A DNA stretch of 64,000 nt from an uncultured Ligilactobacillus sp. Lineage in GTDB: Bacteria; Bacillota; Bacilli; Lactobacillales; Lactobacillaceae. The notes beneath the pieces were generated by a model that saw only the letters and a list, made by a program, of their open reading frames with translations, was not told the origin of the DNA and did not search any database. A program made the translations under genes and the position numbers. Of this stretch, positions 1 to 64,000 are shown in pieces. Each line of letters opens with the position of its first letter. Within the stretch, counting starts at the first letter, position 1. Where the stretch lies: assembly GCA_944326135.1 (NCBI GenBank), contig CALVCU010000003.1:1-64000 (forward strand), written 5' to 3'.

Positions 1-141
1 ACGACGAGGTAAGATTTTACCACGTTCTGAAATAAAACGACGTAATAAATCTGTATCTTTGTAGTCGATGTATTCGATATGGTTAGCTGCGATGTAGTCT
101 ACCTTACGACGGCGGCGACCACCACGATGTTGTTGTGCCAT
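1..141 (-). CDS. rpsR: 30S ribosomal protein S18 (5' part)
   Basis: N-terminal 47 codons of ribosomal protein S18, a small-subunit protein that pairs with S6 on the 30S platform. The translated start [13 protein letters not shown] followed by [21 protein letters not shown] is typical of S18. The gene runs off the left edge of the window, so the C-terminus is not seen. The ATG at 141 is preceded by GGAGGG at 149-154. It is the last visible gene of the rpsF-ssb-rpsR operon, 20 bases after the ssb stop codon. Confidence 0.95.
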
Positions 142-161
142 GTGATTTCCCTCCTCAATTA

Positions 162-728
162 TTAGAATGGCAAATCATCATCTGAAATATCAATTTGTTG
201 TCCATTATCTGCAAATGGGTCATCATTACTGTCAGAAGTATTTGAATTGTTACTTCCAAGGTTACCAGTCTGAACATTTCCATTAAATGTATTACCCTGG
301 TTACCACCATTTGGATTACCGTATGGATTGCTATCAAATGATGAATTATTGTTATTCATTGAAGAGCCGCCTTGATTAGGATGTTCACGGCGGTATTGTT
401 CTGATTGTGCCTTAGTTTCCAATAATGAAAAGTTATCTACAATAACTTCTGTTACGTACACACGGATTCCCTGTTGATTTTCATAAGAACGTGTTTGTAA
501 CCGTCCTTCAACAGCAACCATTGAACCTTTATGAGTGAAGTTAGCAAAGTTTTCAGCAGCTTTACGCCAAATAACGCAATTGATGAAATCTGCTTCACGT
601 TCACCATTTTGATTTGTAAACTGCCGTTCAATTGCAAGGGTAAAAGTTGCAACTGCAACGCCAGATTGAGTGTATCGTAAATCAGGATCCTTAGTTAAGC
701 GACCTACAAGAACTACTCTATTAATCAA
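162..728 (-). CDS. ssb: Single-stranded DNA-binding protein
   Basis: Protects single-stranded DNA during replication, recombination and repair, and recruits partner proteins through its acidic tip. The OB-fold occupies about residues 1-105 ([19 protein letters not shown] at the start). It is followed by a long Gly/Asn/Ser/Gln-rich linker and the conserved acidic C-terminal tip [10 protein letters not shown] place the start at the TTG at 728: the Shine-Dalgarno GGAGGG at 736-741 is 7 bases upstream. The alternative TTG at 734 would have only one base of spacing and would add two residues not usual in the family. The length of 188 residues fits SSB with a long linker. It lies between rpsF and rpsR, the usual Firmicute operon. 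Confidence 0.95.
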
Positions 729-751
729 GGTCAAGCCCTCCTTCTATTATT

Positions 752-1042
752 TTAGTCTTCACGTTTTACGATCATGTGGCGTAAAATACCATCATTGATC
801 TTTGAAAGACGATCAAATTCGTTAATTGCATCAGCATTTTCTGCTTCAACGTTTACAATGTGGTACATACCTTCTGTGTAACCGTTAATTTCATATGCAA
901 AACGACGCTTTGACCAGTCTTTTGAATCAATAATCTTAGCACCATCATTCTTCAAAATGTTATCGAATTTTTCAACTAATTCATTCTTAGCTGCTTCATC
1001 AAGTGAAGGGTTGATGATGTATGTGATTTCATAATGTGTCAT
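752..1042 (-). CDS. rpsF: 30S ribosomal protein S6
   Basis: Ribosomal protein S6, which binds 16S rRNA as a heterodimer with S18. The 96 residues begin [19 protein letters not shown] and contain the [18 protein letters not shown] segment typical of S6. The ATG at 1042 has a strong AAGGAGG Shine-Dalgarno at 1053-1059. It is the first gene of the rpsF-ssb-rpsR operon, expressed from the promoter at about 1113-1141. The short distance to ssb (about 23 bases) argues for co-transcription. Confidence 0.96.
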
Positions 1043-1070
1043 AGTGTTTGCACCTCCTTATGGACTTTTG

Positions 1071-1141
1071 GTTCTTTTAATTATCTAAAAGAACAAGGTA
1101 TTACAAGGTAAAATTATAGCATTTATATTTTTATTTTGCAA
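1071..1141 (-). promoter_or_regulatory. rpsF operon promoter and leader hairpin
   Basis: On the minus strand a -35 TTGCAA (1141-1136) and a -10 TATAAT (1118-1113) are separated by 17 bases. The leader then carries an inverted repeat GTTCTTTTA/TAAAAGAAC (1071-1079 with 1086-1094) just before the Shine-Dalgarno. rpsF leaders in other bacteria can bind the S6:S18 complex for feedback control. I do not see the CCG motif described for that element, so autoregulation here is only a guess. Confidence 0.6.
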
Positions 1142-1210
1142 TAAGGATCCTGATTTACCCTACACTTTATATATTCGCAATTTATTCCTTTTTTTTAAAA
1201 AAATTTTCAA

Positions 1211-1244
1211 TAAAAAAAACATTCCAGCATTTAACTGGAATGTT
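1211..1244 (-). terminator. Rho-independent terminator after gyrA
   Basis: Stem AACATTCCAG (1218-1227) pairs with CTGGAATGTT (1235-1244) around a 7-base loop. On the minus strand it is followed by a T-run (1211-1217), 15 bases past the gyrA stop codon. It ends the yaaA-recF-gyrB-gyrA operon. Confidence 0.9.
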
Positions 1245-1258
1245 AACTGTATCAACGC

Positions 1259-3847
1259 CTATTTTTCATGATGTTCTTCATTGTAATTTATTTCACGATC
1301 TGCTAAATCTTGAACGCCCTTTTTCAATAAATCATTATCATCAGTTGTTATTTCTGTTGCTTGATCTACATTTTCTTCATCATTTTCGAGCTCTTGTTCT
1401 TTAGGATCATCTTCAGGATCTACTTTAGCAATTGTTGAAACAGTTGCGTCATCTTCTAGGTTAATTAAATGAACCCCTAATGTTGCACGGCCTGTTTCAG
1501 AAACATCTGCAACATTAAATCGAATTAAGACACCTTTATTGGTAATTACCATGATATCTTCTTCGCCATGAACAATTGTTAATCCAGCTAATGGACCATT
1601 CTTAGCAGTAATATTTGATGTTTTAATTCCTTTACCACCACGTCCCTTAATTGGATATTCTGTTGCAGGAGTCCGTTTACCATAACCTTTTTCAGAAATT
1701 ACAAAAACATCGCTGTCTTTATCCAAAATATCTGATCCAATTACATAGTCATTTTCACGTAATCTAATTCCACGTACACCCGCTGCTGAACGTCCCATAG
1801 AACGAACGGTTTCTTCCTTGAAAGAAACCGCATATCCTAAATGAGTCCCAATGATTATATTTTGTTGTCCATCTGTTAATGAAACATTAATTAATTCATC
1901 ATTATCATGAAGATTAATAGCCTTTAAACCATTTTTACGGATATTACTAAAATCTTCCACTGGGGTCCGCTTAACAGTTCCCATTTTTGTAGTAAAGAAT
2001 AAATATTGTGCTGTTTGTTCTTCATCGTCATCATGTGGAATATTGACTACTGTAGCAATTTTTTCTCCTGCATCAATATTTAGCAAATTAATTACCGGAA
2101 TTCCCTTGGCAGAGCGTCCGTATTCAGGAATTTCATATCCCTTCATACTGTACACTTTACCTAAATTAGTGAAGAATAATAACTCATCATGAGTTGAAGT
2201 TGTAATTAATTGTTCAATAAAGTCATCATCATGGACACCCATTCCTTGAACTCCACGACCACCACGGCGTTGTGCTTTAAAGTCACTAGTTGGTAGTCGT
2301 TTAATATATCCATTATGAGTTAAAGTGATTACAACAGATTCTTCTTCAATTAAATCTTCATCCTCAATACTTGTAACTTCTCCAACCATTAATTCTGTGC
2401 GACGTTCATCACCATATTTTGATTGAATATCAAGTAATTCTTGATAAATAATTTCATTGATACGTTCACGACTAACAAGAATATCTTCATAATCAGCAAT
2501 TGCTTTCATTGTCTTTTCATAATCGGCTTCAACTTTACTTCGTTCCAAACCGGTTAATCTTACTAACCGCATATCTAAAATTGCTTGTGCTTGTTTGTCA
2601 CTTAAATCAAATTCATTCATTAAGCGATCTTTAGCAACATCTCCACTTTCAGAATTACGGATAATATCAATAATTGCTTGAATATGATCTAGCGCAATTC
2701 TTAATCCCGCTAAAATATGAGCACGTGCTTTAGCTTTCTTTAAGTCAAATGCTGTTCTTCTACGAATTACTTCTACTTGGTGTTTTAAATAATATTGTAG
2801 AATTTGCTTAAGACTTAAAATTTTAGGAGTACCATCAACAATTGCTAGCATATTGAATCCAAATGATGTTTGCATCAATGTCATCTTGTATAAATTATTC
2901 AATACCACAGATGCACTAACATCGCGTCGAATATCAATTGTAATTCTCATTCCATCACGGTCAGATTCATCATGAATTGCAGTGATTCCATCAATTTCCT
3001 TTTCTCGTGCTAATTCAGAAATTCGTTCGATTAAACGTGCCTTATTAACCATGTATGGCAATTCATGGACAATAATTTGTTGTCTACCATTCTTTTGTTC
3101 TTCAATATCAACTTTTGCACGTAAAATCACTGTTCCTTTTCCAGTTTCATATGCTTTTCTAATTCCTGATTTTCCCATTACAATTCCACCAGTAGGGAAA
3201 TCTGGTCCTGGAATTGCTTCCATTAATTCAGCTGTTGTAGCATCAGGATTATCCATTAAGATATGAATAGCTGAAATTACTTCTGATAAGTTATGAGGTG
3301 GAATATTAGTTGTCATTCCGACTGCAATTCCTGTTGCCCCATTAACTAATAAATTAGGGAAACGTGCTGGTAATACTTTAGGTTCACGTTCTGTACCATC
3401 ATAGTTAGGTTGAAAATCAATAGTGTCTTTATTAATATCACGTAGCATTTCCGTTGCAATTTTTGACATTCTTGCTTCGGTATAACGCATAGCAGCAGCT
3501 CCGTCACCATCAACAGAACCAAAGTTTCCGTGACCATCAACTAATAAGTAACGATAACTAAAATCTTGAGCCATTCGTACCATTGATTCATAAATTGCTG
3601 AGTCACCATGAGGGTGAAACTTCCCCATTACTTCCCCAACAATTCTGGCTGATTTCTTATATGGCTTTTCTGGAGTGACTCCTAATTCGCTCATTCCATA
3701 TAAAATCCGTCGGTGAACTGGTTTTAAACCATCCCGTACGTCAGGCAAAGCACGTGCTACCAAAACACTCATTGCATAATCTAAGAATGATGTTTGCATG
3801 ACGTTTGAAAGATCCACATCTTTAATTCGATTTGGTAAATCTACCAC
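1259..3847 (-). CDS. gyrA: DNA gyrase subunit A
   Basis: Breakage-reunion subunit of DNA gyrase, which introduces negative supercoils using GyrB for ATP hydrolysis. The catalytic tyrosine is Tyr122 in [10 protein letters not shown]. The quinolone-resistance region reads [14 protein letters not shown] with Ser83 and Glu87, the wild-type state in Gram-positives. The GyrA-box QRRGGRG is present ahead of the C-terminal beta-pinwheel, which distinguishes it from ParC. At 862 residues it is longer than the usual roughly 820. The extra length is a very acidic tail of about 50 residues. The start is GTG at 3847 with AAGGAGG 8 bases upstream. It lies 56 bases after gyrB in the same operon. Confidence 0.97.
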
Positions 3848-3903
3848 TGTAGGAACCTCCTTCTAAAATTTCCCGAACAATATAAATATGCAATACTTTT
3901 TAA

Positions 3904-7045
<3,142 letters not shown>

Positions 7046-7046
<1 letters not shown>

Positions 7047-7267
7047 TAGTTTTCACTACTTCTCATGACGTAGGTCTTACCATTTGGCAACTTCACCTTG
7101 TCGTCTGGATATAACTTACGTCCTCGACGATTATCTAATTCATCATTAACGTAAATTTCATGCTCACTTAAATACCATTTAGCTTCGCCACCAGATGAAA
7201 CTACGTCAACAATTTTCAATAATTGTCCTAAAGTAATGTAAGGTGTTTTCAAAACTACTTCTTGCAT
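7046..7267 (-). CDS. yaaA: S4-domain RNA-binding protein YaaA
   Basis: Small S4-like RNA-binding protein always found just before recF in Firmicutes, with a suspected role in ribosome assembly. The 72 residues start MQEVVLKTPYITLGQLLK and contain GGEAKWYL..EIYVNDELDNRRGRKLY, the S4 fold core. I start at the ATG at 7267 because GGAGG at 7276-7280 is 8 bases upstream. A longer frame open to 7306 has no ribosome site. The gene is the first of the gyrase operon, with a promoter at 7306-7334. Confidence 0.9.
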
Positions 7268-7305
7268 TTGGCAAACCTCCTTAAAATCAGACTTTTTACT
7301 ATACA

Positions 7306-7334
7306 ATTATACCCTTTTTTTTAGATAAAAACAA
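7306..7334 (-). promoter_or_regulatory. Promoter of yaaA-recF-gyrB-gyrA
   Basis: Minus-strand -35 TTGTTT (7334-7329), 17-base spacer, and -10 TATAAT (7311-7306), about 40 bases ahead of the yaaA start. It is the only good sigma-A type promoter seen before the four-gene operon. Confidence 0.7.
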
Positions 7335-7360
7335 TTTTAGGGCGGATATTTCGCGTTTTA

Positions 7361-7415
7361 AGCTAATTTAATATATTCTAATGTGTTTAGCTTAATTATG
7401 CTTAAATTCGCTTAA
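7361..7415. repeat. 10-bp phased GCTTAA repeats upstream of gyrase operon
   Basis: GCTTAA occurs at 7390, 7400 and 7410 with exact 10-base spacing, and a related AGCTAA lies at 7361. The array is 30-80 bases upstream of the -35 box of the yaaA-gyrA promoter, on one face of the helix. It could be an UP-like element or a protein binding array, which is inference. Confidence 0.4.
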
Positions 7416-7452
7416 AATAGAAAATTTGAATAACACTAAACCATATTAACTA

Positions 7453-7490
7453 AAAAAAGTGCACCTAAAATTAAAAGATGCACTTTTTTA
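7453..7490. terminator. Bidirectional terminator after sugar transporter
   Basis: AAAAAAGTGCA (7454-7464) pairs with TGCACTTTTTT (7479-7489), with an A-run on one side and a T-run on the other. It lies 5 bases beyond the stop of the minus-strand transporter at 7495. Confidence 0.8.
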
Positions 7491-7494
7491 GTTT

Positions 7495-8862
7495 TTATTC
7501 TTTTACATATTTCTTTTCAATTTCTTCAAGCGTTCTGCCCTTTGTTTCTGGTACTTTAAAAATAATAAAGGCTACTGCCATCAAACAAATTACTCCAAAA
7601 ATAGCAAAAACTGTTTCTTGTGACATTGATGCAGTCATAATTGGGAACAATAATCCAACTAAGAAGGCACCTACCCAGTTAAATGAAGAAGCAGTTCCAC
7701 TAGCCTTACCACGAATAGCAAGTGGGAAAATTTCACCAACAATAACCCATGTTAATGGAGCCCATGTAAACCCATAGAAACCAACATAAATACATAAGAA
7801 GAAGATAGTAATCAATGGATTAACATGAGTAAACAATGTATTAATCACTGCAGGCAAGATGAAAGATAATCCCATTCCAGTCCCACCTAAAATTAATAAG
7901 GTGCGACGCTTAAATTTATCTGCAATTGCTAAGAATAGGAAAGATGCTAATAATAAAATAGCACCTTCAATTACTGGCCACATCAAATTTGATGATGCTG
8001 CATGTCCTGTAGCTTTAGCAACAATTAATGGGATATAGTAGAAAATTGCATTTACTCCCATAAATTGTTGGAATGCGGCTACGCCAACTCCGGCAATTAC
8101 TAAATAACGATATTTTCCTGTAAACATTTTAATTAACTTAGTTTGATTTGTAGTTTGGTCTTCAGCTTTTTTAATATTTTGAATTGCTTTGATTTCATTT
8201 TCAATTTGATCTTTAGGTTGAACCAAAGAAATTACTTCACGTGCTTCGTCAATTCGATTATGGTTGATCAAGAAACGTGGTGATCCTGGTAATCTTAAAC
8301 TTCCTATGAAAAGAATTAAAGCAGGAACTGCAGCAACTCCTAGCATCGTTCTCCAAGCAAATGATGCTGGTAGATATTGCAAGAAATAATCAACAACATA
8401 AGATAATAGTGTCCCTAAGGCAATCATTGTAAAATTAATTCCAGATAATCTGCCTCGTGATTTAGCAGGAGTCATTTCTGACATATAGTTTGGAACTGTA
8501 GCAGAAATTGCACCAACCGATAACCCTAGAAATACACGAACAAGCGTTAAATATATATATCCATTATTTGGTGCAATAGCCGATAATAATGAACCGATAA
8601 TAAAAATTAACGCAGATAATGACAACATCCTCTTCCGTCCAATTTTATCTGATAAATGACCAGCCATCATTCCACCAAAAATTGCACCAAACATTAGTGA
8701 GGAAGTAATACAACCTTCCCAAAAGGCTGAATGCATATTCCAATCAATTTGCAAAAATGGTAATGCACCAGTCATTACTCCAATATCATAACCAAAAAGA
8801 ATTCCACCAAATGATCCAAAAAAATAAATGTACTTTTTAGATACTTTTTTTACTTCTTTCAC
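7495..8862 (-). CDS. MFS sugar:H+ symporter
   Basis: Membrane carrier of the sugar porter branch of the major facilitator family (XylE/AraE/GLUT-like), likely importing a pentose or hexose with protons. Twelve hydrophobic segments are visible. Family signatures are GHLSDKIGRKR between TM2 and TM3, LPGSPRFLINHNR after TM6, and PETKGRTLEEIE at the C-terminus. I start at GTG 8862 (AGGG at 8871-8874, 8-base spacing), which gives 455 residues. A longer open frame to 8901 lacks a ribosome site. It has its own terminators on both sides. Its place between dnaN and yaaA interrupts an otherwise conserved origin gene order. The exact substrate cannot be told from the sequence. Confidence 0.88.
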   Translation of the reverse strand: MKEVKKVSKKYIYFFGSFGGILFGYDIGVMTGALPFLQIDWNMHSAFWEGCITSSLMFGAIFGGMMAGHLSDKIGRKRMLSLSALIFIIGSLLSAIAPNNGYIYLTLVRVFLGLSVGAISATVPNYMSEMTPAKSRGRLSGINFTMIALGTLLSYVVDYFLQYLPASFAWRTMLGVAAVPALILFIGSLRLPGSPRFLINHNRIDEAREVISLVQPKDQIENEIKAIQNIKKAEDQTTNQTKLIKMFTGKYRYLVIAGVGVAAFQQFMGVNAIFYYIPLIVAKATGHAASSNLMWPVIEGAILLLASFLFLAIADKFKRRTLLILGGTGMGLSFILPAVINTLFTHVNPLITIFFLCIYVGFYGFTWAPLTWVIVGEIFPLAIRGKASGTASSFNWVGAFLVGLLFPIMTASMSQETVFAIFGVICLMAVAFIIFKVPETKGRTLEEIEKKYVKE

Positions 8863-8978
8863 TAAAACATCCCTACCCTTTAATAAATATATTTTACACA
8901 ATATATTATCATAAAAAATTTTAAAAACGCTAGTCTAATTTTAAATTATCTGGTATTTTTTGTCATTTATTTATCACT

Positions 8979-9010
8979 AAAAAAGACTGCATATAGTATG
9001 CAGTCTTTTT
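8979..9010. terminator. Bidirectional terminator after dnaN
   Basis: AAAAAGACTGCATA (8980-8993) and TATGCAGTCTTTTT (8997-9010) form a 14-bp stem with a 3-base loop. It lies 12 bases past the dnaN stop and separates dnaN from the transporter. Confidence 0.9.
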
Positions 9011-9021
9011 ATTAATATTTA

Positions 9022-10161
9022 TTAAAATGTTCTAACTGGTGTAATTAATTGGATAAATTCTTCACTATCTTCGGTTGGCATTAATGTAAATGGTCTTAGT
9101 GGTAATGTTAGATCCATCTTTACTTCAGCTTGTCCAAGAGCTTGTAGTGCTGCTTTCATATAATCTGGATTAAATGAAATTTCAATGTCATTTCCACTTA
9201 ATTTATCAAATTGAAGTTCTTCTTCAATATTCCCAACTTCAGGAGAATTACTTGATAAAGTTGCATTTTGTGTTTCAACATTCAAACTTAATTTAACTAC
9301 ATTGTTGTGACCTTCATGTGAAAGTAATGAAGCACGTTCAATTGCACGTAAAAATGTTACAGCATTAAATTCAATTGTTGTTTCTGAGCTTTGAGGAATG
9401 AGTCGATCTGTATCTGGATACATTCCTTCTAATAGTCTTGAATAGAAAGCTGTGCCATTGAATGTAAATAGAATTTGATTTTCTGCAATTTGAATTTCTA
9501 AATCATCAGTTTCATCACCAATCATTCTTGATAATTCAATTAATGATTTTCCAGGAACAATAATATCGTAATTAATTTCTTCAGCACCAGTTAATTTTAC
9601 TTTACGTTGACTTAAACGATGAGAATCAGTAGCAACTGCATGTAATTCTCCGTTACTAATAACTAAATGAACCCCTGTTAATAAAGGACGACTTTCTTGA
9701 TTTGAAACAGCGATTACAGTTTGATTAATAATTTGTTTAAATAAGTCAGCTGAAATTTTTAAATGTTCATTAGAGTCAATTTCAGGTAAATGAGGATAGT
9801 TATTTGAATCAACTCCATTAACTTGATATTCAGTTTGACCTGAAGTAATTGTTGCTTGGAAACGATCATTTACTTCTAATGTAAATGTATCTTCTGGTAA
9901 TTTTTTTACAATTTCACTAAAGAATCGTGCAGGTAAAACAATTGCACCTGGTTCATCAATGATTAGATTATAGTCAACATCGTCAACTTTAATTTCATTT
10001 TCAATTGAAATATCAGAATCACTACCAGTTAAAGTTAAAACTTTATCTGTTAAATCAATTTTAATACCTGTTAAAATTTCGATTGCTGTTTTTGAAGAAA
10101 TTGCTCGTTGTACATCATTTAATTTTTTAATGAATGGATTACGTTTAATGGTAAATTTCAT
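9022..10161 (-). CDS. dnaN: DNA polymerase III beta sliding clamp
   Basis: Processivity clamp that tethers DNA polymerase III to DNA. The 379 residues start MKFTIKRNPFIKKLNDVQRA and end LMPTEDSEEFIQLITPVRTF, the typical clamp C-terminus with the partner-binding pocket. Three-fold repeated clamp domains are expected along the length. The ATG at 10161 has GGAG at 10173-10176. It is downstream of dnaA on the same strand, with DnaA boxes in the 164-base gap. The gene is followed by a strong terminator rather than by yaaA. Confidence 0.97.
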   Translation of the reverse strand: MKFTIKRNPFIKKLNDVQRAISSKTAIEILTGIKIDLTDKVLTLTGSDSDISIENEIKVDDVDYNLIIDEPGAIVLPARFFSEIVKKLPEDTFTLEVNDRFQATITSGQTEYQVNGVDSNNYPHLPEIDSNEHLKISADLFKQIINQTVIAVSNQESRPLLTGVHLVISNGELHAVATDSHRLSQRKVKLTGAEEINYDIIVPGKSLIELSRMIGDETDDLEIQIAENQILFTFNGTAFYSRLLEGMYPDTDRLIPQSSETTIEFNAVTFLRAIERASLLSHEGHNNVVKLSLNVETQNATLSSNSPEVGNIEEELQFDKLSGNDIEISFNPDYMKAALQALGQAEVKMDLTLPLRPFTLMPTEDSEEFIQLITPVRTF

Positions 10162-10232
10162 AATATAAGTTGCTCCTTAATTAATATATATAAGTAATTT
10201 ATTATATTAGTAGTATTAGGTGCTGTTGATTC

Positions 10233-10323
10233 TGTGGAAAACTTTTAAAAAGCTTGAGTATGTAAGATTTAGCCTGTGTATAACTTGTGGATAATTTTCA
10301 ACAGCTGTCCACTTTTATTCACA
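10233..10323. promoter_or_regulatory. DnaA boxes in the dnaA-dnaN gap
   Basis: A perfect DnaA box TGTGGATAA lies at 10286-10294. Near matches are TGTGGAAAA at 10233-10241, TGTGTATAA at 10275-10283 and TTATTCACA at 10315-10323. Together with the cluster on the other side of dnaA this resembles the bipartite origin of Bacillus, in which boxes flank dnaA on both sides. Confidence 0.7.
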
Positions 10324-10325
10324 AG

Positions 10326-11693
10326 CTAGACTTGAAGTTCATCTTTTAATTCTTTTATTTCTCTTTGTAAATCTTTATTTTTTAAGAGATCAGTTTCTAT
10401 CTTTTCATGAGCATGAATAACAGTAGTATGATCTTTGCCACCGAATTCTTTACCAATAGCAGGTAATGAGGCATTCGTTAGTTCACGACTTAAATACATT
10501 GCAATTTGACGTGGATGAACAATTTCTTTTACTCGTTTTTTACCTTTTAGTTCAGTTACAGTTACATTAAAGTATTTTGCAACTTTATTTTGAATTAACG
10601 AAATTGTAACTTCTTTATTACCCTTTTGATCAATCAATCCTTGTAAAGCATCAGCTACCATACTTGTGGTGATTGGACCATTCGTCATCGAAGTAACAAT
10701 TTGAATTCGTTTTAAAGCACCTTCCAAATCACGTACACTACTATCAAAATGACCTGAAATGTAATTTAAAGCTTCATTTGGTAAATCTAAGCCAAGTGAT
10801 TGAGATTTTTCACGTAAAATTGCAATTCGAGTTTCAAAATCAGGTGGTGTAATATCAACAGCCAAACCCATCTTAAAGCGAGTAACTAAACGTTCTTGTA
10901 AATTTTTAATTTCATTCGGCAAACGATCAGCAGTTAAAACGATTTGTTTGTTATTTTGAAAAAGTGTTTCGAATGTATTAAAAAATTCCTCTTGTGTTCC
11001 TAATTTATCTGCCAAAAATTGAATATCATCAACTAAAAGCAAATCAACATTACGATACTCATCTCTAAATTCAATTTGATTATTTGAACGAATTGAATTG
11101 ATGTAGTCATTCATAAAAGCTTCACTAGATACGTATTTAATTTTATTAGCTTGATTACGTGTTAGAATTTCATTCCCAATTGCTTGCATTAGGTGAGTTT
11201 TCCCTAATCCAGCGCCTCCGTAAATAAATAAAGGATTATAAATTTTCCCTGGATTTTCTGAAACTGCTAAAGCAGCAGCATGCGCCATTTTATTTCCATT
11301 ACCAACGACGAATTTTTCGAACGTATAGTCGGGATTCAATTGATTATTGTGAATAAAATTTGTATCTTGCTTGACAGATGATGAAAGTTCTTTTTCTAGA
11401 TCATTAGCTAATGGTTGTTGAACTTCTGAAGGAGTGGTTTCATCATCTGAATGAACGGTAATTTTGATTCTTTTGCCGATAGCAGGTTCAAGTAAATCAA
11501 TAATTTCATTACAGATATAGCGATTCCAATAATCTTTAATTAACTTGAATGGAACATTAATAATTAAAGTATCATTTGAAAATTTGATAGGTTTAGCAGG
11601 CTTAATCCATGTATTATATGAAATTGGCGCATAGGATTGTTGCAAACCATCTGAGATTATTTTCCATAATGATTCAAGTTCTGGATCCTGCAC
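10326..11693 (-). CDS. dnaA: Chromosomal replication initiator DnaA
   Basis: AAA+ initiator that binds DnaA boxes and melts oriC. Domain I occupies about residues 1-85, and a variable linker follows. The AAA+ core has Walker A GGAGLGKTHLMQAIG and Walker B LLLVDDIQFL. The C-terminal DNA-binding helix-turn-helix has the signature DHTTVIHAHEKI. The length of 455 residues is normal. The start is GTG at 11693 with AAGGAGGA 8 bases upstream. A -10 TATAAT is visible at 11721-11716 on the minus strand. The flanking DnaA boxes suggest autoregulation. Confidence 0.97.
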   Translation of the reverse strand: MQDPELESLWKIISDGLQQSYAPISYNTWIKPAKPIKFSNDTLIINVPFKLIKDYWNRYICNEIIDLLEPAIGKRIKITVHSDDETTPSEVQQPLANDLEKELSSSVKQDTNFIHNNQLNPDYTFEKFVVGNGNKMAHAAALAVSENPGKIYNPLFIYGGAGLGKTHLMQAIGNEILTRNQANKIKYVSSEAFMNDYINSIRSNNQIEFRDEYRNVDLLLVDDIQFLADKLGTQEEFFNTFETLFQNNKQIVLTADRLPNEIKNLQERLVTRFKMGLAVDITPPDFETRIAILREKSQSLGLDLPNEALNYISGHFDSSVRDLEGALKRIQIVTSMTNGPITTSMVADALQGLIDQKGNKEVTISLIQNKVAKYFNVTVTELKGKKRVKEIVHPRQIAMYLSRELTNASLPAIGKEFGGKDHTTVIHAHEKIETDLLKNKDLQREIKELKDELQV

Positions 11694-11748
11694 TAAATAG
11701 TCCTCCTTTATAAAAATTATACGTACATTGTAGCATTAAAAAAGCAAG

Positions 11749-12052
11749 TTTTCCACAACTGTGCAAAAACATTTTTAGAGGAATCACACATGTTATTTTA
11801 GATATCCACAGGGTAATAAAAAGTGTGGATATCTCACTTTGATTATCTGTTTATCCACAATCCGATGTAAAAAATCCTTATTGCTATATCAATGTTTATA
11901 TATGTTTTCCACAGATTCAACAAAAAATCACAGTTTTAGAATTAACACCATGTTATTTGTGGATATCTATGTAAAAAAAGCTGTGATTAGCTTTAAACTT
12001 TATTCACAAAGAAATTTTTAAATTGCAGATAAATTTCTTAAAAATGTGGATA
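11749..12052. other. oriC: Chromosomal replication origin oriC
   Basis: The gene-free stretch between dnaA and rpmH holds about ten DnaA boxes in both orientations. Perfect TTATCCACA/TGTGGATAA copies are at 11851-11859 and 12044-12052. Near matches are at 11749-11757, 11802-11810, 11824-11832, 11905-11913, 11958-11966, 11982-11990 and 12000-12008. A very AT-rich stretch follows from about 12050 to 12120 and could be the unwinding element. Position beside dnaA and rpmH is the classical Firmicute origin site. Confidence 0.93.
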
Positions 12053-12113
12053 AAAATAATGATAAACGTAATAAAATCCTAAGTTTTTTGTTGCTTTAAA
12101 AATAAAAAATTTC

Positions 12114-12142
12114 TTTTCATATGAGTTGTTCTATGTTAAACT
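12114..12142 (+). promoter_or_regulatory. Probable rpmH promoter
   Basis: TTTTCA (12114-12119), 17-base spacer, and an extended -10 TGT-TAAACT (12137-12142). The block from 12111 is strikingly like the one upstream of the coiled-coil gene at 20646, with shared TTCTTTTCAT, ATGTTAAA and AAAGTAAGT. That similarity supports a real promoter module. Confidence 0.45.
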
Positions 12143-12233
12143 TACTAAAGTAAGTCTGTTTTGACTTGATAAAAAGATGAAAAAACACTTAATTTAAGTT
12201 TTTGAATCGCTGATCTATAAGGAGGTGTAATTC

Positions 12234-12368
12234 ATGAAAAGAACTTACCAACCTAAGAAACGTCACCGTCAACGCGTACACGGATTCCGTAAGCGTATGA
12301 GTACAAAGAACGGTCGCAATGTGTTAGCACGTAGACGCCGTAAAGGTAGAAAAGTATTGTCTGCATAG
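12234..12368 (+). CDS. rpmH: 50S ribosomal protein L34
   Basis: Very basic 44-residue ribosomal protein of the large subunit. The sequence [18 protein letters not shown] followed by [22 protein letters not shown] is unmistakable L34. The ATG at 12234 has AAGGAGGTG about 6-9 bases upstream. It begins the conserved rpmH-rnpA-yidC block next to oriC. Confidence 0.97.
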
Positions 12369-12396
12369 ATCACTGGACCGTCAGTGGTCTTTTTTC
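12369..12396 (+). terminator. Terminator/attenuator between rpmH and rnpA
   Basis: ATCACTG...CAGTGGT (12369-12389) forms a hairpin followed by TCTTTTTT. It sits directly after the L34 stop and probably lowers read-through into rnpA, a common arrangement that keeps RNase P protein below L34. Confidence 0.75.
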
Positions 12397-12433
12397 TTAT
12401 CTAGAAAATTGATAAGACATTAGGAGATTGACA

Positions 12434-12808
12434 ATGAGAAAATCATACCGCGTCAAAAAAGAAGCAGAATTCCAAAAAGTTTTTACTCAAGGGAAATCGG
12501 TAGCTAATCGCCAATTTGTAGTCTATATGCTTGAAAAACCAAATCAGGTTCATTTCAGAGTAGGGATTTCAGTAGGTAAGAAAGTTGGGAACGCGGTTGC
12601 TCGAAATTGGGTCAAGCGTAGAATTCGCCAAACTTTAACTGATTTGAAACCACAGTTAAAACAAGATTGTGATTTCTTAGTGATAGCTCGACCTACAGTA
12701 GCATGGATGTCAACACATGATGTAAAAAAACATTTAAGTCATGCGTTACGGTTAGCGAAAGTATTGCCGGTAAAAACTGAATCGAAAAGTGAGGAATTGC
12801 ATAACTAA
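12434..12808 (+). CDS. rnpA: Ribonuclease P protein component
   Basis: Protein subunit of RNase P, which helps the catalytic RNA remove 5' leaders from tRNA precursors. The basic 124-residue protein starts [17 protein letters not shown] and has the RNR signature [16 protein letters not shown] use the ATG at 12434 (TAGGAG at 12421-12426, 7-base spacing) rather than an upstream TTG at 12428. The stop overlaps the yidC start as TAATG, indicating translational coupling. Confidence 0.95.
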
Positions 12809-13653
12809 TGAAACGACGTAAAAAAAGAAATTTTGCGATTCTTGGAACATTATCTTTGGCCGTATTACTTGCAGGATGTACAAGTAATGCACCAATTACT
12901 TCTCATAGTACAGGTATTTGGGATCATTACATTATTTGGAATTTTGTGCGTGCCATTCAATGGCTAAGTAATGTATTCGGTCATAATTATGGCTGGGGAA
13001 TCGTGGTCTTTACAATTATTATTAGAATTATTATCTTGCCTTTGATGTTCTATCAAATGAAGAGTACCCGTAAGACACAGGAAATTCAACCAAAATTGAT
13101 GGAATTACAAAAGAAATATCCAGGCAAGGATCCAGAATCAATGCAAAAGTTAAGCGAAGAGCAACAAAAACTTTATGCTGAAGCTGGAATTAATCCAATT
13201 GCCGGATGTTTACCTATGTTAATTCAAATGCCAATTTTGATTGCTTTGTATCAAGCAATCTGGCGTTCACCAATTTTGAAGAATGGTGATTTCTTATGGA
13301 TGCACTTAGGTGATAAAGATCCATATTACATTATGCCAATCTTGGCTGCATTATTTACATTTGCAACATCTAAGTTAACAATGATGAGTCAGCCTGAAGG
13401 TACTAATAATATGATGAGTAATATGATGCTTTATTTCATGCCAATTATGACAGGATTTATTGCAATCAACTTACCATCTGCCTTAGCACTTTATTGGGTG
13501 GTAACAAATGCCTTTTCAGTAGGGCAAACATTATTGTTACAAAATCCATTTAAGATTCGTCGCGAACGTGAAGAAAAAGCAGCAGCTGAAAAAGCTCACC
13601 AAAAACGTTTAGAAAAAGCTAAGCGTAAAGCATATAAGAGCAAGAGAAAATAG
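12808..13653 (+). CDS. yidC: Membrane protein insertase YidC/OxaA (lipoprotein type)
   Basis: Inserts membrane proteins, alone or with SecYEG. The first 30 residues are a lipoprotein signal with lipobox LLAGC (Cys at about 24), as in Gram-positive YidC1/SpoIIIJ. Then follow about five membrane segments and the conserved region LPLMFYQMKSTRKTQEIQPK. The C-terminal tail is strongly basic (RKAYKSKRK). The length is 281 residues. The gene overlaps rnpA by one base and is followed by a terminator. The jag/khpB gene usually found next is absent here. Confidence 0.94.
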   Translation: MKRRKKRNFAILGTLSLAVLLAGCTSNAPITSHSTGIWDHYIIWNFVRAIQWLSNVFGHNYGWGIVVFTIIIRIIILPLMFYQMKSTRKTQEIQPKLMELQKKYPGKDPESMQKLSEEQQKLYAEAGINPIAGCLPMLIQMPILIALYQAIWRSPILKNGDFLWMHLGDKDPYYIMPILAALFTFATSKLTMMSQPEGTNNMMSNMMLYFMPIMTGFIAINLPSALALYWVVTNAFSVGQTLLLQNPFKIRREREEKAAAEKAHQKRLEKAKRKAYKSKRK

Positions 13654-13666
13654 TTGCAAAGCTTAT

Positions 13667-13703
13667 AACAGCAACATCGTAAGTGCGGTGTTGCTGTTTT
13701 TTT
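13667..13703 (+). terminator. Terminator after yidC
   Basis: AACAGCAACATCG (13667-13679) pairs with CGGTGTTGCTGTT (13686-13698) and is followed by T-rich sequence to 13703. Confidence 0.92.
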
Positions 13704-13959
13704 ATAGTAATTATAAGAAAAAAACTAAATTCAAAAAACGATAAATTAATTTAACGTCAAAGTAAAAAAATTACCTAATGTTTATTAAACAATAATTTAG
13801 ATATATTATATAAAAAATTATACTTTATTTTAATAAATTAATATTTTGAATTAATTCGTAAATCGAATATTTTTTGTTAAAAAAGCTTGATTTTACTTGC
13901 TTTTTTGCCATTAAAAGTGGTATTTTCATTATAGATTTTTTTATAAGGGAGAAAGTCTA
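13704..13959 (+). promoter_or_regulatory. AT-rich gap with probable ackA promoter
   Basis: No gene is seen. A hairpin AAAAAAGC/GCTTTTTT (13879-13886 with 13899-13906) ends in a T-run and looks terminator-like. A possible promoter is TTGCCA (13905-13910), 16 bases, then CATTAT (13927-13932). The T-run and the -35 box overlap, so the hairpin probably closes off transcription from upstream just before ackA begins. Confidence 0.4.
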
Positions 13960-15147
13960 TTGGAAAAAACATTAGTTATTAATTTAGGTAGTTCTACATT
14001 AAAATTTAAATTATATGAAATGCCTGAAGAAAAAGAAATTGCAAAAGGTTTATTGGAACGTATTGGTTTTGATGGTTCAAAGATCAAGATCAAGTATGGT
14101 AATGGCGAAACATATACTGAAGAAAAGCCATTGAATAATCATGGTGAAGCAATTCAGGAAATGTTGAAATTACTAAAGAAATTAAATATTGTCAGCGACT
14201 TTAATGAAATTACAGGTGTTGGACACCGTGTAGTTGCTGGAGGAGAATATTTTAATCAATCAGTTGTAGTTGATGATGATGTAATTCAAAAAATTGACGA
14301 ATTAGCTGATTTTGCTCCATTACACAATCCTAATAATTTAATTGGGATCAAGGAGTTTAAGAAACTGTTACCAAATGCAACTTCTGTAGCTGTGTTTGAT
14401 ACTGCTTTTCATCAAACTTTACCAGAAGAAAATTACATGTACAGTACACCATACGAATGGTATGAAGATTATGGTGTAAGACGTTATGGTTATCATGGTA
14501 CAAGTCATCAATATGTTGCTTTACAAGCTGCTAAGTATATGGGGAAACCTTTAGAAGATTTAAAATTAATTACTTGTCACTTAGGAGCCGGTTCTTCAAT
14601 GTGTGCAATTAAGGATGGAAAATCATTTGATACATCAATGGGATTCACACCATTGACAGGAATTACAATGGGAACACGTTCTGGAGATGTTGATTTTTCA
14701 TTAGTAGCTTATGTCATGAAGAAAATGGGAACAACAGATATTGATTCAATTTTAGATACATTAAATAAAAAATCAGGTCTTTTAGGCGTTTCAGGTCGTT
14801 CATTAGATATGCGTGATTTGCAAGCAGCTGAAAAAGATGGCGATCAACGTTCTCATTTAGCAATAAAATTATTCGTAAAGAATATTGTCCGTTATGTTGG
14901 TCAATATTATGCTGAAATGGGTGGTTTAGACGGTATCGTCTTTACTGCAGGAATCGGTGAAAACGAAGGTGCAATTCGCAAACGAATTATTGATCGCTTA
15001 TCATTTATGGGAATGGCAATTGATGATGAAAAGAATAATGCAAATGTAGATGGCATTATTTCTACTGAAGATTCAAAAATCAAAGTCCTTCGGATTCCAA
15101 CTGACGAAGAATTAGTTATTGCTCGTGATGTTGAACGTTTAAAATAA
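13960..15147 (+). CDS. ackA: Acetate kinase
   Basis: Converts acetyl phosphate and ADP to acetate and ATP. The 395 residues show the ASKHA-fold motifs NLGSSTLKFKL, VFDTAFHQTLP, RYGYHGTSH, CHLGAGSS, GRSLDMRDL and FTAGIGENE, in the family order. The start is TTG at 13960 with AGGGAG at 13946-13951. It lies directly upstream of phosphoketolase, whose product acetyl phosphate is its substrate. Each gene has its own promoter and a terminator lies between them. No phosphotransacetylase gene is nearby. Confidence 0.96.
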   Translation: MEKTLVINLGSSTLKFKLYEMPEEKEIAKGLLERIGFDGSKIKIKYGNGETYTEEKPLNNHGEAIQEMLKLLKKLNIVSDFNEITGVGHRVVAGGEYFNQSVVVDDDVIQKIDELADFAPLHNPNNLIGIKEFKKLLPNATSVAVFDTAFHQTLPEENYMYSTPYEWYEDYGVRRYGYHGTSHQYVALQAAKYMGKPLEDLKLITCHLGAGSSMCAIKDGKSFDTSMGFTPLTGITMGTRSGDVDFSLVAYVMKKMGTTDIDSILDTLNKKSGLLGVSGRSLDMRDLQAAEKDGDQRSHLAIKLFVKNIVRYVGQYYAEMGGLDGIVFTAGIGENEGAIRKRIIDRLSFMGMAIDDEKNNANVDGIISTEDSKIKVLRIPTDEELVIARDVERLK

Positions 15148-15170
15148 TTAAATAGTAATTTTTGATAAGT

Positions 15171-15203
15171 AAAGACTATGGTTTTATCATAGCCTTTATT
15201 TTT
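15171..15203 (+). terminator. Terminator after ackA
   Basis: AAAG-A-CTATG (15171-15180) pairs with CATAG-C-CTTT (15188-15197), with one internal mismatch, and is followed by ATTTTT. Confidence 0.75.
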
Positions 15204-15239
15204 GCTCTTTTAATTGGTTCGTACCATAAAAAATAAAGG

Positions 15240-15268
15240 TTGACCCACAAATCGAATGAAGGTATGCT
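15240..15268 (+). promoter_or_regulatory. xfp promoter
   Basis: TTGACC (15240-15245), 17-base spacer, TATGCT (15263-15268). It lies about 50 bases before the xfp start codon. No clear cre site was recognised. Confidence 0.7.
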
Positions 15269-15318
15269 TATAGCATAGTGAGATGAAAATGTTTTCAAAC
15301 TTTAGGGAGGAATTAGTA

Positions 15319-17688
15319 ATGAAACAAGATTACTCATCAACAGAATATTTAGATAAATTGGATGCATATTGGCGTGCAGCGAATTACATATCAATTGGAC
15401 AATTATATTTAAAAGATAATCCGCTTTTAAGAAGGGAATTGAAAGCAAGTGATGTAAAAGCTCGACCAATTGGTCACTGGGGAACAATTCCAGGACAAAA
15501 CTTTATTTATGCACATTTAAATCGTGCAATTACAAAGTATGATTTAAATATGTTTTATGTTGAAGGTCCTGGACATGGTGGTCAGGTAATGGTTTCAAAT
15601 TCATATTTAGATGGAAGCTATTCAGAAATTTATCCTGAAGTTAGTCAGGATGAAAGGGGAATGAAGAAATTATTTAAAAAGTTTTCATTTCCTGGAGGAG
15701 TTGCTTCACATGCTGCTCCTGAAACACCTGGATCAATTCATGAAGGTGGAGAATTAGGCTACTCTATTTCACATGCAACAGGTGCAATATTAGATAATCC
15801 AGACCTCATTGCTGCAGTAGTAGTGGGAGATGGCGAAGCTGAAACAGGACCACTTGCAACTTCATGGCAATCAAATAAGTTTATTAATCCAATTAAAGAT
15901 GGTGCTGTTTTACCAATTTTAAACTTAAATGGTTATAAAATCTCTAATCCAACAATATTATCACGTGAAAGTGATGAAAACTTGAAAAAATACTTTGAAG
16001 GAATGGATTGGAAACCATATTTTGTTGAAGGTAACGATCCTAAAAAATTGCATAAGCAAATGAGTAAGGTAATGGATGAAGCCATTGAAGATATTAAGAA
16101 AATTCAAAAGAATGCACGTGAAAATAATGATTCATCATTGCCACAATGGCCAATGATTATTTTACGGACGCCAAAGGGTTGGACAGGTCCTAAAGAATGG
16201 GATGGAAAGCCAATTGAAGGTTCATTCAGAGCACACCAGGTTCCATTACCAGTTGATGCTGATCATATGGAACATGCAGATGCATTAACACAATGGCTTA
16301 AAAGCTATAAACCAGAAGAATTATTTGATGAAAATGGTAAATTAAGAGCTGAAATTGCTGAAATTGTGCCTAAGGGAAATCAACGAATGGCAGTAAATGA
16401 GAATACAAATCCAGGTAAATTAATTCATGATTTGATTTTACCTGATTTTAGAAACTATGCAGTTGATACAAGTAAACGTGGCGGCATAATGGCTCAAGAT
16501 AACCGCATTTTAGGGACATATTTAAAAGATGTTATTGAAATGAATGAAAAAAATCATAATTTTAGAATGTTTGGACCAGATGAAGTTATGTCTGATCGTT
16601 TTGCTCCTATTTTTGAAGCCACTGAGCGACAATGGATAGAACCAATTAATAAACCATATGATGAGTTTGTAGCTCCATCTGGTCGGGTAATTGATTCTCA
16701 GTTATCTGAACATCAAGCAGAAGGATTTTTAGAAGGTTATGTTTTAACTGGACGTCATGGATTTTTCCAAAGTTATGAAGCTTTCTTGCGTGTAGTTGAT
16801 TCAATGCTTACACAACACTTTAAGTGGATTAGAAAGGCTAAAGAACAACCATGGAGAACATCAATACCATCTTTAAATATTATGGCAACTTCGACTGTAT
16901 TCCAACAAGATCATAATGGATATACGCATCAAGATCCTGGTATTTTAGGACTATTAGCAGATAAAAAGCCAGAATACATTCGAGAATATTTACCTGCAGA
17001 TGCTAACTGTTTATTAGCTGTTTTTGATAAGATATTGAATGATCGTGACAAGATTAATTATGTAGTTTCATCTAAGCACCCACGGCAACAATTCTACTCT
17101 CCAGCAGAGGCTAAGGAATTAGTTGATAAAGGATTGAAGATAATTGATTGGGCTTCAACAGATAATGATGGTGAACCAGATATTGTTTTTGCTGCAGCTG
17201 GAACAGAACCAAACTTAGAAAGTTTAGCAGCAATTTCAATTTTACATGAAAAGTTACCTGAATTGAAAATCCGTTTTATTAATGTAATTGATTTATTAAA
17301 ACTTGAAAGTCCATCACGAAATTCACGTGGACTTTCAGATGAAGAATTTGATATGTACTTTACAAAAGACAAACCTATAATCTTTGCATTCCATGGATTT
17401 GAAGGTTTGTTGCGCGATATTTTCTTTGATCGTCATAATCATAATGTAGATTTTCATGGATATCGTGAAAATGGTGATATTACAACGCCATTTGATATGC
17501 GCGTTGTAAATCAATTAGATCGTTTTGATTTGGTCAAGGCAGCAGTGTCAAGTTTAGACAATCCTGCTCAATATGGTTCGATTGTAGCTGAAATGGATAC
17601 TGAAATTGCTAAACATAATCAATATATCCGTGATACAGGACGAGATCTTCCAGAAGTGAATGAATGGCAATGGAAACCAATTAAATAA
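15319..17688 (+). CDS. xfp: Xylulose-5-phosphate/fructose-6-phosphate phosphoketolase
   Basis: Thiamine-diphosphate enzyme splitting xylulose 5-phosphate (and possibly fructose 6-phosphate) with phosphate into acetyl phosphate plus glyceraldehyde 3-phosphate (or erythrose 4-phosphate). It is the key step of heterolactic fermentation. Signatures are [39 protein letters not shown] (cofactor binding), [17 protein letters not shown] and [14 protein letters not shown] start at the ATG at 15319 with AGGGAGG at 15304-15310, giving 789 residues, normal for the family. A longer frame from 15283 is upstream of the ribosome site. Which sugar phosphate is preferred cannot be told from sequence. Confidence 0.96.
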
Positions 17689-18114
17689 TAAATTATTAAT
17701 TCGGGAAGTAAAAGTGTTGATTCAGGAAATTTTAGATTAAACATTTTGAGATAATGTTAAAATCTAAGTGAACATAGAGAGGTTAATCCCTATGCGAATA
17801 AATGCTTTGTTATAAAATTATAATGATTTTTAATTTCATTTACTCAGTAACTTATATTGTACAAATTATTAAGCTAATAGATGCATGCTTGTTATGTATT
17901 ATTACTTTCTTTAAATAAATCGATGATCAAATCATCATAAAAAATAGTATCCTCTCCCAACCGATACTTAAAAATTAAAAATCTGCTGCATTATAATTTT
18001 ATAATTTAGTTTTCGTTATTCAAAAGTAATTTGTGCGCTGTTCTTGACCCCTTAATAATGAACATAGCGTAAACGAAAACTCTCCCAGGTGAGACAATTA
18101 GTCTCACTTTTTTT
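17689..18114 (+). ncRNA. Structured non-coding segment after xfp ending in a terminator
   Basis: About 500 bases without a gene. The sequence holds several inverted repeats: 17731-17745 with 17753-17767, 17773-17777 with 17790-17794, 17946-17951 with 17963-17968 (AGTATC/GATACT), and a long-range AGTTTTCGTT/AACGAAAACT (18008-18017 with 18072-18081). The long-range repeat encloses CGCTGTTC (18036-18043) paired with GAAC-AT-AGCG (18060-18069). A strong terminator closes it at 18089-18114. It may be a long xfp 3' region or an independent RNA. No convincing promoter of its own was found, and it does not match the tmRNA, RNase P or SRP RNA signatures I know. Confidence 0.4.
18089..18114 (+). terminator. 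Terminator ending the post-xfp transcript
   Basis: GTGAGAC (18089-18095), 5-base loop, GTCTCAC (18101-18107), then seven T residues. It works only for plus-strand transcription, although the nearest upstream gene ends 400 bases earlier. Confidence 0.9.
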
Positions 18115-18130
18115 ATTGCTTAAATTATCA

Positions 18131-18146
18131 TGTTTCACATGAAACA
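18131..18146 (-). other. parS: parS-like ParB binding site
   Basis: TGTTTCATGTGAAACA on the minus strand, 1 base away from TGTTTCACGTGAAACA, the canonical parS. It is intergenic. One of five such sites in this window matching TGTTNCAYGTGAAACA. Confidence 0.7.
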
Positions 18147-18188
18147 CAATTAAAAGTTAATTGAGAATAAGTAGAATATTATTAAGGC

Positions 18189-18572
18189 CTACTTTGATGA
18201 TACAAAATTATACATTTCAAGATACATTTTATGCATTTTTTGTAAGATCTTTTTGCCAGTTTCTGTAAGTTTTTCATGACCAGCGAAATTGAGAGGATCG
18301 CGATAGATTAATTCAGTTTGATTTCCTTTTTGAATTAAAAGCAATTTGATTGGTAATTCAAAAGTAATATCATCATTTTCTTGCATTAATAGCGTTCCAA
18401 TTTTAGGATTTCCGAAAATGATTAAACGTGTTTTAGGAATGTTTAGGCCAACATTAGTGGCTTCTTGGCACTGGTCAATATTATCAAAAATCTTGAATCC
18501 TTTTTTTTGAATAAAAGTAACAACTAAATTTACAACTGTTGAAAATTCTTTATTAATAATTTGATGATTCAT
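18189..18572 (-). CDS. DUF302 family protein
   Basis: A 127-residue protein with the DUF302 core: FDNIDQCQEATNVGL (about 29-43), TRLIIFGNPKIGTLLMQ (48-64), and IDLPLK-like FELPIKLLLIQKG followed by an YNDP-like YRDPLNFAG. The family is widespread but has no settled biochemical role. The ATG at 18572 has AAAGAGGT upstream. It stands alone, facing the structured region after xfp. Function not assigned. Confidence 0.8.
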   Translation of the reverse strand: MNHQIINKEFSTVVNLVVTFIQKKGFKIFDNIDQCQEATNVGLNIPKTRLIIFGNPKIGTLLMQENDDITFELPIKLLLIQKGNQTELIYRDPLNFAGHEKLTETGKKILQKMHKMYLEMYNFVSSK

Positions 18573-18695
18573 ATTAAGACCTCTTTTTATTAATTTCTAT
18601 TAATAACCATATTATATAGCAGGTAACTTGAAAGTGTTTTATTTTGATTATTTTTATATTAAAATGTTTGGTATGAAGAAAAGTGAGGAGCGAAT

Positions 18696-19475
18696 ATGAG
18701 TAATAAAAAGACGAATAATAATCTAAGAAAGGTTTGGCTTACATTATTATTTTGGTTAGTTGGAATTTTTGGTTTGCACTTAATTGCACGAATTTTTCAA
18801 TTTAAAATTACAGTACTCGATATGCTAATTAGTAATTTAATTGTAATTGGATTAATTTTGCTAATTAATTGGTTTTATACAAAAGAAAAAATCTATTTTG
18901 AATGGTTTGGTTTTAAAAGAATTGGTTGGCTTTGGCTATTCATGTTTTTATATATAGTAGGAATAAATGCATTATTTAAAACAGTTCCTTCAGAGACATC
19001 ATTAAGAATCTCATTAGATCCTGTTTTTTGGTTATGCTATATTTTATCAGCCTCTTCTATTTCTGTAGTAACATTTTTTGGAGTACTTTTACCAAGTATG
19101 ATGCATCATTTTAAAACTGATCATGCAATTGCTAAAAGTGTATTATTGAGTGCTATTTTATATAGTTTATTTCAGGTTTACTTATTGAATAACTTATATG
19201 GCGGTTTTATCGAAAATGTTTATCAATTAGTGGCATTTTTTACACTAGGATTGATATGTGCTTTACTTTATCTAAGATGTGTCAATATTATGGTTCCAAT
19301 CTTTTTTAGCTTTATTGAAACTTTTTTTGCTGTGATTTTAACGCATGTTACACCAATCTGGGGGAATGGAATTATTAATATTCTTTTCTTTATTATTTTG
19401 GCGGCTGTCATATTTAAAGTGATTTTAAACACGAAAACCGTTGAACAAATAAAAAATGATTTTAAAGTAAAATAA
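18696..19475 (+). CDS. CPBP-family membrane protein, apparently without active site
   Basis: A 259-residue protein with about eight membrane segments. It aligns along its length with the intact CPBP protease homologue at 19762-20541. For example, FTLGLICALLYLRCVNIMVP here matches FSLGIILAFMYLKTANLTTP there. The metal-binding motifs are lost: the EExxxR position reads ISVVTFFG, FxxxH reads YSLFQ, and the third His is Ser. It is therefore probably an inactive paralogue (pseudo-protease), perhaps a bacteriocin-immunity or regulatory membrane protein. GAGGAG precedes the ATG at 18696. It is convergent with its paralogue operon across a shared terminator. Confidence 0.75.
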   Translation: MSNKKTNNNLRKVWLTLLFWLVGIFGLHLIARIFQFKITVLDMLISNLIVIGLILLINWFYTKEKIYFEWFGFKRIGWLWLFMFLYIVGINALFKTVPSETSLRISLDPVFWLCYILSASSISVVTFFGVLLPSMMHHFKTDHAIAKSVLLSAILYSLFQVYLLNNLYGGFIENVYQLVAFFTLGLICALLYLRCVNIMVPIFFSFIETFFAVILTHVTPIWGNGIINILFFIILAAVIFKVILNTKTVEQIKNDFKVK

Positions 19476-19506
19476 AAATAGCCATGAGAATTCATGGCTA
19501 TTTTTT
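19474..19506. terminator. Bidirectional terminator between convergent genes
   Basis: AAAAATAGCCATGA (19474-19487) pairs with TCATGGCTATTTTT (19492-19505). It serves both the plus-strand pseudo-CPBP gene and the minus-strand gene ending at 19505. Confidence 0.92.
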
Positions 19507-19771
19507 ATTTAAATGCAATATATACTTGGTGACTACGTGGAAATTCAATATTCATACGCTCTTTTAATACTTGCAAACATTTTTGTTGAGTTAACTTTTG
19601 TGCTTGATAATGTTTAAATCCATTTTCATTTAAATTAAAATTACTACCATTTTGAGTGATTTCAATTTTACGATCACGTTTCCAAGTTGTGATAATTACA
19701 TGTAATCTTTTACCGGTACGCATTCTTTTTTGAATCATTACGGCAGCATTATTACGAGAAATTAATTGCAT
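19505..19771 (-). CDS. Small basic protein of unknown function
   Basis: An 88-residue basic protein starting MQLISRNNAAVMIQKRMRTG and rich in Lys, Arg and Gln. No membrane segment or signal peptide is seen and I do not recognise a family. Its ATG at 19771 lies inside the last codons of the upstream CPBP gene (10-base overlap), with GGAG about 9 bases before it. The two are therefore one translationally coupled unit. The segment HVIITTWKRDRKIEITQNGSN may form a beta-rich core, but no function can be proposed. Confidence 0.65.
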   Translation of the reverse strand: MQLISRNNAAVMIQKRMRTGKRLHVIITTWKRDRKIEITQNGSNFNLNENGFKHYQAQKLTQQKCLQVLKERMNIEFPRSHQVYIAFK

Positions 19772-20541
19772 TTTAATTCATCTCCAAAATTATTTTCTAT
19801 TTTTCTTCTAGATTTTGGTCTTAATTCAACAATAAAAGTAATTAACGAAATTGTTAATAGTAATCCAGCAGTTTCCCAACCAGCTTGACTCTTTACCGAA
19901 TTAGAGATACTAATCGAAGTAAAATCAATTAATGCATGAAATAAGATTGGTGTGGTTAAATTAGCAGTTTTTAGATACATAAAGGCTAAAATGATACCAA
20001 GAGAAAAAGCAATAACAACCTGAATGATTGTGTTTTTAAGTGGTTGAGAGAATGCATTTAATGAATGGGTTATTCCAAATAAAAAACTACTTAATAAAAT
20101 CCCCATTATGATTGCGTGTTTACCACGCCAATTATTAATGAAACTACTCATGATAATTCCTCTAAAAGAGACTTCTTCAGCAATTCCAATTAAAAGTGCA
20201 AGCAAAGCATATGCTAAGACATGATGCATTTGTTGATGTAAAACTATAATTCCAAATATATAGTAAATGAAAAATACATCAAATAAAAATGAATGGGAAA
20301 AAATATTCCATTGTTTAAAAATCAATGTTTCTTTGGTATATAAATGATTAATTAGTAATGCAAAAATAATGATACCAATTTCACATATATATTGAATAAA
20401 AATAAAATCACTAAAAGTATGTAAATGAAATAACTTTTGAGCAATCATTAAAGCAATATTTAAAGCAATAAAACTAATAATCCAAAAAATCCAAGTTAAC
20501 CAAGGCTTTTTTGGGTGTTTATCAGAAAATGAAAAATTCAT
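19762..20541 (-). CDS. CPBP intramembrane metalloprotease (Abi family)
   Basis: A 259-residue polytopic membrane protein of the CPBP family (CAAX protease and bacteriocin-processing). Family members act as prenyl-protein proteases in eukaryotes and as bacteriocin self-immunity or membrane proteases in lactic acid bacteria. The motifs are intact: EEVSFRG (motif 1), LFGITH (motif 2), and HALIDF (motif 3) near the C-terminus. The ATG at 20541 has TAGGAGG upstream. It forms an operon with the small basic protein 19505-19771, and its degenerate paralogue lies on the opposite strand. Confidence 0.85.
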   Translation of the reverse strand: MNFSFSDKHPKKPWLTWIFWIISFIALNIALMIAQKLFHLHTFSDFIFIQYICEIGIIIFALLINHLYTKETLIFKQWNIFSHSFLFDVFFIYYIFGIIVLHQQMHHVLAYALLALLIGIAEEVSFRGIIMSSFINNWRGKHAIIMGILLSSFLFGITHSLNAFSQPLKNTIIQVVIAFSLGIILAFMYLKTANLTTPILFHALIDFTSISISNSVKSQAGWETAGLLLTISLITFIVELRPKSRRKIENNFGDELKCN

Positions 20542-20754
20542 TGTTACTTTCCTCCTAATAGGTTAAATATATCAAAAAAATAAGAGCCTGAAAATAAATA
20601 GGTAGTGCAATAAAAATATAAAACGAATGTTAAAGATTGGAATATTCTTTTCATGAATGGTTGATAAATGTTAAAATTAAAGTAAGTATTTATTCGCACG
20701 AATCAAAGTAATATAAGGAATAGAATTTCATGACGATTAAAAAGAGGTATCCGT

Positions 20755-21960
20755 ATGAAGAAATCACCAATTTTTGATGCACATTCTAATACATTGAAAA
20801 AGATCATGAATCATCAAAAGGATGCATCAAAAGATAACAAACAAGCTGAGCAATTAACAGTTGCTTCACAACGGGCATCTTTTGAAAAACAGTTAGAGAA
20901 TGCTCGAACTAATTTAAGACAAGCAACTACTAAAATCAATGACCTTCAAAATGAGGTCGAACTGAGCCGTAAGCATGTCGAAGATAATGCACAAGAAATA
21001 GAAGTAGCTAAAGAAGAACTAACTAAAGCACAAGAACAAAAGATTCAAGTACAACATGACTTGCAAAGTGCAACTATTGAAAATATTAATCAATTAAGTG
21101 AAAAAATTTCTAATAAACAAAATGATATTGCTCAAGGTAATCAAAGTATCATCAATCTTGAAAAAACTAAGGATCAGCCTAAAAAGTTAAGTTCACAAGA
21201 ACAAATGATGATGGAACGTTTAATAGAACAAAAAGAACAGTTGCAACAGCAACAAGTTAAAGCTCAAAAATCTGTAAATGGTGCTAATCAAGTGGTTGCT
21301 ACTGAAAAAAAGGCAGTAGAACAAGCTAAAATTGAAATTAGTAATGTAGCCGATAACGATATTAAGGATGCACATTTAGCATTACAAAATAAGCAGATTG
21401 ATCTTAATACAGCACGTTATAATTTACGAGGTGCAAAACGAGAATTAGCAAATGTAGAGGAAAGTCTTGAAGAGGTTGAAAATAAGACTAACTTGTTGCA
21501 AGGAGACACACATAAAGTTCTACGAGCAACTAAGGAAAAATTGGTTAAGGATAAAGAATTACTTGAAAATTATCAAAATCAATTATCAAGACTACAAAAT
21601 GCTAATAATAATATGCAAGCTGTTCGCGTAGAGCTTCATAAAGCAGAAGAAAAATTAAAGCAATTACAGAAACAACGTGAAGATATTCAACAAAAATTAG
21701 CTGAAGGTATTAATCAATTAACAAGTGCTAAGCGTAAAGAATTAGATGAACAACAACGTATTGAAACATTACAAGCTGAAATTAAAATGTTGCCATCGAA
21801 GGAAAAGGTAAATAATACTCCAGAACTTGTGAAAGATGCTGCTCAAGTACATTCAACATTGAATAATAAACGAATGCCTATTTTAAAAGTAGCAGCACTT
21901 ACTGTTTCAGAAATTCTAACGCATTTAGATTTTGGATCAAATAAAAACAAAAAGCGTTAA
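20755..21960 (+). CDS. Long coiled-coil protein, function unknown
   Basis: A 401-residue, highly charged protein rich in Gln, Glu, Lys, Ala and Leu. Heptad-like coiled coil is predicted by eye from about residue 35 to 345 (for example QLENARTNLRQATTKINDL). There is no signal peptide or membrane segment. A short non-coiled N-terminus (KKSPIFDAHSNTLKKIM) and a C-terminal piece (PILKVAALTVSEILTHLDF) could be attachment ends. AGAGGT precedes the ATG at 20755. It is monocistronic and shares a promoter-like block with rpmH. It could be a cytoskeletal, DNA-scaffolding or cell-division factor, but nothing in the sequence decides this. Confidence 0.8.
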   Translation: MKKSPIFDAHSNTLKKIMNHQKDASKDNKQAEQLTVASQRASFEKQLENARTNLRQATTKINDLQNEVELSRKHVEDNAQEIEVAKEELTKAQEQKIQVQHDLQSATIENINQLSEKISNKQNDIAQGNQSIINLEKTKDQPKKLSSQEQMMMERLIEQKEQLQQQQVKAQKSVNGANQVVATEKKAVEQAKIEISNVADNDIKDAHLALQNKQIDLNTARYNLRGAKRELANVEESLEEVENKTNLLQGDTHKVLRATKEKLVKDKELLENYQNQLSRLQNANNNMQAVRVELHKAEEKLKQLQKQREDIQQKLAEGINQLTSAKRKELDEQQRIETLQAEIKMLPSKEKVNNTPELVKDAAQVHSTLNNKRMPILKVAALTVSEILTHLDFGSNKNKKR

Positions 21961-22024
21961 TTTTATTAACAATAAAAGTTAGTTGCTTTTGCTTAAAATA
22001 GTCATGAAAAATTCACATTTAGTC

Positions 22025-22080
22025 AGTATGCTATAAAGCATAGTAAATAACATCCCTAGTTATTTGCTACCTAACATACT
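22025..22080 (+). ncRNA. Structured RNA element downstream of the coiled-coil gene
   Basis: Outer stem AGTATG (22025-22030) with CATACT (22075-22080) encloses TAGTAAATAAC (22041-22051) paired with GTTATTTGCTA (22059-22069), with a 7-base loop. A strong terminator follows 20 bases later. It is most likely part of the 3' region of the coiled-coil mRNA or a processed RNA. No separate promoter is clear. Confidence 0.4.
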
Positions 22081-22100
22081 CCAAATATACAATCCTTTTT

Positions 22101-22137
22101 CTCTAATCTATGGTTTCATAGATTAGAGTTTTTTTTT
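22101..22137 (+). terminator. Terminator of the coiled-coil transcript
   Basis: Perfect 12-bp stem CTCTAATCTATG (22101-22112) with CATAGATTAGAG (22117-22128), then nine T residues. It lies 140 bases beyond the stop codon. Confidence 0.95.
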
Positions 22138-22185
22138 ACTTAAAAATAATCTTATATACTTTTTGAATTATTCAAACAAAAAATC

Positions 22186-22306
22186 TTGACTTTTAAAAAA
22201 GAACCAAGTAACATTGTATGCGAAATAGTTTGATAGTAGATAAAGTAGTCAAAGTGCTTTACCCACTCTTTAGTTGTGCAGCTAGGGGTGGAGTAGCACT
22301 TTTTTT
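22186..22306 (+). promoter_or_regulatory. mnmE promoter and leader with terminator-like hairpin
   Basis: Promoter TTGACT (22186-22191), 17 bases, TAACAT (22209-22214). About 30 bases after the expected start is a long hairpin whose base is AAAGTGCT (22251-22258) with AGCACTTT (22295-22302), and whose top includes TAGTT/AGCTA. It is followed directly by a T-run. A complete terminator between promoter and mnmE suggests attenuation. The signal is unknown, and no T-box or known riboswitch core was recognised. Confidence 0.55.
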
Positions 22307-22347
22307 ATTAGTTAAATGTTTATTATGAAAAAGAAAGGGTTTTAAGC

Positions 22348-23739
22348 ATGGTAGAAGAAGCAACAGAATATGATACGATTGCAGCCATTTCAACACCTCC
22401 TGGTGAAGGTGCAATTTCAATTGTACGTTTGAGTGGCGATGATGCTTTGTCAATCGCTATGAAAATTTATAAAGGTAAGGATTTAACTAAAGTACCAACT
22501 CACACTATTCATTACGGGCATATTATTGACCCTAAAAATAATGAAATGGTTGATGAAGTAATGGTAACAGTAATGCGTGGACCAAAGACATATACACGTG
22601 AAGACATTGTTGAAATCAACTGTCATGGTGGGATTGTACCAACTAACAAAATTTTACAATTATTGTTAACTTATGGTGCTCGAATGGCTAATCCAGGAGA
22701 ATTTACAGAGCGTGCATTTCTTCATGGAAGAATTGATTTAACACAAGCTGAATCAGTTTTAGATATCATCGAGGCTAAAACAGATCGCTCTGCTCAATTA
22801 GCATTAAATCATTTAGGTGGTAGTCTTGCTAAATTAATTCGTGGATTACGTGAAGATATTTTAGATACTTTATCTAAAGTTGAGGTTAATATTGACTATC
22901 CAGAATACGATGGTACAGAAATGATTACAACTAACTTATTAAAAGAACGTACCATTGAAGTTCGTGAAAAAATTCAACGTCTTTTAGAAACTGCTCAAGG
23001 CGGGAAAATTTTACGTGAAGGTTTAGCAACTGCAATTGTTGGCCGTCCAAATGTAGGAAAATCAAGTTTATTAAACTATTTATTACATGAAGATAAAGCA
23101 ATTGTTACTGATGTTGCTGGTACTACACGGGATGTTATTGAAGAATATGTAAATATTAAAGGAATTCCATTGAAATTAATTGATACGGCAGGAATTCGTG
23201 ATACAGAAGATAAAGTTGAAAAAATCGGGGTTGAACGTTCACGGAAAGCAATCAATCAAGGCGATTTAGTAATCTTAGTATTAAATTCTAGTGAGCCATT
23301 AACAGATGAGGACCGCCAATTAATTGATTTAACTAAAGACAAACAACGAATTGTAATTTTAAATAAAACTGATTTGCCACAACAAATTGAAATTGATGAG
23401 ATTGAAAAATTAGTCGGTCGGGAAAATATAATTGAAACTTCAATTAAAAATGATGTTGGGGTCGATGAATTAGAAAACCGCATTAAAGAAATGTTTGCGC
23501 AAGGAATTGAAAATTCACAAAATGAAGTTATTATTAATAATGCACGTCATATTGCGTTGTTAAATAAAGCAGCAAATTCATTAGATGCAGTTTTAACTGG
23601 AATTAACAATGGAATGCCTGTTGATTTGTGTCAAACAGATATGCGTGATGCATGGGAATACTTAGGTGAAATTACAGGTGATTCATATAAAGATGAATTA
23701 TTGGATGAATTATTCAGTAAATTCTGTCTTGGAAAATAA
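22348..23739 (+). CDS. mnmE: tRNA uridine-5-carboxymethylaminomethyl modification GTPase
   Basis: GTPase that with MnmG modifies the wobble uridine (cmnm5U34) of several tRNAs. The N-terminal tetrahydrofolate-binding domain starts [20 protein letters not shown]. The G domain has GRPNVGKSS (G1), the DTAGIRDT switch (G3) and NKTD (G4). The C-terminus ends FCLGK, matching the catalytic Cys of the C(I/L)GK motif. The length of 463 residues is normal. The gene is 25 bases ahead of mnmG, its functional partner. Confidence 0.96.
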
Positions 23740-23764
23740 TTAAATCAATTTAAAGGAGGATAAA

Positions 23765-25681
23765 ATGCAAGAGGGAAAGGCCTATAAAGCAAAAGACTAT
23801 GACGTCATTGTTGTTGGTGCTGGGCATGCTGGCTGTGAAGCCGCTTTAGCAGCAGCAAGAATGGGAAATAAAACATTATTGATGACAATTAACCTTGAAA
23901 TGGTAGCATTTATGCCATGTAATCCATCTGTTGGTGGACCAGCTAAGGGAACCGTAGTACGTGAAATCGATGCTCTTGGTGGTGAAATGGGTAAGAATAT
24001 TGATAAGACTTATGTCCAAATGCGGATGTTAAATACAAGTAAAGGTCCTGCTGTGCGAGCATTACGTGCTCAAGCTGATAAACGTCAATATTCGATTGAA
24101 ATGAAACATACATTAGAAAGAGAGCCAAATCTAACTTTACGTCAAGGTATGATTGATGATTTGATTATTGAAGACGGTAAAGTAACAGGAGTTGTTTCTA
24201 ATACTGGAGCACATTATGGTGCTAAATCAGTTGTATTGACAACAGGAACAGCTGCACGTGGAAAAATTATCATTGGTGAATTGATGTATTCTTCAGGTCC
24301 CAATAATTCACAACCAGCAAACGAATTAACTAAGAATCTTGAAGAAAAGTACGGTTTTGATATTGTACGGTTTAAGACAGGAACTCCACCACGAGTTGAC
24401 GGAAATACAATTAATTATGATGAAACTGAAGAACAACCAGGTGATGCAGAAGTTAACCACTTTAGTTTTGAATCTTCAGATGATGAATATATTCCAGTGA
24501 AGGATCAGTTGTCTTGCTGGTTAACATACACTAATGAAAAAGTTCATCAAATTATCCGTGATAATTTAGATCGTGCACCAATGTTTACAGGTGTAATTGA
24601 AGGAGTAGGTCCACGTTATTGTCCTTCAATTGAGGATAAAATTGTTCGGTTTGCAGATAAAGATCGTCATCAATTATTCTTGGAACCAGAAGGACGGACA
24701 ACTGATGAGTATTATGTTCAAGGACTTTCAACTTCTCTTCCAGAAGAAGTACAATTAGAAATGTTGCATAATGTTAAGGGACTTGAAAATGCTGAAATGA
24801 TGCGGCCAGGATATGCTATTGAATATGATGTTGTTTCACCATATCAATTGCGTCCAACATTGGAAACAAAATTAATTAATGGTCTCTATACAGCCGGACA
24901 AATCAATGGTACTTCTGGTTATGAAGAAGCTGCCGGTCAAGGTTTGATTGCAGGGATTAATGCAGGACGTCATGCTCTAGGAAAAGATGAAATTGTATTA
25001 AAACGTAGTGATGCATATATTGGTGTTTTAGTTGATGATTTAGTTACAAAGGGAACTAATGAACCATATCGTTTATTAACATCACGTGCGGAATATCGTT
25101 TGATTTTACGTCATGATAATGCAGATTTGCGATTAACTGAAATTGGTCACGAAATTGGATTAATTTCAGATGAACGTTATGCTAAATTTGAACAAAAGAA
25201 AGCAGATATTGAAAACGAAAAACAAAGATTAGAATCAATTCGGATTAAACCTAATAAAGAAATTGATGCTTATCTTGAAGCTCATGGTGACCATGCATTA
25301 AAAGATGGCGTATTAGCAAGTGATATGTTACGTCGTCCATACATGAGTTATAATGATTTACTTCAATTTATTCCTGCGCCAGATCATAAATTAGATAAAC
25401 GCGTAATCGAACAAATTGAAATTCAATATAAATATGCTGGTTATATTAAAAAGGCTGAAGAAAAAGTTGAAAAACTACACCGAATGGAAGCTAAAAAGAT
25501 ACCCGCAAACATTGACTATACAGCCATTGAAGGGTTAGCAACTGAAGCGGTTGAAAAATTAAGTAAGATTCAACCTGAAACTTTAGCACAAGCAAGTCGA
25601 ATTAGTGGGGTAAACCCAGCAGATATTTCAATTTTAGCGGTTTATATTCAACAAGGAAGAATCGCTAAAACAGAGGCATAA
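23765..25681 (+). CDS. mnmG: tRNA uridine-5-carboxymethylaminomethyl modification enzyme MnmG (GidA)
   Basis: FAD-dependent partner of MnmE in cmnm5U34 tRNA modification. The N-terminal Rossmann motif is [21 protein letters not shown]-like, followed by the conserved [11 protein letters not shown] loop with its catalytic Cys region. The C-terminal tRNA-binding helical domain includes [12 protein letters not shown]. The 638 residues are typical. The ATG at 23765 has AAAGGAGGA upstream. In many Firmicutes rsmG, noc and parAB follow, but here a terminator and a MarR gene come next. Confidence 0.96.
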
Positions 25682-25692
25682 TAAATGATTAG

Positions 25693-25748
25693 ATGTGAAA
25701 GTTAACTAAAGGCTTTATTAAATAGCTGAAGGAACTTTCACATTTTTT
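25693..25748 (+). terminator. Terminator after mnmG
   Basis: ATGTGAAAGTT (25693-25703) pairs with AACTTTCACAT (25733-25743), followed by T6. The loop is unusually long at 29 bases. Confidence 0.85.
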
Positions 25749-25787
25749 ATTTTTATATAAAATTTTCGTATTTTGAGATTAGTTGAA

Positions 25788-25866
25788 TTGCTAATTACAT
25801 TAAGATTAAATAAAATATAATAAAGAGAGATAATTCAGTTTAGTAACTACTTATATGGACTAAACT
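25788..25866 (+). promoter_or_regulatory. marR promoter with perfect inverted repeat
   Basis: A possible promoter is TTGCTA (25788-25793), 16 bases, TAAAAT (25810-25815). A perfect 9-base inverted repeat CAGTTTAGT (25835-25843) / ACTAAACTG (25858-25866) follows, just downstream of the expected start site. It is a good candidate operator for autoregulation by the MarR protein. Alternatively it may be a leader hairpin. Confidence 0.5.
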
Positions 25867-25902
25867 GGACTACGAAAAATCTATCCTTTCGGAGGGGTCA
25901 AT

Positions 25903-26373
25903 ATGGGTGAAAATAAGAGCCGAGAAAATAAAAAAATGCAAATTTTAAGTGATAAACTATTTAGTTTATATAGTTTAACAATGCAACACGAAGGCAATGA
26001 ATTAGCTCATAGTCAATTTAAAGACATAACAGTTAAGGATTTGCATTTAATTCATTCGATTGCAATGAACAAGAACCAAACAATTACAAAAATTGCACAC
26101 CAAATGTCATTATCTAAAGCAACTTTAACAACAAGTATTGATAAATTAGAACGTTTGGGATATGTTGAACGTGAAAGAAATACAACTGATCGTCGTATTA
26201 TTAATATCGTTTTAACTAAAAAGGGAAAATTGCTTTATAGATTGCATAACCGTGAACATGCAGAATACATCAATGTTCTTTTAAAGGGTCTTTCTGATAA
26301 GGAAAGAGAAGATATTAATAAGGCTTTAGATAATTTAATTGGATATTTGGACAAAATTGAAAATGATAAGTAA
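25903..26373 (+). CDS. MarR family transcriptional regulator
   Basis: A 156-residue winged-helix regulator. The DNA-binding region is about residues 55-105: TITKIAHQMSLSKATLTTSIDKL followed by GYVERERNTTDRRIINIVLTKKG, the classic MarR recognition helix and wing. The ATG at 25903 follows CGGAGGGG. The FabT regulators of lactic acid bacteria are similar, but no fatty acid synthesis genes are here, so the target is unknown. A perfect inverted repeat upstream suggests self-control. It converges with pepO over a shared terminator. Confidence 0.88.
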   Translation: MGENKSRENKKMQILSDKLFSLYSLTMQHEGNELAHSQFKDITVKDLHLIHSIAMNKNQTITKIAHQMSLSKATLTTSIDKLERLGYVERERNTTDRRIINIVLTKKGKLLYRLHNREHAEYINVLLKGLSDKEREDINKALDNLIGYLDKIENDK

Positions 26374-26409
26374 AAAAAACCTAAGATCTAAATTGATCTT
26401 AGGTTTTTT
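26374..26409. terminator. Bidirectional terminator between marR and pepO
   Basis: AAAAAACCTAAGATC (26374-26388), 6-base loop, GATCTTAGGTTTTTT (26395-26409). It serves both convergent genes. Confidence 0.93.
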
Positions 26410-26412
26410 ATT

Positions 26413-28323
26413 TTACCAAATACTTACGCGCTTATCGGGTGATAAATACATTCCATCATTTTCTGTAATATTAAACGTTTGATAGAATTCAGGTAAATTT
26501 TGTGGCTGGACGTTAGCTCTTAAAACAGCTGGAGCATGAACATCGATATTTAATAGAAGTTGCATTCTTTCCATAGAAGCTTTTACACGCCAAATTCGTG
26601 CCCAGTTAATAAAGAAAGCTGTTAAATCGGCATCGGATTCTGCTTTAGCAGCTTCGAGTGCACAACTTAAACCACCAGCATCAGCAATGTTTTCCGAAAC
26701 GACTAGCTTACCGTTTACTTTACCAGCTGGTGTTTCCAAACCATCAAATTCATTGATCATGTCTTGAGCTAAATTTTGGAAGTAATCTAAGTCTTCTTTT
26801 GTCCACCAGTTATGTAAGTTTCCTTTTTCATCAAATTGAGCACCGTTATTATCAAATGCATGTGAAATTTCATGAGCAATAACGGCTCCAATCCCGCCAT
26901 AATTTTGGCTGGATGATTGTTTAATGCTATAAAATGGTGCTTGCAAAATTGCTGCAGGGAAAACAATAACATTAAATTGAGGATCATAATATGCATTAAC
27001 CATATGAGCAGGCATTTGCCAACGTGTACGATCGACTTTTTTACCAAACTTAGCAAAGTGATTACGAATAGTGATTTCAGTAAAGTTTAATGCATTATCT
27101 AGTAAGGATAAATCCTCATTAACTTTAAATTTCTTGTATAAAGGATCTAATTCACTAGGATACCCAACATTAATTCCTAATGCATCCAATTTAACAATTG
27201 CTTGTTTACGTGTTGATTCACTTAGCCAATCATTTTGTTCTAATCTCTTCTTATATACATTGACCATTTGATGAACCATGTGTTCAACATCTTTTTTAGC
27301 TTCAGCACTAAAATATTTATGTGCATAATAAAGACCAACTGTTTGATTAAAGCGGTTAGTAGCAAGATAATATGCGGATTTTTGTGGACTCATTGCTTTT
27401 TTTGAACCAGAAAGTGCTCGTGAAAATTCGCCACCGCATACACGAATGTCATTGCTTAGATAACCGGTGACACTGGTTAAAGTATTTACTAATAGCCAAC
27501 TCTTAAAGTTTTCAAAAGTGTCTTCATTAACGATTTGGTTAAGTGCTTCATAGTACTTAGGTTCTTCAACAATAACTTGATCAGGAACAGTTCCAATTAA
27601 GCCTTTGATATAAGTTTCAAGATCAAGAATTGAACTAAATTTCTTAAAGTCATCAAAAGAGTACTTATTGTACATTTCAGGGTAATTTGCTCGTTCAGTA
27701 CTGTCTTTTTCATGTGGTGCAAGAGAAGCATCAAATGCTAAGGCACGTTTTAAATGTTCTTTTGCGCTTTGATCATCAAAATCAGCCATCTTAAATAATT
27801 TCATTACCATGTTTGAAAAAACTTGTAAAAGCATTTTGCCATTTTCGTTTTCTTCAGTATAGTAAGTTTTATCTGGAAGAATCAAAGAAGGCACAGAAGC
27901 ATAAAGTGCATAGTTTTCAGTATCTTTCATGTCGCTACTTACATACATATTAATAGGAGCTTCATAGCCTTGCATTGTTAATTCAATAGCTTTGTTTTGC
28001 CAATCTTGCCAATCTTTTAGTGCTAAAATGGATTGTAAATATTTTTTAGCAGGAGCAAAACCATCATGATTCCTTTGATTAAAGTTCAATGCAAGGCGAT
28101 AATACTTAACGAATTCACGTAGGTATTGATCAGCAACTTCAGTATCAAGCATTGTATCAAAATCATGCATTAAGGTTTGTTCAATATCATCAGCTAAATC
28201 TTGAAATCCCCCAGTTTGTGGTTTATCATCAGGTATTTTTGCTGTTTTTAGCCAGTTGCCATTAACAGCCATATATAAATCGTCTTTAATTAAGTCTTTA
28301 TTTACAGTATCTTTTTCAGTCAT
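26413..28323 (-). CDS. pepO: Neutral endopeptidase PepO (M13 family)
   Basis: Zinc metallopeptidase that cuts oligopeptides in the cytoplasm of lactic acid bacteria. The zinc motif HEISH is at residues 484-488, and the third ligand is in ENIADAGGL at about residue 544. No signal peptide is present. The 636 residues match PepO. The ATG at 28323 has AGGAGGT upstream. It ends VSIW, normal for PepO being ...W. Monocistronic, with terminators on both sides. Confidence 0.94.
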   Translation of the reverse strand: MTEKDTVNKDLIKDDLYMAVNGNWLKTAKIPDDKPQTGGFQDLADDIEQTLMHDFDTMLDTEVADQYLREFVKYYRLALNFNQRNHDGFAPAKKYLQSILALKDWQDWQNKAIELTMQGYEAPINMYVSSDMKDTENYALYASVPSLILPDKTYYTEENENGKMLLQVFSNMVMKLFKMADFDDQSAKEHLKRALAFDASLAPHEKDSTERANYPEMYNKYSFDDFKKFSSILDLETYIKGLIGTVPDQVIVEEPKYYEALNQIVNEDTFENFKSWLLVNTLTSVTGYLSNDIRVCGGEFSRALSGSKKAMSPQKSAYYLATNRFNQTVGLYYAHKYFSAEAKKDVEHMVHQMVNVYKKRLEQNDWLSESTRKQAIVKLDALGINVGYPSELDPLYKKFKVNEDLSLLDNALNFTEITIRNHFAKFGKKVDRTRWQMPAHMVNAYYDPQFNVIVFPAAILQAPFYSIKQSSSQNYGGIGAVIAHEISHAFDNNGAQFDEKGNLHNWWTKEDLDYFQNLAQDMINEFDGLETPAGKVNGKLVVSENIADAGGLSCALEAAKAESDADLTAFFINWARIWRVKASMERMQLLLNIDVHAPAVLRANVQPQNLPEFYQTFNITENDGMYLSPDKRVSIW

Positions 28324-28368
28324 TTTGAGACCTCCTTACAGATATTTTAAACTTAATCTAAAAAAAGA

Positions 28369-28442
28369 CAAAAAAATAGGCCAAATTTTCCAATTAATTA
28401 TCAAATCCCACTGCAAATTTGACAATTAATAAAAATTTGGCC
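28369..28442 (-). terminator. Very long hairpin terminator after the metallothionein-like gene
   Basis: GGCCAAATTTT (28379-28389) pairs with AAAATTTGGCC (28432-28442). The pairing continues inward (ATTAATT/AATTAAT, then TCAAAT/ATTTGA), giving a nearly perfect stem of about 25 bp. On the minus strand it is followed by TATTTTTTTG. It ends transcription from 28578 and also insulates pepO. Confidence 0.85.
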
Positions 28443-28467
28443 CAGTCACGCAGGAGTTTATCTCATA

Positions 28468-28578
28468 TTACTTATTTTGAGCACATGAGCATTTTGCATT
28501 TGGGTTCGACTTGCAAGTGCAAGTTTTACCGTTTGAACAGCCACATGAGCATTCACATTTGCATTGCTTTTCAGTCAT
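28468..28578 (-). CDS. Metallothionein-like cysteine-rich peptide
   Basis: A 36-residue peptide with nine cysteines arranged CxCxCxCxC (Cys6, 8, 10, 12, 14), then CxC (20, 22) and CxC (31, 33): MTEKQCKCECSCGCSNGK is the first half. Dense CxC pairs are typical of metallothioneins, which bind Zn, Cu or Cd ions in thiolate clusters. It has no histidine and no similarity I can see to cyanobacterial SmtA/BmtA. GAAGGG lies 6-9 bases before the ATG at 28578. The gene has its own promoter, a structured leader of about 125 bases and its own terminator, so it is very likely expressed. A metal-binding function is inferred from composition only. Confidence 0.75.
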   Translation of the reverse strand: MTEKQCKCECSCGCSNGKTCTCKSNPNAKCSCAQNK

Positions 28579-28740
28579 ATAGAACCCTTCTTTGCTAAGA
28601 ATAATTTGCTTAATAAAATAAGGAGCCTCGACCCTGACTTAAATCATAACACATCACCTTATGGTCACTAGTTTACCATCTAACACAGGGCTTCTAACTC
28701 CTTACAATTCTTATTATATGTAGTTTGCCGATAATATCAA
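28579..28740 (-). promoter_or_regulatory. Promoter and structured leader RNA of the metallothionein-like gene
   Basis: Promoter on the minus strand: TTGATA (28740-28735), 16 bases, TATAAT (28718-28713). The RNA should begin near 28706. It folds at once: P1 TAAGGAG (28704-28698) with CTCCTTA (28625-28619), P2 CCCTG (28690-28686) with CAGGG (28636-28632), and P3 ATGGT (28679-28675) with ACCAT (28665-28661). TTCTT/AAGAA (28600-28587) then abuts the Shine-Dalgarno. The motif TGTGTTA occurs twice inside P2. The layout is that of a riboswitch-like cis element, but I recognise no known family. Confidence 0.6.
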
Positions 28741-28765
28741 ATAAAAAGCTCAGAGTAAAATAAAT

Positions 28766-28795
28766 AATAAAAAAACAGACTATCACTAGTCTGTT
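28766..28795 (-). terminator. Terminator after tRNA-Lys
   Basis: AACAGACTA (28774-28782), 4-base loop, TAGTCTGTT (28787-28795). On the minus strand it is followed by a T-run. Confidence 0.9.
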
Positions 28796-28802
28796 AAAGT
28801 TA

Positions 28803-28875
28803 TGGGTGGTCAGGGGATCGAACCCTGGACCCACGGATTAAGAGTCCGTTGCTCTGCCAGCTGAGCTAACCACCC
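28803..28875 (-). tRNA. tRNA-Lys (anticodon CUU)
   Basis: A complete cloverleaf of 73 bases on the minus strand. The acceptor stem is GGGTGGT/ACCACCC, the D-stem GCTC/GAGC, the anticodon stem ACGGA/TCCGT with loop CTCTTAA (anticodon CTT), and the T-arm CAGGG-TTCGATC-CCCTG. The discriminator is A and CCA is not encoded. A terminator follows at once. Confidence 0.97.
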
Positions 28876-28987
28876 AAAAAATAAGTACATATCTTATCGA
28901 CGATTTATATAATACCAAGAATAAAATAGTATTGCAAGTCTTTTTTTTATTTTTTTTGAAAAATCTGTTTTTTATTGTTTTTTATAT

Positions 28988-29019
28988 TAAAAAGGATGCA
29001 TGTGCAGGTGCATCCTTTT
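28988..29019. terminator. Hairpin terminator of unclear direction
   Basis: AAAAGGATGCA (28990-29000), 8-base loop, TGCATCCTTTT (29009-29019). T-rich sequence lies on the minus-strand side. No gene to be terminated was identified, unless a transcript comes from the gene-free stretch 29020-29470. Confidence 0.6.
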
Positions 29020-29471
29020 CTGTTCTGTATTTTAAATCGCTTCTAAAAGTAAAATCAAGAGATTATTCTGGAAAATAGAATTAGGTGGTCCAATTTGATG
29101 TGAAATTAATTAAAACCATTCAAGAATGAGGTAACAAAGATTGACTTGAATGTAGTAAAAAACTTCAAAATAAATTAGTAAAAACTCCGGAGCTAATTAT
29201 TAATTTATGCATCAAAATGAATAATAAATGCATTATCAAGATTGGGAGAATGTATCAGATCATTACTTTGAATGAATGTAAAAAATGGAGAATGTATATT
29301 AGAACGAGAAAACATCCATTCAATGAAATGAAAAATACAGATAGTGCATAATTATTTTGACAAAGTAATTCATGATATTAAATTTAGAACCTACACGTAT
29401 TATATCACAGTTTTAAAAGTGTTTAGCTGTTTTCATGAAAAACCGTCAATTTTTGCAATAATTTTCAAAGT
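29020..29471. other. Gene-free stretch upstream of walR
   Basis: About 450 bases with no open frame of useful length on either strand and no tRNA. GAAAAACCGTC occurs at 29437-29447 and again at 29517-29527, the two copies flanking the walR promoter. Nothing else could be assigned. Confidence 0.5.
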
Positions 29472-29500
29472 TTGGCAAACATTTGGCGTTGTTTTATAAT
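29472..29500 (+). promoter_or_regulatory. walR operon promoter
   Basis: TTGGCA (29472-29477), 17-base spacer, TATAAT (29495-29500). A very good sigma-A promoter about 90 bases before the walR start. It is bracketed by two copies of GAAAAACCGTC. Confidence 0.85.
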
Positions 29501-29588
29501 TAAACATGAACAATAGGAAAAACCGTCGCTAGGAATAGAAATAGATTTTATTGATAAGCGGTACCAACTAGTTCCGGGAGGATTTAGA

Positions 29589-30308
29589 ATGACAAAAATT
29601 TTAGTAGTAGATGATGAAAAACCGATTTCAGATATTATTAAATTTAATTTGGAAAAAGAAGGTTATGATGTTTACACTGCATATGATGGTGAAGAAGCCT
29701 TAAAAATGGTAGAAGAAGTCGACCCTGATTTAATATTATTAGATTTGATGTTACCAAAAGTAGATGGAATCGAAGTTGCACGTGAAGTGCGTAAGACGCA
29801 TAACATGCCAATTATTATGGTTACAGCTAAAGATGCTGAAATTGATAAAGTATTAGGGCTTGAAATGGGTGCAGATGATTATGTTACAAAGCCATTTTCA
29901 AATCGTGAATTAATTGCACGTGTAAAGGCTAATCTGCGTCGTCAATCTACAGCTATAGCACAGGCTCAAGCACAAGAAGATGATGGAAAGAAAGCTGATA
30001 TTGAAATTGGCGATAATATCGTTATTCATCCTGCTTCTTACTCTGTTTCTAAAAATGGAGAAAAGATTGATCTTACACACCGTGAATTTGAATTATTGTA
30101 TTATTTAGCAAATCATAAGGGTCAAGTAATGACACGGGAACACTTATTACAAACAGTTTGGGGATATGACTATTTTGGTGATGTTAGAACTGTTGATGTT
30201 ACTGTTAGAAGATTACGTGAAAAAATTGAAGATGATCCAAGTCGACCAATTTGGTTAGTTACTCGACGTGGTGTAGGTTACTTTTTAAGAAATTCAGAAA
30301 CAATTTAA
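29589..30308 (+). CDS. walR: Response regulator WalR (YycF)
   Basis: OmpR-family response regulator of the essential WalRK system that controls cell-wall hydrolases and peptidoglycan turnover. The receiver domain has acidic residues VVDDE at 7-9 and phospho-acceptor Asp52 in LILLDLMLP, with Lys in YVTKPF. The C-terminal winged helix includes [12 protein letters not shown] and [17 protein letters not shown]. The length of 239 residues is usual. GGGAGG precedes the ATG. It heads the operon walR-walK-yycH-yycI-walJ. Confidence 0.97.
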
Positions 30309-30328
30309 TTTAAAGGATTGGAATAAAA

Positions 30329-32224
30329 GTGAGTGAACAAAAACAAACAAAAGATGTAAAAAAACTTCACTTCTTTCAATCGATTCATTTTAAAATTGCC
30401 CTGGTATTTGCGCTATTACTTTTAATTGCGTTTCAAATTGTCGGGGCTGTTTTTATTCAACGATTGAAAAGTGATAATTTAAAGTCATTTAAACAAAGGG
30501 TAGAACTATCTTCCTATGTAGATAATTCTCTTGCACAAAATTTGATGTCTAGTGATACCCAAAGGGCAAATGAACGTATAAAAACGATTTTAGAGGACGT
30601 TAATAATAGTAATATTACAGATGTTGAGGTTGTCGATGCAAAGGGAACTATTCGTGGTGATAATGACGTAGATAATCGTTCTTTAGTGGGACAAAGAACA
30701 ACGGATAGTGATATTAAGCAAGTTCTTTATAATGGTCGTACTTATTCTAAAATGACTTACGATCGAAATGATAACAAACGTTATTATATTTCAATCACAC
30801 CATTATTTAGTGCAACTGGAAATACTAATACCGTTGTCGGAGCGGTTTATATTCGAGCTAGTCTAGAAAGTGTTTATACCTCAATCAATAATGTTACTGT
30901 TATTTTCGCAACAGCAGCATTGATTGCAACTGTGATTGGACTGTTTTTAGCTATTATTTTATCAAGTACAATTACACGTTCAATTGATGAAATGAAAAAA
31001 CAAACAACTAGAATTGCAAATGGAGATTATTCAGGTCAAGTTCATATTTATGGAAAAGATGAGCTTGGTCAATTAGCCCAAGCGGTTAACAATTTATCAG
31101 TTCGAGTTGAAGAGGCACAGGAACAATCAGAATCAGAACGAAGACGACTTGATTCAGTATTAACGCATATGTCTGATGGAGTTATTGCTACTAATCGTCG
31201 TGGAAAGATTAATATTATTAATCAAGCTGCATGTGATTATTTAGACATCGAAGAAAAAGATACAATTGGAAAATCAATTTTAGATGTTTTAAAGATTCAT
31301 GATCGCTATACTTTGCATGATTTACTTGAAAATCAAGACGAAATTACACTTGATATGTCAGAAGATGACCATGATCAAATTTTACATGCTTATTTCTCAT
31401 TGATTCAACGTGAGTCTGGTTTTATTTCAGGAATTGTTTGTGTTTTACGTGACGTAACAGAACAAGAAAAAATTGATCGTGAATTGCGGCAATTTGTTTC
31501 AAATGTTTCACATGAATTGCGGACGCCATTAACAAGTATGCGCAGTTATATTGAAGCTTTAAATGATGGAGCTTGGAAGGATCCTAATGTGGCCCCTGAA
31601 TTTTTAAAGGTCACTCAAGAAGAAACAGATCGGATGATTCGGATGATTAATGATTTATTGAAATTGTCACGAATGGATTCAGGCCGAGTTAAATTAGATC
31701 TTGAATTGGTTAACCTAAATGAGTTATTTAGTTATATTTTGGATCGTTTTGAAATGATGCTTGAAAAAGATAATAATGATACTCATGCAACCAAATCCAA
31801 AAATTATACTATTAAACGTGATTTTACAAAGAAGGATTTATGGGTAGAAATTGATACTGATAAATTTATTCAAGTAATTGATAATTTAATGAATAATGCG
31901 ATTAAGTATTCACCAAATGGTGGTGTAATTACATGTCGACTACTAGAAACGCATAACCACGTAATTTTGAGTATTTCAGACCAAGGTCTTGGAATTCCAA
32001 AGAAAGACTTAAATCATGTCTTTGATCGTTTCTTCCGTGTTGATAAAGCACGTTCACGAGCACAAGGTGGCACAGGTTTAGGTTTGGCAATCTCTAAGGA
32101 AGTTATTGAGATGCACCATGGTAAGATTTGGGCAGATAGTGTAGAAGGTAAAGGTTCAACTTTCTATATTTCATTACCATATCGTGAATACGATGAAGAG
32201 GAGGATCTATGGGGTGAAGATTAA
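30329..32224 (+). CDS. walK: Sensor histidine kinase WalK (YycG)
   Basis: Membrane sensor kinase partner of WalR. It has TM1 at about 20-42, an extracytoplasmic domain, TM2 at about 190-212, a HAMP domain, a PAS domain around 275-375, and a dimerisation domain with phospho-acceptor His395 in SNVSHELRTPL. The ATPase domain has NNAIKYSPNGG, SDQGLGIP and GGTGLGLAI. The length is 631 residues. The start is GTG at 30329, with AAAGG about 12 bases upstream. It overlaps yycH by 11 bases. Confidence 0.96.
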   Translation: MSEQKQTKDVKKLHFFQSIHFKIALVFALLLLIAFQIVGAVFIQRLKSDNLKSFKQRVELSSYVDNSLAQNLMSSDTQRANERIKTILEDVNNSNITDVEVVDAKGTIRGDNDVDNRSLVGQRTTDSDIKQVLYNGRTYSKMTYDRNDNKRYYISITPLFSATGNTNTVVGAVYIRASLESVYTSINNVTVIFATAALIATVIGLFLAIILSSTITRSIDEMKKQTTRIANGDYSGQVHIYGKDELGQLAQAVNNLSVRVEEAQEQSESERRRLDSVLTHMSDGVIATNRRGKINIINQAACDYLDIEEKDTIGKSILDVLKIHDRYTLHDLLENQDEITLDMSEDDHDQILHAYFSLIQRESGFISGIVCVLRDVTEQEKIDRELRQFVSNVSHELRTPLTSMRSYIEALNDGAWKDPNVAPEFLKVTQEETDRMIRMINDLLKLSRMDSGRVKLDLELVNLNELFSYILDRFEMMLEKDNNDTHATKSKNYTIKRDFTKKDLWVEIDTDKFIQVIDNLMNNAIKYSPNGGVITCRLLETHNHVILSISDQGLGIPKKDLNHVFDRFFRVDKARSRAQGGTGLGLAISKEVIEMHHGKIWADSVEGKGSTFYISLPYREYDEEEDLWGED

Positions 32225-33548
32225 AAAATATTTGCTGCATATAGGATTAATAATTGCAGTGGGAGTTAGTTTAGTTTTTTCCGCAATTATTTGGCTTGAT
32301 CCAGTAACTTTTCATCATAATACAACACAAACAACGACAACAAATGACTTGGATAATATTACTAAGTCAGATAATAATTACAAATGGTCAGATGTTTATC
32401 TACCAACTAAAGTGATTTTGACCAAAGATAAACAGCAAATGCAATTAACAAGTGATAAAGAAGATTTAGTTGGTGATATTCGAAATAGTATTAAAAAAGT
32501 TCATGTAAAAGATATTACTGGAGATACTAAAGAGGACTTTGCAGCATATCGTTCAGAATTATTAAAGAATAACAGTATAATGTTGTCATATTCAGGCCCA
32601 GTTTCCATTGGCTTGTTTGAAAAGATGATGGATCAGCATATATTACTGAAAAAATATGCTAATAAAACGTTTAAACATATTGTCATTCCATTGGATGACC
32701 ATAAAACCATTTATTTATTTAATGATAGTAATTTAAAAGTTTATAAAGTAGAGTTGCTAAATGATTTACCAAATTCACTTTATAAGGTAGTTGACAATAA
32801 AAACGTGCAACAAACGTTAGTTCAATACCAAGAAATTAGTAAAAATAATTATATTTTGAATTACACTAAAGGGGTTAAAGTTTCACAATATAGTTATTTA
32901 ATTAATAAAGAGAACACTAATTTATTTATGACACGTTTATTAGGTTCATCAAATTCAAATTCAATTTCAACTAAAGAACATGATGAAATCACAACATATA
33001 CTACTAATAGTGGGCAACGATTGGTGATCGATGGAAAAACTGGGATGGTTACTTATTCTCGTGATGCACGTCAAAAGAAACATAGTACAGATAGTTCATT
33101 TAATGATATTCTTAAAGAGAGTTTCAATGATTTGAATCGATTAGGTGCTAATTTGGATGATGTTCGTTATCAAGGATATGATAGTAATAGTAAAAAAGTA
33201 ACATATCAAAGTTATGTAAATGGTTATCCAATAATTTCCAATAATTACAATGGAACTTATGAAATTAGCATTCAAAAGAATGGAGCAATGCAGTATCAAT
33301 TTTCAACAGATAATTTGCAAGTTCCACTTTCAAATAATGCTCAAACAGTTGATTTACCATCAACCAATGATGTAATTCAAACATTGAAGGATAATAATTA
33401 TAACATCAATAAAGTTAAGGATATTGTTGTGGGTTATGAATGGAAACAAAATGATAATTCTCAAATGGTAGTAGATTTAATTCCAACATACTTCGTTCAT
33501 TACAATGATATTTGGATTAACTATAAAGATTTAGGAAAAGAAAATTAA
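32214..33548 (+). CDS. yycH: WalK regulator YycH
   Basis: Membrane-anchored extracytoplasmic protein that with YycI controls WalK activity. One N-terminal membrane segment (YLLHIGLIIAVGVSLVFSAII) is followed by a large outside domain of weak sequence conservation. I place the start at GTG 32214 because GAGGAGG at 32198-32204 is 9 bases upstream, giving 444 residues. A longer frame from 32184 lies inside walK. Identity is based on position, topology and length. Confidence 0.88.
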   Translation: MKIKKYLLHIGLIIAVGVSLVFSAIIWLDPVTFHHNTTQTTTTNDLDNITKSDNNYKWSDVYLPTKVILTKDKQQMQLTSDKEDLVGDIRNSIKKVHVKDITGDTKEDFAAYRSELLKNNSIMLSYSGPVSIGLFEKMMDQHILLKKYANKTFKHIVIPLDDHKTIYLFNDSNLKVYKVELLNDLPNSLYKVVDNKNVQQTLVQYQEISKNNYILNYTKGVKVSQYSYLINKENTNLFMTRLLGSSNSNSISTKEHDEITTYTTNSGQRLVIDGKTGMVTYSRDARQKKHSTDSSFNDILKESFNDLNRLGANLDDVRYQGYDSNSKKVTYQSYVNGYPIISNNYNGTYEISIQKNGAMQYQFSTDNLQVPLSNNAQTVDLPSTNDVIQTLKDNNYNINKVKDIVVGYEWKQNDNSQMVVDLIPTYFVHYNDIWINYKDLGKEN

Positions 33549-33560
33549 GGAGGAAACATA

Positions 33561-34361
33561 GTGAATTTTAGACGAATTGAATGGATTTTCTTTATTGCAT
33601 TCATCATACTTGATATTTTTCTTGTTTCTTCATATTTTCGACAAGGTCCCATTCCTAATGCCAATTCCAAAGGAACAGAGAATACAACTGTTTCAGTGTT
33701 AAAAAGTATGCGTGATGATCAAATTAATGTTGGAAAAGTTTCTAATAAAAAAGATAATGGTTATTATATTTCTAGTTCAGATGGTAATCATTTGAAAGAA
33801 AAGGGTAACTCATTGCGTTATCAAAATTGGAGTTACAATAATAACCAAATTAACTCAACGTTTGCTACTATGATTAAAGTGAATGCTGATAATCCACAAC
33901 GATCATTGAAATCAATCGTTAATGATCCAAGTCAAATTATTGATGGAAAAGATTATAAATATTGTAAAAAATTATCTACTAAAAATGTGATTGTTTATGC
34001 GCAATATATTCATGGCGATCCAGTATATGATAGTTCTGGACAAATTCGTTTTCATGTGAAAAATGGATATATTGAGGGATATACCCAAGGACATTTGGAA
34101 AATATTCAAACTTTACGTGGATCACGTAAAATCATAAGCCAAAAGCGTGCTTTAATTTGGTTATATCAATATAATAAATTACCAAGTAATTCAACAGTTG
34201 AATCAAGTAATTTAACATACTCTAAATTACTTTCAGTAAACGGAAATACAATTTATATTCCGACATGGGTTTTCTATATTAAAAACAATGCTTCTGGAAG
34301 TACAATTTATCGTAAGATTAATGCCTTTACAGGAGCTGTAATGGATGATGGAAATAATTAA
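33561..34361 (+). CDS. yycI: WalK regulator YycI
   Basis: A 266-residue protein with one N-terminal membrane helix (EWIFFIAFIILDIFLVSSYF, about 6-25) and an extracytoplasmic YycI-type domain. In Bacillus the membrane helices of YycH and YycI bind WalK. The start is GTG at 33561 with AAGGAGG upstream. It follows yycH by 12 bases and precedes walJ by 23. The assignment rests on family features and the conserved operon. Confidence 0.9.
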   Translation: MNFRRIEWIFFIAFIILDIFLVSSYFRQGPIPNANSKGTENTTVSVLKSMRDDQINVGKVSNKKDNGYYISSSDGNHLKEKGNSLRYQNWSYNNNQINSTFATMIKVNADNPQRSLKSIVNDPSQIIDGKDYKYCKKLSTKNVIVYAQYIHGDPVYDSSGQIRFHVKNGYIEGYTQGHLENIQTLRGSRKIISQKRALIWLYQYNKLPSNSTVESSNLTYSKLLSVNGNTIYIPTWVFYIKNNASGSTIYRKINAFTGAVMDDGNN

Positions 34362-34384
34362 TTTGATTAGGAAGGAAATTTAAA

Positions 34385-35188
34385 TTGACGCAAGATACGA
34401 TGAAAGTTAGCGTTTTAGCAAGCGGAAGTACAGGTAATGCGACTTATATTGAAACGCCACATCATCAAGTATTAATAGACGCAGGATTGTCAGGTAAGAA
34501 AATTGAGGAATTAATGAATTCAATTGGGAAAACATTAGCTGATGTTGATAGTTTATTTGTTTCTCATGAGCATACTGATCATATTAAAGGAGTGGGCGTA
34601 TTAGCACGAAGATATGGAATGGATATCTATGCTAATGAAGCCACATGGAATGCTATGAGCTCTAAAATTGGTAAGATTGATGTTGCTCAAAAACATATTT
34701 TTAAAGCAAATTCTGTTTTATCATTAGGCGACTTAGATATTGAGAGTTTTAGTGTTTCACATGATGCTGCAGATCCACAATTTTATGAATTTCATCATAA
34801 TGGACACTCATTTGCAATTGTGACTGATACAGGATATGTTTCAGAACGAGTTGAGGGTGTAATAAAAAATGCTGAAGCTTACTTATTAGAATGTAATCAT
34901 GATACTGAAATGTTGCGCATGGGACCTTATCCATGGCAATTAAAACAACGAATCATGTCAGATACTGGTCACTTATCTAATGAAGATGGTGCAAGAGTAA
35001 TGATGGATGTTTTAGGAAATCATACAAAACAGATTTTCTTAGGACATTTAAGTAAGGAAAATAATATTAAAGAATTGGCCCACTTAACAGTTGAAAATAT
35101 GATGAAAGATAAAGATTTTGCGGTAGAACATGATTTCCATTTGTTGGATACAAGTCCTAATCATGCAAGTGAATTAATTGTATTATAA
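34385..35188 (+). CDS. walJ: MBL-fold hydrolase WalJ (YycJ)
   Basis: Cytosolic metallo-beta-lactamase fold protein of the WalRK operon. Homologues are nucleases (5'-exonuclease type) implicated in mismatch repair and in coordinating cell-wall growth with replication. The metal motif HEHTDH lies at about residues 60-65, and the start MTQDTMKVSVLASGSTGNATY is typical. The start is TTG at 34385 with AAGGAAA upstream. An internal ATG at 34400 has no ribosome site. The length is 267 residues. Confidence 0.93.
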   Translation: MTQDTMKVSVLASGSTGNATYIETPHHQVLIDAGLSGKKIEELMNSIGKTLADVDSLFVSHEHTDHIKGVGVLARRYGMDIYANEATWNAMSSKIGKIDVAQKHIFKANSVLSLGDLDIESFSVSHDAADPQFYEFHHNGHSFAIVTDTGYVSERVEGVIKNAEAYLLECNHDTEMLRMGPYPWQLKQRIMSDTGHLSNEDGARVMMDVLGNHTKQIFLGHLSKENNIKELAHLTVENMMKDKDFAVEHDFHLLDTSPNHASELIVL

Positions 35189-35196
35189 TAATAAAG

Positions 35197-35224
35197 CAGA
35201 CTATTATTTAATAGTCTGTTTTTT
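35197..35224 (+). terminator. Terminator after walJ
   Basis: CAGACTATT (35197-35205), 4-base loop, AATAGTCTG (35210-35218), then TTTTTTA. It ends the wal operon before htrA. Confidence 0.9.
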
Positions 35225-35351
35225 ATTAAAAATATACAATATGTTTTCTTATCTAGAATAAATTTTTTTCATAAAGAGTTCATATTTTATCTTTATAATT
35301 TATAATAATTTAGTAAGTAGTTAGTAAAATTATAAAGGAGGAGCATGTTAA

Positions 35352-36668
35352 TTGGATAACAAGAATCAATATAATGGTGATTACACACAAAATAAAACTG
35401 AGAAGCAGTCTCAACCACCAAAAGAAAAGAAAATGAGTTTAGTAAAAGTTTTTGTCATTGCTTTACTTGGTGGAGTTTTAGGTGGTGGCGGTATTTTAGG
35501 GGGATACGCAATTTACCAACATTATAATAACGATACTGTTACACAAGATAATCGTAAAGGAAAAACAGTTACAAGTAATATTAAAGTAACAGAAACAAAT
35601 CAAGCAACCAAAGCATTTGATAAGGTTAAGGATGCAGTTGTTTCTGTTGAAGCATATTCAACAAATAGTAATTCAATTGATGATTTATTTGGAAACATTA
35701 CTGGCGGTGATTCTTCAGAAAGTGCAACTTCTGAGAGTGAAGGATCAGGTGTAATTTATAAGAAAGATGGAAATACAGCTTTTATTGTAACGAATAACCA
35801 TGTAATTTCAGGTGCTGATAAAGTAGAAGTTTTAATGAATAATGGTAAGAAACTTTCAGCTACTGTTGTTGGGCATGATTCTATTTCTGATTTAGCTGTT
35901 TTAAAAATCAATGCACAGTACGTTACTGAAGTTGCGTCATTTGGTAATTCAAATGATATTCAAGTAGGACAAACTGCATTAGCTATTGGATCACCAATGG
36001 GATCAGAATACGCAACTTCTTTAACAGAAGGAATTATTTCAGCTAAGAAACGAACAATTGATGTAACTAACAGTCAAGGTGTTACAACTGGGCAAGCAAC
36101 AGTTATTCAAACTGATGCAGCAATTAATCCTGGTAACTCAGGTGGACCATTAATTAACTTAGCAGGACAAGTGATTGGAATTAATTCAATGAAATTGTCT
36201 AATACCGGTTCATCGACTTCAGGATCTTCTACTTCAGTTGAAGGAATGGGCTTTGCTATTCCAAGTAATGAAGTTGTTTCAATTATTAACCAACTAGTAA
36301 CAAATGGAAAAGTTATTCGTCCAGCTTTAGGCATTTCACTTGTTGATTTGGCAAATGTTTCAGAAGAACAACAAAAAGATGTATTGAAACTACCAAGTAG
36401 TGTTACTGAGGGAATCGTTGTTGCTAAAGTAAATAGTGATTCACCATTGAAGAATAGTGGTATTACAAAGGGCGATGTTATCGTTGAATTAGGCGGTAAA
36501 AAAGTTACTGGTATTGCTAGCTTAAAAGAAGCATTATATGATCATAAGGTTGGCGATACAGTTGAGATTCAATACTATCATGATGGACAATTGAAGAAAG
36601 CCAATGTTAAGCTAACATTAGAAGCAAATGATTCTAATACAACATCAGCTTCAAATGAAGGTAATTAA
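35352..36668 (+). CDS. htrA: Membrane-anchored serine protease HtrA/DegP
   Basis: Surface quality-control protease that degrades misfolded exported proteins. It has a cytosolic N-tail, one membrane anchor (about 31-52) and a trypsin-like domain with catalytic His150 (TNNHVISGA), Asp180 (SDLAVLKI) and Ser263 (NPGNSGGPL). One PDZ domain lies at about 330-420. The length is 438 residues. The start is TTG at 35352 with AAGGAGGAG 8 bases upstream. An ATG in another frame stops at once. It commonly follows walJ in this family. Confidence 0.95.
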   Translation: MDNKNQYNGDYTQNKTEKQSQPPKEKKMSLVKVFVIALLGGVLGGGGILGGYAIYQHYNNDTVTQDNRKGKTVTSNIKVTETNQATKAFDKVKDAVVSVEAYSTNSNSIDDLFGNITGGDSSESATSESEGSGVIYKKDGNTAFIVTNNHVISGADKVEVLMNNGKKLSATVVGHDSISDLAVLKINAQYVTEVASFGNSNDIQVGQTALAIGSPMGSEYATSLTEGIISAKKRTIDVTNSQGVTTGQATVIQTDAAINPGNSGGPLINLAGQVIGINSMKLSNTGSSTSGSSTSVEGMGFAIPSNEVVSIINQLVTNGKVIRPALGISLVDLANVSEEQQKDVLKLPSSVTEGIVVAKVNSDSPLKNSGITKGDVIVELGGKKVTGIASLKEALYDHKVGDTVEIQYYHDGQLKKANVKLTLEANDSNTTSASNEGN

Positions 36669-36689
36669 ACTTAAAATTAAATAGAAATT

Positions 36690-36726
36690 AACCACCTTTA
36701 AGTTATTAACTTTTAGGTGGTTTTTT
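36690..36726 (+). terminator. Terminator after htrA
   Basis: AACCACCT (36690-36697) pairs with AGGTGGTT (36715-36722), with an inner AGTT/AACT pair, followed by T6. Confidence 0.88.
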
Positions 36727-36734
36727 AAATTATT

Positions 36735-36778
36735 TTAAAGCGCTTATAATTTGCTTTAATTTTATGTTGATGTAAAAT
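36735..36778 (+). promoter_or_regulatory. Promoter with possible cre site upstream of MFS gene
   Basis: TTAAAGCGCTTATA (36735-36748) fits the CcpA cre consensus TGWAANCGNTNWCA with two mismatches. It lies immediately before TTGCTT (36751-36756), 16 bases, TAAAAT (36773-36778). Carbon catabolite control of the carrier is therefore plausible. Confidence 0.5.
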
Positions 36779-36841
36779 GTTTATAGACTTAAGTCAAAAT
36801 AAAGGATGCCCGTGAGCATTAATTTTGGAGGAATTATAGTT

Positions 36842-38071
36842 ATGAACAATTCAACTAAGACCAGTCTCAGTAATCAGCAAAAACGTGTAATTGCTTCTAC
36901 TGCGACTGGTTTTTCTTTTGAAAACATGGATTTTAATTTCATGTCTTTTGCTTTATCTTCAATCATTGTAAGTTTAAATATTTCAACGACTGAAGCAGGA
37001 TTGATTAATACCATTACTAATTTAGGGATGCTGCTTGGTGGTTTAATATTTGGTATTTTGAGTGATAAGTATGGACGTGTAAAAATCTTTTCATATACTA
37101 TCTTTATCTTTGCTGGTGCAACAGCATTAATGTATTTTGCTAATAATATATATTGGATTTATATTCTAAGATTTATTGTTGGTATAGGTGAAGGTGGAGA
37201 ATATGGTGTCGGAATGGCACTGATAGCAGAACACTTTTCTGAAAAGCAATATGGTAGGATGACAGCAATTGCAAGCATTGGCGGACAACTTGGTGGAATC
37301 TTAGCCGCAATTTTATCAGCAATTATTTTGCCTCGATTTGGTTGGCGTGTATTATTTTTAATTGGTGTATTTCCAGTTATTTTAGCATTTTTTATTCGTC
37401 GTGGATTGAAAGAAAGCGATACATTTTTAGAGAATCAAGCCAAAGAAGATAAGCCTAAAGTTTCATTTGGAAGATTATTTGAAAATGGTCAAATGGCAAT
37501 GCAAACACTTGGATTAATTTTTATGTTGATCGTTCAAACTGGTGGTTATTATGGTTTAATGAACTGGTTACCAACGATTGTACAAAAACAATTAGGAATT
37601 ACAGTTCAAGGATCTTCTTTATGGATGATCTCAACTATTATTGGTATGTGTATAGGAATGTTAGTATTTGGTAATATTTTAGATCGTTTAGGGCCACGAA
37701 GATCATTTGGTATTTTTCTAATTGGTGCAGCACTTGTTATTTATGCATTGATTCAGGCTAAAAATATGATAGAACTTGTTATTCTTGGTGCTGTTGTTGG
37801 TTTCTTTGCTAACGGAATGTATGGTGGTTATGGAGCAATTATGAACTACCTTTATCCAACAGAAATTGTTGCAACGGCTAATAATTTTATTATGAATGTG
37901 GGTAAGGCAATAGGAAGTTTTTCAACTTTAGTAATTGGATTTTTAATGACTAAATTTTCAATGGGAATTGTTATGGGATTTCTTTCAGTAATGTATCTAT
38001 TAAGTTTTATGGTAATGTTGTTATTACCTGGATTAAGAGAAATGTCTCAAAAGGTTATTAAAAATAAATAA
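36842..38071 (+). CDS. MFS transporter (acid/sugar:H+ symporter type)
   Basis: A 409-residue carrier with twelve membrane segments. It has the MFS loop motif GILSDKYGRVKIF between TM2 and TM3 and the segment GEGGEYGVGMALIAEHF in TM4-TM5. These resemble aromatic acid, niacin or metabolite:H+ symporters, so the substrate is not determined. I start at the ATG at 36842 (GGAGG at 36826-36830) rather than upstream at 36806. It is a single gene under a promoter with a possible cre site, between htrA and a zinc-ribbon gene. Confidence 0.82.
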   Translation: MNNSTKTSLSNQQKRVIASTATGFSFENMDFNFMSFALSSIIVSLNISTTEAGLINTITNLGMLLGGLIFGILSDKYGRVKIFSYTIFIFAGATALMYFANNIYWIYILRFIVGIGEGGEYGVGMALIAEHFSEKQYGRMTAIASIGGQLGGILAAILSAIILPRFGWRVLFLIGVFPVILAFFIRRGLKESDTFLENQAKEDKPKVSFGRLFENGQMAMQTLGLIFMLIVQTGGYYGLMNWLPTIVQKQLGITVQGSSLWMISTIIGMCIGMLVFGNILDRLGPRRSFGIFLIGAALVIYALIQAKNMIELVILGAVVGFFANGMYGGYGAIMNYLYPTEIVATANNFIMNVGKAIGSFSTLVIGFLMTKFSMGIVMGFLSVMYLLSFMVMLLLPGLREMSQKVIKNK

Positions 38072-38081
38072 TTAATAAAAT

Positions 38082-38115
38082 AAAAAAGAGATGTCTTAGA
38101 TAGACATCTTTTTTT
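38082..38115. terminator. Bidirectional terminator
   Basis: AGATGTCT (38089-38096), 5-base loop, AGACATCT (38102-38109), flanked by an A-run and a T-run. It serves the MFS gene and the convergent zinc-ribbon gene. Confidence 0.9.
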
Positions 38116-38118
38116 ATT

Positions 38119-38307
38119 TTATTGTATTTTATCACAGTATTTACAATATGGATGTTTTAAATAGTCTGCCCAAAAATCAGCATTGATAGATTGCTCATGT
38201 CCACATTTGGTACAACGGACGATATAATCACGTGTAGAACCTAATGCTTTTGGCTTAAAGGATGGGATTTTGATAATTTCGATTGTCTTAGTAAGCATTT
38301 CTGCCAT
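38119..38307 (-). CDS. Small zinc-ribbon protein
   Basis: A 62-residue protein with two CxxC pairs (CTKCGHEQ at about 38 and CKYCD near the C-terminus). They are likely to hold one zinc ion in a rubredoxin-like ribbon. AAGGAG lies 5 bases before the ATG at 38307. A longer frame to 38325 lacks a ribosome site. No family name or partner can be given. It is monocistronic, transcribed away from the DnaA-box cluster upstream of rlmH. Confidence 0.7.
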   Translation of the reverse strand: MAEMLTKTIEIIKIPSFKPKALGSTRDYIVRCTKCGHEQSINADFWADYLKHPYCKYCDKIQ

Positions 38308-38408
38308 AGTAACTCCTTCTTTCATTGATCTTATTATAACGCACTAAAGCCATAAAAATGTTACTTGATGAAATCGATGAGAAGTTAGTATAATCTAAAA
38401 GAGATTAG

Positions 38409-38691
38409 TTATCCCCAACTTGTCCCCAAAATGATTAAAAATAAAACACAAGGACAATTGATAAAGTTATCCACAAAGTTGTGAACAGGTGTGGATAACT
38501 TTTGGGAACATATCGTGAAACTATATGCAGTAAAGAAACAAGCGTATTTGTTTCACGAAAAAATATTTTTTTTAATTAGCGAATTACTTGTGAATTATAA
38601 AAAAACGGAAAACATATATGTAGTATCGAAATTATGTTCGCACAATATATTGATTTATACCCTGTGGATATGTGTATAACTTTGTGGAAAA
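38409..38691. other. DnaA-box cluster upstream of rlmH
   Basis: This gene-free stretch of about 375 bases has two perfect boxes facing each other, TTATCCACA (38467-38475) and TGTGGATAA (38490-38498), within the inverted repeat AGTTATCCACA/TGTGGATAACT. It also has near matches at 38409-38417, 38663-38671, 38671-38679 and 38683-38691. Between them is AT-rich DNA with an inverted repeat TCGTGAAAC/GTTTCACGA. It resembles oriC in composition but is 27 kb away and may titrate DnaA or regulate rlmH. Confidence 0.7.
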
Positions 38692-38701
38692 GGTGAATAA
38701 A

Positions 38702-39181
38702 ATGAATATAAAAATTGTTTGTGTTGGAAAACTTAAAGAAAAGTATTTAAAACAAGGGATTGCAGAGTATGCTAAAAGATTAAGTAAATTTTGTAAGTTT
38801 CAAATTATTGAAGTTCCAGATGAAAAGGCTGCTGAAAAATTAAGTGATGCAGAAATGGAGAAAGTTAAGATAATTGAAGGTGAACGGATTTTATCTAAAA
38901 TTAAAGATAAGGAATATGTGTATGCACTAGCGATTTTAGGGAAAGAACGTACATCTGAAGCGCTAGCAAAAGAGGTAAAAGACTTAATGACATATGGTAA
39001 AAGTGATATTACCTTTGTAATTGGTGGATCTTTAGGCTTATCACCTGCAGTATTAAAACGAGCAGATACTCAAATTTCATTTGGAAAATTTACAATGCCA
39101 CATCAATTAATGAGATTAGTATTAACTGAACAAATTTATCGTGCATTTATGATTAATTCTGGCGCACCATATCATAAATAA
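38702..39181 (+). CDS. rlmH: 23S rRNA pseudouridine-1915 N3-methyltransferase RlmH
   Basis: SPOUT-fold methyltransferase that modifies pseudouridine 1915 in helix 69 of 23S rRNA. The 159 residues start [20 protein letters not shown] and contain the knot region [11 protein letters not shown] and [24 protein letters not shown] start at the ATG at 38702 with AAGGTG upstream. A longer frame begins at 38672 inside the DnaA boxes. It lies near walJ-htrA as in other Firmicutes. Confidence 0.95.
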
Positions 39182-39258
39182 TTGCTTCTAATTTAATTTT
39201 TTAAATTTTTCCATTATACTTAAATTAATGGCTAACTAAAAAGGGCAGGGTGAGAGAT

Positions 39259-39705
39259 ATGGACACTGAGAAAATCAAAAATATTAAACGAATATTGGTT
39301 GGAGTTGATGATTCAGAGGATGCACAATTGGCATTTCGGGTTGCAATGAAACGAGCAATTGAATTAGATGCATCACTCTACATTACTTCAATTCTTGAAA
39401 AAGATGAAATGAATGTTTATCAAGTATTGAGTGCTGATTATATTCATAGTCAGGTAAATAAACTGAATAAACATATTGAAGAATATAAAAAAATTGCAGA
39501 AGAAGCAGGGGTAAAAGATGTACATACAATCACAGGTCAGGGAGATGCTGGAGAAACAATTGTGAAACAAATTATTCCGCAGGTAAATCCAGATTTGTTG
39601 ATTATTGGAGCATTAGCTAAAAAGGGAATTGAAAAATATTTTGGTTCGCAAGCAGCATATATGGCAAAATACGCCCCAATTTCAGTTTTAGTGGTTCGTG
39701 AATAG
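39259..39705 (+). CDS. Universal stress protein, UspA family
   Basis: A 148-residue UspA-fold protein. It has the N-terminal RILVGVDDSEDAQLAF strand-loop and the ATP-binding pattern GALAKKGIEKYFGSQAAYM near the C-terminus (G-x2-G-x9-G-S type). Such proteins bind ATP and accumulate under stress. The ATG at 39259 has AGGGTG 6 bases before it; the in-frame GTG at 39250 is less likely. It is monocistronic with a terminator, and a small RNA gene lies just beyond on the other strand. Confidence 0.88.
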   Translation: MDTEKIKNIKRILVGVDDSEDAQLAFRVAMKRAIELDASLYITSILEKDEMNVYQVLSADYIHSQVNKLNKHIEEYKKIAEEAGVKDVHTITGQGDAGETIVKQIIPQVNPDLLIIGALAKKGIEKYFGSQAAYMAKYAPISVLVVRE

Positions 39706-39712
39706 TAAATAG

Positions 39713-39741
39713 AAGCCTTGGTTATATAACCAAGGCTTTTT
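39713..39741 (+). terminator. Terminator after usp
   Basis: AAGCCTTGGTTA (39713-39724) with TAACCAAGGCTT (39727-39738), followed by T-rich sequence. Confidence 0.92.
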
Positions 39742-39751
39742 AATTTTTAAT

Positions 39752-39840
39752 AAAAAAACTTCGCTCCACTTATCGGGAACGAAGCATGTTGATACTTGCT
39801 TTCACTCTCCTACTAGAACGAAAGACCTCTTCTCAACATC
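39752..39840 (-). ncRNA. Putative small RNA, about 88 nt
   Basis: A complete small-RNA transcription unit on the minus strand. Its promoter is at 39872-39844, with start expected near 39837-39840. The RNA opens with ATGTTGA (39839-39833), which pairs with TCAACAT (39792-39786). Inside is a CTTTC/GAAAG stem, whose loop includes CTAGTAGGAGAG. The 3' end is a terminator: CTTCGTTCC with GGAGCGAAG (39784-39759), then seven T. No start codon with a useful frame is inside. I know of no family match. The Lacto-usp motif of lactobacilli should be tested, because a usp gene is next door. Confidence 0.65.
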
Positions 39841-39843
39841 TAT

Positions 39844-39872
39844 ATAGTAATTCCATTGACTACTGATTGCAA
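39844..39872 (-). promoter_or_regulatory. Promoter of the small RNA
   Basis: Minus-strand TTGCAA (39872-39867), 17-base spacer, TACTAT (39849-39844), located just past the stop codon of the acetyltransferase gene. Confidence 0.7.
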
Positions 39873-39884
39873 AGATAAAGCTTG

Positions 39885-40439
39885 CTAAATAGTTCGAATT
39901 ACTTTAGCTGGATTGCCAACTGCAATTGAATTGGCAGGAATATCAGTATTTACAACACTTCCAGCTCCAATAATTGAATTTTTGCCTATCGTTACCCCAC
40001 CTAAAATTACTGCATTACCACCAATCCAAACATTGTCTTGTAAAATAATAGGTTTAGCAATCATTGCATGCTGCGATCGATTTTTTTGTGGTACAGCACT
40101 AGCAGTATAAAAACCAACACGAGGAGCAATGTTAGCTTGATTACCAATTATAATTGGAGCAAAATCTTGTAATGTGCAATCATGATTTAGAAATACCTCA
40201 TTACCTAAATCAATATTGAAACCAAATTGACAGTTGAAATTAGGTTCAATATAAAGATCAGTTCCAACATGATGAAAAAGATTTCTTAATAGCTGATCGT
40301 CATAGCCTTGATTTTCTAAAACCAAGGAATTATATTGTGCACAAATTTTTAAAGCATGTTGATGAGCAGTTATTATGATTGAAGATGTTTCATCAAAAAT
40401 TTTTTGATTTGTGATTAAATTATTAATTTCTTGTTTCAC
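39885..40439 (-). CDS. Maltose O-acetyltransferase-like hexapeptide protein, catalytic His missing
   Basis: A 184-residue left-handed beta-helix protein of the LacA/Maa family, which moves acetyl from acetyl-CoA to sugars. Hexapeptide repeats run through NVWIGGNAVILGGVTIGKNSIIG. The catalytic His, found in the paralogue as SNHAMDPEKR, is replaced here (TASAVPQKNR). The protein may thus be inactive or altered. I start at GTG 40439 because AGGAG at 40448-40452 is 8 bases upstream. The frame open to 40517 lacks a site. A parS-like sequence covers this start region. The gene is divergent from its paralogue at 40502. Confidence 0.78.
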   Translation of the reverse strand: MKQEINNLITNQKIFDETSSIIITAHQHALKICAQYNSLVLENQGYDDQLLRNLFHHVGTDLYIEPNFNCQFGFNIDLGNEVFLNHDCTLQDFAPIIIGNQANIAPRVGFYTASAVPQKNRSQHAMIAKPIILQDNVWIGGNAVILGGVTIGKNSIIGAGSVVNTDIPANSIAVGNPAKVIRTI

Positions 40440-40447
40440 ATGAAACA
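40432..40447 (-). other. parS: parS-like ParB binding site
   Basis: TGTTTCATGTGAAACA on the minus strand, identical to the site at 18131. It spans the GTG start and the spacer of the acetyltransferase gene. Confidence 0.7.
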
Positions 40448-40501
40448 CTCCTAGTTGATTGAGATATAATAATTCTATTATAACGTATTGGATGTGAAAA
40501 A

Positions 40502-41095
40502 ATGGATTTGAATACACATCAGGCTTTAACTAATGATGAAATTGAGCATGTTAAACATATAACTAACAGTGGGAATTTATATTATGACTATGATCCTCTT
40601 ATTGAAAAAGCTAGAAACTATGCGTTTTATGTTTGTCGTCAATATAACCAAAGCTTTATAAATGATGGCAAAGGAGATTTAACACTCCTAAGGTCGTTAT
40701 TTGGAAAAATAGGGCAAAATGTTCAAATTGATAATGGTTTTATTACAGAATTTGGTTTCAATACATATATTGAAAATAATGTAGTGATTGGACAAGATTT
40801 AAAAATGATTGATTGTAATACTATTAAAATTGGTGAGAATGTAACAATTGGAAATCAAGTGGGAATATATACGTCTAATCATGCAATGGATCCTGAAAAA
40901 CGTGCAACTCATTGGTGTAGCGAACAAGCTATTACATTAAATAATAACGTTTTTATTGAAGATGGTGTTACAATTTTACCAGGGATAACAATTGGCGAAA
41001 ATACAATTATTAAAGCTGCTAGTGTAGTAACTAAAAATATCCCAGCAAATGTAGTTGCAGCAGGAATTCCATGCAAAGTTATTAAGCATTTTTAA
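40502..41095 (+). CDS. Maltose/galactoside O-acetyltransferase family protein
   Basis: A 197-residue hexapeptide-repeat acetyltransferase. It has the N-terminal helical Mac domain (YDPLIEKARNYAFYVCRQYN) and the beta-helix. The catalytic His is present in YTSNHAMDPEKRATHW, and the C-terminal part reads DGVTILPGITIGENTIIKAASVV. The acceptor sugar is unknown. The ATG at 40502 has only a weak ribosome site. It is divergent from a related gene that has lost the catalytic His. Confidence 0.85.
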   Translation: MDLNTHQALTNDEIEHVKHITNSGNLYYDYDPLIEKARNYAFYVCRQYNQSFINDGKGDLTLLRSLFGKIGQNVQIDNGFITEFGFNTYIENNVVIGQDLKMIDCNTIKIGENVTIGNQVGIYTSNHAMDPEKRATHWCSEQAITLNNNVFIEDGVTILPGITIGENTIIKAASVVTKNIPANVVAAGIPCKVIKHF

Positions 41096-41178
41096 AAGAA
41101 AGCATAGATTATTGCAACTGGTTTGTAAATTTAATAATCTTAAAGTAGTTCAGTACATAATAAAGAGGTGTGTTAATA

Positions 41179-42519
41179 GTGAAAATTAGTATTATTGGGG
41201 CAACTCATGCTGGAACATTCGCAGCAATGGAGATTTTGAAAAATCACCCTGACTATGAAGTAACTGTTTTCGAAAAAAATGATAATTTGTCATTTTTATC
41301 ATGTGGAATTGCATTATGGGTAGGAGATCATATTGCTGATCCTAATAAAATGTTTTATTCTAACCCAACAGAATTAGCAAAAATTGGTGCAAAAATGCGC
41401 ATGCAACATGAAGTATTAAGTGTAGATCCAAAGGCTAAAACATTAGAAGTTAAAGATTTAATTAGTGGTAATGAATTTGTTCAAGAATATGATAAATTAA
41501 TTATTACAACCGGATCACGTCCAGTAATTCCACCAATTGAAGGAATTGATGGGCCAAATGTTTACTTATGTAAAGATTATTCTGATGCTAAAGTTTTAAA
41601 AGAAAAATTTGCTGGAATTGATAAAGCGGTAATTATTGGTGCTGGTTATATTGGAGCTGAATTGTCAGAACAAGCAGCAGTTAATAATAAAGATGTTACA
41701 TTAGTTGATGCTTTTCCACGTGTTCTATATAAAAACTTTGATAAAGAATTAACTGATAAAATTGAAGCAGAATATCGTGATCATGATGTGACTCTAGCTT
41801 TAGGTGAAAAGGTACAAGCTTTTGAGCAGGCAGGAGATCAAGTTATTGTAAGAACCGATAAAGGTGCTTATGAAGCTGATATGGCTGTATGGTGTGCTGG
41901 ATTCCGTCCATTTACAGATTTATTTGAAGGCAAGTTAGAAATGCTTCCAAACAAAGCAATCAAGACAAATGAATATATGCAAACAAGTGACCCTGATATT
42001 TTTGCAGCAGGTGACGCTACAAATGTTCATTATAATCCTACAGGCAAAGATGATTATATCCCATTAGCTACAAATGCTATTCACCAAGGAATATTAATTG
42101 GTAAAAATATCGATAAACCAGCTGTAAAATATATGGGAACACAAGCAACATCAGCAGTTGAATTATTTGAAACTTGCATGGCAGCTTCTGGTTTAACAGT
42201 TGAAGGAGCTAAGCAACGTGGAATGGATGTTGATGCGGTGACAATTGAAGAAAATTATCGCCCAGAGTTTATGGTATCAACAACACCAGTTGCATGTCGT
42301 TTAGTTTGGGATCCTCAAACTCATCGAATCTTAGGTGGAGCTGTTTACAGTAAACATGATGTTTCTCAATCTGCAAATGTATTGTCATTAGCAATTCAAA
42401 ATAAAATGACAATTGAAGATTTAGCAGGCGTAGATATGTTCTTCCAACCTAATTTTGATCAACCTTTAAACTGGTTGAATAAAGTTGCGATGGCGGCTTG
42501 CGAAAAAGCAAATCAATAA
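41179..42519 (+). CDS. nox: NADH oxidase (water-forming type)
   Basis: Flavoprotein that oxidises NADH with oxygen, regenerating NAD+. The FAD-binding N-terminus is MKISIIGATHAGTFAAMEIL, the redox-active cysteine is Cys42 in LSFLSCGIALWVGD, the NAD-binding motif is VIIGAGYIGAELSEQAA, and a second FAD motif is DIFAAGDATNVHY. A single active Cys fits Nox rather than disulfide reductases. The start is GTG at 41179 (AGAGGTG at 41164-41170), giving 446 residues. In heterofermenters such oxidases free acetyl phosphate for acetate formation. CoA-disulfide reductase is an alternative. Confidence 0.9.
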   Translation: MKISIIGATHAGTFAAMEILKNHPDYEVTVFEKNDNLSFLSCGIALWVGDHIADPNKMFYSNPTELAKIGAKMRMQHEVLSVDPKAKTLEVKDLISGNEFVQEYDKLIITTGSRPVIPPIEGIDGPNVYLCKDYSDAKVLKEKFAGIDKAVIIGAGYIGAELSEQAAVNNKDVTLVDAFPRVLYKNFDKELTDKIEAEYRDHDVTLALGEKVQAFEQAGDQVIVRTDKGAYEADMAVWCAGFRPFTDLFEGKLEMLPNKAIKTNEYMQTSDPDIFAAGDATNVHYNPTGKDDYIPLATNAIHQGILIGKNIDKPAVKYMGTQATSAVELFETCMAASGLTVEGAKQRGMDVDAVTIEENYRPEFMVSTTPVACRLVWDPQTHRILGGAVYSKHDVSQSANVLSLAIQNKMTIEDLAGVDMFFQPNFDQPLNWLNKVAMAACEKANQ

Positions 42520-42529
42520 TGATGATATA

Positions 42530-42562
42530 AAAAAGACGTAGTTAATAACTACGTCTTTTTTA
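42530..42562. terminator. Bidirectional terminator between nox and padC
   Basis: AAAAAGACGTAGTTA with TAACTACGTCTTTTT forms a near-perfect palindrome flanked by A- and T-runs between convergent genes. Confidence 0.92.
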
Positions 42563-43099
42563 TTATTTTTTAATACGGTGATAGTTTTTATCAAAATAGT
42601 GTCCATTGCAAATATCATCAACAATACCATCATATGGTGCTTCAGAAATGACATCTTCATTATTGATACCAGCATTTCCAATATAAAATATATGGGCAAA
42701 TTCCGGTATTAATGTTTTAGGATAGGTAGGGTATTTAGCACGTGCGGCTAACATTTCTTCAAGATGTTCATTTTGGTAAGTCACGGTAATTTCTGGATGG
42801 TCTTCAACCCACTTAGGGAAGAAAATAGTTCCATGTAACTTTTTTTCATTAGGCATAAAATCTAAGGCAACATCTGTACCAGTTGGTTCAGTCCAGGTGA
42901 TTTTATAAATGCCTTCAGTTAACATTACAATGTTTGCTTCTTGGTCTTTAACCCAACGTCCAGCAACCATACCACCATGGATACGATAATCAACTGTATG
43001 ATCATTTTTGGCATACCATTCATATTGCCAACCATTATCATAATTATAAATAAAGTGAGTGCCTAGAAAATCGTCAAGTGTTTTAAATTGCTTAGTCAA
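42563..43099 (-). CDS. padC: Phenolic acid decarboxylase
   Basis: Cofactor-free enzyme that decarboxylates p-coumaric, ferulic and caffeic acids to vinyl phenols, a detoxification step. The sequence follows the lactobacillar enzyme closely: [53 protein letters not shown] and [20 protein letters not shown]. The start is TTG at 43099 with AGGAGG 8 bases upstream, giving 178 residues. The GTG at 43108 lies inside the ribosome site. It follows a GT8 glycosyltransferase gene by 16 bases, an unusual partner. No padR gene is visible. Confidence 0.95.
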
Positions 43100-43115
43100 T
43101 GATAACACCTCCTAT

Positions 43116-44063
43116 TTAAATGCGAATATTTTTTCCTTGTTTATATAGTTGGTATAAGGTTAATTCTTTAGCAGGAATTTCTTGGACTTGCTCCATTAGC
43201 ATATCCATTTTTTCTTTGTCAGAAGCTTTTTTATCGTCAGAGTAATTTTTTTGAATATCTAATAATTGATCGTAGTAATTGGAATTTTTAGCATATTTCC
43301 AGAAAACGTCACCATATAAAACATCGTCATAGTGCCAAGGCTTTAAGTATAAATTATAGTGGATAAGTTTTGGATTACTTTCCTTTTTAGCAGGCATAGC
43401 ATTCCAGTTTTGTGAAATTTTTAAAACATGATTATTAGCAATTGCATTTAGATAGTCTTGGTCAGGAGCAACTGTTTTAGGATGATATGTATTAAGAATT
43501 TTAAGGAAGTGATCGGTAAAGTTTAATTCGCGGAATTTTTTAAGATTCATTAATAAAACACCAGAATTAATATATGTTTCAACTGCAACACCGGCACATT
43601 TTTCAGCATAATTAATTAAAATTGGATCACTCTCAACAAAAGTATCTGAGCAGCCGGCAACAAGATTGTCTTTTAAATCGATTTGATAAAATTCAGAAAT
43701 ATCACCAGTAACAACAGTATCAGCATCTAAATAGATTCCTTTATCATATTGAGGGAATAGATCTGCAATAAAAAGACGATAATAAATAGTAAGAGTGACA
43801 TAATCGCAACGTAATGAATTGTTATCGCCGCCAAATCGAGTTTTAAAGTCCTTATCAATTTGAGTAAAAGTAATTGAGAAATTGTCGTTTTCAAGTTCTT
43901 TAATTTTAGCTTGATTTTCTGCTGATAATGTTTGATATAAAATTGTAATTTGATAATCATAGTCTTTGCTGGCATTAGCGATGATTGAACCTAAACTTAC
44001 AGAGAGAAGGGGAGCGTAGTAATCATCGATACCGTAAAAAATAGGAATAATTTCTTTTTTCAT
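43116..44063 (-). CDS. Glycosyltransferase family 8 protein
   Basis: A 315-residue retaining glycosyltransferase with a GT-A fold. The N-terminus is IPIFYGIDDYYAPLLSVSLGS, the metal-binding DxD is in KGIYLDADTVVTGDISEFY, and the C-terminal part has LIHYNLYLKPWHYDD. Such enzymes transfer glucose or galactose from a nucleotide sugar to lipopolysaccharide-like, protein or wall acceptors. AAGGTGA precedes the ATG at 44063. It is co-transcribed with padC. The acceptor is unknown. Confidence 0.88.
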   Translation of the reverse strand: MKKEIIPIFYGIDDYYAPLLSVSLGSIIANASKDYDYQITILYQTLSAENQAKIKELENDNFSITFTQIDKDFKTRFGGDNNSLRCDYVTLTIYYRLFIADLFPQYDKGIYLDADTVVTGDISEFYQIDLKDNLVAGCSDTFVESDPILINYAEKCAGVAVETYINSGVLLMNLKKFRELNFTDHFLKILNTYHPKTVAPDQDYLNAIANNHVLKISQNWNAMPAKKESNPKLIHYNLYLKPWHYDDVLYGDVFWKYAKNSNYYDQLLDIQKNYSDDKKASDKEKMDMLMEQVQEIPAKELTLYQLYKQGKNIRI

Positions 44064-44151
44064 TTAAAAATCACCTTTTCTGAAATATGTTTACTTTGAA
44101 GATTATACCGCAAAAATCCACTTACTTATATTTAAATAGAATGAAAAATAT

Positions 44152-44179
44152 TTGGAGTAAGAATGTATCATGTTATACT
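44152..44179 (+). promoter_or_regulatory. Promoter of the metallophosphoesterase gene
   Basis: TTGGAG (44152-44157), 16 bases, and an extended -10 TGT-TATACT (44174-44179). On the opposite strand a TATAAT at 44107-44102 is a likely -10 for the GT8-padC operon, without a clear -35. Confidence 0.6.
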
Positions 44180-44213
44180 TAGTAAAAATGGATAGTTGAA
44201 AGAAGAATTAAAG

Positions 44214-45053
44214 ATGAGAAAATTAGCAGTTATTGGTGATAGTCATGGAAATTTTGAAGCGTTAAAAGCAGTTTTAGAAGATGCTCAAAGAGAGCGTGTA
44301 ACTGACTATATTGTTCTAGGTGACATTACAAATCGGGGACCAGAACCAAATGAATGTGTTCAAGCATTACAAGCGGTGAATCCTTTAGTTTGGATTATTG
44401 GAAATCATGAAGCAGTTTATCATAATTTAATTACTCATACATTTACTAACTTTGAAGATAATCCAAAGGCGATTATGGCAATTATTACCTCAACTTTTGA
44501 TTATCAACAATTAGGTAGAAATCATTTTGAATGGTTAGCAGAACGTCCAATTCAAGAAGAAATTGAAATCGAAGATTTAAAATTTAATATTTTCCATTCA
44601 ACTCCAACTGAATGTCGTGGACATTTTAGTTTCCCAACAAATAAGCAAACTAATTTTGATGCATTAATGAGTGATAGTGACGCAGATGTAGGTATTTATG
44701 GACATACTCATCGTTATATTTTAAGAATGACAAGTGATGGTCGCTATCTTTTCAATCCAGGAAGTGTAGGTATGCCGGTTTCTGATAAGACAGATATTAG
44801 TGGAAAAGCAAGTTATGGCATTATTACTATTGAAGGGAATAGTATTTTAGGTTGGCAACAGAAAAATATTCCATATGATTTGGATAAGGAATTAGCTATT
44901 GCTCGTAAACGAGAAATTCCATATTATGATTTATATGCAGAATTACTTAAAACTGGGAAATTTACATTTAATCAGGAAAAAGTAATGACAGAGAATCTAA
45001 AAAAAGATTATTTAACGCAAGCACTTCAAAATATAGAAAAAATAAATTGGTAA
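44214..45053 (+). CDS. Metallophosphoesterase
   Basis: Calcineurin-type phosphoesterase with the full metal-binding set: GDSHGN (motif I), LGDITNRGP (II), GNHE (III) and GHTH (last). The group includes YfcE-like phosphodiesterases and diadenosine polyphosphatases, so the substrate is open. I take the ATG at 44214 (AAAGAAG region upstream), giving 279 residues. A TTG at 44196 would add six residues but has no ribosome site. Confidence 0.85.
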   Translation: MRKLAVIGDSHGNFEALKAVLEDAQRERVTDYIVLGDITNRGPEPNECVQALQAVNPLVWIIGNHEAVYHNLITHTFTNFEDNPKAIMAIITSTFDYQQLGRNHFEWLAERPIQEEIEIEDLKFNIFHSTPTECRGHFSFPTNKQTNFDALMSDSDADVGIYGHTHRYILRMTSDGRYLFNPGSVGMPVSDKTDISGKASYGIITIEGNSILGWQQKNIPYDLDKELAIARKREIPYYDLYAELLKTGKFTFNQEKVMTENLKKDYLTQALQNIEKINW

Positions 45054-45054
45054 T

Positions 45055-45090
45055 AAAAAAGGCTATGTTATATAACATAGCCTCTTTTAT
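45055..45090. terminator. Bidirectional terminator
   Basis: GGCTATGTTA/TAACATAGCC (45061-45082) flanked by an A-run and TCTTTT, directly after the metallophosphoesterase stop. Confidence 0.88.
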
Positions 45091-45118
45091 TGACCAAAAA
45101 TTAAATAATTTTTAGCAG

Positions 45119-45134
45119 TGTTTCACGTGTAACA
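45119..45134 (-). other. parS: parS-like ParB binding site
   Basis: TGTTACACGTGAAACA on the minus strand, an exact match to TGTTNCACGTGAAACA. It is intergenic, just past the stop of the SDR gene. Confidence 0.8.
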
Positions 45135-45137
45135 AAA

Positions 45138-46145
45138 TTATTTTTGATTCTCTAATTTGATTATATAGCGAATTGTATTACGTAATTCTTTGCGAATGTC
45201 TTCGCGTTTCACGTGTAGCTTAGGGAATGAGTCTGCCCAATTTAAATAACAAAATTCTTGTTGAACATGGGCAATCATTTCCATGTGAATCCCACTCTCA
45301 CGTCCAGATTTCGCTAATTTCTCATCTAATTGCTGATAAATTGGTAATCCTTCTTCAAGTGTTAAAACGGGGATTTTAGTGTCAGTATGCAATTCATCTT
45401 TAATAATGTTTGCAAACTCTTCATATGTCATATTAATATCGCCAATTGCAAATGTTTCACGATGATGACCGTAAAGAAGGGCACCAACAGCTGCTTGACC
45501 GACTTGACTAGCTGTAACGCATGCAGTTCCACCCTTAAAAACTGGGTATGTGTCATTGTCTCTAATTCGATCAACAAACATTTTCCATAAAGGCATACGT
45601 TCTTTCATTGTTCCGAAAATATATGGCAAACGTAATCCACAAACTTCGATTTTTCCTTCACCTTCTGCAAATGCTACTTGTTCTTGCAGTAACCGTGTAT
45701 TGATATATGGTGAATTTTTTAAATCTGTATTTGGATATTTTTCCGCCATTTCCGAGAAGTATGATCCAAATACAACGAATTTTTGTAAATTAGCCTTGCA
45801 AGCTAAACGCACTAATTTTTGAGTAGGAAGTACATTTGTCTCATAGTAGAATTTTTTTGCAGGAATTTCCGCTTGGACACGCTCGTCAGCCCCAGCGGCA
45901 TAAATAAAGCCATCACAGTCAGCAAGCATATCAACGATTTCATCATCGCTCATTTTATTTATGTCACCAACTAGACATTCCACATTTTCAAAATCAGCTA
46001 GCGGATTTGATGAATTAATTACAGTATCATCCTTTGGTGGCAAAGAGAGAGTCTTTACTTTAATGTCATGCTTTATCAACTCTTGGATAGTATAGTAACC
46101 AAGAAAACCGGTTCCACCTAGAACAAATACTTTATTAAATTTCAT
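45138..46145 (-). CDS. NAD(P)-dependent epimerase/reductase-like protein (atypical SDR)
   Basis: A 335-residue extended short-chain dehydrogenase fold. The nucleotide-binding motif is FVLGGTGFLGYYTIQ, and the GFIYAAGADERV and LPYIFGTMKERMP segments are family-like. The classical YxxxK is not plain: the region reads SPYINTRLLQEQ. The catalytic activity is therefore uncertain. The ATG at 46145 follows AGGGGAGG-like sequence. It is cotranscribed with the PgpA-like gene 12 bases upstream. Confidence 0.75.
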   Translation of the reverse strand: MKFNKVFVLGGTGFLGYYTIQELIKHDIKVKTLSLPPKDDTVINSSNPLADFENVECLVGDINKMSDDEIVDMLADCDGFIYAAGADERVQAEIPAKKFYYETNVLPTQKLVRLACKANLQKFVVFGSYFSEMAEKYPNTDLKNSPYINTRLLQEQVAFAEGEGKIEVCGLRLPYIFGTMKERMPLWKMFVDRIRDNDTYPVFKGGTACVTASQVGQAAVGALLYGHHRETFAIGDINMTYEEFANIIKDELHTDTKIPVLTLEEGLPIYQQLDEKLAKSGRESGIHMEMIAHVQQEFCYLNWADSFPKLHVKREDIRKELRNTIRYIIKLENQK

Positions 46146-46157
46146 TATTAACCTCCC

Positions 46158-46676
46158 CTAGTCTAGGTCATTCTTTGTTAAGTTATGTGCTAAATAGCCC
46201 TCAGCGCACGCCTGAATCGCTGAAACGCAATCATCAAACATAGTTGCGATTCTACCACCGTTTTTTTGAGCGGAATCTAGTTTTTTAGCTGCATTAGATT
46301 TATGGACATCTAAGTAACCAAAATTTGAAACGGCAATGGAACCGTACAGTTGTGCGATTCCGTTAATTGCAAGCATTTCGTCGACCCCAAAGCAAGGGTT
46401 ATCTTCTGCAATAATTGTCTGCAACGGTTCAGGAAGCTGATGTGCGCTTGCCAAATTGTCAATTGCTAATGCAACCATTAGAGCATTACGTACTTCACGC
46501 TTCTCTAATACTTTATGAACAGCCATTTCTGCTTCCTCAACAGTTAGGTCATCGTTAAATTGCTTTTGATGTTCCCATGCGTGATAGGCGATCTCTTTTG
46601 CAGAGATGTCTCGTTTTTTAAATTCTGTTTGAACATATTGCCAAACTTCCTTATCAGGGTAAACATCTTCTGGCAT
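46158..46676 (-). CDS. PgpA/YutG-family protein (phosphatidylglycerophosphatase A type)
   Basis: A 172-residue protein of the PgpA-related family found in Firmicutes as YutG. Recognisable parts are EVWQYV at the N-terminus, LTVEEAEMAVHKVLEKREV, FGVDEMLAINGIAQLYGSIAVSNFGYLD (halves), and NGGRIATMFDDCVSAI with conserved acidic residues. Homologues hydrolyse phosphatidylglycerol phosphate to phosphatidylglycerol, although activity is not proven for all members. AAAGGGGA precedes the ATG at 46676. It shares an operon with the SDR gene. Confidence 0.75.
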   Translation of the reverse strand: MPEDVYPDKEVWQYVQTEFKKRDISAKEIAYHAWEHQKQFNDDLTVEEAEMAVHKVLEKREVRNALMVALAIDNLASAHQLPEPLQTIIAEDNPCFGVDEMLAINGIAQLYGSIAVSNFGYLDVHKSNAAKKLDSAQKNGGRIATMFDDCVSAIQACAEGYLAHNLTKNDLD

Positions 46677-46839
46677 AAGGCTTCATCCCCTTTCTAGGTA
46701 GAGGTAGATTTATGCATATTAGATACCTCTTATTCCATTATAATAAATAAGCGTTTTCATAGCAAAACTTTTGAATTAATTAGTTTTTAATTTTCATCAA
46801 TGATATACTTTTATATATAAAGAAATGGAGATGCCTATT

Positions 46840-46974
46840 ATGAAAAAGAGTGATAAATTAGGAATACTAATTGGAGTATTAAATATATTCGTTATTTTGT
46901 TAACAATAATGAAAACATTAGCGGGACGAAAAGAAAAACAAATTGCAGAAGCAGAAGAAACTACTAATAAGTAG
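46840..46974 (+). CDS. Small single-pass membrane protein
   Basis: A 44-residue peptide starting MKKSDKLGILIGVLNIFVIL, with one membrane helix (about residues 8-28) and a charged Glu/Lys-rich tail (GRKEKQIAEAEETTNK). GGAG lies about 9 bases before the ATG. TTTTCA (46791-46796), 17 bases, TATATA (46814-46819) is a possible promoter, and a strong terminator follows. It is probably a genuine small membrane protein of unknown role. Confidence 0.65.
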   Translation: MKKSDKLGILIGVLNIFVILLTIMKTLAGRKEKQIAEAEETTNK

Positions 46975-46978
46975 TCAA

Positions 46979-46994
46979 TGTTACATGTGAAACA
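46979..46994 (+). other. parS: parS-like ParB binding site
   Basis: TGTTACATGTGAAACA, matching TGTTNCAYGTGAAACA. It lies 4 bases after the stop of the small membrane protein gene. Confidence 0.65.
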
Positions 46995-46995
46995 G

Positions 46996-47030
46996 AAAAA
47001 GCGATTAACAAAAGTTAATCGCTTTTTTTC
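46996..47030. terminator. Bidirectional terminator
   Basis: GCGATTAAC (47001-47009), AAAA loop, GTTAATCGC (47014-47022), with A- and T-runs on the two sides. It is shared by the small membrane protein gene and the convergent hydrolase gene. Confidence 0.92.
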
Positions 47031-47032
47031 TG

Positions 47033-48103
47033 TTAATTAACTAATTTATATTCAGGTGCACGATTTTCAAGAGGGTAGGTTTTAATATTTTGATTCTTTA
47101 ACTCACGTTTAAGATTAAGACAATGGATTGTAGAATTCTCATATGATTTCCAATAGAAATTCAATGATTCGGCACACATACAAGCTGAATATATGGATTG
47201 ATTATATGCTGACAATTCATCTTGATTTTCAACTTTAACAATTCCTAAAGGCATAGCAACATTATCAAGAAAATGAAATAGATATTGAATACCTTGGTCT
47301 TCATTTTTCCCTTTAATGCCATAATATTTTAGAAATGAAGCACGAATGAAACGAGATTGAGAAGTGAAATCTCCTGGTAAACCTAATGCACCAGTTCCTT
47401 TGAATGGCTTTTGAACTTTAATACCATTCATATCACGGTCTGGAAATTCATTATTGCGAACATTAATATATGAAAGTAAATTTTGCTTATGCCAACTATA
47501 ATTAGGACTATTTGTTAATACCCCAGCTGTATGACGATAAATCGTAATTTGTTGATGATCAGGCTCTAAAATAATAGTTTCTCCGGTACGATCACTAAAT
47601 ACCCAGTGAACAGTAGCAAGTGAGCCAGCAAGTGCTTGGTTAATGATTGTTATTTTATTAGTTATTAAATCAATTACTTCAGCAACAGAGGCACATTGAC
47701 TTAAAATATGTGTAATGACATATCCTGGATTTACTGGTGTATGATGATTTTTAGTTTCATCTGGAAAGGAAGCAAAGCCAGCATAAAATAATTGTCCGCC
47801 CATTAATCCTTTTTCATTAATTCCCTCATATAAAACAGGGGTAACCTCCATTGCATTGGTTCCGACACCAACTGAAGCATATTTGGAATAACTTATATTA
47901 GTTAGTTCAAGATTATGATCAAATGGTGTTCCTGCTGTATAATATTTATAATTTTTAGGAATTATTGTTACTGCAGAGGCAGCGATTTGATTAAAATCAT
48001 AATTACGTCCCCAAAGATGTTTACCGTCAAGAGTATCCCAAGCAATACTTGAGCAACCAGCATGAAGTTGTTTTGCAATTTCTTTTACTTCTTTTTGATT
48101 CAT
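47033..48103 (-). CDS. Penicillin V acylase-like / linear amide hydrolase (Ntn family)
   Basis: A 356-residue N-terminal-nucleophile hydrolase of the choloylglycine hydrolase/penicillin V acylase group. The nucleophile is the Cys in HAGCSSIAWDTLDGKHLWGRNYDFN, about residue 17. It is preceded by a short propeptide that would have to be removed. Conserved Arg and Asp/Asn residues follow (GRNYDF; NEKGL; SPNYSW; STIHCLNL). Members cleave penicillin V, bile salts or N-acyl homoserine lactones. The long propeptide favours the penicillin acylase side. The ATG at 48103 has AAAGGATG upstream. It lies downstream of the Rgg gene on the same strand. Confidence 0.82.
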   Translation of the reverse strand: MNQKEVKEIAKQLHAGCSSIAWDTLDGKHLWGRNYDFNQIAASAVTIIPKNYKYYTAGTPFDHNLELTNISYSKYASVGVGTNAMEVTPVLYEGINEKGLMGGQLFYAGFASFPDETKNHHTPVNPGYVITHILSQCASVAEVIDLITNKITIINQALAGSLATVHWVFSDRTGETIILEPDHQQITIYRHTAGVLTNSPNYSWHKQNLLSYINVRNNEFPDRDMNGIKVQKPFKGTGALGLPGDFTSQSRFIRASFLKYYGIKGKNEDQGIQYLFHFLDNVAMPLGIVKVENQDELSAYNQSIYSACMCAESLNFYWKSYENSTIHCLNLKRELKNQNIKTYPLENRAPEYKLVN

Positions 48104-48168
48104 AAAAAAACATCCTTTCTTATAAGTTACTTTCATTATAAGATAGGATGTTTTTATTAGATATTAAT

Positions 48169-49077
48169 TTACTTGCAGGTAAAATCATTAAAAATTTCAT
48201 CTAATTTAGGATGATGGAAATTATATATATTAGAAATCTGTTTTAAATATGTTATAGAAGCATATAAATATTCTTTGGCATCTGTAAATTCGAAAACTTT
48301 AAGAGCTGTTTTAATTTTTTCAAAACCGTTTTTTTGATTTGACAACATAAATACGATACCTGTACACAACTGGTAAACGTTCTTTTCAAATACCATTGAA
48401 GGTTCTAAATGAACATTAGTTAATTTTGTGATAATTCGGATAGCAGCCATCAAATCTTTATTATGAATGTAAAAGCCTAACATGATTGCCATGGTACGAA
48501 AACTTTCATTACCATATTCATGGAATAATTGGTAATTATCAAGGTTTTTAATAATACTTTTTTCCATTGCTTTAACAGTATCTACATTAAAAATAAAAAT
48601 AGTATTTTTAAAAAGAGTATGTTCATAATGAGTCCATAAATCACAACTCATTAAATAATTGTAGATTACTTTTTTGCTAGTAGGATCATATTCTTGTCCT
48701 TTTAAATTATTTAGAATTAATGTGACAACACATTCTAGATGGTAATATTCAGTTGTATTAGGATCTTCTTGATGATAGACCTGCAAAGTATGCTTGAGAT
48801 CTTCAAGTTTATGAATGTCTTGTTTAATTGAGGCAAGATGAATTTCTGTATTAACTTTATTAAAAAAGTTAGGGCAAAATCCACGTTCGATAAATAAAAA
48901 TTCTTCAAAATTAACATGCAAATTGTCTAGGATAGTTAAAAAATTATTGACAGAAGGTTGAGTTTTTCCTTCGATGAAACGAGAGTATGATGACTTAGTA
49001 ATAGTTGAGCTAGTTACTTGATCAATTGATAAATGTTTACTTTTTCGAATATTTGAAATTGTTTTACCAAAACTCAT
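48169..49077 (-). CDS. Rgg/GadR/MutR-type transcriptional regulator
   Basis: A 302-residue regulator with an N-terminal XRE helix-turn-helix (about 5-62: GKTISNIRKSKHLSIDQV, then TKSSYSRFIEGKTQPSVNNFL) and a long helical C-terminal domain like the peptide-binding repeats of Rgg proteins. Rgg regulators respond to short hydrophobic pheromones encoded nearby. The ATG at 49077 has AAAGGTG 7 bases upstream. A divergently encoded 18-residue hydrophobic peptide lies at 49248, and a dyad in the promoter gap could be its binding site. The acylase gene downstream may be co-transcribed. Confidence 0.82.
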   Translation of the reverse strand: MSFGKTISNIRKSKHLSIDQVTSSTITKSSYSRFIEGKTQPSVNNFLTILDNLHVNFEEFLFIERGFCPNFFNKVNTEIHLASIKQDIHKLEDLKHTLQVYHQEDPNTTEYYHLECVVTLILNNLKGQEYDPTSKKVIYNYLMSCDLWTHYEHTLFKNTIFIFNVDTVKAMEKSIIKNLDNYQLFHEYGNESFRTMAIMLGFYIHNKDLMAAIRIITKLTNVHLEPSMVFEKNVYQLCTGIVFMLSNQKNGFEKIKTALKVFEFTDAKEYLYASITYLKQISNIYNFHHPKLDEIFNDFTCK

Positions 49078-49159
49078 TTTTAACACCTTTATAAGTTTTT
49101 TTTGATATAAATATAATATTTAATTAAATAATAACTAAGAATAGTCAAATATGCAAATG

Positions 49160-49219
49160 TGGTAATTTAATACCAATTATGCAACTTTTGAACCTGTATT
49201 CATAAAATTGAATTATAAT
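49160..49219 (+). promoter_or_regulatory. Possible Rgg operator and activator-dependent promoter
   Basis: The dyad TGGTA (49160-49164) / TACCA (49171-49175) is flanked by two TGCA copies. About 40 bases downstream is TATAAT (49214-49219) without a recognisable -35 box. Such a layout fits a promoter that needs an activator. It reads towards the 18-residue peptide ORF, away from rgg. Confidence 0.4.
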
Positions 49220-49247
49220 AATAGACATAGGAGATAACCAATTAAAC

Positions 49248-49304
49248 ATGATAAATAATAAGGGGTATATTATATTATTTGTATTAATTTGGGGACTCTT
49301 ATGA
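49248..49304 (+). CDS. Candidate short hydrophobic peptide (pheromone-like)
   Basis: An 18-residue ORF, MINNKGYIILFVLIWGLL: short polar N-terminus, then a fully hydrophobic tail. This is the layout of SHP pheromone precursors that pair with Rgg regulators. It is divergent from the rgg gene at 48169-49077. The AGGAG at 49229-49233 is 14 bases before the ATG, longer than ideal, which lowers confidence. The transcript appears to run on through a hairpin to a terminator at 49505. Confidence 0.4.
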   Translation: MINNKGYIILFVLIWGLL

Positions 49305-49508
49305 GTAATGAAAGTATTAGGTTTAAGGAGAGAGCCTAATTAATGTTTCGGAAGAACGGAATTACTCCCTTATGTTGAATTTAGGGAAGGATTCAATATA
49401 GTAAAGGGAATAATACTTGGCAAGAACTGTAATATTTTTATTATAGTACGTAATTCTTGATTTAGTATAGTAAAAAAGTGGCCTAATTGTGAGGTCACTT
49501 TTTTTATT
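49305..49508 (+). other. Non-coding remainder after the peptide ORF with hairpin and terminator
   Basis: A long imperfect hairpin spans 49361-49414, with ATTA-TCCCTT / AAGGGA-ATAAT arms and TTGAAT/ATTCAA at the top. A bidirectional terminator AAAAAGTGGCCT/AGGTCACTTTTT lies at 49472-49505. A second tiny frame of 11 codons begins at 49343 after AAGGAG. No larger gene is present. Confidence 0.5.
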
Positions 49509-50060
49509 TTAATTTTGATTTACTAATGTAAGATGTTTATGGACTCTCAAGCCAATCCAAGTAGCTAGAATTGCTTTTAAAGTATCACCTGGAATAAAGG
49601 CTAAACCGGCAACTAATGCAGATTTAATTGAAATATGAGTGAACCATGCTAAAAAGAATGCACCAAAAGCATCAACAAAGGCTACTCCAAAGATCCATGT
49701 AATTAAAAATGTTACGAAAAATGTTTGATGATTTTTAAAATGAGATAGTGTAATTCCAATTAATAATGGAACAAAAAGCCAAGCAATCAAGTATCCACCT
49801 GAAGGAGAACAGAAAGAACTAGTTCCACCTGTTTGACCAGTTAGGAAGGGCATGCCTAATAAGACCATTAGTAAAAAAAGGCCCACGCTAAATGTTCCTT
49901 GCTTAGTTCCTAAAACAATAGCAGCAAGCATAACTCCTAGATTTTGCAATACAATAGGAACGGGGATGATACCAATTGGAATAGGTGGAATAAATCCCAA
50001 AACAATGATTATAGCAGTCATAATAGCAATGTGTGTCAATTGTATAGTATGTAATTTCAT
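49509..50060 (-). CDS. bioY: Biotin ECF transporter S component BioY
   Basis: A 183-residue membrane protein with six hydrophobic segments that binds biotin and works with the shared ECF energising module encoded elsewhere. Conserved BioY parts are IPIGIIPVPIVLQNLGVMLA, LFLLMVLLGMPFLTG, and TGGTSSFCSPSGGYLIAW with the Gly-rich ligand loop. AAAGGATGTG precedes the ATG at 50060. Its promoter is overlapped by a BirA operator, so biotin should repress it. birA lies divergently upstream. Confidence 0.94.
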   Translation of the reverse strand: MKLHTIQLTHIAIMTAIIIVLGFIPPIPIGIIPVPIVLQNLGVMLAAIVLGTKQGTFSVGLFLLMVLLGMPFLTGQTGGTSSFCSPSGGYLIAWLFVPLLIGITLSHFKNHQTFFVTFLITWIFGVAFVDAFGAFFLAWFTHISIKSALVAGLAFIPGDTLKAILATWIGLRVHKHLTLVNQN

Positions 50061-50086
50061 TTATTTCACATCCTTTGATGCTATGT

Positions 50087-50130
50087 ATTATAGTATATTG
50101 TTAACCAATAATCAAATTTACAGTTAACAA
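50087..50130 (-). promoter_or_regulatory. bioY promoter and BirA operator
   Basis: Operator arms TTGTTAACC (50098-50106) and AGTTAACAA (50122-50130) are 15 bases apart, matching the Firmicute BirA site (TTGTwAACC, N14-16, GGTTwACAA). They cover the minus-strand promoter TTGATT (50115-50110), 17 bases, TATAAT (50092-50087). Confidence 0.88.
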
Positions 50131-50168
50131 TAATAAAAATGAAAATCGATAATTATTATAGTTTGATT

Positions 50169-50197
50169 TTGGCAATATTTCTTCGACCTTGTATAAT
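50169..50197 (+). promoter_or_regulatory. birA promoter
   Basis: TTGGCA (50169-50174), 17 bases, TATAAT (50192-50197). It is outside the BirA operator, so birA itself is probably not biotin-repressed. Confidence 0.8.
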
Positions 50198-50228
50198 AAT
50201 AATAATTACTATTTTGGGAGTAAATATA

Positions 50229-51194
50229 ATGGATAAAAAACAAACGATTTTAAATGAATTATTTGAACATCAGAATCAATATTTTTCTGGTGATCAGTTA
50301 GCACAAAAATTGCATATGAGTCGTACAATGATTTGGAAATATATTAAAGCATTACAAGAGGATGGCTTTGAAATTGAAAGTAAAAAAAGTGCTGGCTATC
50401 GTTTAGTAAAGGGATATACTTTAAACGCAACTTTGATAAAAAATCGTTTGAATGATACTGTTGATGTCCAAACGTTTAAGACGATTGATTCAACTAATAC
50501 ATATTTAAAAAATTATTTGAGTCAAAATGTGCTTAATCGACCTTTAGCAATCATTGCAGAGCAACAAACCGCTGGCTATGGCAAATATAAGCGTGAATTT
50601 TATTCTCCGGATCACGGTGGTTTATATCTAAGTCTATCATTACCACTAGGAGACCAAAACATTGATCCATCATTGTTGACAACTAGTGTTGCAGTTGGTG
50701 TGATGCAAATGTTACAGAAATATTTTCCCAAACAATCATTTTCTGTTAAATGGGTTAATGATATTTACAAGGGTAATAAAAAAATTGTGGGAATATTGAC
50801 TGAAGCAACAACTGATCTTGAATCATTTTCACCTAGTGATGTGGTCATCGGCATTGGAATTAATTTGACAACGGAAAAATTCCCAGCTGAATTAAAAGAT
50901 AAAGTTGCAGCAGCAGGGAAAATTTTACCTGCAGATATTAATGAAATTGCAGCAGATTTAATTCAAAGATTGATTAAAATTTATTCAGATTATAAAACGG
51001 GAAAATATTTAGATTTTTATCGAATGCATCTTAATTTACTTGATAATGTAGTTACCTTACAAGTTGGAAATAAAAAAATTAAAGGGAAAGTCTTAGGAAT
51101 TAATGATCAAGGCGGATTGATTATTGAAGATAACAAAACAGGCGATGTTAAGGCATATTATTCTGGAGAAGTACAAAAAGTTCTACATGAATAA
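50229..51194 (+). CDS. birA: Bifunctional biotin-protein ligase / biotin operon repressor BirA
   Basis: Attaches biotin to carboxylase carriers and, when loaded with biotinyl-AMP, represses bioY. The N-terminal winged helix (about 1-65) includes YFSGDQLAQKLHMSRTMIWK. The ligase domain shows GYGKYKREFYSP in place of the usual GRGRxxR loop, then KWVNDIYKGNKKIVGILTEA, and a C-terminal SH3-like domain. I start at the ATG at 50229 with GGGAG 8 bases upstream, giving 321 residues. The frame from 50139 has no ribosome site. Confidence 0.93.
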   Translation: MDKKQTILNELFEHQNQYFSGDQLAQKLHMSRTMIWKYIKALQEDGFEIESKKSAGYRLVKGYTLNATLIKNRLNDTVDVQTFKTIDSTNTYLKNYLSQNVLNRPLAIIAEQQTAGYGKYKREFYSPDHGGLYLSLSLPLGDQNIDPSLLTTSVAVGVMQMLQKYFPKQSFSVKWVNDIYKGNKKIVGILTEATTDLESFSPSDVVIGIGINLTTEKFPAELKDKVAAAGKILPADINEIAADLIQRLIKIYSDYKTGKYLDFYRMHLNLLDNVVTLQVGNKKIKGKVLGINDQGGLIIEDNKTGDVKAYYSGEVQKVLHE

Positions 51195-51220
51195 TGATAT
51201 GTTAATAAACTAGAAACGGG

Positions 51221-52057
51221 GTGATTGCCATCAAAAATGTTTTTTTGATTGAAGATTTATCCAGTTTAAATAGCATTTCGTTAAATGTTGCAACTCCAAT
51301 TGTTGCAAGCTTTGGATTACGTGCACTACCTATTCCGGTACAAATATTTACCACTCAAAGTGAATCAGACGAAGAAATACAATGTGTTAGTTCAATTGAA
51401 TGGTTACATAAAACATTAGAAAGTGCTCATCGACAATTTAAAAAGCAATTAAATTATGGTTTAGTCGGATATTTAGGAAAAGAAGAAATTATAACGGAAA
51501 TTTTACATACAAGATTATTGGATGATTTAGATCTTCTTTTGGTTGATCCAGTAATGGCTGATGAGGGAAAATATTATCCAATGTTAAATGAGCGATATCT
51601 TGGAAAATTAAAGGAATTGGTTAAACGAGCAGATATTATAACTCCTAATTTAACTGAATTAGCATTCTTAACAGGAGAAAGATATGTTCAACAGCCATCG
51701 CTGACACAAGTTAAACAACAGGTGCAAAAATTGCACAGAATGTCAAAAAAGGATGCTACAATTATTGTTACTGGGATTGAACAAGTAAATCAAATTGGAT
51801 GTTTATGGAGTAATGGTGTTTCACATGGAACATTTTATTTAGAAAAAATTCCAGGACATTTTTATGGTACAGGAGATGCCTTTGCGGCAATGCTTTTTAG
51901 TGAGATGATTACTCAGAAAAATTTAGCTGAAATTATTCCTAGTGTTATGAAGAGCTTACAAATGGCGGTTGAAGATACTCTTTCAGATCAAAATGATTTA
52001 AAATTAGGAATAGATATAACGAGAATTTTACAATGCAATCAGTATAGAGGTGAATAA
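51221..52057 (+). CDS. Pyridoxamine/pyridoxal kinase-like protein
   Basis: Ribokinase-fold vitamin B6 kinase. It has IEDLSSLNSISLNVATPIVASFG-type N-terminal residues, DLLLVDPVMADEGKYYP, ITPNLTELAFLTG and the anion-hole motif GTGDAFAAML with the catalytic Asp. The start is uncertain. The GTG at 51221 lies inside the Shine-Dalgarno GGGGTGA (51218-51224). Family alignment and spacing would favour an ATC codon at 51230. It shares an operon with a DUF436 gene and an ECF S component, which supports a B6 salvage role. Note a parS-like sequence at 51817. Confidence 0.82.
   Translation: MIAIKNVFLIEDLSSLNSISLNVATPIVASFGLRALPIPVQIFTTQSESDEEIQCVSSIEWLHKTLESAHRQFKKQLNYGLVGYLGKEEIITEILHTRLLDDLDLLLVDPVMADEGKYYPMLNERYLGKLKELVKRADIITPNLTELAFLTGERYVQQPSLTQVKQQVQKLHRMSKKDATIIVTGIEQVNQIGCLWSNGVSHGTFYLEKIPGHFYGTGDAFAAMLFSEMITQKNLAEIIPSVMKSLQMAVEDTLSDQNDLKLGIDITRILQCNQYRGE
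51817..51832 (-). other. parS: parS-like ParB binding site
   Basis: TGTTCCATGTGAAACA on the minus strand, one base from the main Bacillus parS TGTTCCACGTGAAACA. It is inside the coding region of the pyridoxal kinase-like gene. Confidence 0.65.
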
Positions 52058-52058
52058 A

Positions 52059-52643
52059 ATGGATTTAGCAAAGATTAAGCAAGATCTAACAGCAGTGTTA
52101 ACTGATTATTTTAATAACGATAAATTTGAATTGAAGCCAGGTTCATTATTTGTAGTTGGATGCAGTACAAGCATGATTCGAGGAGAATGGATGGGAACTG
52201 ATTCAGCTTTATCAATTGGAAAAACAGTGTATGAAACTTTACAAGAATTTCTTAAACCACGTAAAATTGACTTAGCAATTCAAGGATGTGAACATATTAA
52301 CCGAGCTTTGCTAATGGAACGTGGAGTAGCAGAAAAGCATGATTTTGAAATTGTGTCAGTAATGCCATCAATGCATGCTGGTGGTGGAACGCAAGTAGCT
52401 GCTTATGAAGCAATGCAAGATCCAGTAGAAGTAGAGCATATTGTTGCTCAAGGTGGTATTGATATTGGCGGAACTGATATTGGAATGCATGTTAAATTTG
52501 TACAAGTTCCAGTAAGATTAAATCATCATAAGGTTGGTGCTGCAAATGTAACTGGATTATATACGCGTTCTAAATTAATCGGAGGACATCGTGCATTATA
52601 TACTTTTTCTGATGAAAATAAAATAGATCATGGAATGAACTAG
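52059..52643 (+). CDS. DUF436 / YwlG family protein
   Basis: A 194-residue conserved protein of the YwlG (TIGR01440) family, whose function is not established. Recognisable parts are LFVVGCSTSMIRGEWMGTDS, IDLAIQGCEHINRALLMER, PSMHAGGGTQVAAYE, and AQGGIDIGGTDIGMHVKFVQ (pieces). The ATG at 52059 has GAGG 8 bases before it and follows the kinase stop by one base. Operon position with a B6-type kinase and ECF component is the only clue to its role. Confidence 0.88.
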   Translation: MDLAKIKQDLTAVLTDYFNNDKFELKPGSLFVVGCSTSMIRGEWMGTDSALSIGKTVYETLQEFLKPRKIDLAIQGCEHINRALLMERGVAEKHDFEIVSVMPSMHAGGGTQVAAYEAMQDPVEVEHIVAQGGIDIGGTDIGMHVKFVQVPVRLNHHKVGAANVTGLYTRSKLIGGHRALYTFSDENKIDHGMN

Positions 52644-52644
52644 G

Positions 52645-53145
52645 ATGGGAAATAGTAAGCTTAAAACAACAGTCATTACGGCATTATTAACAGCATTGAA
52701 TATTGTGATCAGTCGTATTTTGATTATTCCAATTCCATTTACACATGGAAATATCAATTTATGTGATGCGGGAATTTTCATTGTGGCTTTATTGTACGGA
52801 CCCTGGGCAGGACTTTTTACAGGAGCACTTTCTGGTTTTGTTTTAGATTTAATTTCAGGATATAGCCAGTACATGTTTTTTTCATTACTTATTCATGGTT
52901 TAGAAGGCTGGATTGTAGGAAAAATTGCACAAAAAGAAAACATCAAGTTCCAATGGAGAATTGTTAGTGCAATGATAATGGGTGTGATTATTATGGTAAG
53001 TGGATATTTTTGCGCCGATTCAATTTTGTATAACATTTCTGTTGGAGCATTAGCAATTCCTATAAACTGTATCCAAGGAATTGCTGGTATTATTGTGGCA
53101 TGGATTATAGTTCCTATTTTAAAAAGGACAATTAAATTATTATGA
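52645..53145 (+). CDS. ECF transporter S component (vitamin, probably B6-type)
   Basis: A 166-residue membrane protein with about six hydrophobic segments and the ECF S-component features TALNIVISRILIIPIPFTHG, DAGIFIVALLYGPWAG and GALSGFVLDLISGYSQYM. Similar proteins (PdxU/HmpT/ThiW groups) bring in pyridoxine or thiamine precursors. The start is one base after the DUF436 stop, so it is co-translated. The neighbouring kinase makes a B6 vitamer the best guess. Confidence 0.8.
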   Translation: MGNSKLKTTVITALLTALNIVISRILIIPIPFTHGNINLCDAGIFIVALLYGPWAGLFTGALSGFVLDLISGYSQYMFFSLLIHGLEGWIVGKIAQKENIKFQWRIVSAMIMGVIIMVSGYFCADSILYNISVGALAIPINCIQGIAGIIVAWIIVPILKRTIKLL

Positions 53146-53160
53146 TTTTTGAAGTATAAG

Positions 53161-53187
53161 GAGAAGGATTTTACTTCTCTTTTTTTA
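53161..53187 (+). terminator. Terminator after the ECF S component
   Basis: GAGAAG (53161-53166), 7-base loop, CTTCTC (53174-53179), then eight T residues. Confidence 0.85.
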
Positions 53188-53232
53188 TGAATAAATTTAA
53201 AATGTAGTTTGATTAAAAAAATAAATTGATGA

Positions 53233-53563
53233 TTGACAAAAATTAAAAAGTGATTATAATCATTAAATAAATATTAATCAAAAACGTATCGAAAAGCAGA
53301 GTAAAAAAATTAAAATTTTCAGAGAGCTTCTGGATGGTGCAAGGAAGTAATTGAGATTTTTTGAAGATGGGCTTGGAATGGCACTAATAAATTATTAGTT
53401 AGTGACGGGGTTGCATCCGTTAATCATGCAAGGTTATTCCTAATTTAGAAGCATTAGGAGCAACTTGTTGAGGCTATTTGCTGTGAAGAAATAGCGAAAA
53501 AAGGTGGCAACACGATATAACGAATCGTCCTTTACCAATTTTGGTAAAGGACGATTTTTTTTT
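53233..53563 (+). promoter_or_regulatory. Methionine T-box leader of the metQNI operon
   Basis: Promoter TTGACA (53233-53238), 16 bases, TATAAT (53255-53260). The leader has stem I features (GAGTA, AGAGAGCTTC, GGATGGTGCAA) and a specifier loop GAAG-ATG-G, so the codon is AUG (Met). The T-box AAGGTGGCAACACG is at about 53501-53514. The terminator is ATCGTCCTTTACC (53524-53536) with GGTAAAGGACGAT (53543-53555), then T8. Uncharged tRNA-Met should favour the antiterminator and open the methionine uptake operon. The T-box reads UGGC, which would pair with a discriminator G, a small oddity for Met. Confidence 0.9.
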
Positions 53564-53602
53564 GATAAATATTTAATTAATAGACAAGGGGAGCGATCGT
53601 TA

Positions 53603-54463
53603 ATGAGTAGAAAACATCATTGGGGATTAATTTGGACAACTATTATTGTTGTTGGAACATTAATTGTAACAGGATTTTTATTTGCACAGCAACACAATGC
53701 CAATAATTCAAAAACAGTTACTGTTGGTATTGTTGGAAATGATAAGGGAACACAAGCGATTTGGCAACAGGTTGCGAAAACTGCAAAAGAAAAGTATGGA
53801 ATTACAGTTCAAACACGTGTGTTTACAGATTATAACCAACTTAATAAAGCAGTTAAGGAGGGAAATATCGATTTAAATGCTTTTCAACACTATGCTTTCT
53901 TAAAAGATTGGAATAAGAAGAATCATGGTGATTTGGTAGCGATTGGGGAAACAATTATTTCACCAATCAGAATTTATTCTAAAAAATATCACAGTTTAGA
54001 TGAACTGCCATATAACGCAGTAGTAGCTATTCCTAATGATCCTTCTAATGAAAGTCGGGCATTATTTGTTTTAAAAAATGCTGGCTTAATCAAATTAGAT
54101 AAAAAAGCTGGTAGTTTAGCAACTATTGCAGATGTAAAAGGAAGTTCAAAGGGAATTAAAATTAAAGAATTAGCTGCTGATCAGACTGCACGCTCATTAA
54201 GTGATGTGGATGCAGCAATTGTCAATAATGATTTTGTAAAACCAGCAGGACTTGGGCCTAAGCAGACAATTTATATTGAACCAGTTAATCAAGATTCGCA
54301 TCAATGGATCAATATTATTGTGGCACGGAAGCAAGATCAAAATAAGCGAGTATATCAAGATGTGGTCAAGGCATATCAAACAACAGCCGTACGAAAATTA
54401 TATAAACACTACTATGGAAATACTGATATTCCAGTATGGAAAAAAGGGAAGGAGAATCAGTAA
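53603..54463 (+). CDS. metQ: Methionine ABC transporter substrate-binding protein
   Basis: NlpA/MetQ-family binding protein. It has VGIVGNDKGTQAIWQQVAK at the N-terminal side, DLNAFQHYAFLKDWNKK, VAIPNDPSNESRALFVLKNAG and DVDAAIVNNDFVKPAGL (family motifs). The N-terminus has one membrane helix (about 8-27) but no lipobox cysteine. It therefore seems to be held by an uncleaved anchor rather than as a lipoprotein. The ATG at 53603 has AGGGGAG 9 bases upstream. The frame from 53504 reads through the T-box terminator and is not real. 286 residues. The stop overlaps metN as TAATG. Confidence 0.92.
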   Translation: MSRKHHWGLIWTTIIVVGTLIVTGFLFAQQHNANNSKTVTVGIVGNDKGTQAIWQQVAKTAKEKYGITVQTRVFTDYNQLNKAVKEGNIDLNAFQHYAFLKDWNKKNHGDLVAIGETIISPIRIYSKKYHSLDELPYNAVVAIPNDPSNESRALFVLKNAGLIKLDKKAGSLATIADVKGSSKGIKIKELAADQTARSLSDVDAAIVNNDFVKPAGLGPKQTIYIEPVNQDSHQWINIIVARKQDQNKRVYQDVVKAYQTTAVRKLYKHYYGNTDIPVWKKGKENQ

Positions 54464-55536
54464 TGGAAAATTTAATCGAATTAAAAAATATTAGTGTTCG
54501 TTTTGGAACGAAAAATACTCCGACTGATGCAGTAAAAAATGCTACTTTATCAGTTGCTAAGGGAGATATTTATGGAATTGTCGGTTATTCAGGAGCGGGG
54601 AAATCAACGTTATCGCGAACGATTAATCTATTACAAAAGCCTACCAGTGGAACAGTTAGGGTAAATAACACAATTTTCTTTGATGAGGGAAAACAACAGA
54701 TCTCAACGAAAGAACTACAACAACAACGTCAAAAAATAGGTATGATTTTTCAGCATTTTAACTTATTAAATGAAATGACGGTTGCTGAAAACATTGAATT
54801 TGCATTATATTACAGTAAACTTTCGGCACAAGCATTGACTAACAAAGTAAAAAATTTACTGAAATTAGTGGATTTAGAAGATAAGGCTGATTTTTATCCA
54901 GCGCAATTATCAGGTGGTGAACAACAGCGAGTAGCAATTGCCCGTGCATTAGCAAATGATCCTTCGATTCTGATTTCGGATGAGTCAACTTCTGCACTTG
55001 ATCCGCAAAATACGACACAAATCTTAGAATTGCTAAGAAAATTAAATCAACAGTATGGGTTAACAATTTTACTAATTACACATGAAATGGATGTTGTAAA
55101 ACAAATTGCAAATAAAATTGCAATTATGCAGCATGGAGAAATTATTGAACAGGGAAAACTAGAAGAAATTTATTTTCATCCACGAGAAGAATTGACGAAG
55201 CAATTTGTTGGCGGTTCATTAGCAGCACTTCAAGTGTTACGTTCATTTAATTTAAAACCACTAAGTACTAACGAGCGTTTGTATAAATTAGTATTTAAGG
55301 CAGCTACAATTACACAGTCGATTATTCTTGATCTTTATAAAGAATTAGCGGTAGATGTTTCAATGCTTTATGGAAATATTGAAATTTTAGATAATGCACC
55401 AGTAGGAACAATGATTGTTTTAGTTACTGGTGAAAAAATGAAACTTGATGAAGTTCCATCATTATTAAAAAAACGTAATGTTGAAGTTATTAAAATAGAT
55501 GATCGGAGGGTTTGGGATGACACATTTAATAGCTAA
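54463..55536 (+). CDS. metN: Methionine ABC transporter ATP-binding protein
   Basis: ATPase of the MetNIQ importer. Walker A is GYSGAGKST (about 40-48), the signature LSGGEQQRVAIARAL and Walker B SILISDEST. The C-terminal NIL ligand-sensing domain covers about residues 265-350. The ATG at 54463 has AAGGAG 8 bases upstream; the longer frame from 54436 lies inside metQ. It overlaps metI by 20 bases. Confidence 0.95.
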   Translation: MENLIELKNISVRFGTKNTPTDAVKNATLSVAKGDIYGIVGYSGAGKSTLSRTINLLQKPTSGTVRVNNTIFFDEGKQQISTKELQQQRQKIGMIFQHFNLLNEMTVAENIEFALYYSKLSAQALTNKVKNLLKLVDLEDKADFYPAQLSGGEQQRVAIARALANDPSILISDESTSALDPQNTTQILELLRKLNQQYGLTILLITHEMDVVKQIANKIAIMQHGEIIEQGKLEEIYFHPREELTKQFVGGSLAALQVLRSFNLKPLSTNERLYKLVFKAATITQSIILDLYKELAVDVSMLYGNIEILDNAPVGTMIVLVTGEKMKLDEVPSLLKKRNVEVIKIDDRRVWDDTFNS

Positions 55537-56218
55537 GTATTTACCAAATGTATACAACTTGGGATGGACAGGTGATGCAGGTTGGGGAACTGCAATTGGT
55601 CAAACACTTATTATGACTTATTTTCCAGCAATAATTGGTGGTTGTTTAGGATTAATTTTTGGAGTTTTATTAGTTGTTACTAAACCTGATGGAATCATGG
55701 CTAATCATTTTTGGTATTCTGTTTGTGATAAAATTGTTTCTCTTTTTCGAGCAGTACCATTTATTATTTTATTAGCTTTTATTGCACCATTTACCCAATG
55801 GATTGTAGGAACACAGATTGGAACGATTGCAGCTATTGTACCATTATCACTAGGCGTTTTTCCATTTTATGCACGTCAAATTCAAGCTACATTAGAAAGT
55901 GTCAGTTTTGATAAAATCGAAGCGGCTCAAGCATTAGGAGTTAGTAAATGGAATATTATTATTGATGTGTACTTAAAAGAAGCAAGAGCAGAAATTATTA
56001 GAGTATCAACTGTTACACTTATTAGTTTAATTGGTTTGACTGCAATGGCCGGTGCGATTGGTGCTGGTGGATTAGGAAATATTGCGATTACATATGGATA
56101 TGATCGTTTTAATAATGATGTGACTTGTATTGCAACGTTAATTATCTTGATTTTTGTTTTAATTATTCAATTGACGGGTGACTTTTTAGCAGTTAGATTG
56201 AATCATCAGAAAAAATAA
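55517..56218 (+). CDS. metI: Methionine ABC transporter permease
   Basis: Membrane subunit of the methionine importer with five membrane helices. The ABC-permease motif is EAAQALGVSKWNIIIDVYLKEA, and GLTAMAGAIGAGGLGNIAITYGY is typical of MetI. The ATG at 55517 with GGAGGG 6 bases before gives 233 residues. It is the last gene of the T-box-controlled metQNI operon. Confidence 0.95.
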   Translation: MTHLIAKYLPNVYNLGWTGDAGWGTAIGQTLIMTYFPAIIGGCLGLIFGVLLVVTKPDGIMANHFWYSVCDKIVSLFRAVPFIILLAFIAPFTQWIVGTQIGTIAAIVPLSLGVFPFYARQIQATLESVSFDKIEAAQALGVSKWNIIIDVYLKEARAEIIRVSTVTLISLIGLTAMAGAIGAGGLGNIAITYGYDRFNNDVTCIATLIILIFVLIIQLTGDFLAVRLNHQKK

Positions 56219-56230
56219 TATGATTTTTTT

Positions 56231-56266
56231 AAGATATTAGTTAAAAGGTTAACTAATATCTTTTTT
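56231..56266. terminator. Terminator after metI
   Basis: AGATATTAGTTAA with TTAACTAATATCT (56232-56261 region), followed by TTTTTT. Confidence 0.9.
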
Positions 56267-56275
56267 ATTATATGA

Positions 56276-56300
56276 TATAATTTAAACGAACGTATGTTCT
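56276..56300 (+). promoter_or_regulatory. SOS promoter with LexA box
   Basis: An extended -10 TGA-TATAAT (56276-56281) is followed directly by CGAACGTATGTTCT (56287-56300). This matches the Gram-positive LexA/DinR box CGAACRNRYGTTYC except for the final base. LexA bound there would block the start site. Confidence 0.88.
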
Positions 56301-56316
56301 GATGGAGGCGAATAGG

Positions 56317-57795
56317 TTGAAAAGAATATATTTAGCAATTGATTTAAAATCTTTTTATGCCTCAGTAGAGTGTCATCAAAGAGGATTAGATCCTTTAGAT
56401 ACTAATTTGATAGTTGCTGATGAATCGCGAACAGATAAAACAATTTGTTTAGCAGTATCTCCAGCATTAAAAAGTTGGGGGATTTCAGGTAGGCCACGGT
56501 TATTTGAAGTTAAACAATTTGCACAACGGTTTAATAATGAGCGTCGTAAGAAAATTCTAGGACATCATTTTGGTGGCAGTTCTACGAGTAGAACTGCATT
56601 ATTAAATAATCAAGCATTAAAATTGGAATATGTTATTGCTAAACCTCAAATGAAATTATATGAGAAGATTAGTGCAAAGATATATGGTGTTTATTTGAAA
56701 TATATTGCAGCGGAAGATATTCATGTTTATTCAATTGATGAAGCATTTATTGATATTACATCTTATTTAACTTTATATCATTGTAAGGCATCAGATTTAG
56801 CAGAGAAAATTATTGCAGATATTTATCAGGAAACAGGCATAACAGCAACTGTGGGAATTGGAACTAATTTATATTTAGCAAAAGTGGCAATGGATATTGT
56901 AGCTAAACATATGTCACCTACTAAGTCAGGCATTAAGATTGCTAAACTGGATGAAAAACATTATCGTCAACTATTGTGGAATCATCAACCGATTACAGAT
57001 TTTTGGCGGGTTGGCAAAGGTTATGCCAAGCGATTAGCAAAACTAGGAATATATACAATGGGTGAGGTAGCAGCGTGTTCCGTAGGAAGTTTAAGTGATA
57101 AATATAATAAAGGATTACTTTATCGGGAGTTTGGAGTAAATGCAGAAATTTTGATTGATCATGCTTGGGGATTTGAAGATTTAACGATTGCAGATATTAA
57201 TAATTATCATCCTAAAAATCATTGCTTATGCGTAGGGCAATTATTGAATGAACCTTATAGTTATAGTGAAGGACTGATGATTATTAAAGAAATGAGTCAA
57301 GAATTAGCATTAAAATTGGCAACAACTTATCAAATTACAGATCAAGTAACTTTGAGTATTCATTATGATAGTAAAACTTTAAATTTTGTTGATAATATTG
57401 ATGAAATCGAAATAGATCGTTTTGGAAGAATACGACCTAAATCAGTGCATGGTCGTATTAGATTAAAACAATATACTAACTTGGAAAATGAACTTAAGGA
57501 AAAGTTACTTTATTTATTTAATGAAATTGTTGAACCAAAATATTTATTGCGACGAGTTACACTTACAGCTCAACATTTAAAAGATTGTCATGAAAAAGTT
57601 TTAAATTATGAACAGGGAAATTTATTTTGTGATTTTCAAGATGATGAAACTTTAGCTAAACAAATGACATTACAACAAACAACTTTAGCAATTCAGGAAC
57701 GTTTTGGAAAAAATGCACTTTTTCGAGGAACTGATTTACAAGATAAAGCAATGACATTACGTCGAAATCAACAAATTGGAGGACATTTGGCATGA
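56317..57795 (+). CDS. Y-family DNA polymerase, UvrX/UmuC-like
   Basis: Error-prone translesion polymerase. The catalytic palm starts IYLAIDLKSFYASVECHQRG (metal-binding Asp), and IHVYSIDEAFIDIT holds the other catalytic acids. GIGTNLYLAKVAMDI and the little-finger domain follow. It resembles UvrX/YqjW, often plasmid- or phage-borne, more than DinB. I start at TTG 56317 (GGAGG at 56304-56308) rather than the ATG at 56302 that would contain the ribosome site. 492 residues. The LexA box upstream shows SOS control. ATGA overlap with the next gene. Confidence 0.92.
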   Translation: MKRIYLAIDLKSFYASVECHQRGLDPLDTNLIVADESRTDKTICLAVSPALKSWGISGRPRLFEVKQFAQRFNNERRKKILGHHFGGSSTSRTALLNNQALKLEYVIAKPQMKLYEKISAKIYGVYLKYIAAEDIHVYSIDEAFIDITSYLTLYHCKASDLAEKIIADIYQETGITATVGIGTNLYLAKVAMDIVAKHMSPTKSGIKIAKLDEKHYRQLLWNHQPITDFWRVGKGYAKRLAKLGIYTMGEVAACSVGSLSDKYNKGLLYREFGVNAEILIDHAWGFEDLTIADINNYHPKNHCLCVGQLLNEPYSYSEGLMIIKEMSQELALKLATTYQITDQVTLSIHYDSKTLNFVDNIDEIEIDRFGRIRPKSVHGRIRLKQYTNLENELKEKLLYLFNEIVEPKYLLRRVTLTAQHLKDCHEKVLNYEQGNLFCDFQDDETLAKQMTLQQTTLAIQERFGKNALFRGTDLQDKAMTLRRNQQIGGHLA

Positions 57796-57959
57796 AATAT
57801 GATGCACAAAAATTAATTAATTATGATTATGCCAAACATAAAGACCAGTATCGAATGCCGCTTAATGAACGAGCAGCGATTTTTTTACCATTCTCTGCTT
57901 TAGCAGGATTTGAAGAGGAGATTAAAAAGGTAATGAAAAAACATGATGAATCTTACTAA
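57792..57959 (+). CDS. YolD-like small protein
   Basis: A 55-residue protein (MKYDAQKLINYDYAKHKDQY at the start) with the pattern NERAAIFLPFSALAGFEEEI, which matches the core of YolD-like proteins that accompany UvrX-type polymerases. The ATG at 57792 overlaps the polymerase stop as ATGA, and GGAGG lies about 9 bases upstream. It is therefore expressed in the same SOS operon. Its molecular role is not known. Confidence 0.8.
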   Translation: MKYDAQKLINYDYAKHKDQYRMPLNERAAIFLPFSALAGFEEEIKKVMKKHDESY

Positions 57960-57960
57960 A

Positions 57961-57983
57961 AAAAAGCCCTTAGAGCTTTTTAT
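57961..57983. terminator. Bidirectional terminator
   Basis: AAAAAGC (57961-57967), 7-base loop, GCTTTTT (57975-57981), between the SOS operon and the convergent minus-strand gene. Confidence 0.8.
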
Positions 57984-58586
57984 TTAATCAAGGTAAAATT
58001 CAGGTAAATTCAAATCCTTAGCTTGAACAGGATGGAAATTTTTATCATAAATAATAGAGTAATTTCCATCAGATAGTTCTCTTTTAAAATTTAAATACAA
58101 TTGATCTTTACATACAACTATTCTGACATTTTCTATACCATAATCCATTAGTTCTTTAGGAACATAAAGATTGTCATTAAATTTAAACCTGACGCAACCT
58201 TCATTTATGGTTACAAGAGTAGATAAATTGGAATAATAATCTGGCAGTTCACTTAGATCTGAAACGAATTGTTTGTAAGTAAAACTATAAATACACCAAT
58301 TTTTAGGTTTTTTAAACTCTGAGAGAGTCTTGCGAATGTACTGGTGAACCTTTTTAGATCCAGTCTCACTATATGGAGAAATGGGATCATACCAGTATTC
58401 ATTCACTAAATCTTTTAATTCACTTACAGTATCATCTTTTTTATATACAAGAGGATTATCTTTATTTAATTGACGATAATAATTACCATCTTTTTTTAAG
58501 TACAATAAATCGTTGTGTTTATTAGTGAATACATAAGAGCTATTAAAAAATGAGCCACTCAAATATATTATATCTTTATTTGTCAT
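57984..58586 (-). CDS. Hypothetical protein
   Basis: A 200-residue soluble protein rich in Tyr, Asn and Lys, without signal peptide or membrane helix. I recognise no family. AAAGAGGT precedes the ATG at 58586. The gene is 16 bases downstream of a small membrane protein gene in the same direction, so the two are likely an operon. The C-terminal half (NEGCVRFKFNDNLYVPKELM) looks beta-rich. Confidence 0.65.
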   Translation of the reverse strand: MTNKDIIYLSGSFFNSSYVFTNKHNDLLYLKKDGNYYRQLNKDNPLVYKKDDTVSELKDLVNEYWYDPISPYSETGSKKVHQYIRKTLSEFKKPKNWCIYSFTYKQFVSDLSELPDYYSNLSTLVTINEGCVRFKFNDNLYVPKELMDYGIENVRIVVCKDQLYLNFKRELSDGNYSIIYDKNFHPVQAKDLNLPEFYLD

Positions 58587-58602
58587 TTTAACTACCTCTT
58601 TA

Positions 58603-58866
58603 TTAATTCTTATTTGAAAATGAATCTAGAAATAATGATGCTGCAAAAATTGCTAAAAAAGTAGGATTACCTAAATTAATAACAAAACAAAAAATACCAA
58701 CTAAAATTAGGCTTCCAATTAGTATTTTTTTTACTACTTTTTTGAAGTGTTCACGGTTTACAAATTCGTTATATTCTTCTTCTATTTTTTGAAGTGTTTC
58801 TTTATCTTCATTTAGAGGGACATTTGCCCAAGTACGATATGGTGCATCTAAATTCTTTTTTTTCAT
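58603..58866 (-). CDS. Small membrane protein, unknown
   Basis: An 87-residue protein with a charged N-terminal half (KNLDAPYRTWANVPLNEDKE) and two closely spaced hydrophobic segments (about 48-66 and 69-82). I start at the ATG at 58866 because GGGAGAG is 8 bases upstream. The GTG at 58875 is inside that site. It is probably co-transcribed with the following unknown gene. No family recognised. Confidence 0.6.
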   Translation of the reverse strand: MKKKNLDAPYRTWANVPLNEDKETLQKIEEEYNEFVNREHFKKVVKKILIGSLILVGIFCFVINLGNPTFLAIFAASLFLDSFSNKN

Positions 58867-58962
58867 AACAGACACTCTCCCAAATAAATTTCCCCCAATA
58901 ATACTCTAAATATTTTACCCTTTCTATTATCTATTGTGTATAGTTTTGATAAATATTTATTA

Positions 58963-59430
58963 TTATTTATCAAAAGAATATTCTTTTTTTATTTTAAAGT
59001 ATGTTCCTCGAATTGTTCCTGCAAGTTTTGATCGCATTTTTGCAAATTTAAATTTACCTTCAAATTCTGATGGAATTTCCATATGTTCACAAAGTTTAAA
59101 ACCTACTGCACGATTTTTAGGTTCATTTAAATCATACATTACATTGATTGATAATCCATTTTGGTAAAAAACATAGAGGTGATAAACATTTTCAGTCATA
59201 AAATTAGCAATTTCAAGAGGTTGATAGTTAAATTTTAGATCACGTTCAGCTAAAATTTCATTAATTTTACTAACAATCTCCATATGTTCTTGTGCAGGAA
59301 ATGTTTCGAATTTAGTTTTGAAATGATTCCAATAATAACGTGCTTCGTGAGCACGTACTCCAGCTAATTCAGTTGCATAAGGCGAAGTTTCAAGACCTGC
59401 AGTGCTTATATTCTTAAAATTGATTTCCAA
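58963..59430 (-). CDS. Hypothetical protein
   Basis: A 155-residue soluble, acidic-to-neutral protein of unknown family. The part LAGVRAHEARYYWNHFKTKF is helical, and the middle section appears beta-rich. The start is TTG at 59430, since GGAGG at 59439-59443 is 8 bases upstream. The ATG at 59445 precedes that site and has none of its own. It stands alone between the unknown gene pair and the bacteriocin region. Confidence 0.6.
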   Translation of the reverse strand: MEINFKNISTAGLETSPYATELAGVRAHEARYYWNHFKTKFETFPAQEHMEIVSKINEILAERDLKFNYQPLEIANFMTENVYHLYVFYQNGLSINVMYDLNEPKNRAVGFKLCEHMEIPSEFEGKFKFAKMRSKLAGTIRGTYFKIKKEYSFDK

Positions 59431-59445
59431 TGTTATATCCTCCAT

Positions 59446-59732
59446 TTAATAATTTTATTTATGTAATCAAATGAGAAAACTATTTTTATTATCATATGAT
59501 AAAGTTTAAATTTTTTCTTTTGGAATTTGATTAATTAATTTAAAATTTAAATTAAAAAATAATTATTGATAAATTTGATATATCAATAAAAGCAACCACT
59601 ATTTAACAAACTGTAAAATAATAGTTGCGTTAAAATCAATTGCGGTTATTCATATTATCCTAAATTTTGCTTTTTAAATAGGCTAAATTATATAAAAATA
59701 AAAATATAAATAAGAAATGAGGTGTGGTAAAA
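59446..59732. other. AT-rich gap with inverted repeat
   Basis: No gene seen. An imperfect inverted repeat GCAACCACTATTT / AAATAATAGTTGC spans about 59592-59629. It could be a hairpin in either direction but lacks a proper T-run. Confidence 0.4.
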
Positions 59733-60086
59733 ATGTTATTAAACAAACAAATCAAAAAATATCGAGAAAAATTGGGAATGTCTCAAGACAAGTTGGCGGA
59801 AATGTTATATGTAACTAGACAGTCAGTTTCTAAGTGGGAATCAGGAGATGTTGTTCCTGATCTTGAAAAGATCATTAAAATGTCTAAGATTTTTAATGTT
59901 AGTTTAGATAATTTAATTCTAGGAGTTGATGATCAAAAAAAGAGTGTTGATACAGATGAATTTGTATTAAATCCTAAGACCAATTTATATGTTCGGCGAT
60001 ATGGAAAAATGAATTTTTGGGATTTCCTTGCAAAATATTGGTGGATAGTTTTCCCAACATTAATTATTATTGTGTTATTTCTTTAA
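59733..60086 (+). CDS. XRE-family regulator with C-terminal membrane helix
   Basis: A 117-residue protein. The helix-turn-helix is at about 3-60 (YREKLGMSQDKLAEMLYVTR then QSVSKWESGDVVPDLEKI). A linker follows, and then one membrane helix at the very C-terminus (WWIVFPTLIIIVLFL). Membrane-tethered XRE regulators occur near immunity and bacteriocin genes. The ATG at 59733 has GAGG upstream; GTG 59724 is in frame but inside the ribosome site. It may regulate the bacteriocin/immunity genes that follow. Confidence 0.75.
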   Translation: MLLNKQIKKYREKLGMSQDKLAEMLYVTRQSVSKWESGDVVPDLEKIIKMSKIFNVSLDNLILGVDDQKKSVDTDEFVLNPKTNLYVRRYGKMNFWDFLAKYWWIVFPTLIIIVLFL

Positions 60087-60212
60087 TATGACTTGACGTG
60101 TTAGATTTAATCATATAATTGGATTATAATAGTCAAAAAACTTACATTAAATTAAAGATAACTAGATTATTATATGTTTAAAACACTGTTAAATGAATAA
60201 AGAAGGGTGCTT

Positions 60213-60527
60213 ATGATAGATGATAAAAGTTATTTTTCAATGTTAAGTGAAGCGTATAATTCCATTTCAGAAAACACAGATGAATTTAATAAAAAAGTAA
60301 AAGAAAGTATTTATGAAATAGCGAGAGAGTTTGAACGTAAGAAAAATCTTGTGGTAAGTGCAGTGCATTTATCTCAAGATATTTCAAGTCTTTATGTACG
60401 TTCAATGGGAAAATTGCATTTAAACGATAAAACAAAAAAATTATATAATGTATCTAACACAATTGCTCAAAAATATATAGGGCAGGTGGAAATAGGAACT
60501 ACAATAGGTTCTATTTATATAGAATGA
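60213..60527 (+). CDS. Enterocin A-type bacteriocin immunity protein (orphan)
   Basis: A 104-residue, largely helical soluble protein (MIDDKSYFSMLSEAYNSISE at the start) like the four-helix immunity proteins of class IIa bacteriocins. It is clearly related to the immunity protein at 61297: both have an LSEAYNSxxEN-like N-terminus and a tyrosine-containing C-terminal part. No bacteriocin gene precedes it, so it may protect against foreign bacteriocins. The ATG at 60213 has AAGGG 5 bases before it. Confidence 0.7.
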   Translation: MIDDKSYFSMLSEAYNSISENTDEFNKKVKESIYEIAREFERKKNLVVSAVHLSQDISSLYVRSMGKLHLNDKTKKLYNVSNTIAQKYIGQVEIGTTIGSIYIE

Positions 60528-60961
60528 TTTTATTTAATTGTTTTATAAATAACAATATCTTCTTTTTTCATTACGGTATGCAATATCTTTTATATCCATT
60601 ATTAGATTACGTAAAATTTGTAAGTCTTGAATTACATAAGTAATTAATGTTTTTAAAATTAGGTGTTTTTATTGACATTTCACCAGCATTTATAGCCATT
60701 TGTATGGAAATAAATTCACTTTGAATGTTGAAGTGCGGTGTATTGTACACCTAAAAGTAGCTTATTCAAATAAGGATTTTTTAAAAGATATAACAAATTT
60801 ATCTCTTTAGTTGCTGAAGATCCTTTAAATACAGCCGAAGTAGTTGATATTCTATTAATTAGTCATAAAATTTCTGCGTATCAAGTATGATTGGACTTTT
60901 ACTAAGTGATTGATCTAAGACCTTCATCCCGTTGTTTTCACTTGTATTTATGATGATTTAT
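60528..60961. pseudogene. Decayed coding fragments between two immunity genes
   Basis: No intact gene. On the minus strand, pieces such as MAINAGEMSIKTPNFKNI (from 60699) and DLQILRNLIMDIKDIAYRNE read like one protein broken by a frameshift and stops. On the plus strand near 60810-60890 a frame gives AEDPLNTAEVVDILLISHK before a stop. These look like remnants of lost genes. Which families is unknown. Confidence 0.45.
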
Positions 60962-60992
60962 CGCAAAGTATATCATGTAAAAATACTTTGCG
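60962..60992. promoter_or_regulatory. Perfect 10-bp inverted repeat upstream of bacteriocin gene
   Basis: CGCAAAGTAT (60962-60971) and ATACTTTGCG (60983-60992) with an 11-base gap, about 75 bases before the bacteriocin start. There is no T-run, so an operator is more likely than a terminator. A weak promoter TTGAAC, 17 bases, TG-extended TAAGTT may follow at about 61013-61041. Confidence 0.5.
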
Positions 60993-61066
60993 GTGAAATA
61001 AATCATAAATTATTGAACTTATGTGGTAACGATGTTAAGTTAAAGAAAATTAGAAAGGATGACCAT

Positions 61067-61297
61067 ATGACAAGTAGTAAAAAGTTAGGTAAGAAACTAG
61101 GATTAACAATCGTAACACTTGGACTTACGTGTTTACTAGAAGGGGCATTATCACAAGTACATGCGGATACTTATTATGGTAATGGTGTCTACTGCAATTC
61201 TAAGCATTGCTACGTTGATTGGGGCGAAGCAGTTGGTTCAATTGCCAATAATCTAGTTGACCACATCGGTGAAGGAATGGGAGATTTCTCTGAATAA
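61067..61297 (+). CDS. Class IIa (pediocin-like) bacteriocin precursor, Sec-dependent
   Basis: A 76-residue precursor. Residues 1-33 are a Sec signal peptide ending SQVHA. The predicted mature peptide of 43 residues starts [17 protein letters not shown], with the YGNGV box and the two cysteines (43 and 48) of the N-terminal disulfide. There is no double-glycine leader, so export should not need a dedicated ABC transporter. The C-terminal half has seven acidic residues in total and almost no positive ones, which is unusual for this cationic class. The ATG at 61067 has AAAGGA 7 bases upstream. It is coupled to its immunity gene by TAATG. Confidence 0.9.
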
Positions 61298-61602
61298 TGA
61301 AAAATGATATTAGCCGTCAGGATTATTTACATGTGTTAAGTAAGGCATATAACTCTCTTACTGAGAATGATCCTGAAATTATAAAAAATATTATTTTAAA
61401 CACCATCAAAGATGTTAAATCTAATAAAGATTTAACTAGATGTGCATTAGATTTAACATGTCGATTTTCTAGAAAAATTTTCTTATCATCAAAAAATCGA
61501 GAAATACCACTAAACCCCGATGTTAAAGAGATGTATGATGTCTCATTAAAAATGTCTGAAAGATATCGGCGGTGGGCAGGTGGTATTAATGTATTTCATT
61601 AA
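61297..61602 (+). CDS. Bacteriocin immunity protein, enterocin A type
   Basis: A 101-residue soluble helical protein of the class IIa immunity family, which blocks the mannose phosphotransferase pore when bacteriocin binds. Its ATG at 61297 overlaps the bacteriocin stop codon, the usual arrangement. It is related to the protein at 60213. Typical features are YLHVLSKAYNSLTENDPEI and a C-terminal SLKMSERYRRWAGG segment. A terminator follows. Confidence 0.85.
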   Translation: MKNDISRQDYLHVLSKAYNSLTENDPEIIKNIILNTIKDVKSNKDLTRCALDLTCRFSRKIFLSSKNREIPLNPDVKEMYDVSLKMSERYRRWAGGINVFH

Positions 61603-61608
61603 GTTATT

Positions 61609-61645
61609 AAAAGAAGATATGTGCAACATCATATCTTCTTTTTCA
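61609..61645 (+). terminator. Terminator after bacteriocin operon
   Basis: AAAAGAAGATATG (61609-61621) pairs with CATATCTTCTTTT (61630-61642), 8-base loop, then T. Confidence 0.9.
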
Positions 61646-62274
61646 ATTAGGAGAAAAAACTAATGGAAGTCTAATATCAGTACAGTACTAATATATTAAT
61701 GGAAGCTAAATTTCATACGCACGTAAGACGTGTTGAGATACATAAGAGTAGTTGTGTAAAGAGAATGCTAAAATATACTATTTTTATTAAGAACAACAAT
61801 TACTTTATAGTCCGATCCTCTATATTTTTAATTTAAAATAAATATTAAAACTTTTGTTTACTTATTCCAACCTAAAAAAGAAAGATCAATAACTTTCTTT
61901 TTTTATATTTTTCAAGTAAAGCTTCTTTTTGAATTAATCTACAAGTTCAGACTTTATATATTTTTGATTGTTGTGTATATTTTCTGTTTTATAATACGTT
62001 CTTCATGACTTATTTTTTCTTAAAGTTTTTATTTAGTTAAATGTTCATAATAATTAATCATGGAGTTCACTTTCTTGATTATTATTTATATTTCATATTT
62101 TGATATTAAAGAGAACATAATTAACTATATTGTAGTAAAAGACTTAATATGTTAAAACTTGAGTTAAAGAAATAAAATGATAAAACTGAATATTTTAATT
62201 AATGATTGAATATCAATTGTAAAATATAGTGAAAAAATAATGATGATAAAGGTTAACTATGGGGAAGAAAAATT
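61646..62274. other. Gene-free stretch with an orphan terminator
   Basis: About 630 bases. A 45-codon frame (61699-61836) has no ribosome site and no recognisable family. An orphan bidirectional terminator AAAAAAGAAAG/CTTTCTTTTTT lies at 61874-61903. TAATGGAAG is repeated at 61662 and 61697. The rest is AT-rich without features I can support. Confidence 0.45.
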
Positions 62275-62943
62275 ATGATAAAAGTATTTTTAATTGAAGA
62301 CGATGAATTTATCTTAAATGAAATTTCACAGGCATTGAAAAAATGGAATTATAAAACTGAAATAGTTAGTGACTGGCAGAATATTGATAATGAAATTATT
62401 GAAAATGACCCAGATTTAATTACAATGGATGTCACTTTACCTAGTTTTGATGGTTTTTATTGGACACAACGCATTCGGCAAGTTAGTAATATCCCAATTA
62501 TTTTTTTAACCGCTCAAAATATAAATAGCGAAGGAACACGTGCTTTAGCAGTGGGAGCAAATGATTTTATTGAAAAACCATTTTCAATGGATTATTTAAT
62601 TGCTAAAATCAACTTATTAGTAAAAGAAAAAGATGATTTAACTAATTCAAGGTTTGTTGTAGGAGATTTTCATTTAAATTTTTTAACAAATACATTAAAA
62701 TTAAAAGATAATACACTTCACTTAACAACTACTGAAACGATTATTTTGAGAATACTTTTTAATTCTTCGGAAAAGATTATTTCAAGAAAAGAAATTATTA
62801 AACAATTATGGGATAGTGAACAATTTATTAGTGAAAATATCCTTGATGTTAATATCAGTCGTTTACGTCGCAAATTATCACAACTTGATACTAAGGATCA
62901 TATTATTACAATTCGGGGGAAAGGATATCAATGGAAAAATTAA
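62275..62943 (+). CDS. Response regulator, BceR-like
   Basis: A 222-residue OmpR-family regulator. The receiver has acidic residues IEDDE at 8-11, phospho-acceptor Asp52 (LITMDVTLPSFDG) and Lys in FIEKPF. The C-terminal winged helix includes LTTTETIILRILF and ENILDVNISRLRRKL. The short partner kinase and gene order resemble BceRS systems, which sense cell-wall antibiotics and control an ABC transporter. GGGGAAG precedes the ATG at 62275. It overlaps the kinase gene by 13 bases. Confidence 0.88.
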   Translation: MIKVFLIEDDEFILNEISQALKKWNYKTEIVSDWQNIDNEIIENDPDLITMDVTLPSFDGFYWTQRIRQVSNIPIIFLTAQNINSEGTRALAVGANDFIEKPFSMDYLIAKINLLVKEKDDLTNSRFVVGDFHLNFLTNTLKLKDNTLHLTTTETIILRILFNSSEKIISRKEIIKQLWDSEQFISENILDVNISRLRRKLSQLDTKDHIITIRGKGYQWKN

Positions 62944-63890
62944 AAAACATAATCAAAATAATTTTTCCAGGGTTAATAATATATACAATAATTATTTTGA
63001 TTTTTGCTAGTTTCGTATTTCTTTATCAACTAAAGAAAATATTAATTTTATCTTTTATTCAATTTACTTGGCCATTTGCTTTAGGCATAATTTGTATTTT
63101 CATATTTCATTATTACAGTACAATAAATAAATTAAAGCATCATGATTATCGAAAAAATGACTTATTTTTTCAAGATAATCTTTTTTTTAATGAATTAGAA
63201 AAAAATTGGAAAAAATATAATAATGAACGTAATGAAATTATTCATAAACAACAGGTACGTGAAAATTATTTTCAGCTATGGTCGCATGAAATTAAAACGC
63301 CACTTACAAGAATAAAATTAATGTTGCAAAATTCTTCATTAGTCCAATCAGATAAGCTAAATGAACAGATTATAGTAATTCAAAACCAACTAGATTCTCT
63401 TTTATCATACGAAAGGCTAAATAACTTTAATAACGATTTACATTTTAATAAAGTGAATTTAAAAGATATATGTAATCAATCTATTAAAAAATTAATGGAA
63501 CTAGCAATTAGCAAAAATATCTCAATTTATAATAATATTGGAAATCTGATTTATTTAACTGATGAAAGATGGTTTGAAGTCATCTTTCACCAGCTATTAC
63601 TAAACGCAATTAAGTATACTGGTAATAATGGAGAAATTGTTATTAATTATCAAAACCATGTACTTTCAATTACTGATAATGGAATTGGAATATTAGCTAC
63701 AGATCTTCCAAATGTTTTTAAAGCGGGATTTATTGGCGAAAATTCTCGTAATAATGAAAATTCAAGTGGCCTTGGATTATATCTTGTCAAACAAATATGT
63801 GATATTCTAAATATTCAAATTCAAATTATTTCTAAAATTAATTTTGGAACAACTATTAAATTATGCTTAGATTCTCAACTAATTGAATAA
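62931..63890 (+). CDS. Sensor histidine kinase, BceS-like (intramembrane-sensing)
   Basis: A 319-residue kinase with two N-terminal membrane helices (about 13-33 and 40-60) and almost no external loop, the hallmark of intramembrane-sensing kinases that detect flux through a BceAB-type transporter. The phospho-acceptor is His119 in LWSHEIKTPLTR. The ATPase domain has NAIKYTGNNG, ITDNGIGI and SSGLGLYLVKQ. The ATG at 62931 has AAAGGA upstream inside the end of the regulator gene. Confidence 0.9.
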   Translation: MEKLKNIIKIIFPGLIIYTIIILIFASFVFLYQLKKILILSFIQFTWPFALGIICIFIFHYYSTINKLKHHDYRKNDLFFQDNLFFNELEKNWKKYNNERNEIIHKQQVRENYFQLWSHEIKTPLTRIKLMLQNSSLVQSDKLNEQIIVIQNQLDSLLSYERLNNFNNDLHFNKVNLKDICNQSIKKLMELAISKNISIYNNIGNLIYLTDERWFEVIFHQLLLNAIKYTGNNGEIVINYQNHVLSITDNGIGILATDLPNVFKAGFIGENSRNNENSSGLGLYLVKQICDILNIQIQIISKINFGTTIKLCLDSQLIE

Positions 63891-63904
63891 AAATAACAAA
63901 TTGT

Positions 63905-63953
63905 AAGGTTCATGTTAATACTGTAAGTACAAAATTAACATGAACCTTTTTAT
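63905..63953 (+). terminator. Terminator after the kinase gene
   Basis: AAGGTTCATGTTAAT (63905-63919) pairs perfectly with ATTAACATGAACCTT (63934-63948), followed by T-rich sequence. Confidence 0.9.
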
Positions 63954-63991
63954 AATTTATTTATGAATTATAAAGAAAGAGGCTTTATTAA

Positions 63992-64000
63992 ATGAATATT
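63992..64000 (+). CDS. Start of a truncated gene at the window edge
   Basis: An ATG at 63992 with AAAGAGG about 9 bases upstream, followed by only two more codons (Asn-Ile). By analogy with BceRS-BceAB loci it could be the ATP-binding protein of a transporter. That is inference from context only. Confidence 0.35.

Follow-up and report, generated by a model that had tools for sequence, protein, structure and literature searches.

A conserved leader RNA ahead of an orphan metallothionein-like peptide gene in Ligilactobacillus, a possible metal-responsive control of translation

The window, i.e. the whole stretch of 64,000 nucleotides analysed here from an uncultured Ligilactobacillus species, carries a short gene for a Cys-rich peptide, preceded by a structured leader and followed by a long hairpin (Table 1). 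An own strong promoter and a leader starting almost at the transcript start had been claimed in a preliminary description of this DNA, and both claims hold. Seven promoter-like sites were counted in 28300-28900 (shuffle mean 2.0, sd 1.7), of which this promoter scores best; its -10 box TATAAT is kept in 7/7 loci, the window's own included, while the stretch upstream of the -10 box is variable. The outermost leader stem, P1, starts eight bases past the -10 box, and the transcription start is predicted to lie a few bases before P1.

Table 1. Features of the peptide locus and further elements of the window
Feature	Position	Strand	Remarks
tRNA-Lys(CUU)	28802-28876		upstream of the peptide gene
Promoter TTGATA-16-TATAAT	28713-28740	-	11 of 12 consensus bases
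Leader RNA, aptamer-like domain (covariance model R1)	28617-28706	-	near-invariant core; credible only with the peptide gene
P1 5' strand GUAAGGAGUU	28696-28705	-	predicted (RNAalifold); resembles a Shine-Dalgarno (SD) sequence
P2 5' strand GCCCUG	28686-28691	-	predicted (RNAalifold); invariant
P3 hairpin AUGGU-AAACUAGUG-ACCAU	28661-28679	-	predicted (RNAalifold); stem invariant
P2 3' strand CAGGGU	28631-28636	-	predicted (RNAalifold); invariant
P1 3' strand GGCUCCUUAU	28618-28627	-	predicted (RNAalifold); predicted anti-SD
Stretch UCCUUAUUU	28624-28616	-	able to pair with the SD region
Ribosome-binding region AAAGAAGGG	28585-28593	-	identical in 6/7 loci; AAAGAAGGU in L003
Metallothionein-like peptide ORF	28468-28578	-	36 aa, 9 Cys, MTEKQCKCECSCGCSNGKTCTCKSNPNAKCSCAQNK
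Long post-ORF hairpin, terminator-like	28379-28442	-	z = -5.72, 0/200 shuffles
Invariant hairpin tip TTTGCAGTGGGA	28406-28417	-	12 bases, same in 7/7 loci
PepO-like M13 peptidase	26413-28323		NCBIfam PepO model 775 bits (cut-off 1000)
MarR-type protein	25903-26373		FabT model 122.9 bits (cut-off 200), AdcR 40 (cut-off 175)
T-box leader	53280-53535	+	Rfam RF00230, 121.5 bits

The ORF reported earlier, with nine Cys in CxC pairs, is present at this place and conserved in seven genomes. The length of 36 residues is the same in all seven holders, and the alignment of the peptides shows all nine Cys to be invariant. In the window peptide a quarter of the residues (9/36) are Cys, arranged in six CxC motifs that are grouped in three runs, and neither His nor an aromatic residue occurs. 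In five of the other genomes the peptide is 67-72% identical to it. For six distinct sequences the pN/pS ratio was at most 0.34 in 15/15 pairs, some of them with very few changes, and by this comparison the ORF is under purifying selection; it is almost certainly a real gene. The label metallothionein-like is used here for the composition, the CxC spacing and the Cys conservation, not for membership in a family.

The peptide was detected in 7 of 26 Ligilactobacillus genomes; besides the window's own, these comprise one more genome of its species (G009) and five further ones. A scan of genome contigs assigned the five further loci to Ligilactobacillus aviarius DSM 20655, a second L. aviarius record, L. 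araffinosus and two metagenome-assembled candidates, excrementigallinarum and faecavium. Searches of 251 genomes drawn from the family (25 genomes at E <= 1) and of 295 genomes drawn from the order (8 at E <= 0.05) were credible only for the own genome and G005 in the former and for the own genome in the latter, all remaining matches having E >= 0.013. Had these draws included the remaining five or six holders, matches to them should have appeared, so they were presumably left out. No relatives were found in the viral contigs, plasmids and phages searched. The tRNA-Lys gene also lies upstream in the five named loci, and the sequence of the G009 locus shows its 3' end; by coordinates, pepO follows the peptide gene in 7/7 genomes. 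At the PepO loci of the other 19 genomes of the genus we found neither a tRNA nor an upstream frame with three CxC within the upstream stretch checked (900 bases in 17 genomes, 719 in L107 and 55 in L113). In L. aviarius, a P-type cation ATPase-like gene (L071:8253-10511, reverse strand) was noticed by eye beyond pepO and convergent with it.

The leader is conserved to a degree that sets it apart from its surroundings. Its 66-base core shows no more than 3 differences in each of the 15 pairs of six distinct loci. Between the window (L001) and the locus L003, 0 of the 66 core bases differ. In the same pair the coding sequence differs at 31 of 108 bases, with 19 of 36 third codon positions affected, and the promoter at 16 of 30. 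A variable stretch of 17-18 bases separates the two blocks of the core. The preliminary description had proposed to look for homologous upstream regions, and a conserved leader indeed accompanies the peptide gene in all seven genomes. Among the 26 genomes of the genus, the covariance model R1 matched nine at E <= 0.5, comprising the seven peptide holders (E <= 1.5e-24) and two more, G015 (E 0.11) and G003 (E 0.33), which we reject as chance-level matches, as neither precedes a Cys-rich ORF. Of these two, the match at L068 lies inside a coding frame and the one at L069 overlaps the start of a coding frame; a third weak match, in L122, has E 0.32. In 397 family genomes the matches at E <= 0.05 were seven, identical to the seven peptide holders, and in 345 order and 348 class genomes only the own genome matched, from which the other six are taken to be missing from those two draws. 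Stricter filters applied to all searches of more than 40 genomes. The draws are overlapping samples, which do not prove absence elsewhere. By BLAST the leader matched 198 of the 251 family genomes at E <= 1; among the matches listed, long ones occur only in the own genome and in G005 (E 1.9e-29), and the others are short (E >= 0.0012).

A known Rfam leader, be it yybP-ykoY, NiCo or another, was rejected for lack of a credible covariance-model match: the Rfam 15 models gave two matches to the window leader (E 4.3 and 9.5), both far below the gathering scores, and none to the leader in four relatives. This agrees with the earlier remark that no matching riboswitch family was known. A conserved upstream ORF was looked for by eye only, and a frame starting from GTG is not kept. 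The element was found in one small clade and ahead of one gene only, and it is very probably a conserved cis-acting RNA.

With respect to structure, the computed folding energy of 28575-28712 is -39.5 kcal/mol (z = -3.63), a value that none of 200 shuffles equalled. Given the seven sequences and no prompting, RNAalifold proposed three stems, P1 with 10 pairs, P2 with 6 and P3 with 5; for P3 in the window, the single-sequence minimum free energy (MFE) prediction chooses another fold. A three-stem leader with P1 at 28704-28698/28625-28619 had been proposed before. This P1 and the presence of two inner stems are recovered, whereas the identity of P2 and P3 with the earlier inner stems is uncheckable, as no coordinates were given for them. 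The small helix formerly described beside the ribosome site (UUCUU/AAGAA) is shared by the window and the second same-species genome; the remaining 5/7 loci lack its sequence, and it is therefore not counted as a conserved part.

Covariation, which had been suggested as a check on the fold, is weak evidence for pairing in this nearly frozen core: 19 of the 21 pairs of P1-P3 never vary, one changes on both sides (U-A to G-C in L007, U-U in L003) and one is broken in L007. The covariation obtained was matched by 196 of 500 shuffles, and sliding the partners lowered the paired cells from 98% to 30-54%, as for any fitted structure. As the core is nearly invariant, the comparison decides neither for nor against compensatory change. 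As is asked of a riboswitch candidate, the leader is conserved, is predicted to fold and goes with a single gene.

An aspect that the preliminary description did not contain is a predicted competition of the ribosome site with P1, whose 3' strand, (U)CCUUAUUU, is able to form pairs with the gene's AAAGAAGGG. In the computation, the SD motif (GAAGG) is less accessible with P1 open than with P1 forced in 6/6 distinct sequences, which are related and thus do not represent six independent tests. The mean unpaired probability of GAAGG changes, from P1 forced to P1 open, from 0.46 to 0.11 in the window, 0.81 to 0.01 in L003, 0.68 to 0.36 in L004, 0.67 to 0.46 in L005, 0.65 to 0.38 in L006 and 0.68 to 0.00 in L007. 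When random complementary 7-mers served as P1, a change as large was reached in 10, 0, 16, 14, 18 and 0 of 200 cases (window, L003-L007), so that four of the six sequences give 10-18 and not 0. With P1 open, the mean pairing probability of the SD with the P1 3' strand is 0.87 in L001 and 0.99, 0.55, 0.37, 0.37 and 1.00 in L003-L007; at 0.37, L005 and L006 would use this direct anti-SD pairing less often than not, and their P1-open MFE structure is another fold. In the same-species genome L002, one extra T stands just before the ATG, near 28579 (TCTATTATG vs TCTATATG), and the SD spacing therefore varies by one base within the species.

In L007, two base changes in the P1 3' strand bring its match to the SD to a full nine pairs, CCCUUCUUU being the exact complement of AAAGAAGGG. 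Here the SD-blocked form is the predicted free ground state, with P1 at 0.00; each of the five remaining distinct sequences already has P1 in its free ground state (0.80-0.99). It follows that the set point would differ between relatives, and that in these five a ligand would have to act kinetically or through energies that the program lacks. On these computed structures, a translational switch by exposure of the SD is the best-supported mechanism, and we consider it somewhat probable. In such a model, a single-gene transcript starting a few bases before P1 would encode the 36-residue metallothionein-like peptide and would be controlled by its own leader RNA. In the closed leader domain (P1-P3), CUCCUUAUUU would be held in P1, leaving the ribosome site AAAGAAGGG freer and allowing the peptide to be made; with P1 open, the CUCCUUAUUU strand could pair with the ribosome site and translation would be hindered. 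As closure of the domain would leave the ribosome site accessible, any ligand stabilising the closed state would act as an ON switch.

Downstream of the ORF, the hairpin described earlier as a terminator is real, as its folding energy shows (Table 1), although it is missing from the output of the consensus terminator scan. For the 8 innermost pairs of its stem, 100% of the cells pair in four distinct rows and 4/8 pairs carry changes on both sides. None of 500 shuffles reached the paired percentage or the covariation score, while 10 reached the number of pairs changed on both sides and 37 the number of pair types. Three of these eight pairs (U-A, U-G, U-G) are part of the invariant 12-mer. The combination of an invariant tip with a covarying stem is new with respect to the preliminary description. 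The tip UUUGCAGUGGGA occurs once per genome, at this place, in each of the seven peptide genomes. Since a terminator needs the stem and not a frozen tip, the tip probably contacts something specific.

We rejected the tip as a genus-wide element: 9 occurrences were counted in 7 of the 19 genomes without the peptide, against 5 reversed-control matches in all 26, and when these 9 were folded with their flanks, 8 fell outside any such hairpin and the ninth, in L075, lay in a 7-bp hairpin. Pairing of the tip with the leader was likewise rejected, being no better than that of shuffled tips (127-160 of 300). Predicted pairing with the coding region beats most shuffles in five of the six distinct sequences (2-10 of 300), not in L003 (55 of 300), and is suggestive in those five. 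The predicted partner within the coding region corresponds to the codons of an invariant NPNAK stretch.

Our best explanation of the locus, to which we assign slightly less than even chances, is that the leader RNA acts as a ligand-ON element controlling the translation of an orphan metallothionein-like peptide and probably responds to metal. The most sensible ligand would be an ion of the Cu(I), Zn or Cd class that the peptide would sequester, or else something that an excess of this ion brings about. As the only gene credibly linked to the leader encodes a Cys-rich peptide, metal or thiol stress is the plain guess; for metal as the signal, which we infer from the peptide alone, the chances appear evenly balanced. 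The metal- or stress-responsive RNA control of a minimal metallothionein that had been put forward before is thus borne out in part: a conserved Cys-rich ORF, a co-occurring leader without credible Rfam match and a plausible switch agree with it.

The conservation of the leader and the SD competition are both silent on the ligand, and the same switch might be operated by an RNA-binding protein or by a non-metal small molecule such as a thiol, redox or other stress metabolite. No metal transporter or metal regulator was recognised in the ORFs of 22000-36000, which were inspected by eye apart from the profile-scanned proteins, and the nearby MarR-type protein, below both cut-offs, is closest to FabT and far from the zinc regulator AdcR. 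Against a signal of this kind speaks that the leader's only credible partner gene encodes a Cys-rich peptide, and we regard it as unlikely.

Improbable in our judgement is a leader devoid of a translational switch, which would serve as a stabiliser of the mRNA 5' end or whose P1, together with the U-rich tract UUAUUUUAUU, would form a leaky terminator. P1 stands nearly at the predicted transcript start and is followed by an A/U-rich tract, and direct SD pairing is weak in 2/6 sequences, as such a role would allow. Either function needs pairing, however, and not 66 nearly frozen bases that include single-stranded parts; the P1 site is absent from the terminator scan (which also misses the post-ORF hairpin), and L007 breaks a P1 pair yet completes the SD pairing.

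The nature of the peptide has to be considered as well. The window peptide matched no Pfam or NCBIfam family at E <= 10, and none of the seven peptide members matched a Pfam family; a comparison with PDB chains gave no credible match, a single one with a ribosomal protein (E 1.1) being put down to chance. The peptide is short, rich in Cys, built of CxC motifs and conserved in its Cys like a metallothionein, but corresponds to no curated model. These database results would also suit a Cys-rich zinc-ribbon-like or redox peptide, an identity that we hold to be hardly probable in view of the Cys content, the six CxC motifs in three runs, the lack of His and aromatic residues and the invariance of every Cys. 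Small thioneins have a comparable composition and Cys spacing. We thus treat the peptide as an orphan metallothionein-like one with putative metal binding.

That the conservation reflects a DNA element (operator or promoter) or recent shared descent, with an incidental RNA fold, is very improbable: the genomes are few and related and the P1-P3 covariation is no better than in 196 of 500 shuffles, but the promoter stretch, the third codon positions, the inner variable stretch and the arms of the terminal hairpin have diverged in the same genomes, and the conserved block, whose P1 arms are about 70 bases apart, is situated past the -10 box.

In its most far-reaching form, the preferred reading of a metal-responsive leader would make the leader a natural riboswitch of a new class, sensing a thiophilic metal (Cu(I), Zn or Cd) and switching on the translation of a metallothionein, and the terminator tip of the same short mRNA would be a second RNA element with sequence specificity. 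We rate this combination as doubtful. If true, it would join RNA metal sensing directly to a metal-sequestering peptide. To our knowledge, no natural riboswitch for Cu, Zn or Cd has been described. Among the paper titles listed, none concerns a metallothionein leader RNA or this 36-residue peptide.

The bacterial metallothioneins SmtA, BmtA and MymT are very small, Cys-rich proteins with CxC motifs. The window peptide shares the small size, the Cys richness and the CxC motifs with them, but it lacks His and has no Pfam or NCBIfam match. Small fungal Cu-thioneins are short as well, with CxC repeats and without His; they resemble the peptide in composition only, there being no credible sequence match among the PDB chains.

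Regarding the RNA, the czcD or NiCo riboswitch is a metal-responsive leader of metal-handling genes, placed upstream of putative cation efflux pumps (PMC9294342). It differs from the present leader, which precedes a thionein-like gene and is not matched by the NiCo model of Rfam. The Rfam model of the yybP-ykoY (Mn2+) riboswitch does not match this leader either, and that class is reported from more than 1,300 genomes (PMC9294342), whereas the element presented here was found in seven genomes of one genus. The logic proposed here is that of yybP-ykoY, a metal-sensing leader that can free the ribosome site of some genes upon Mn binding (PMC9294342).
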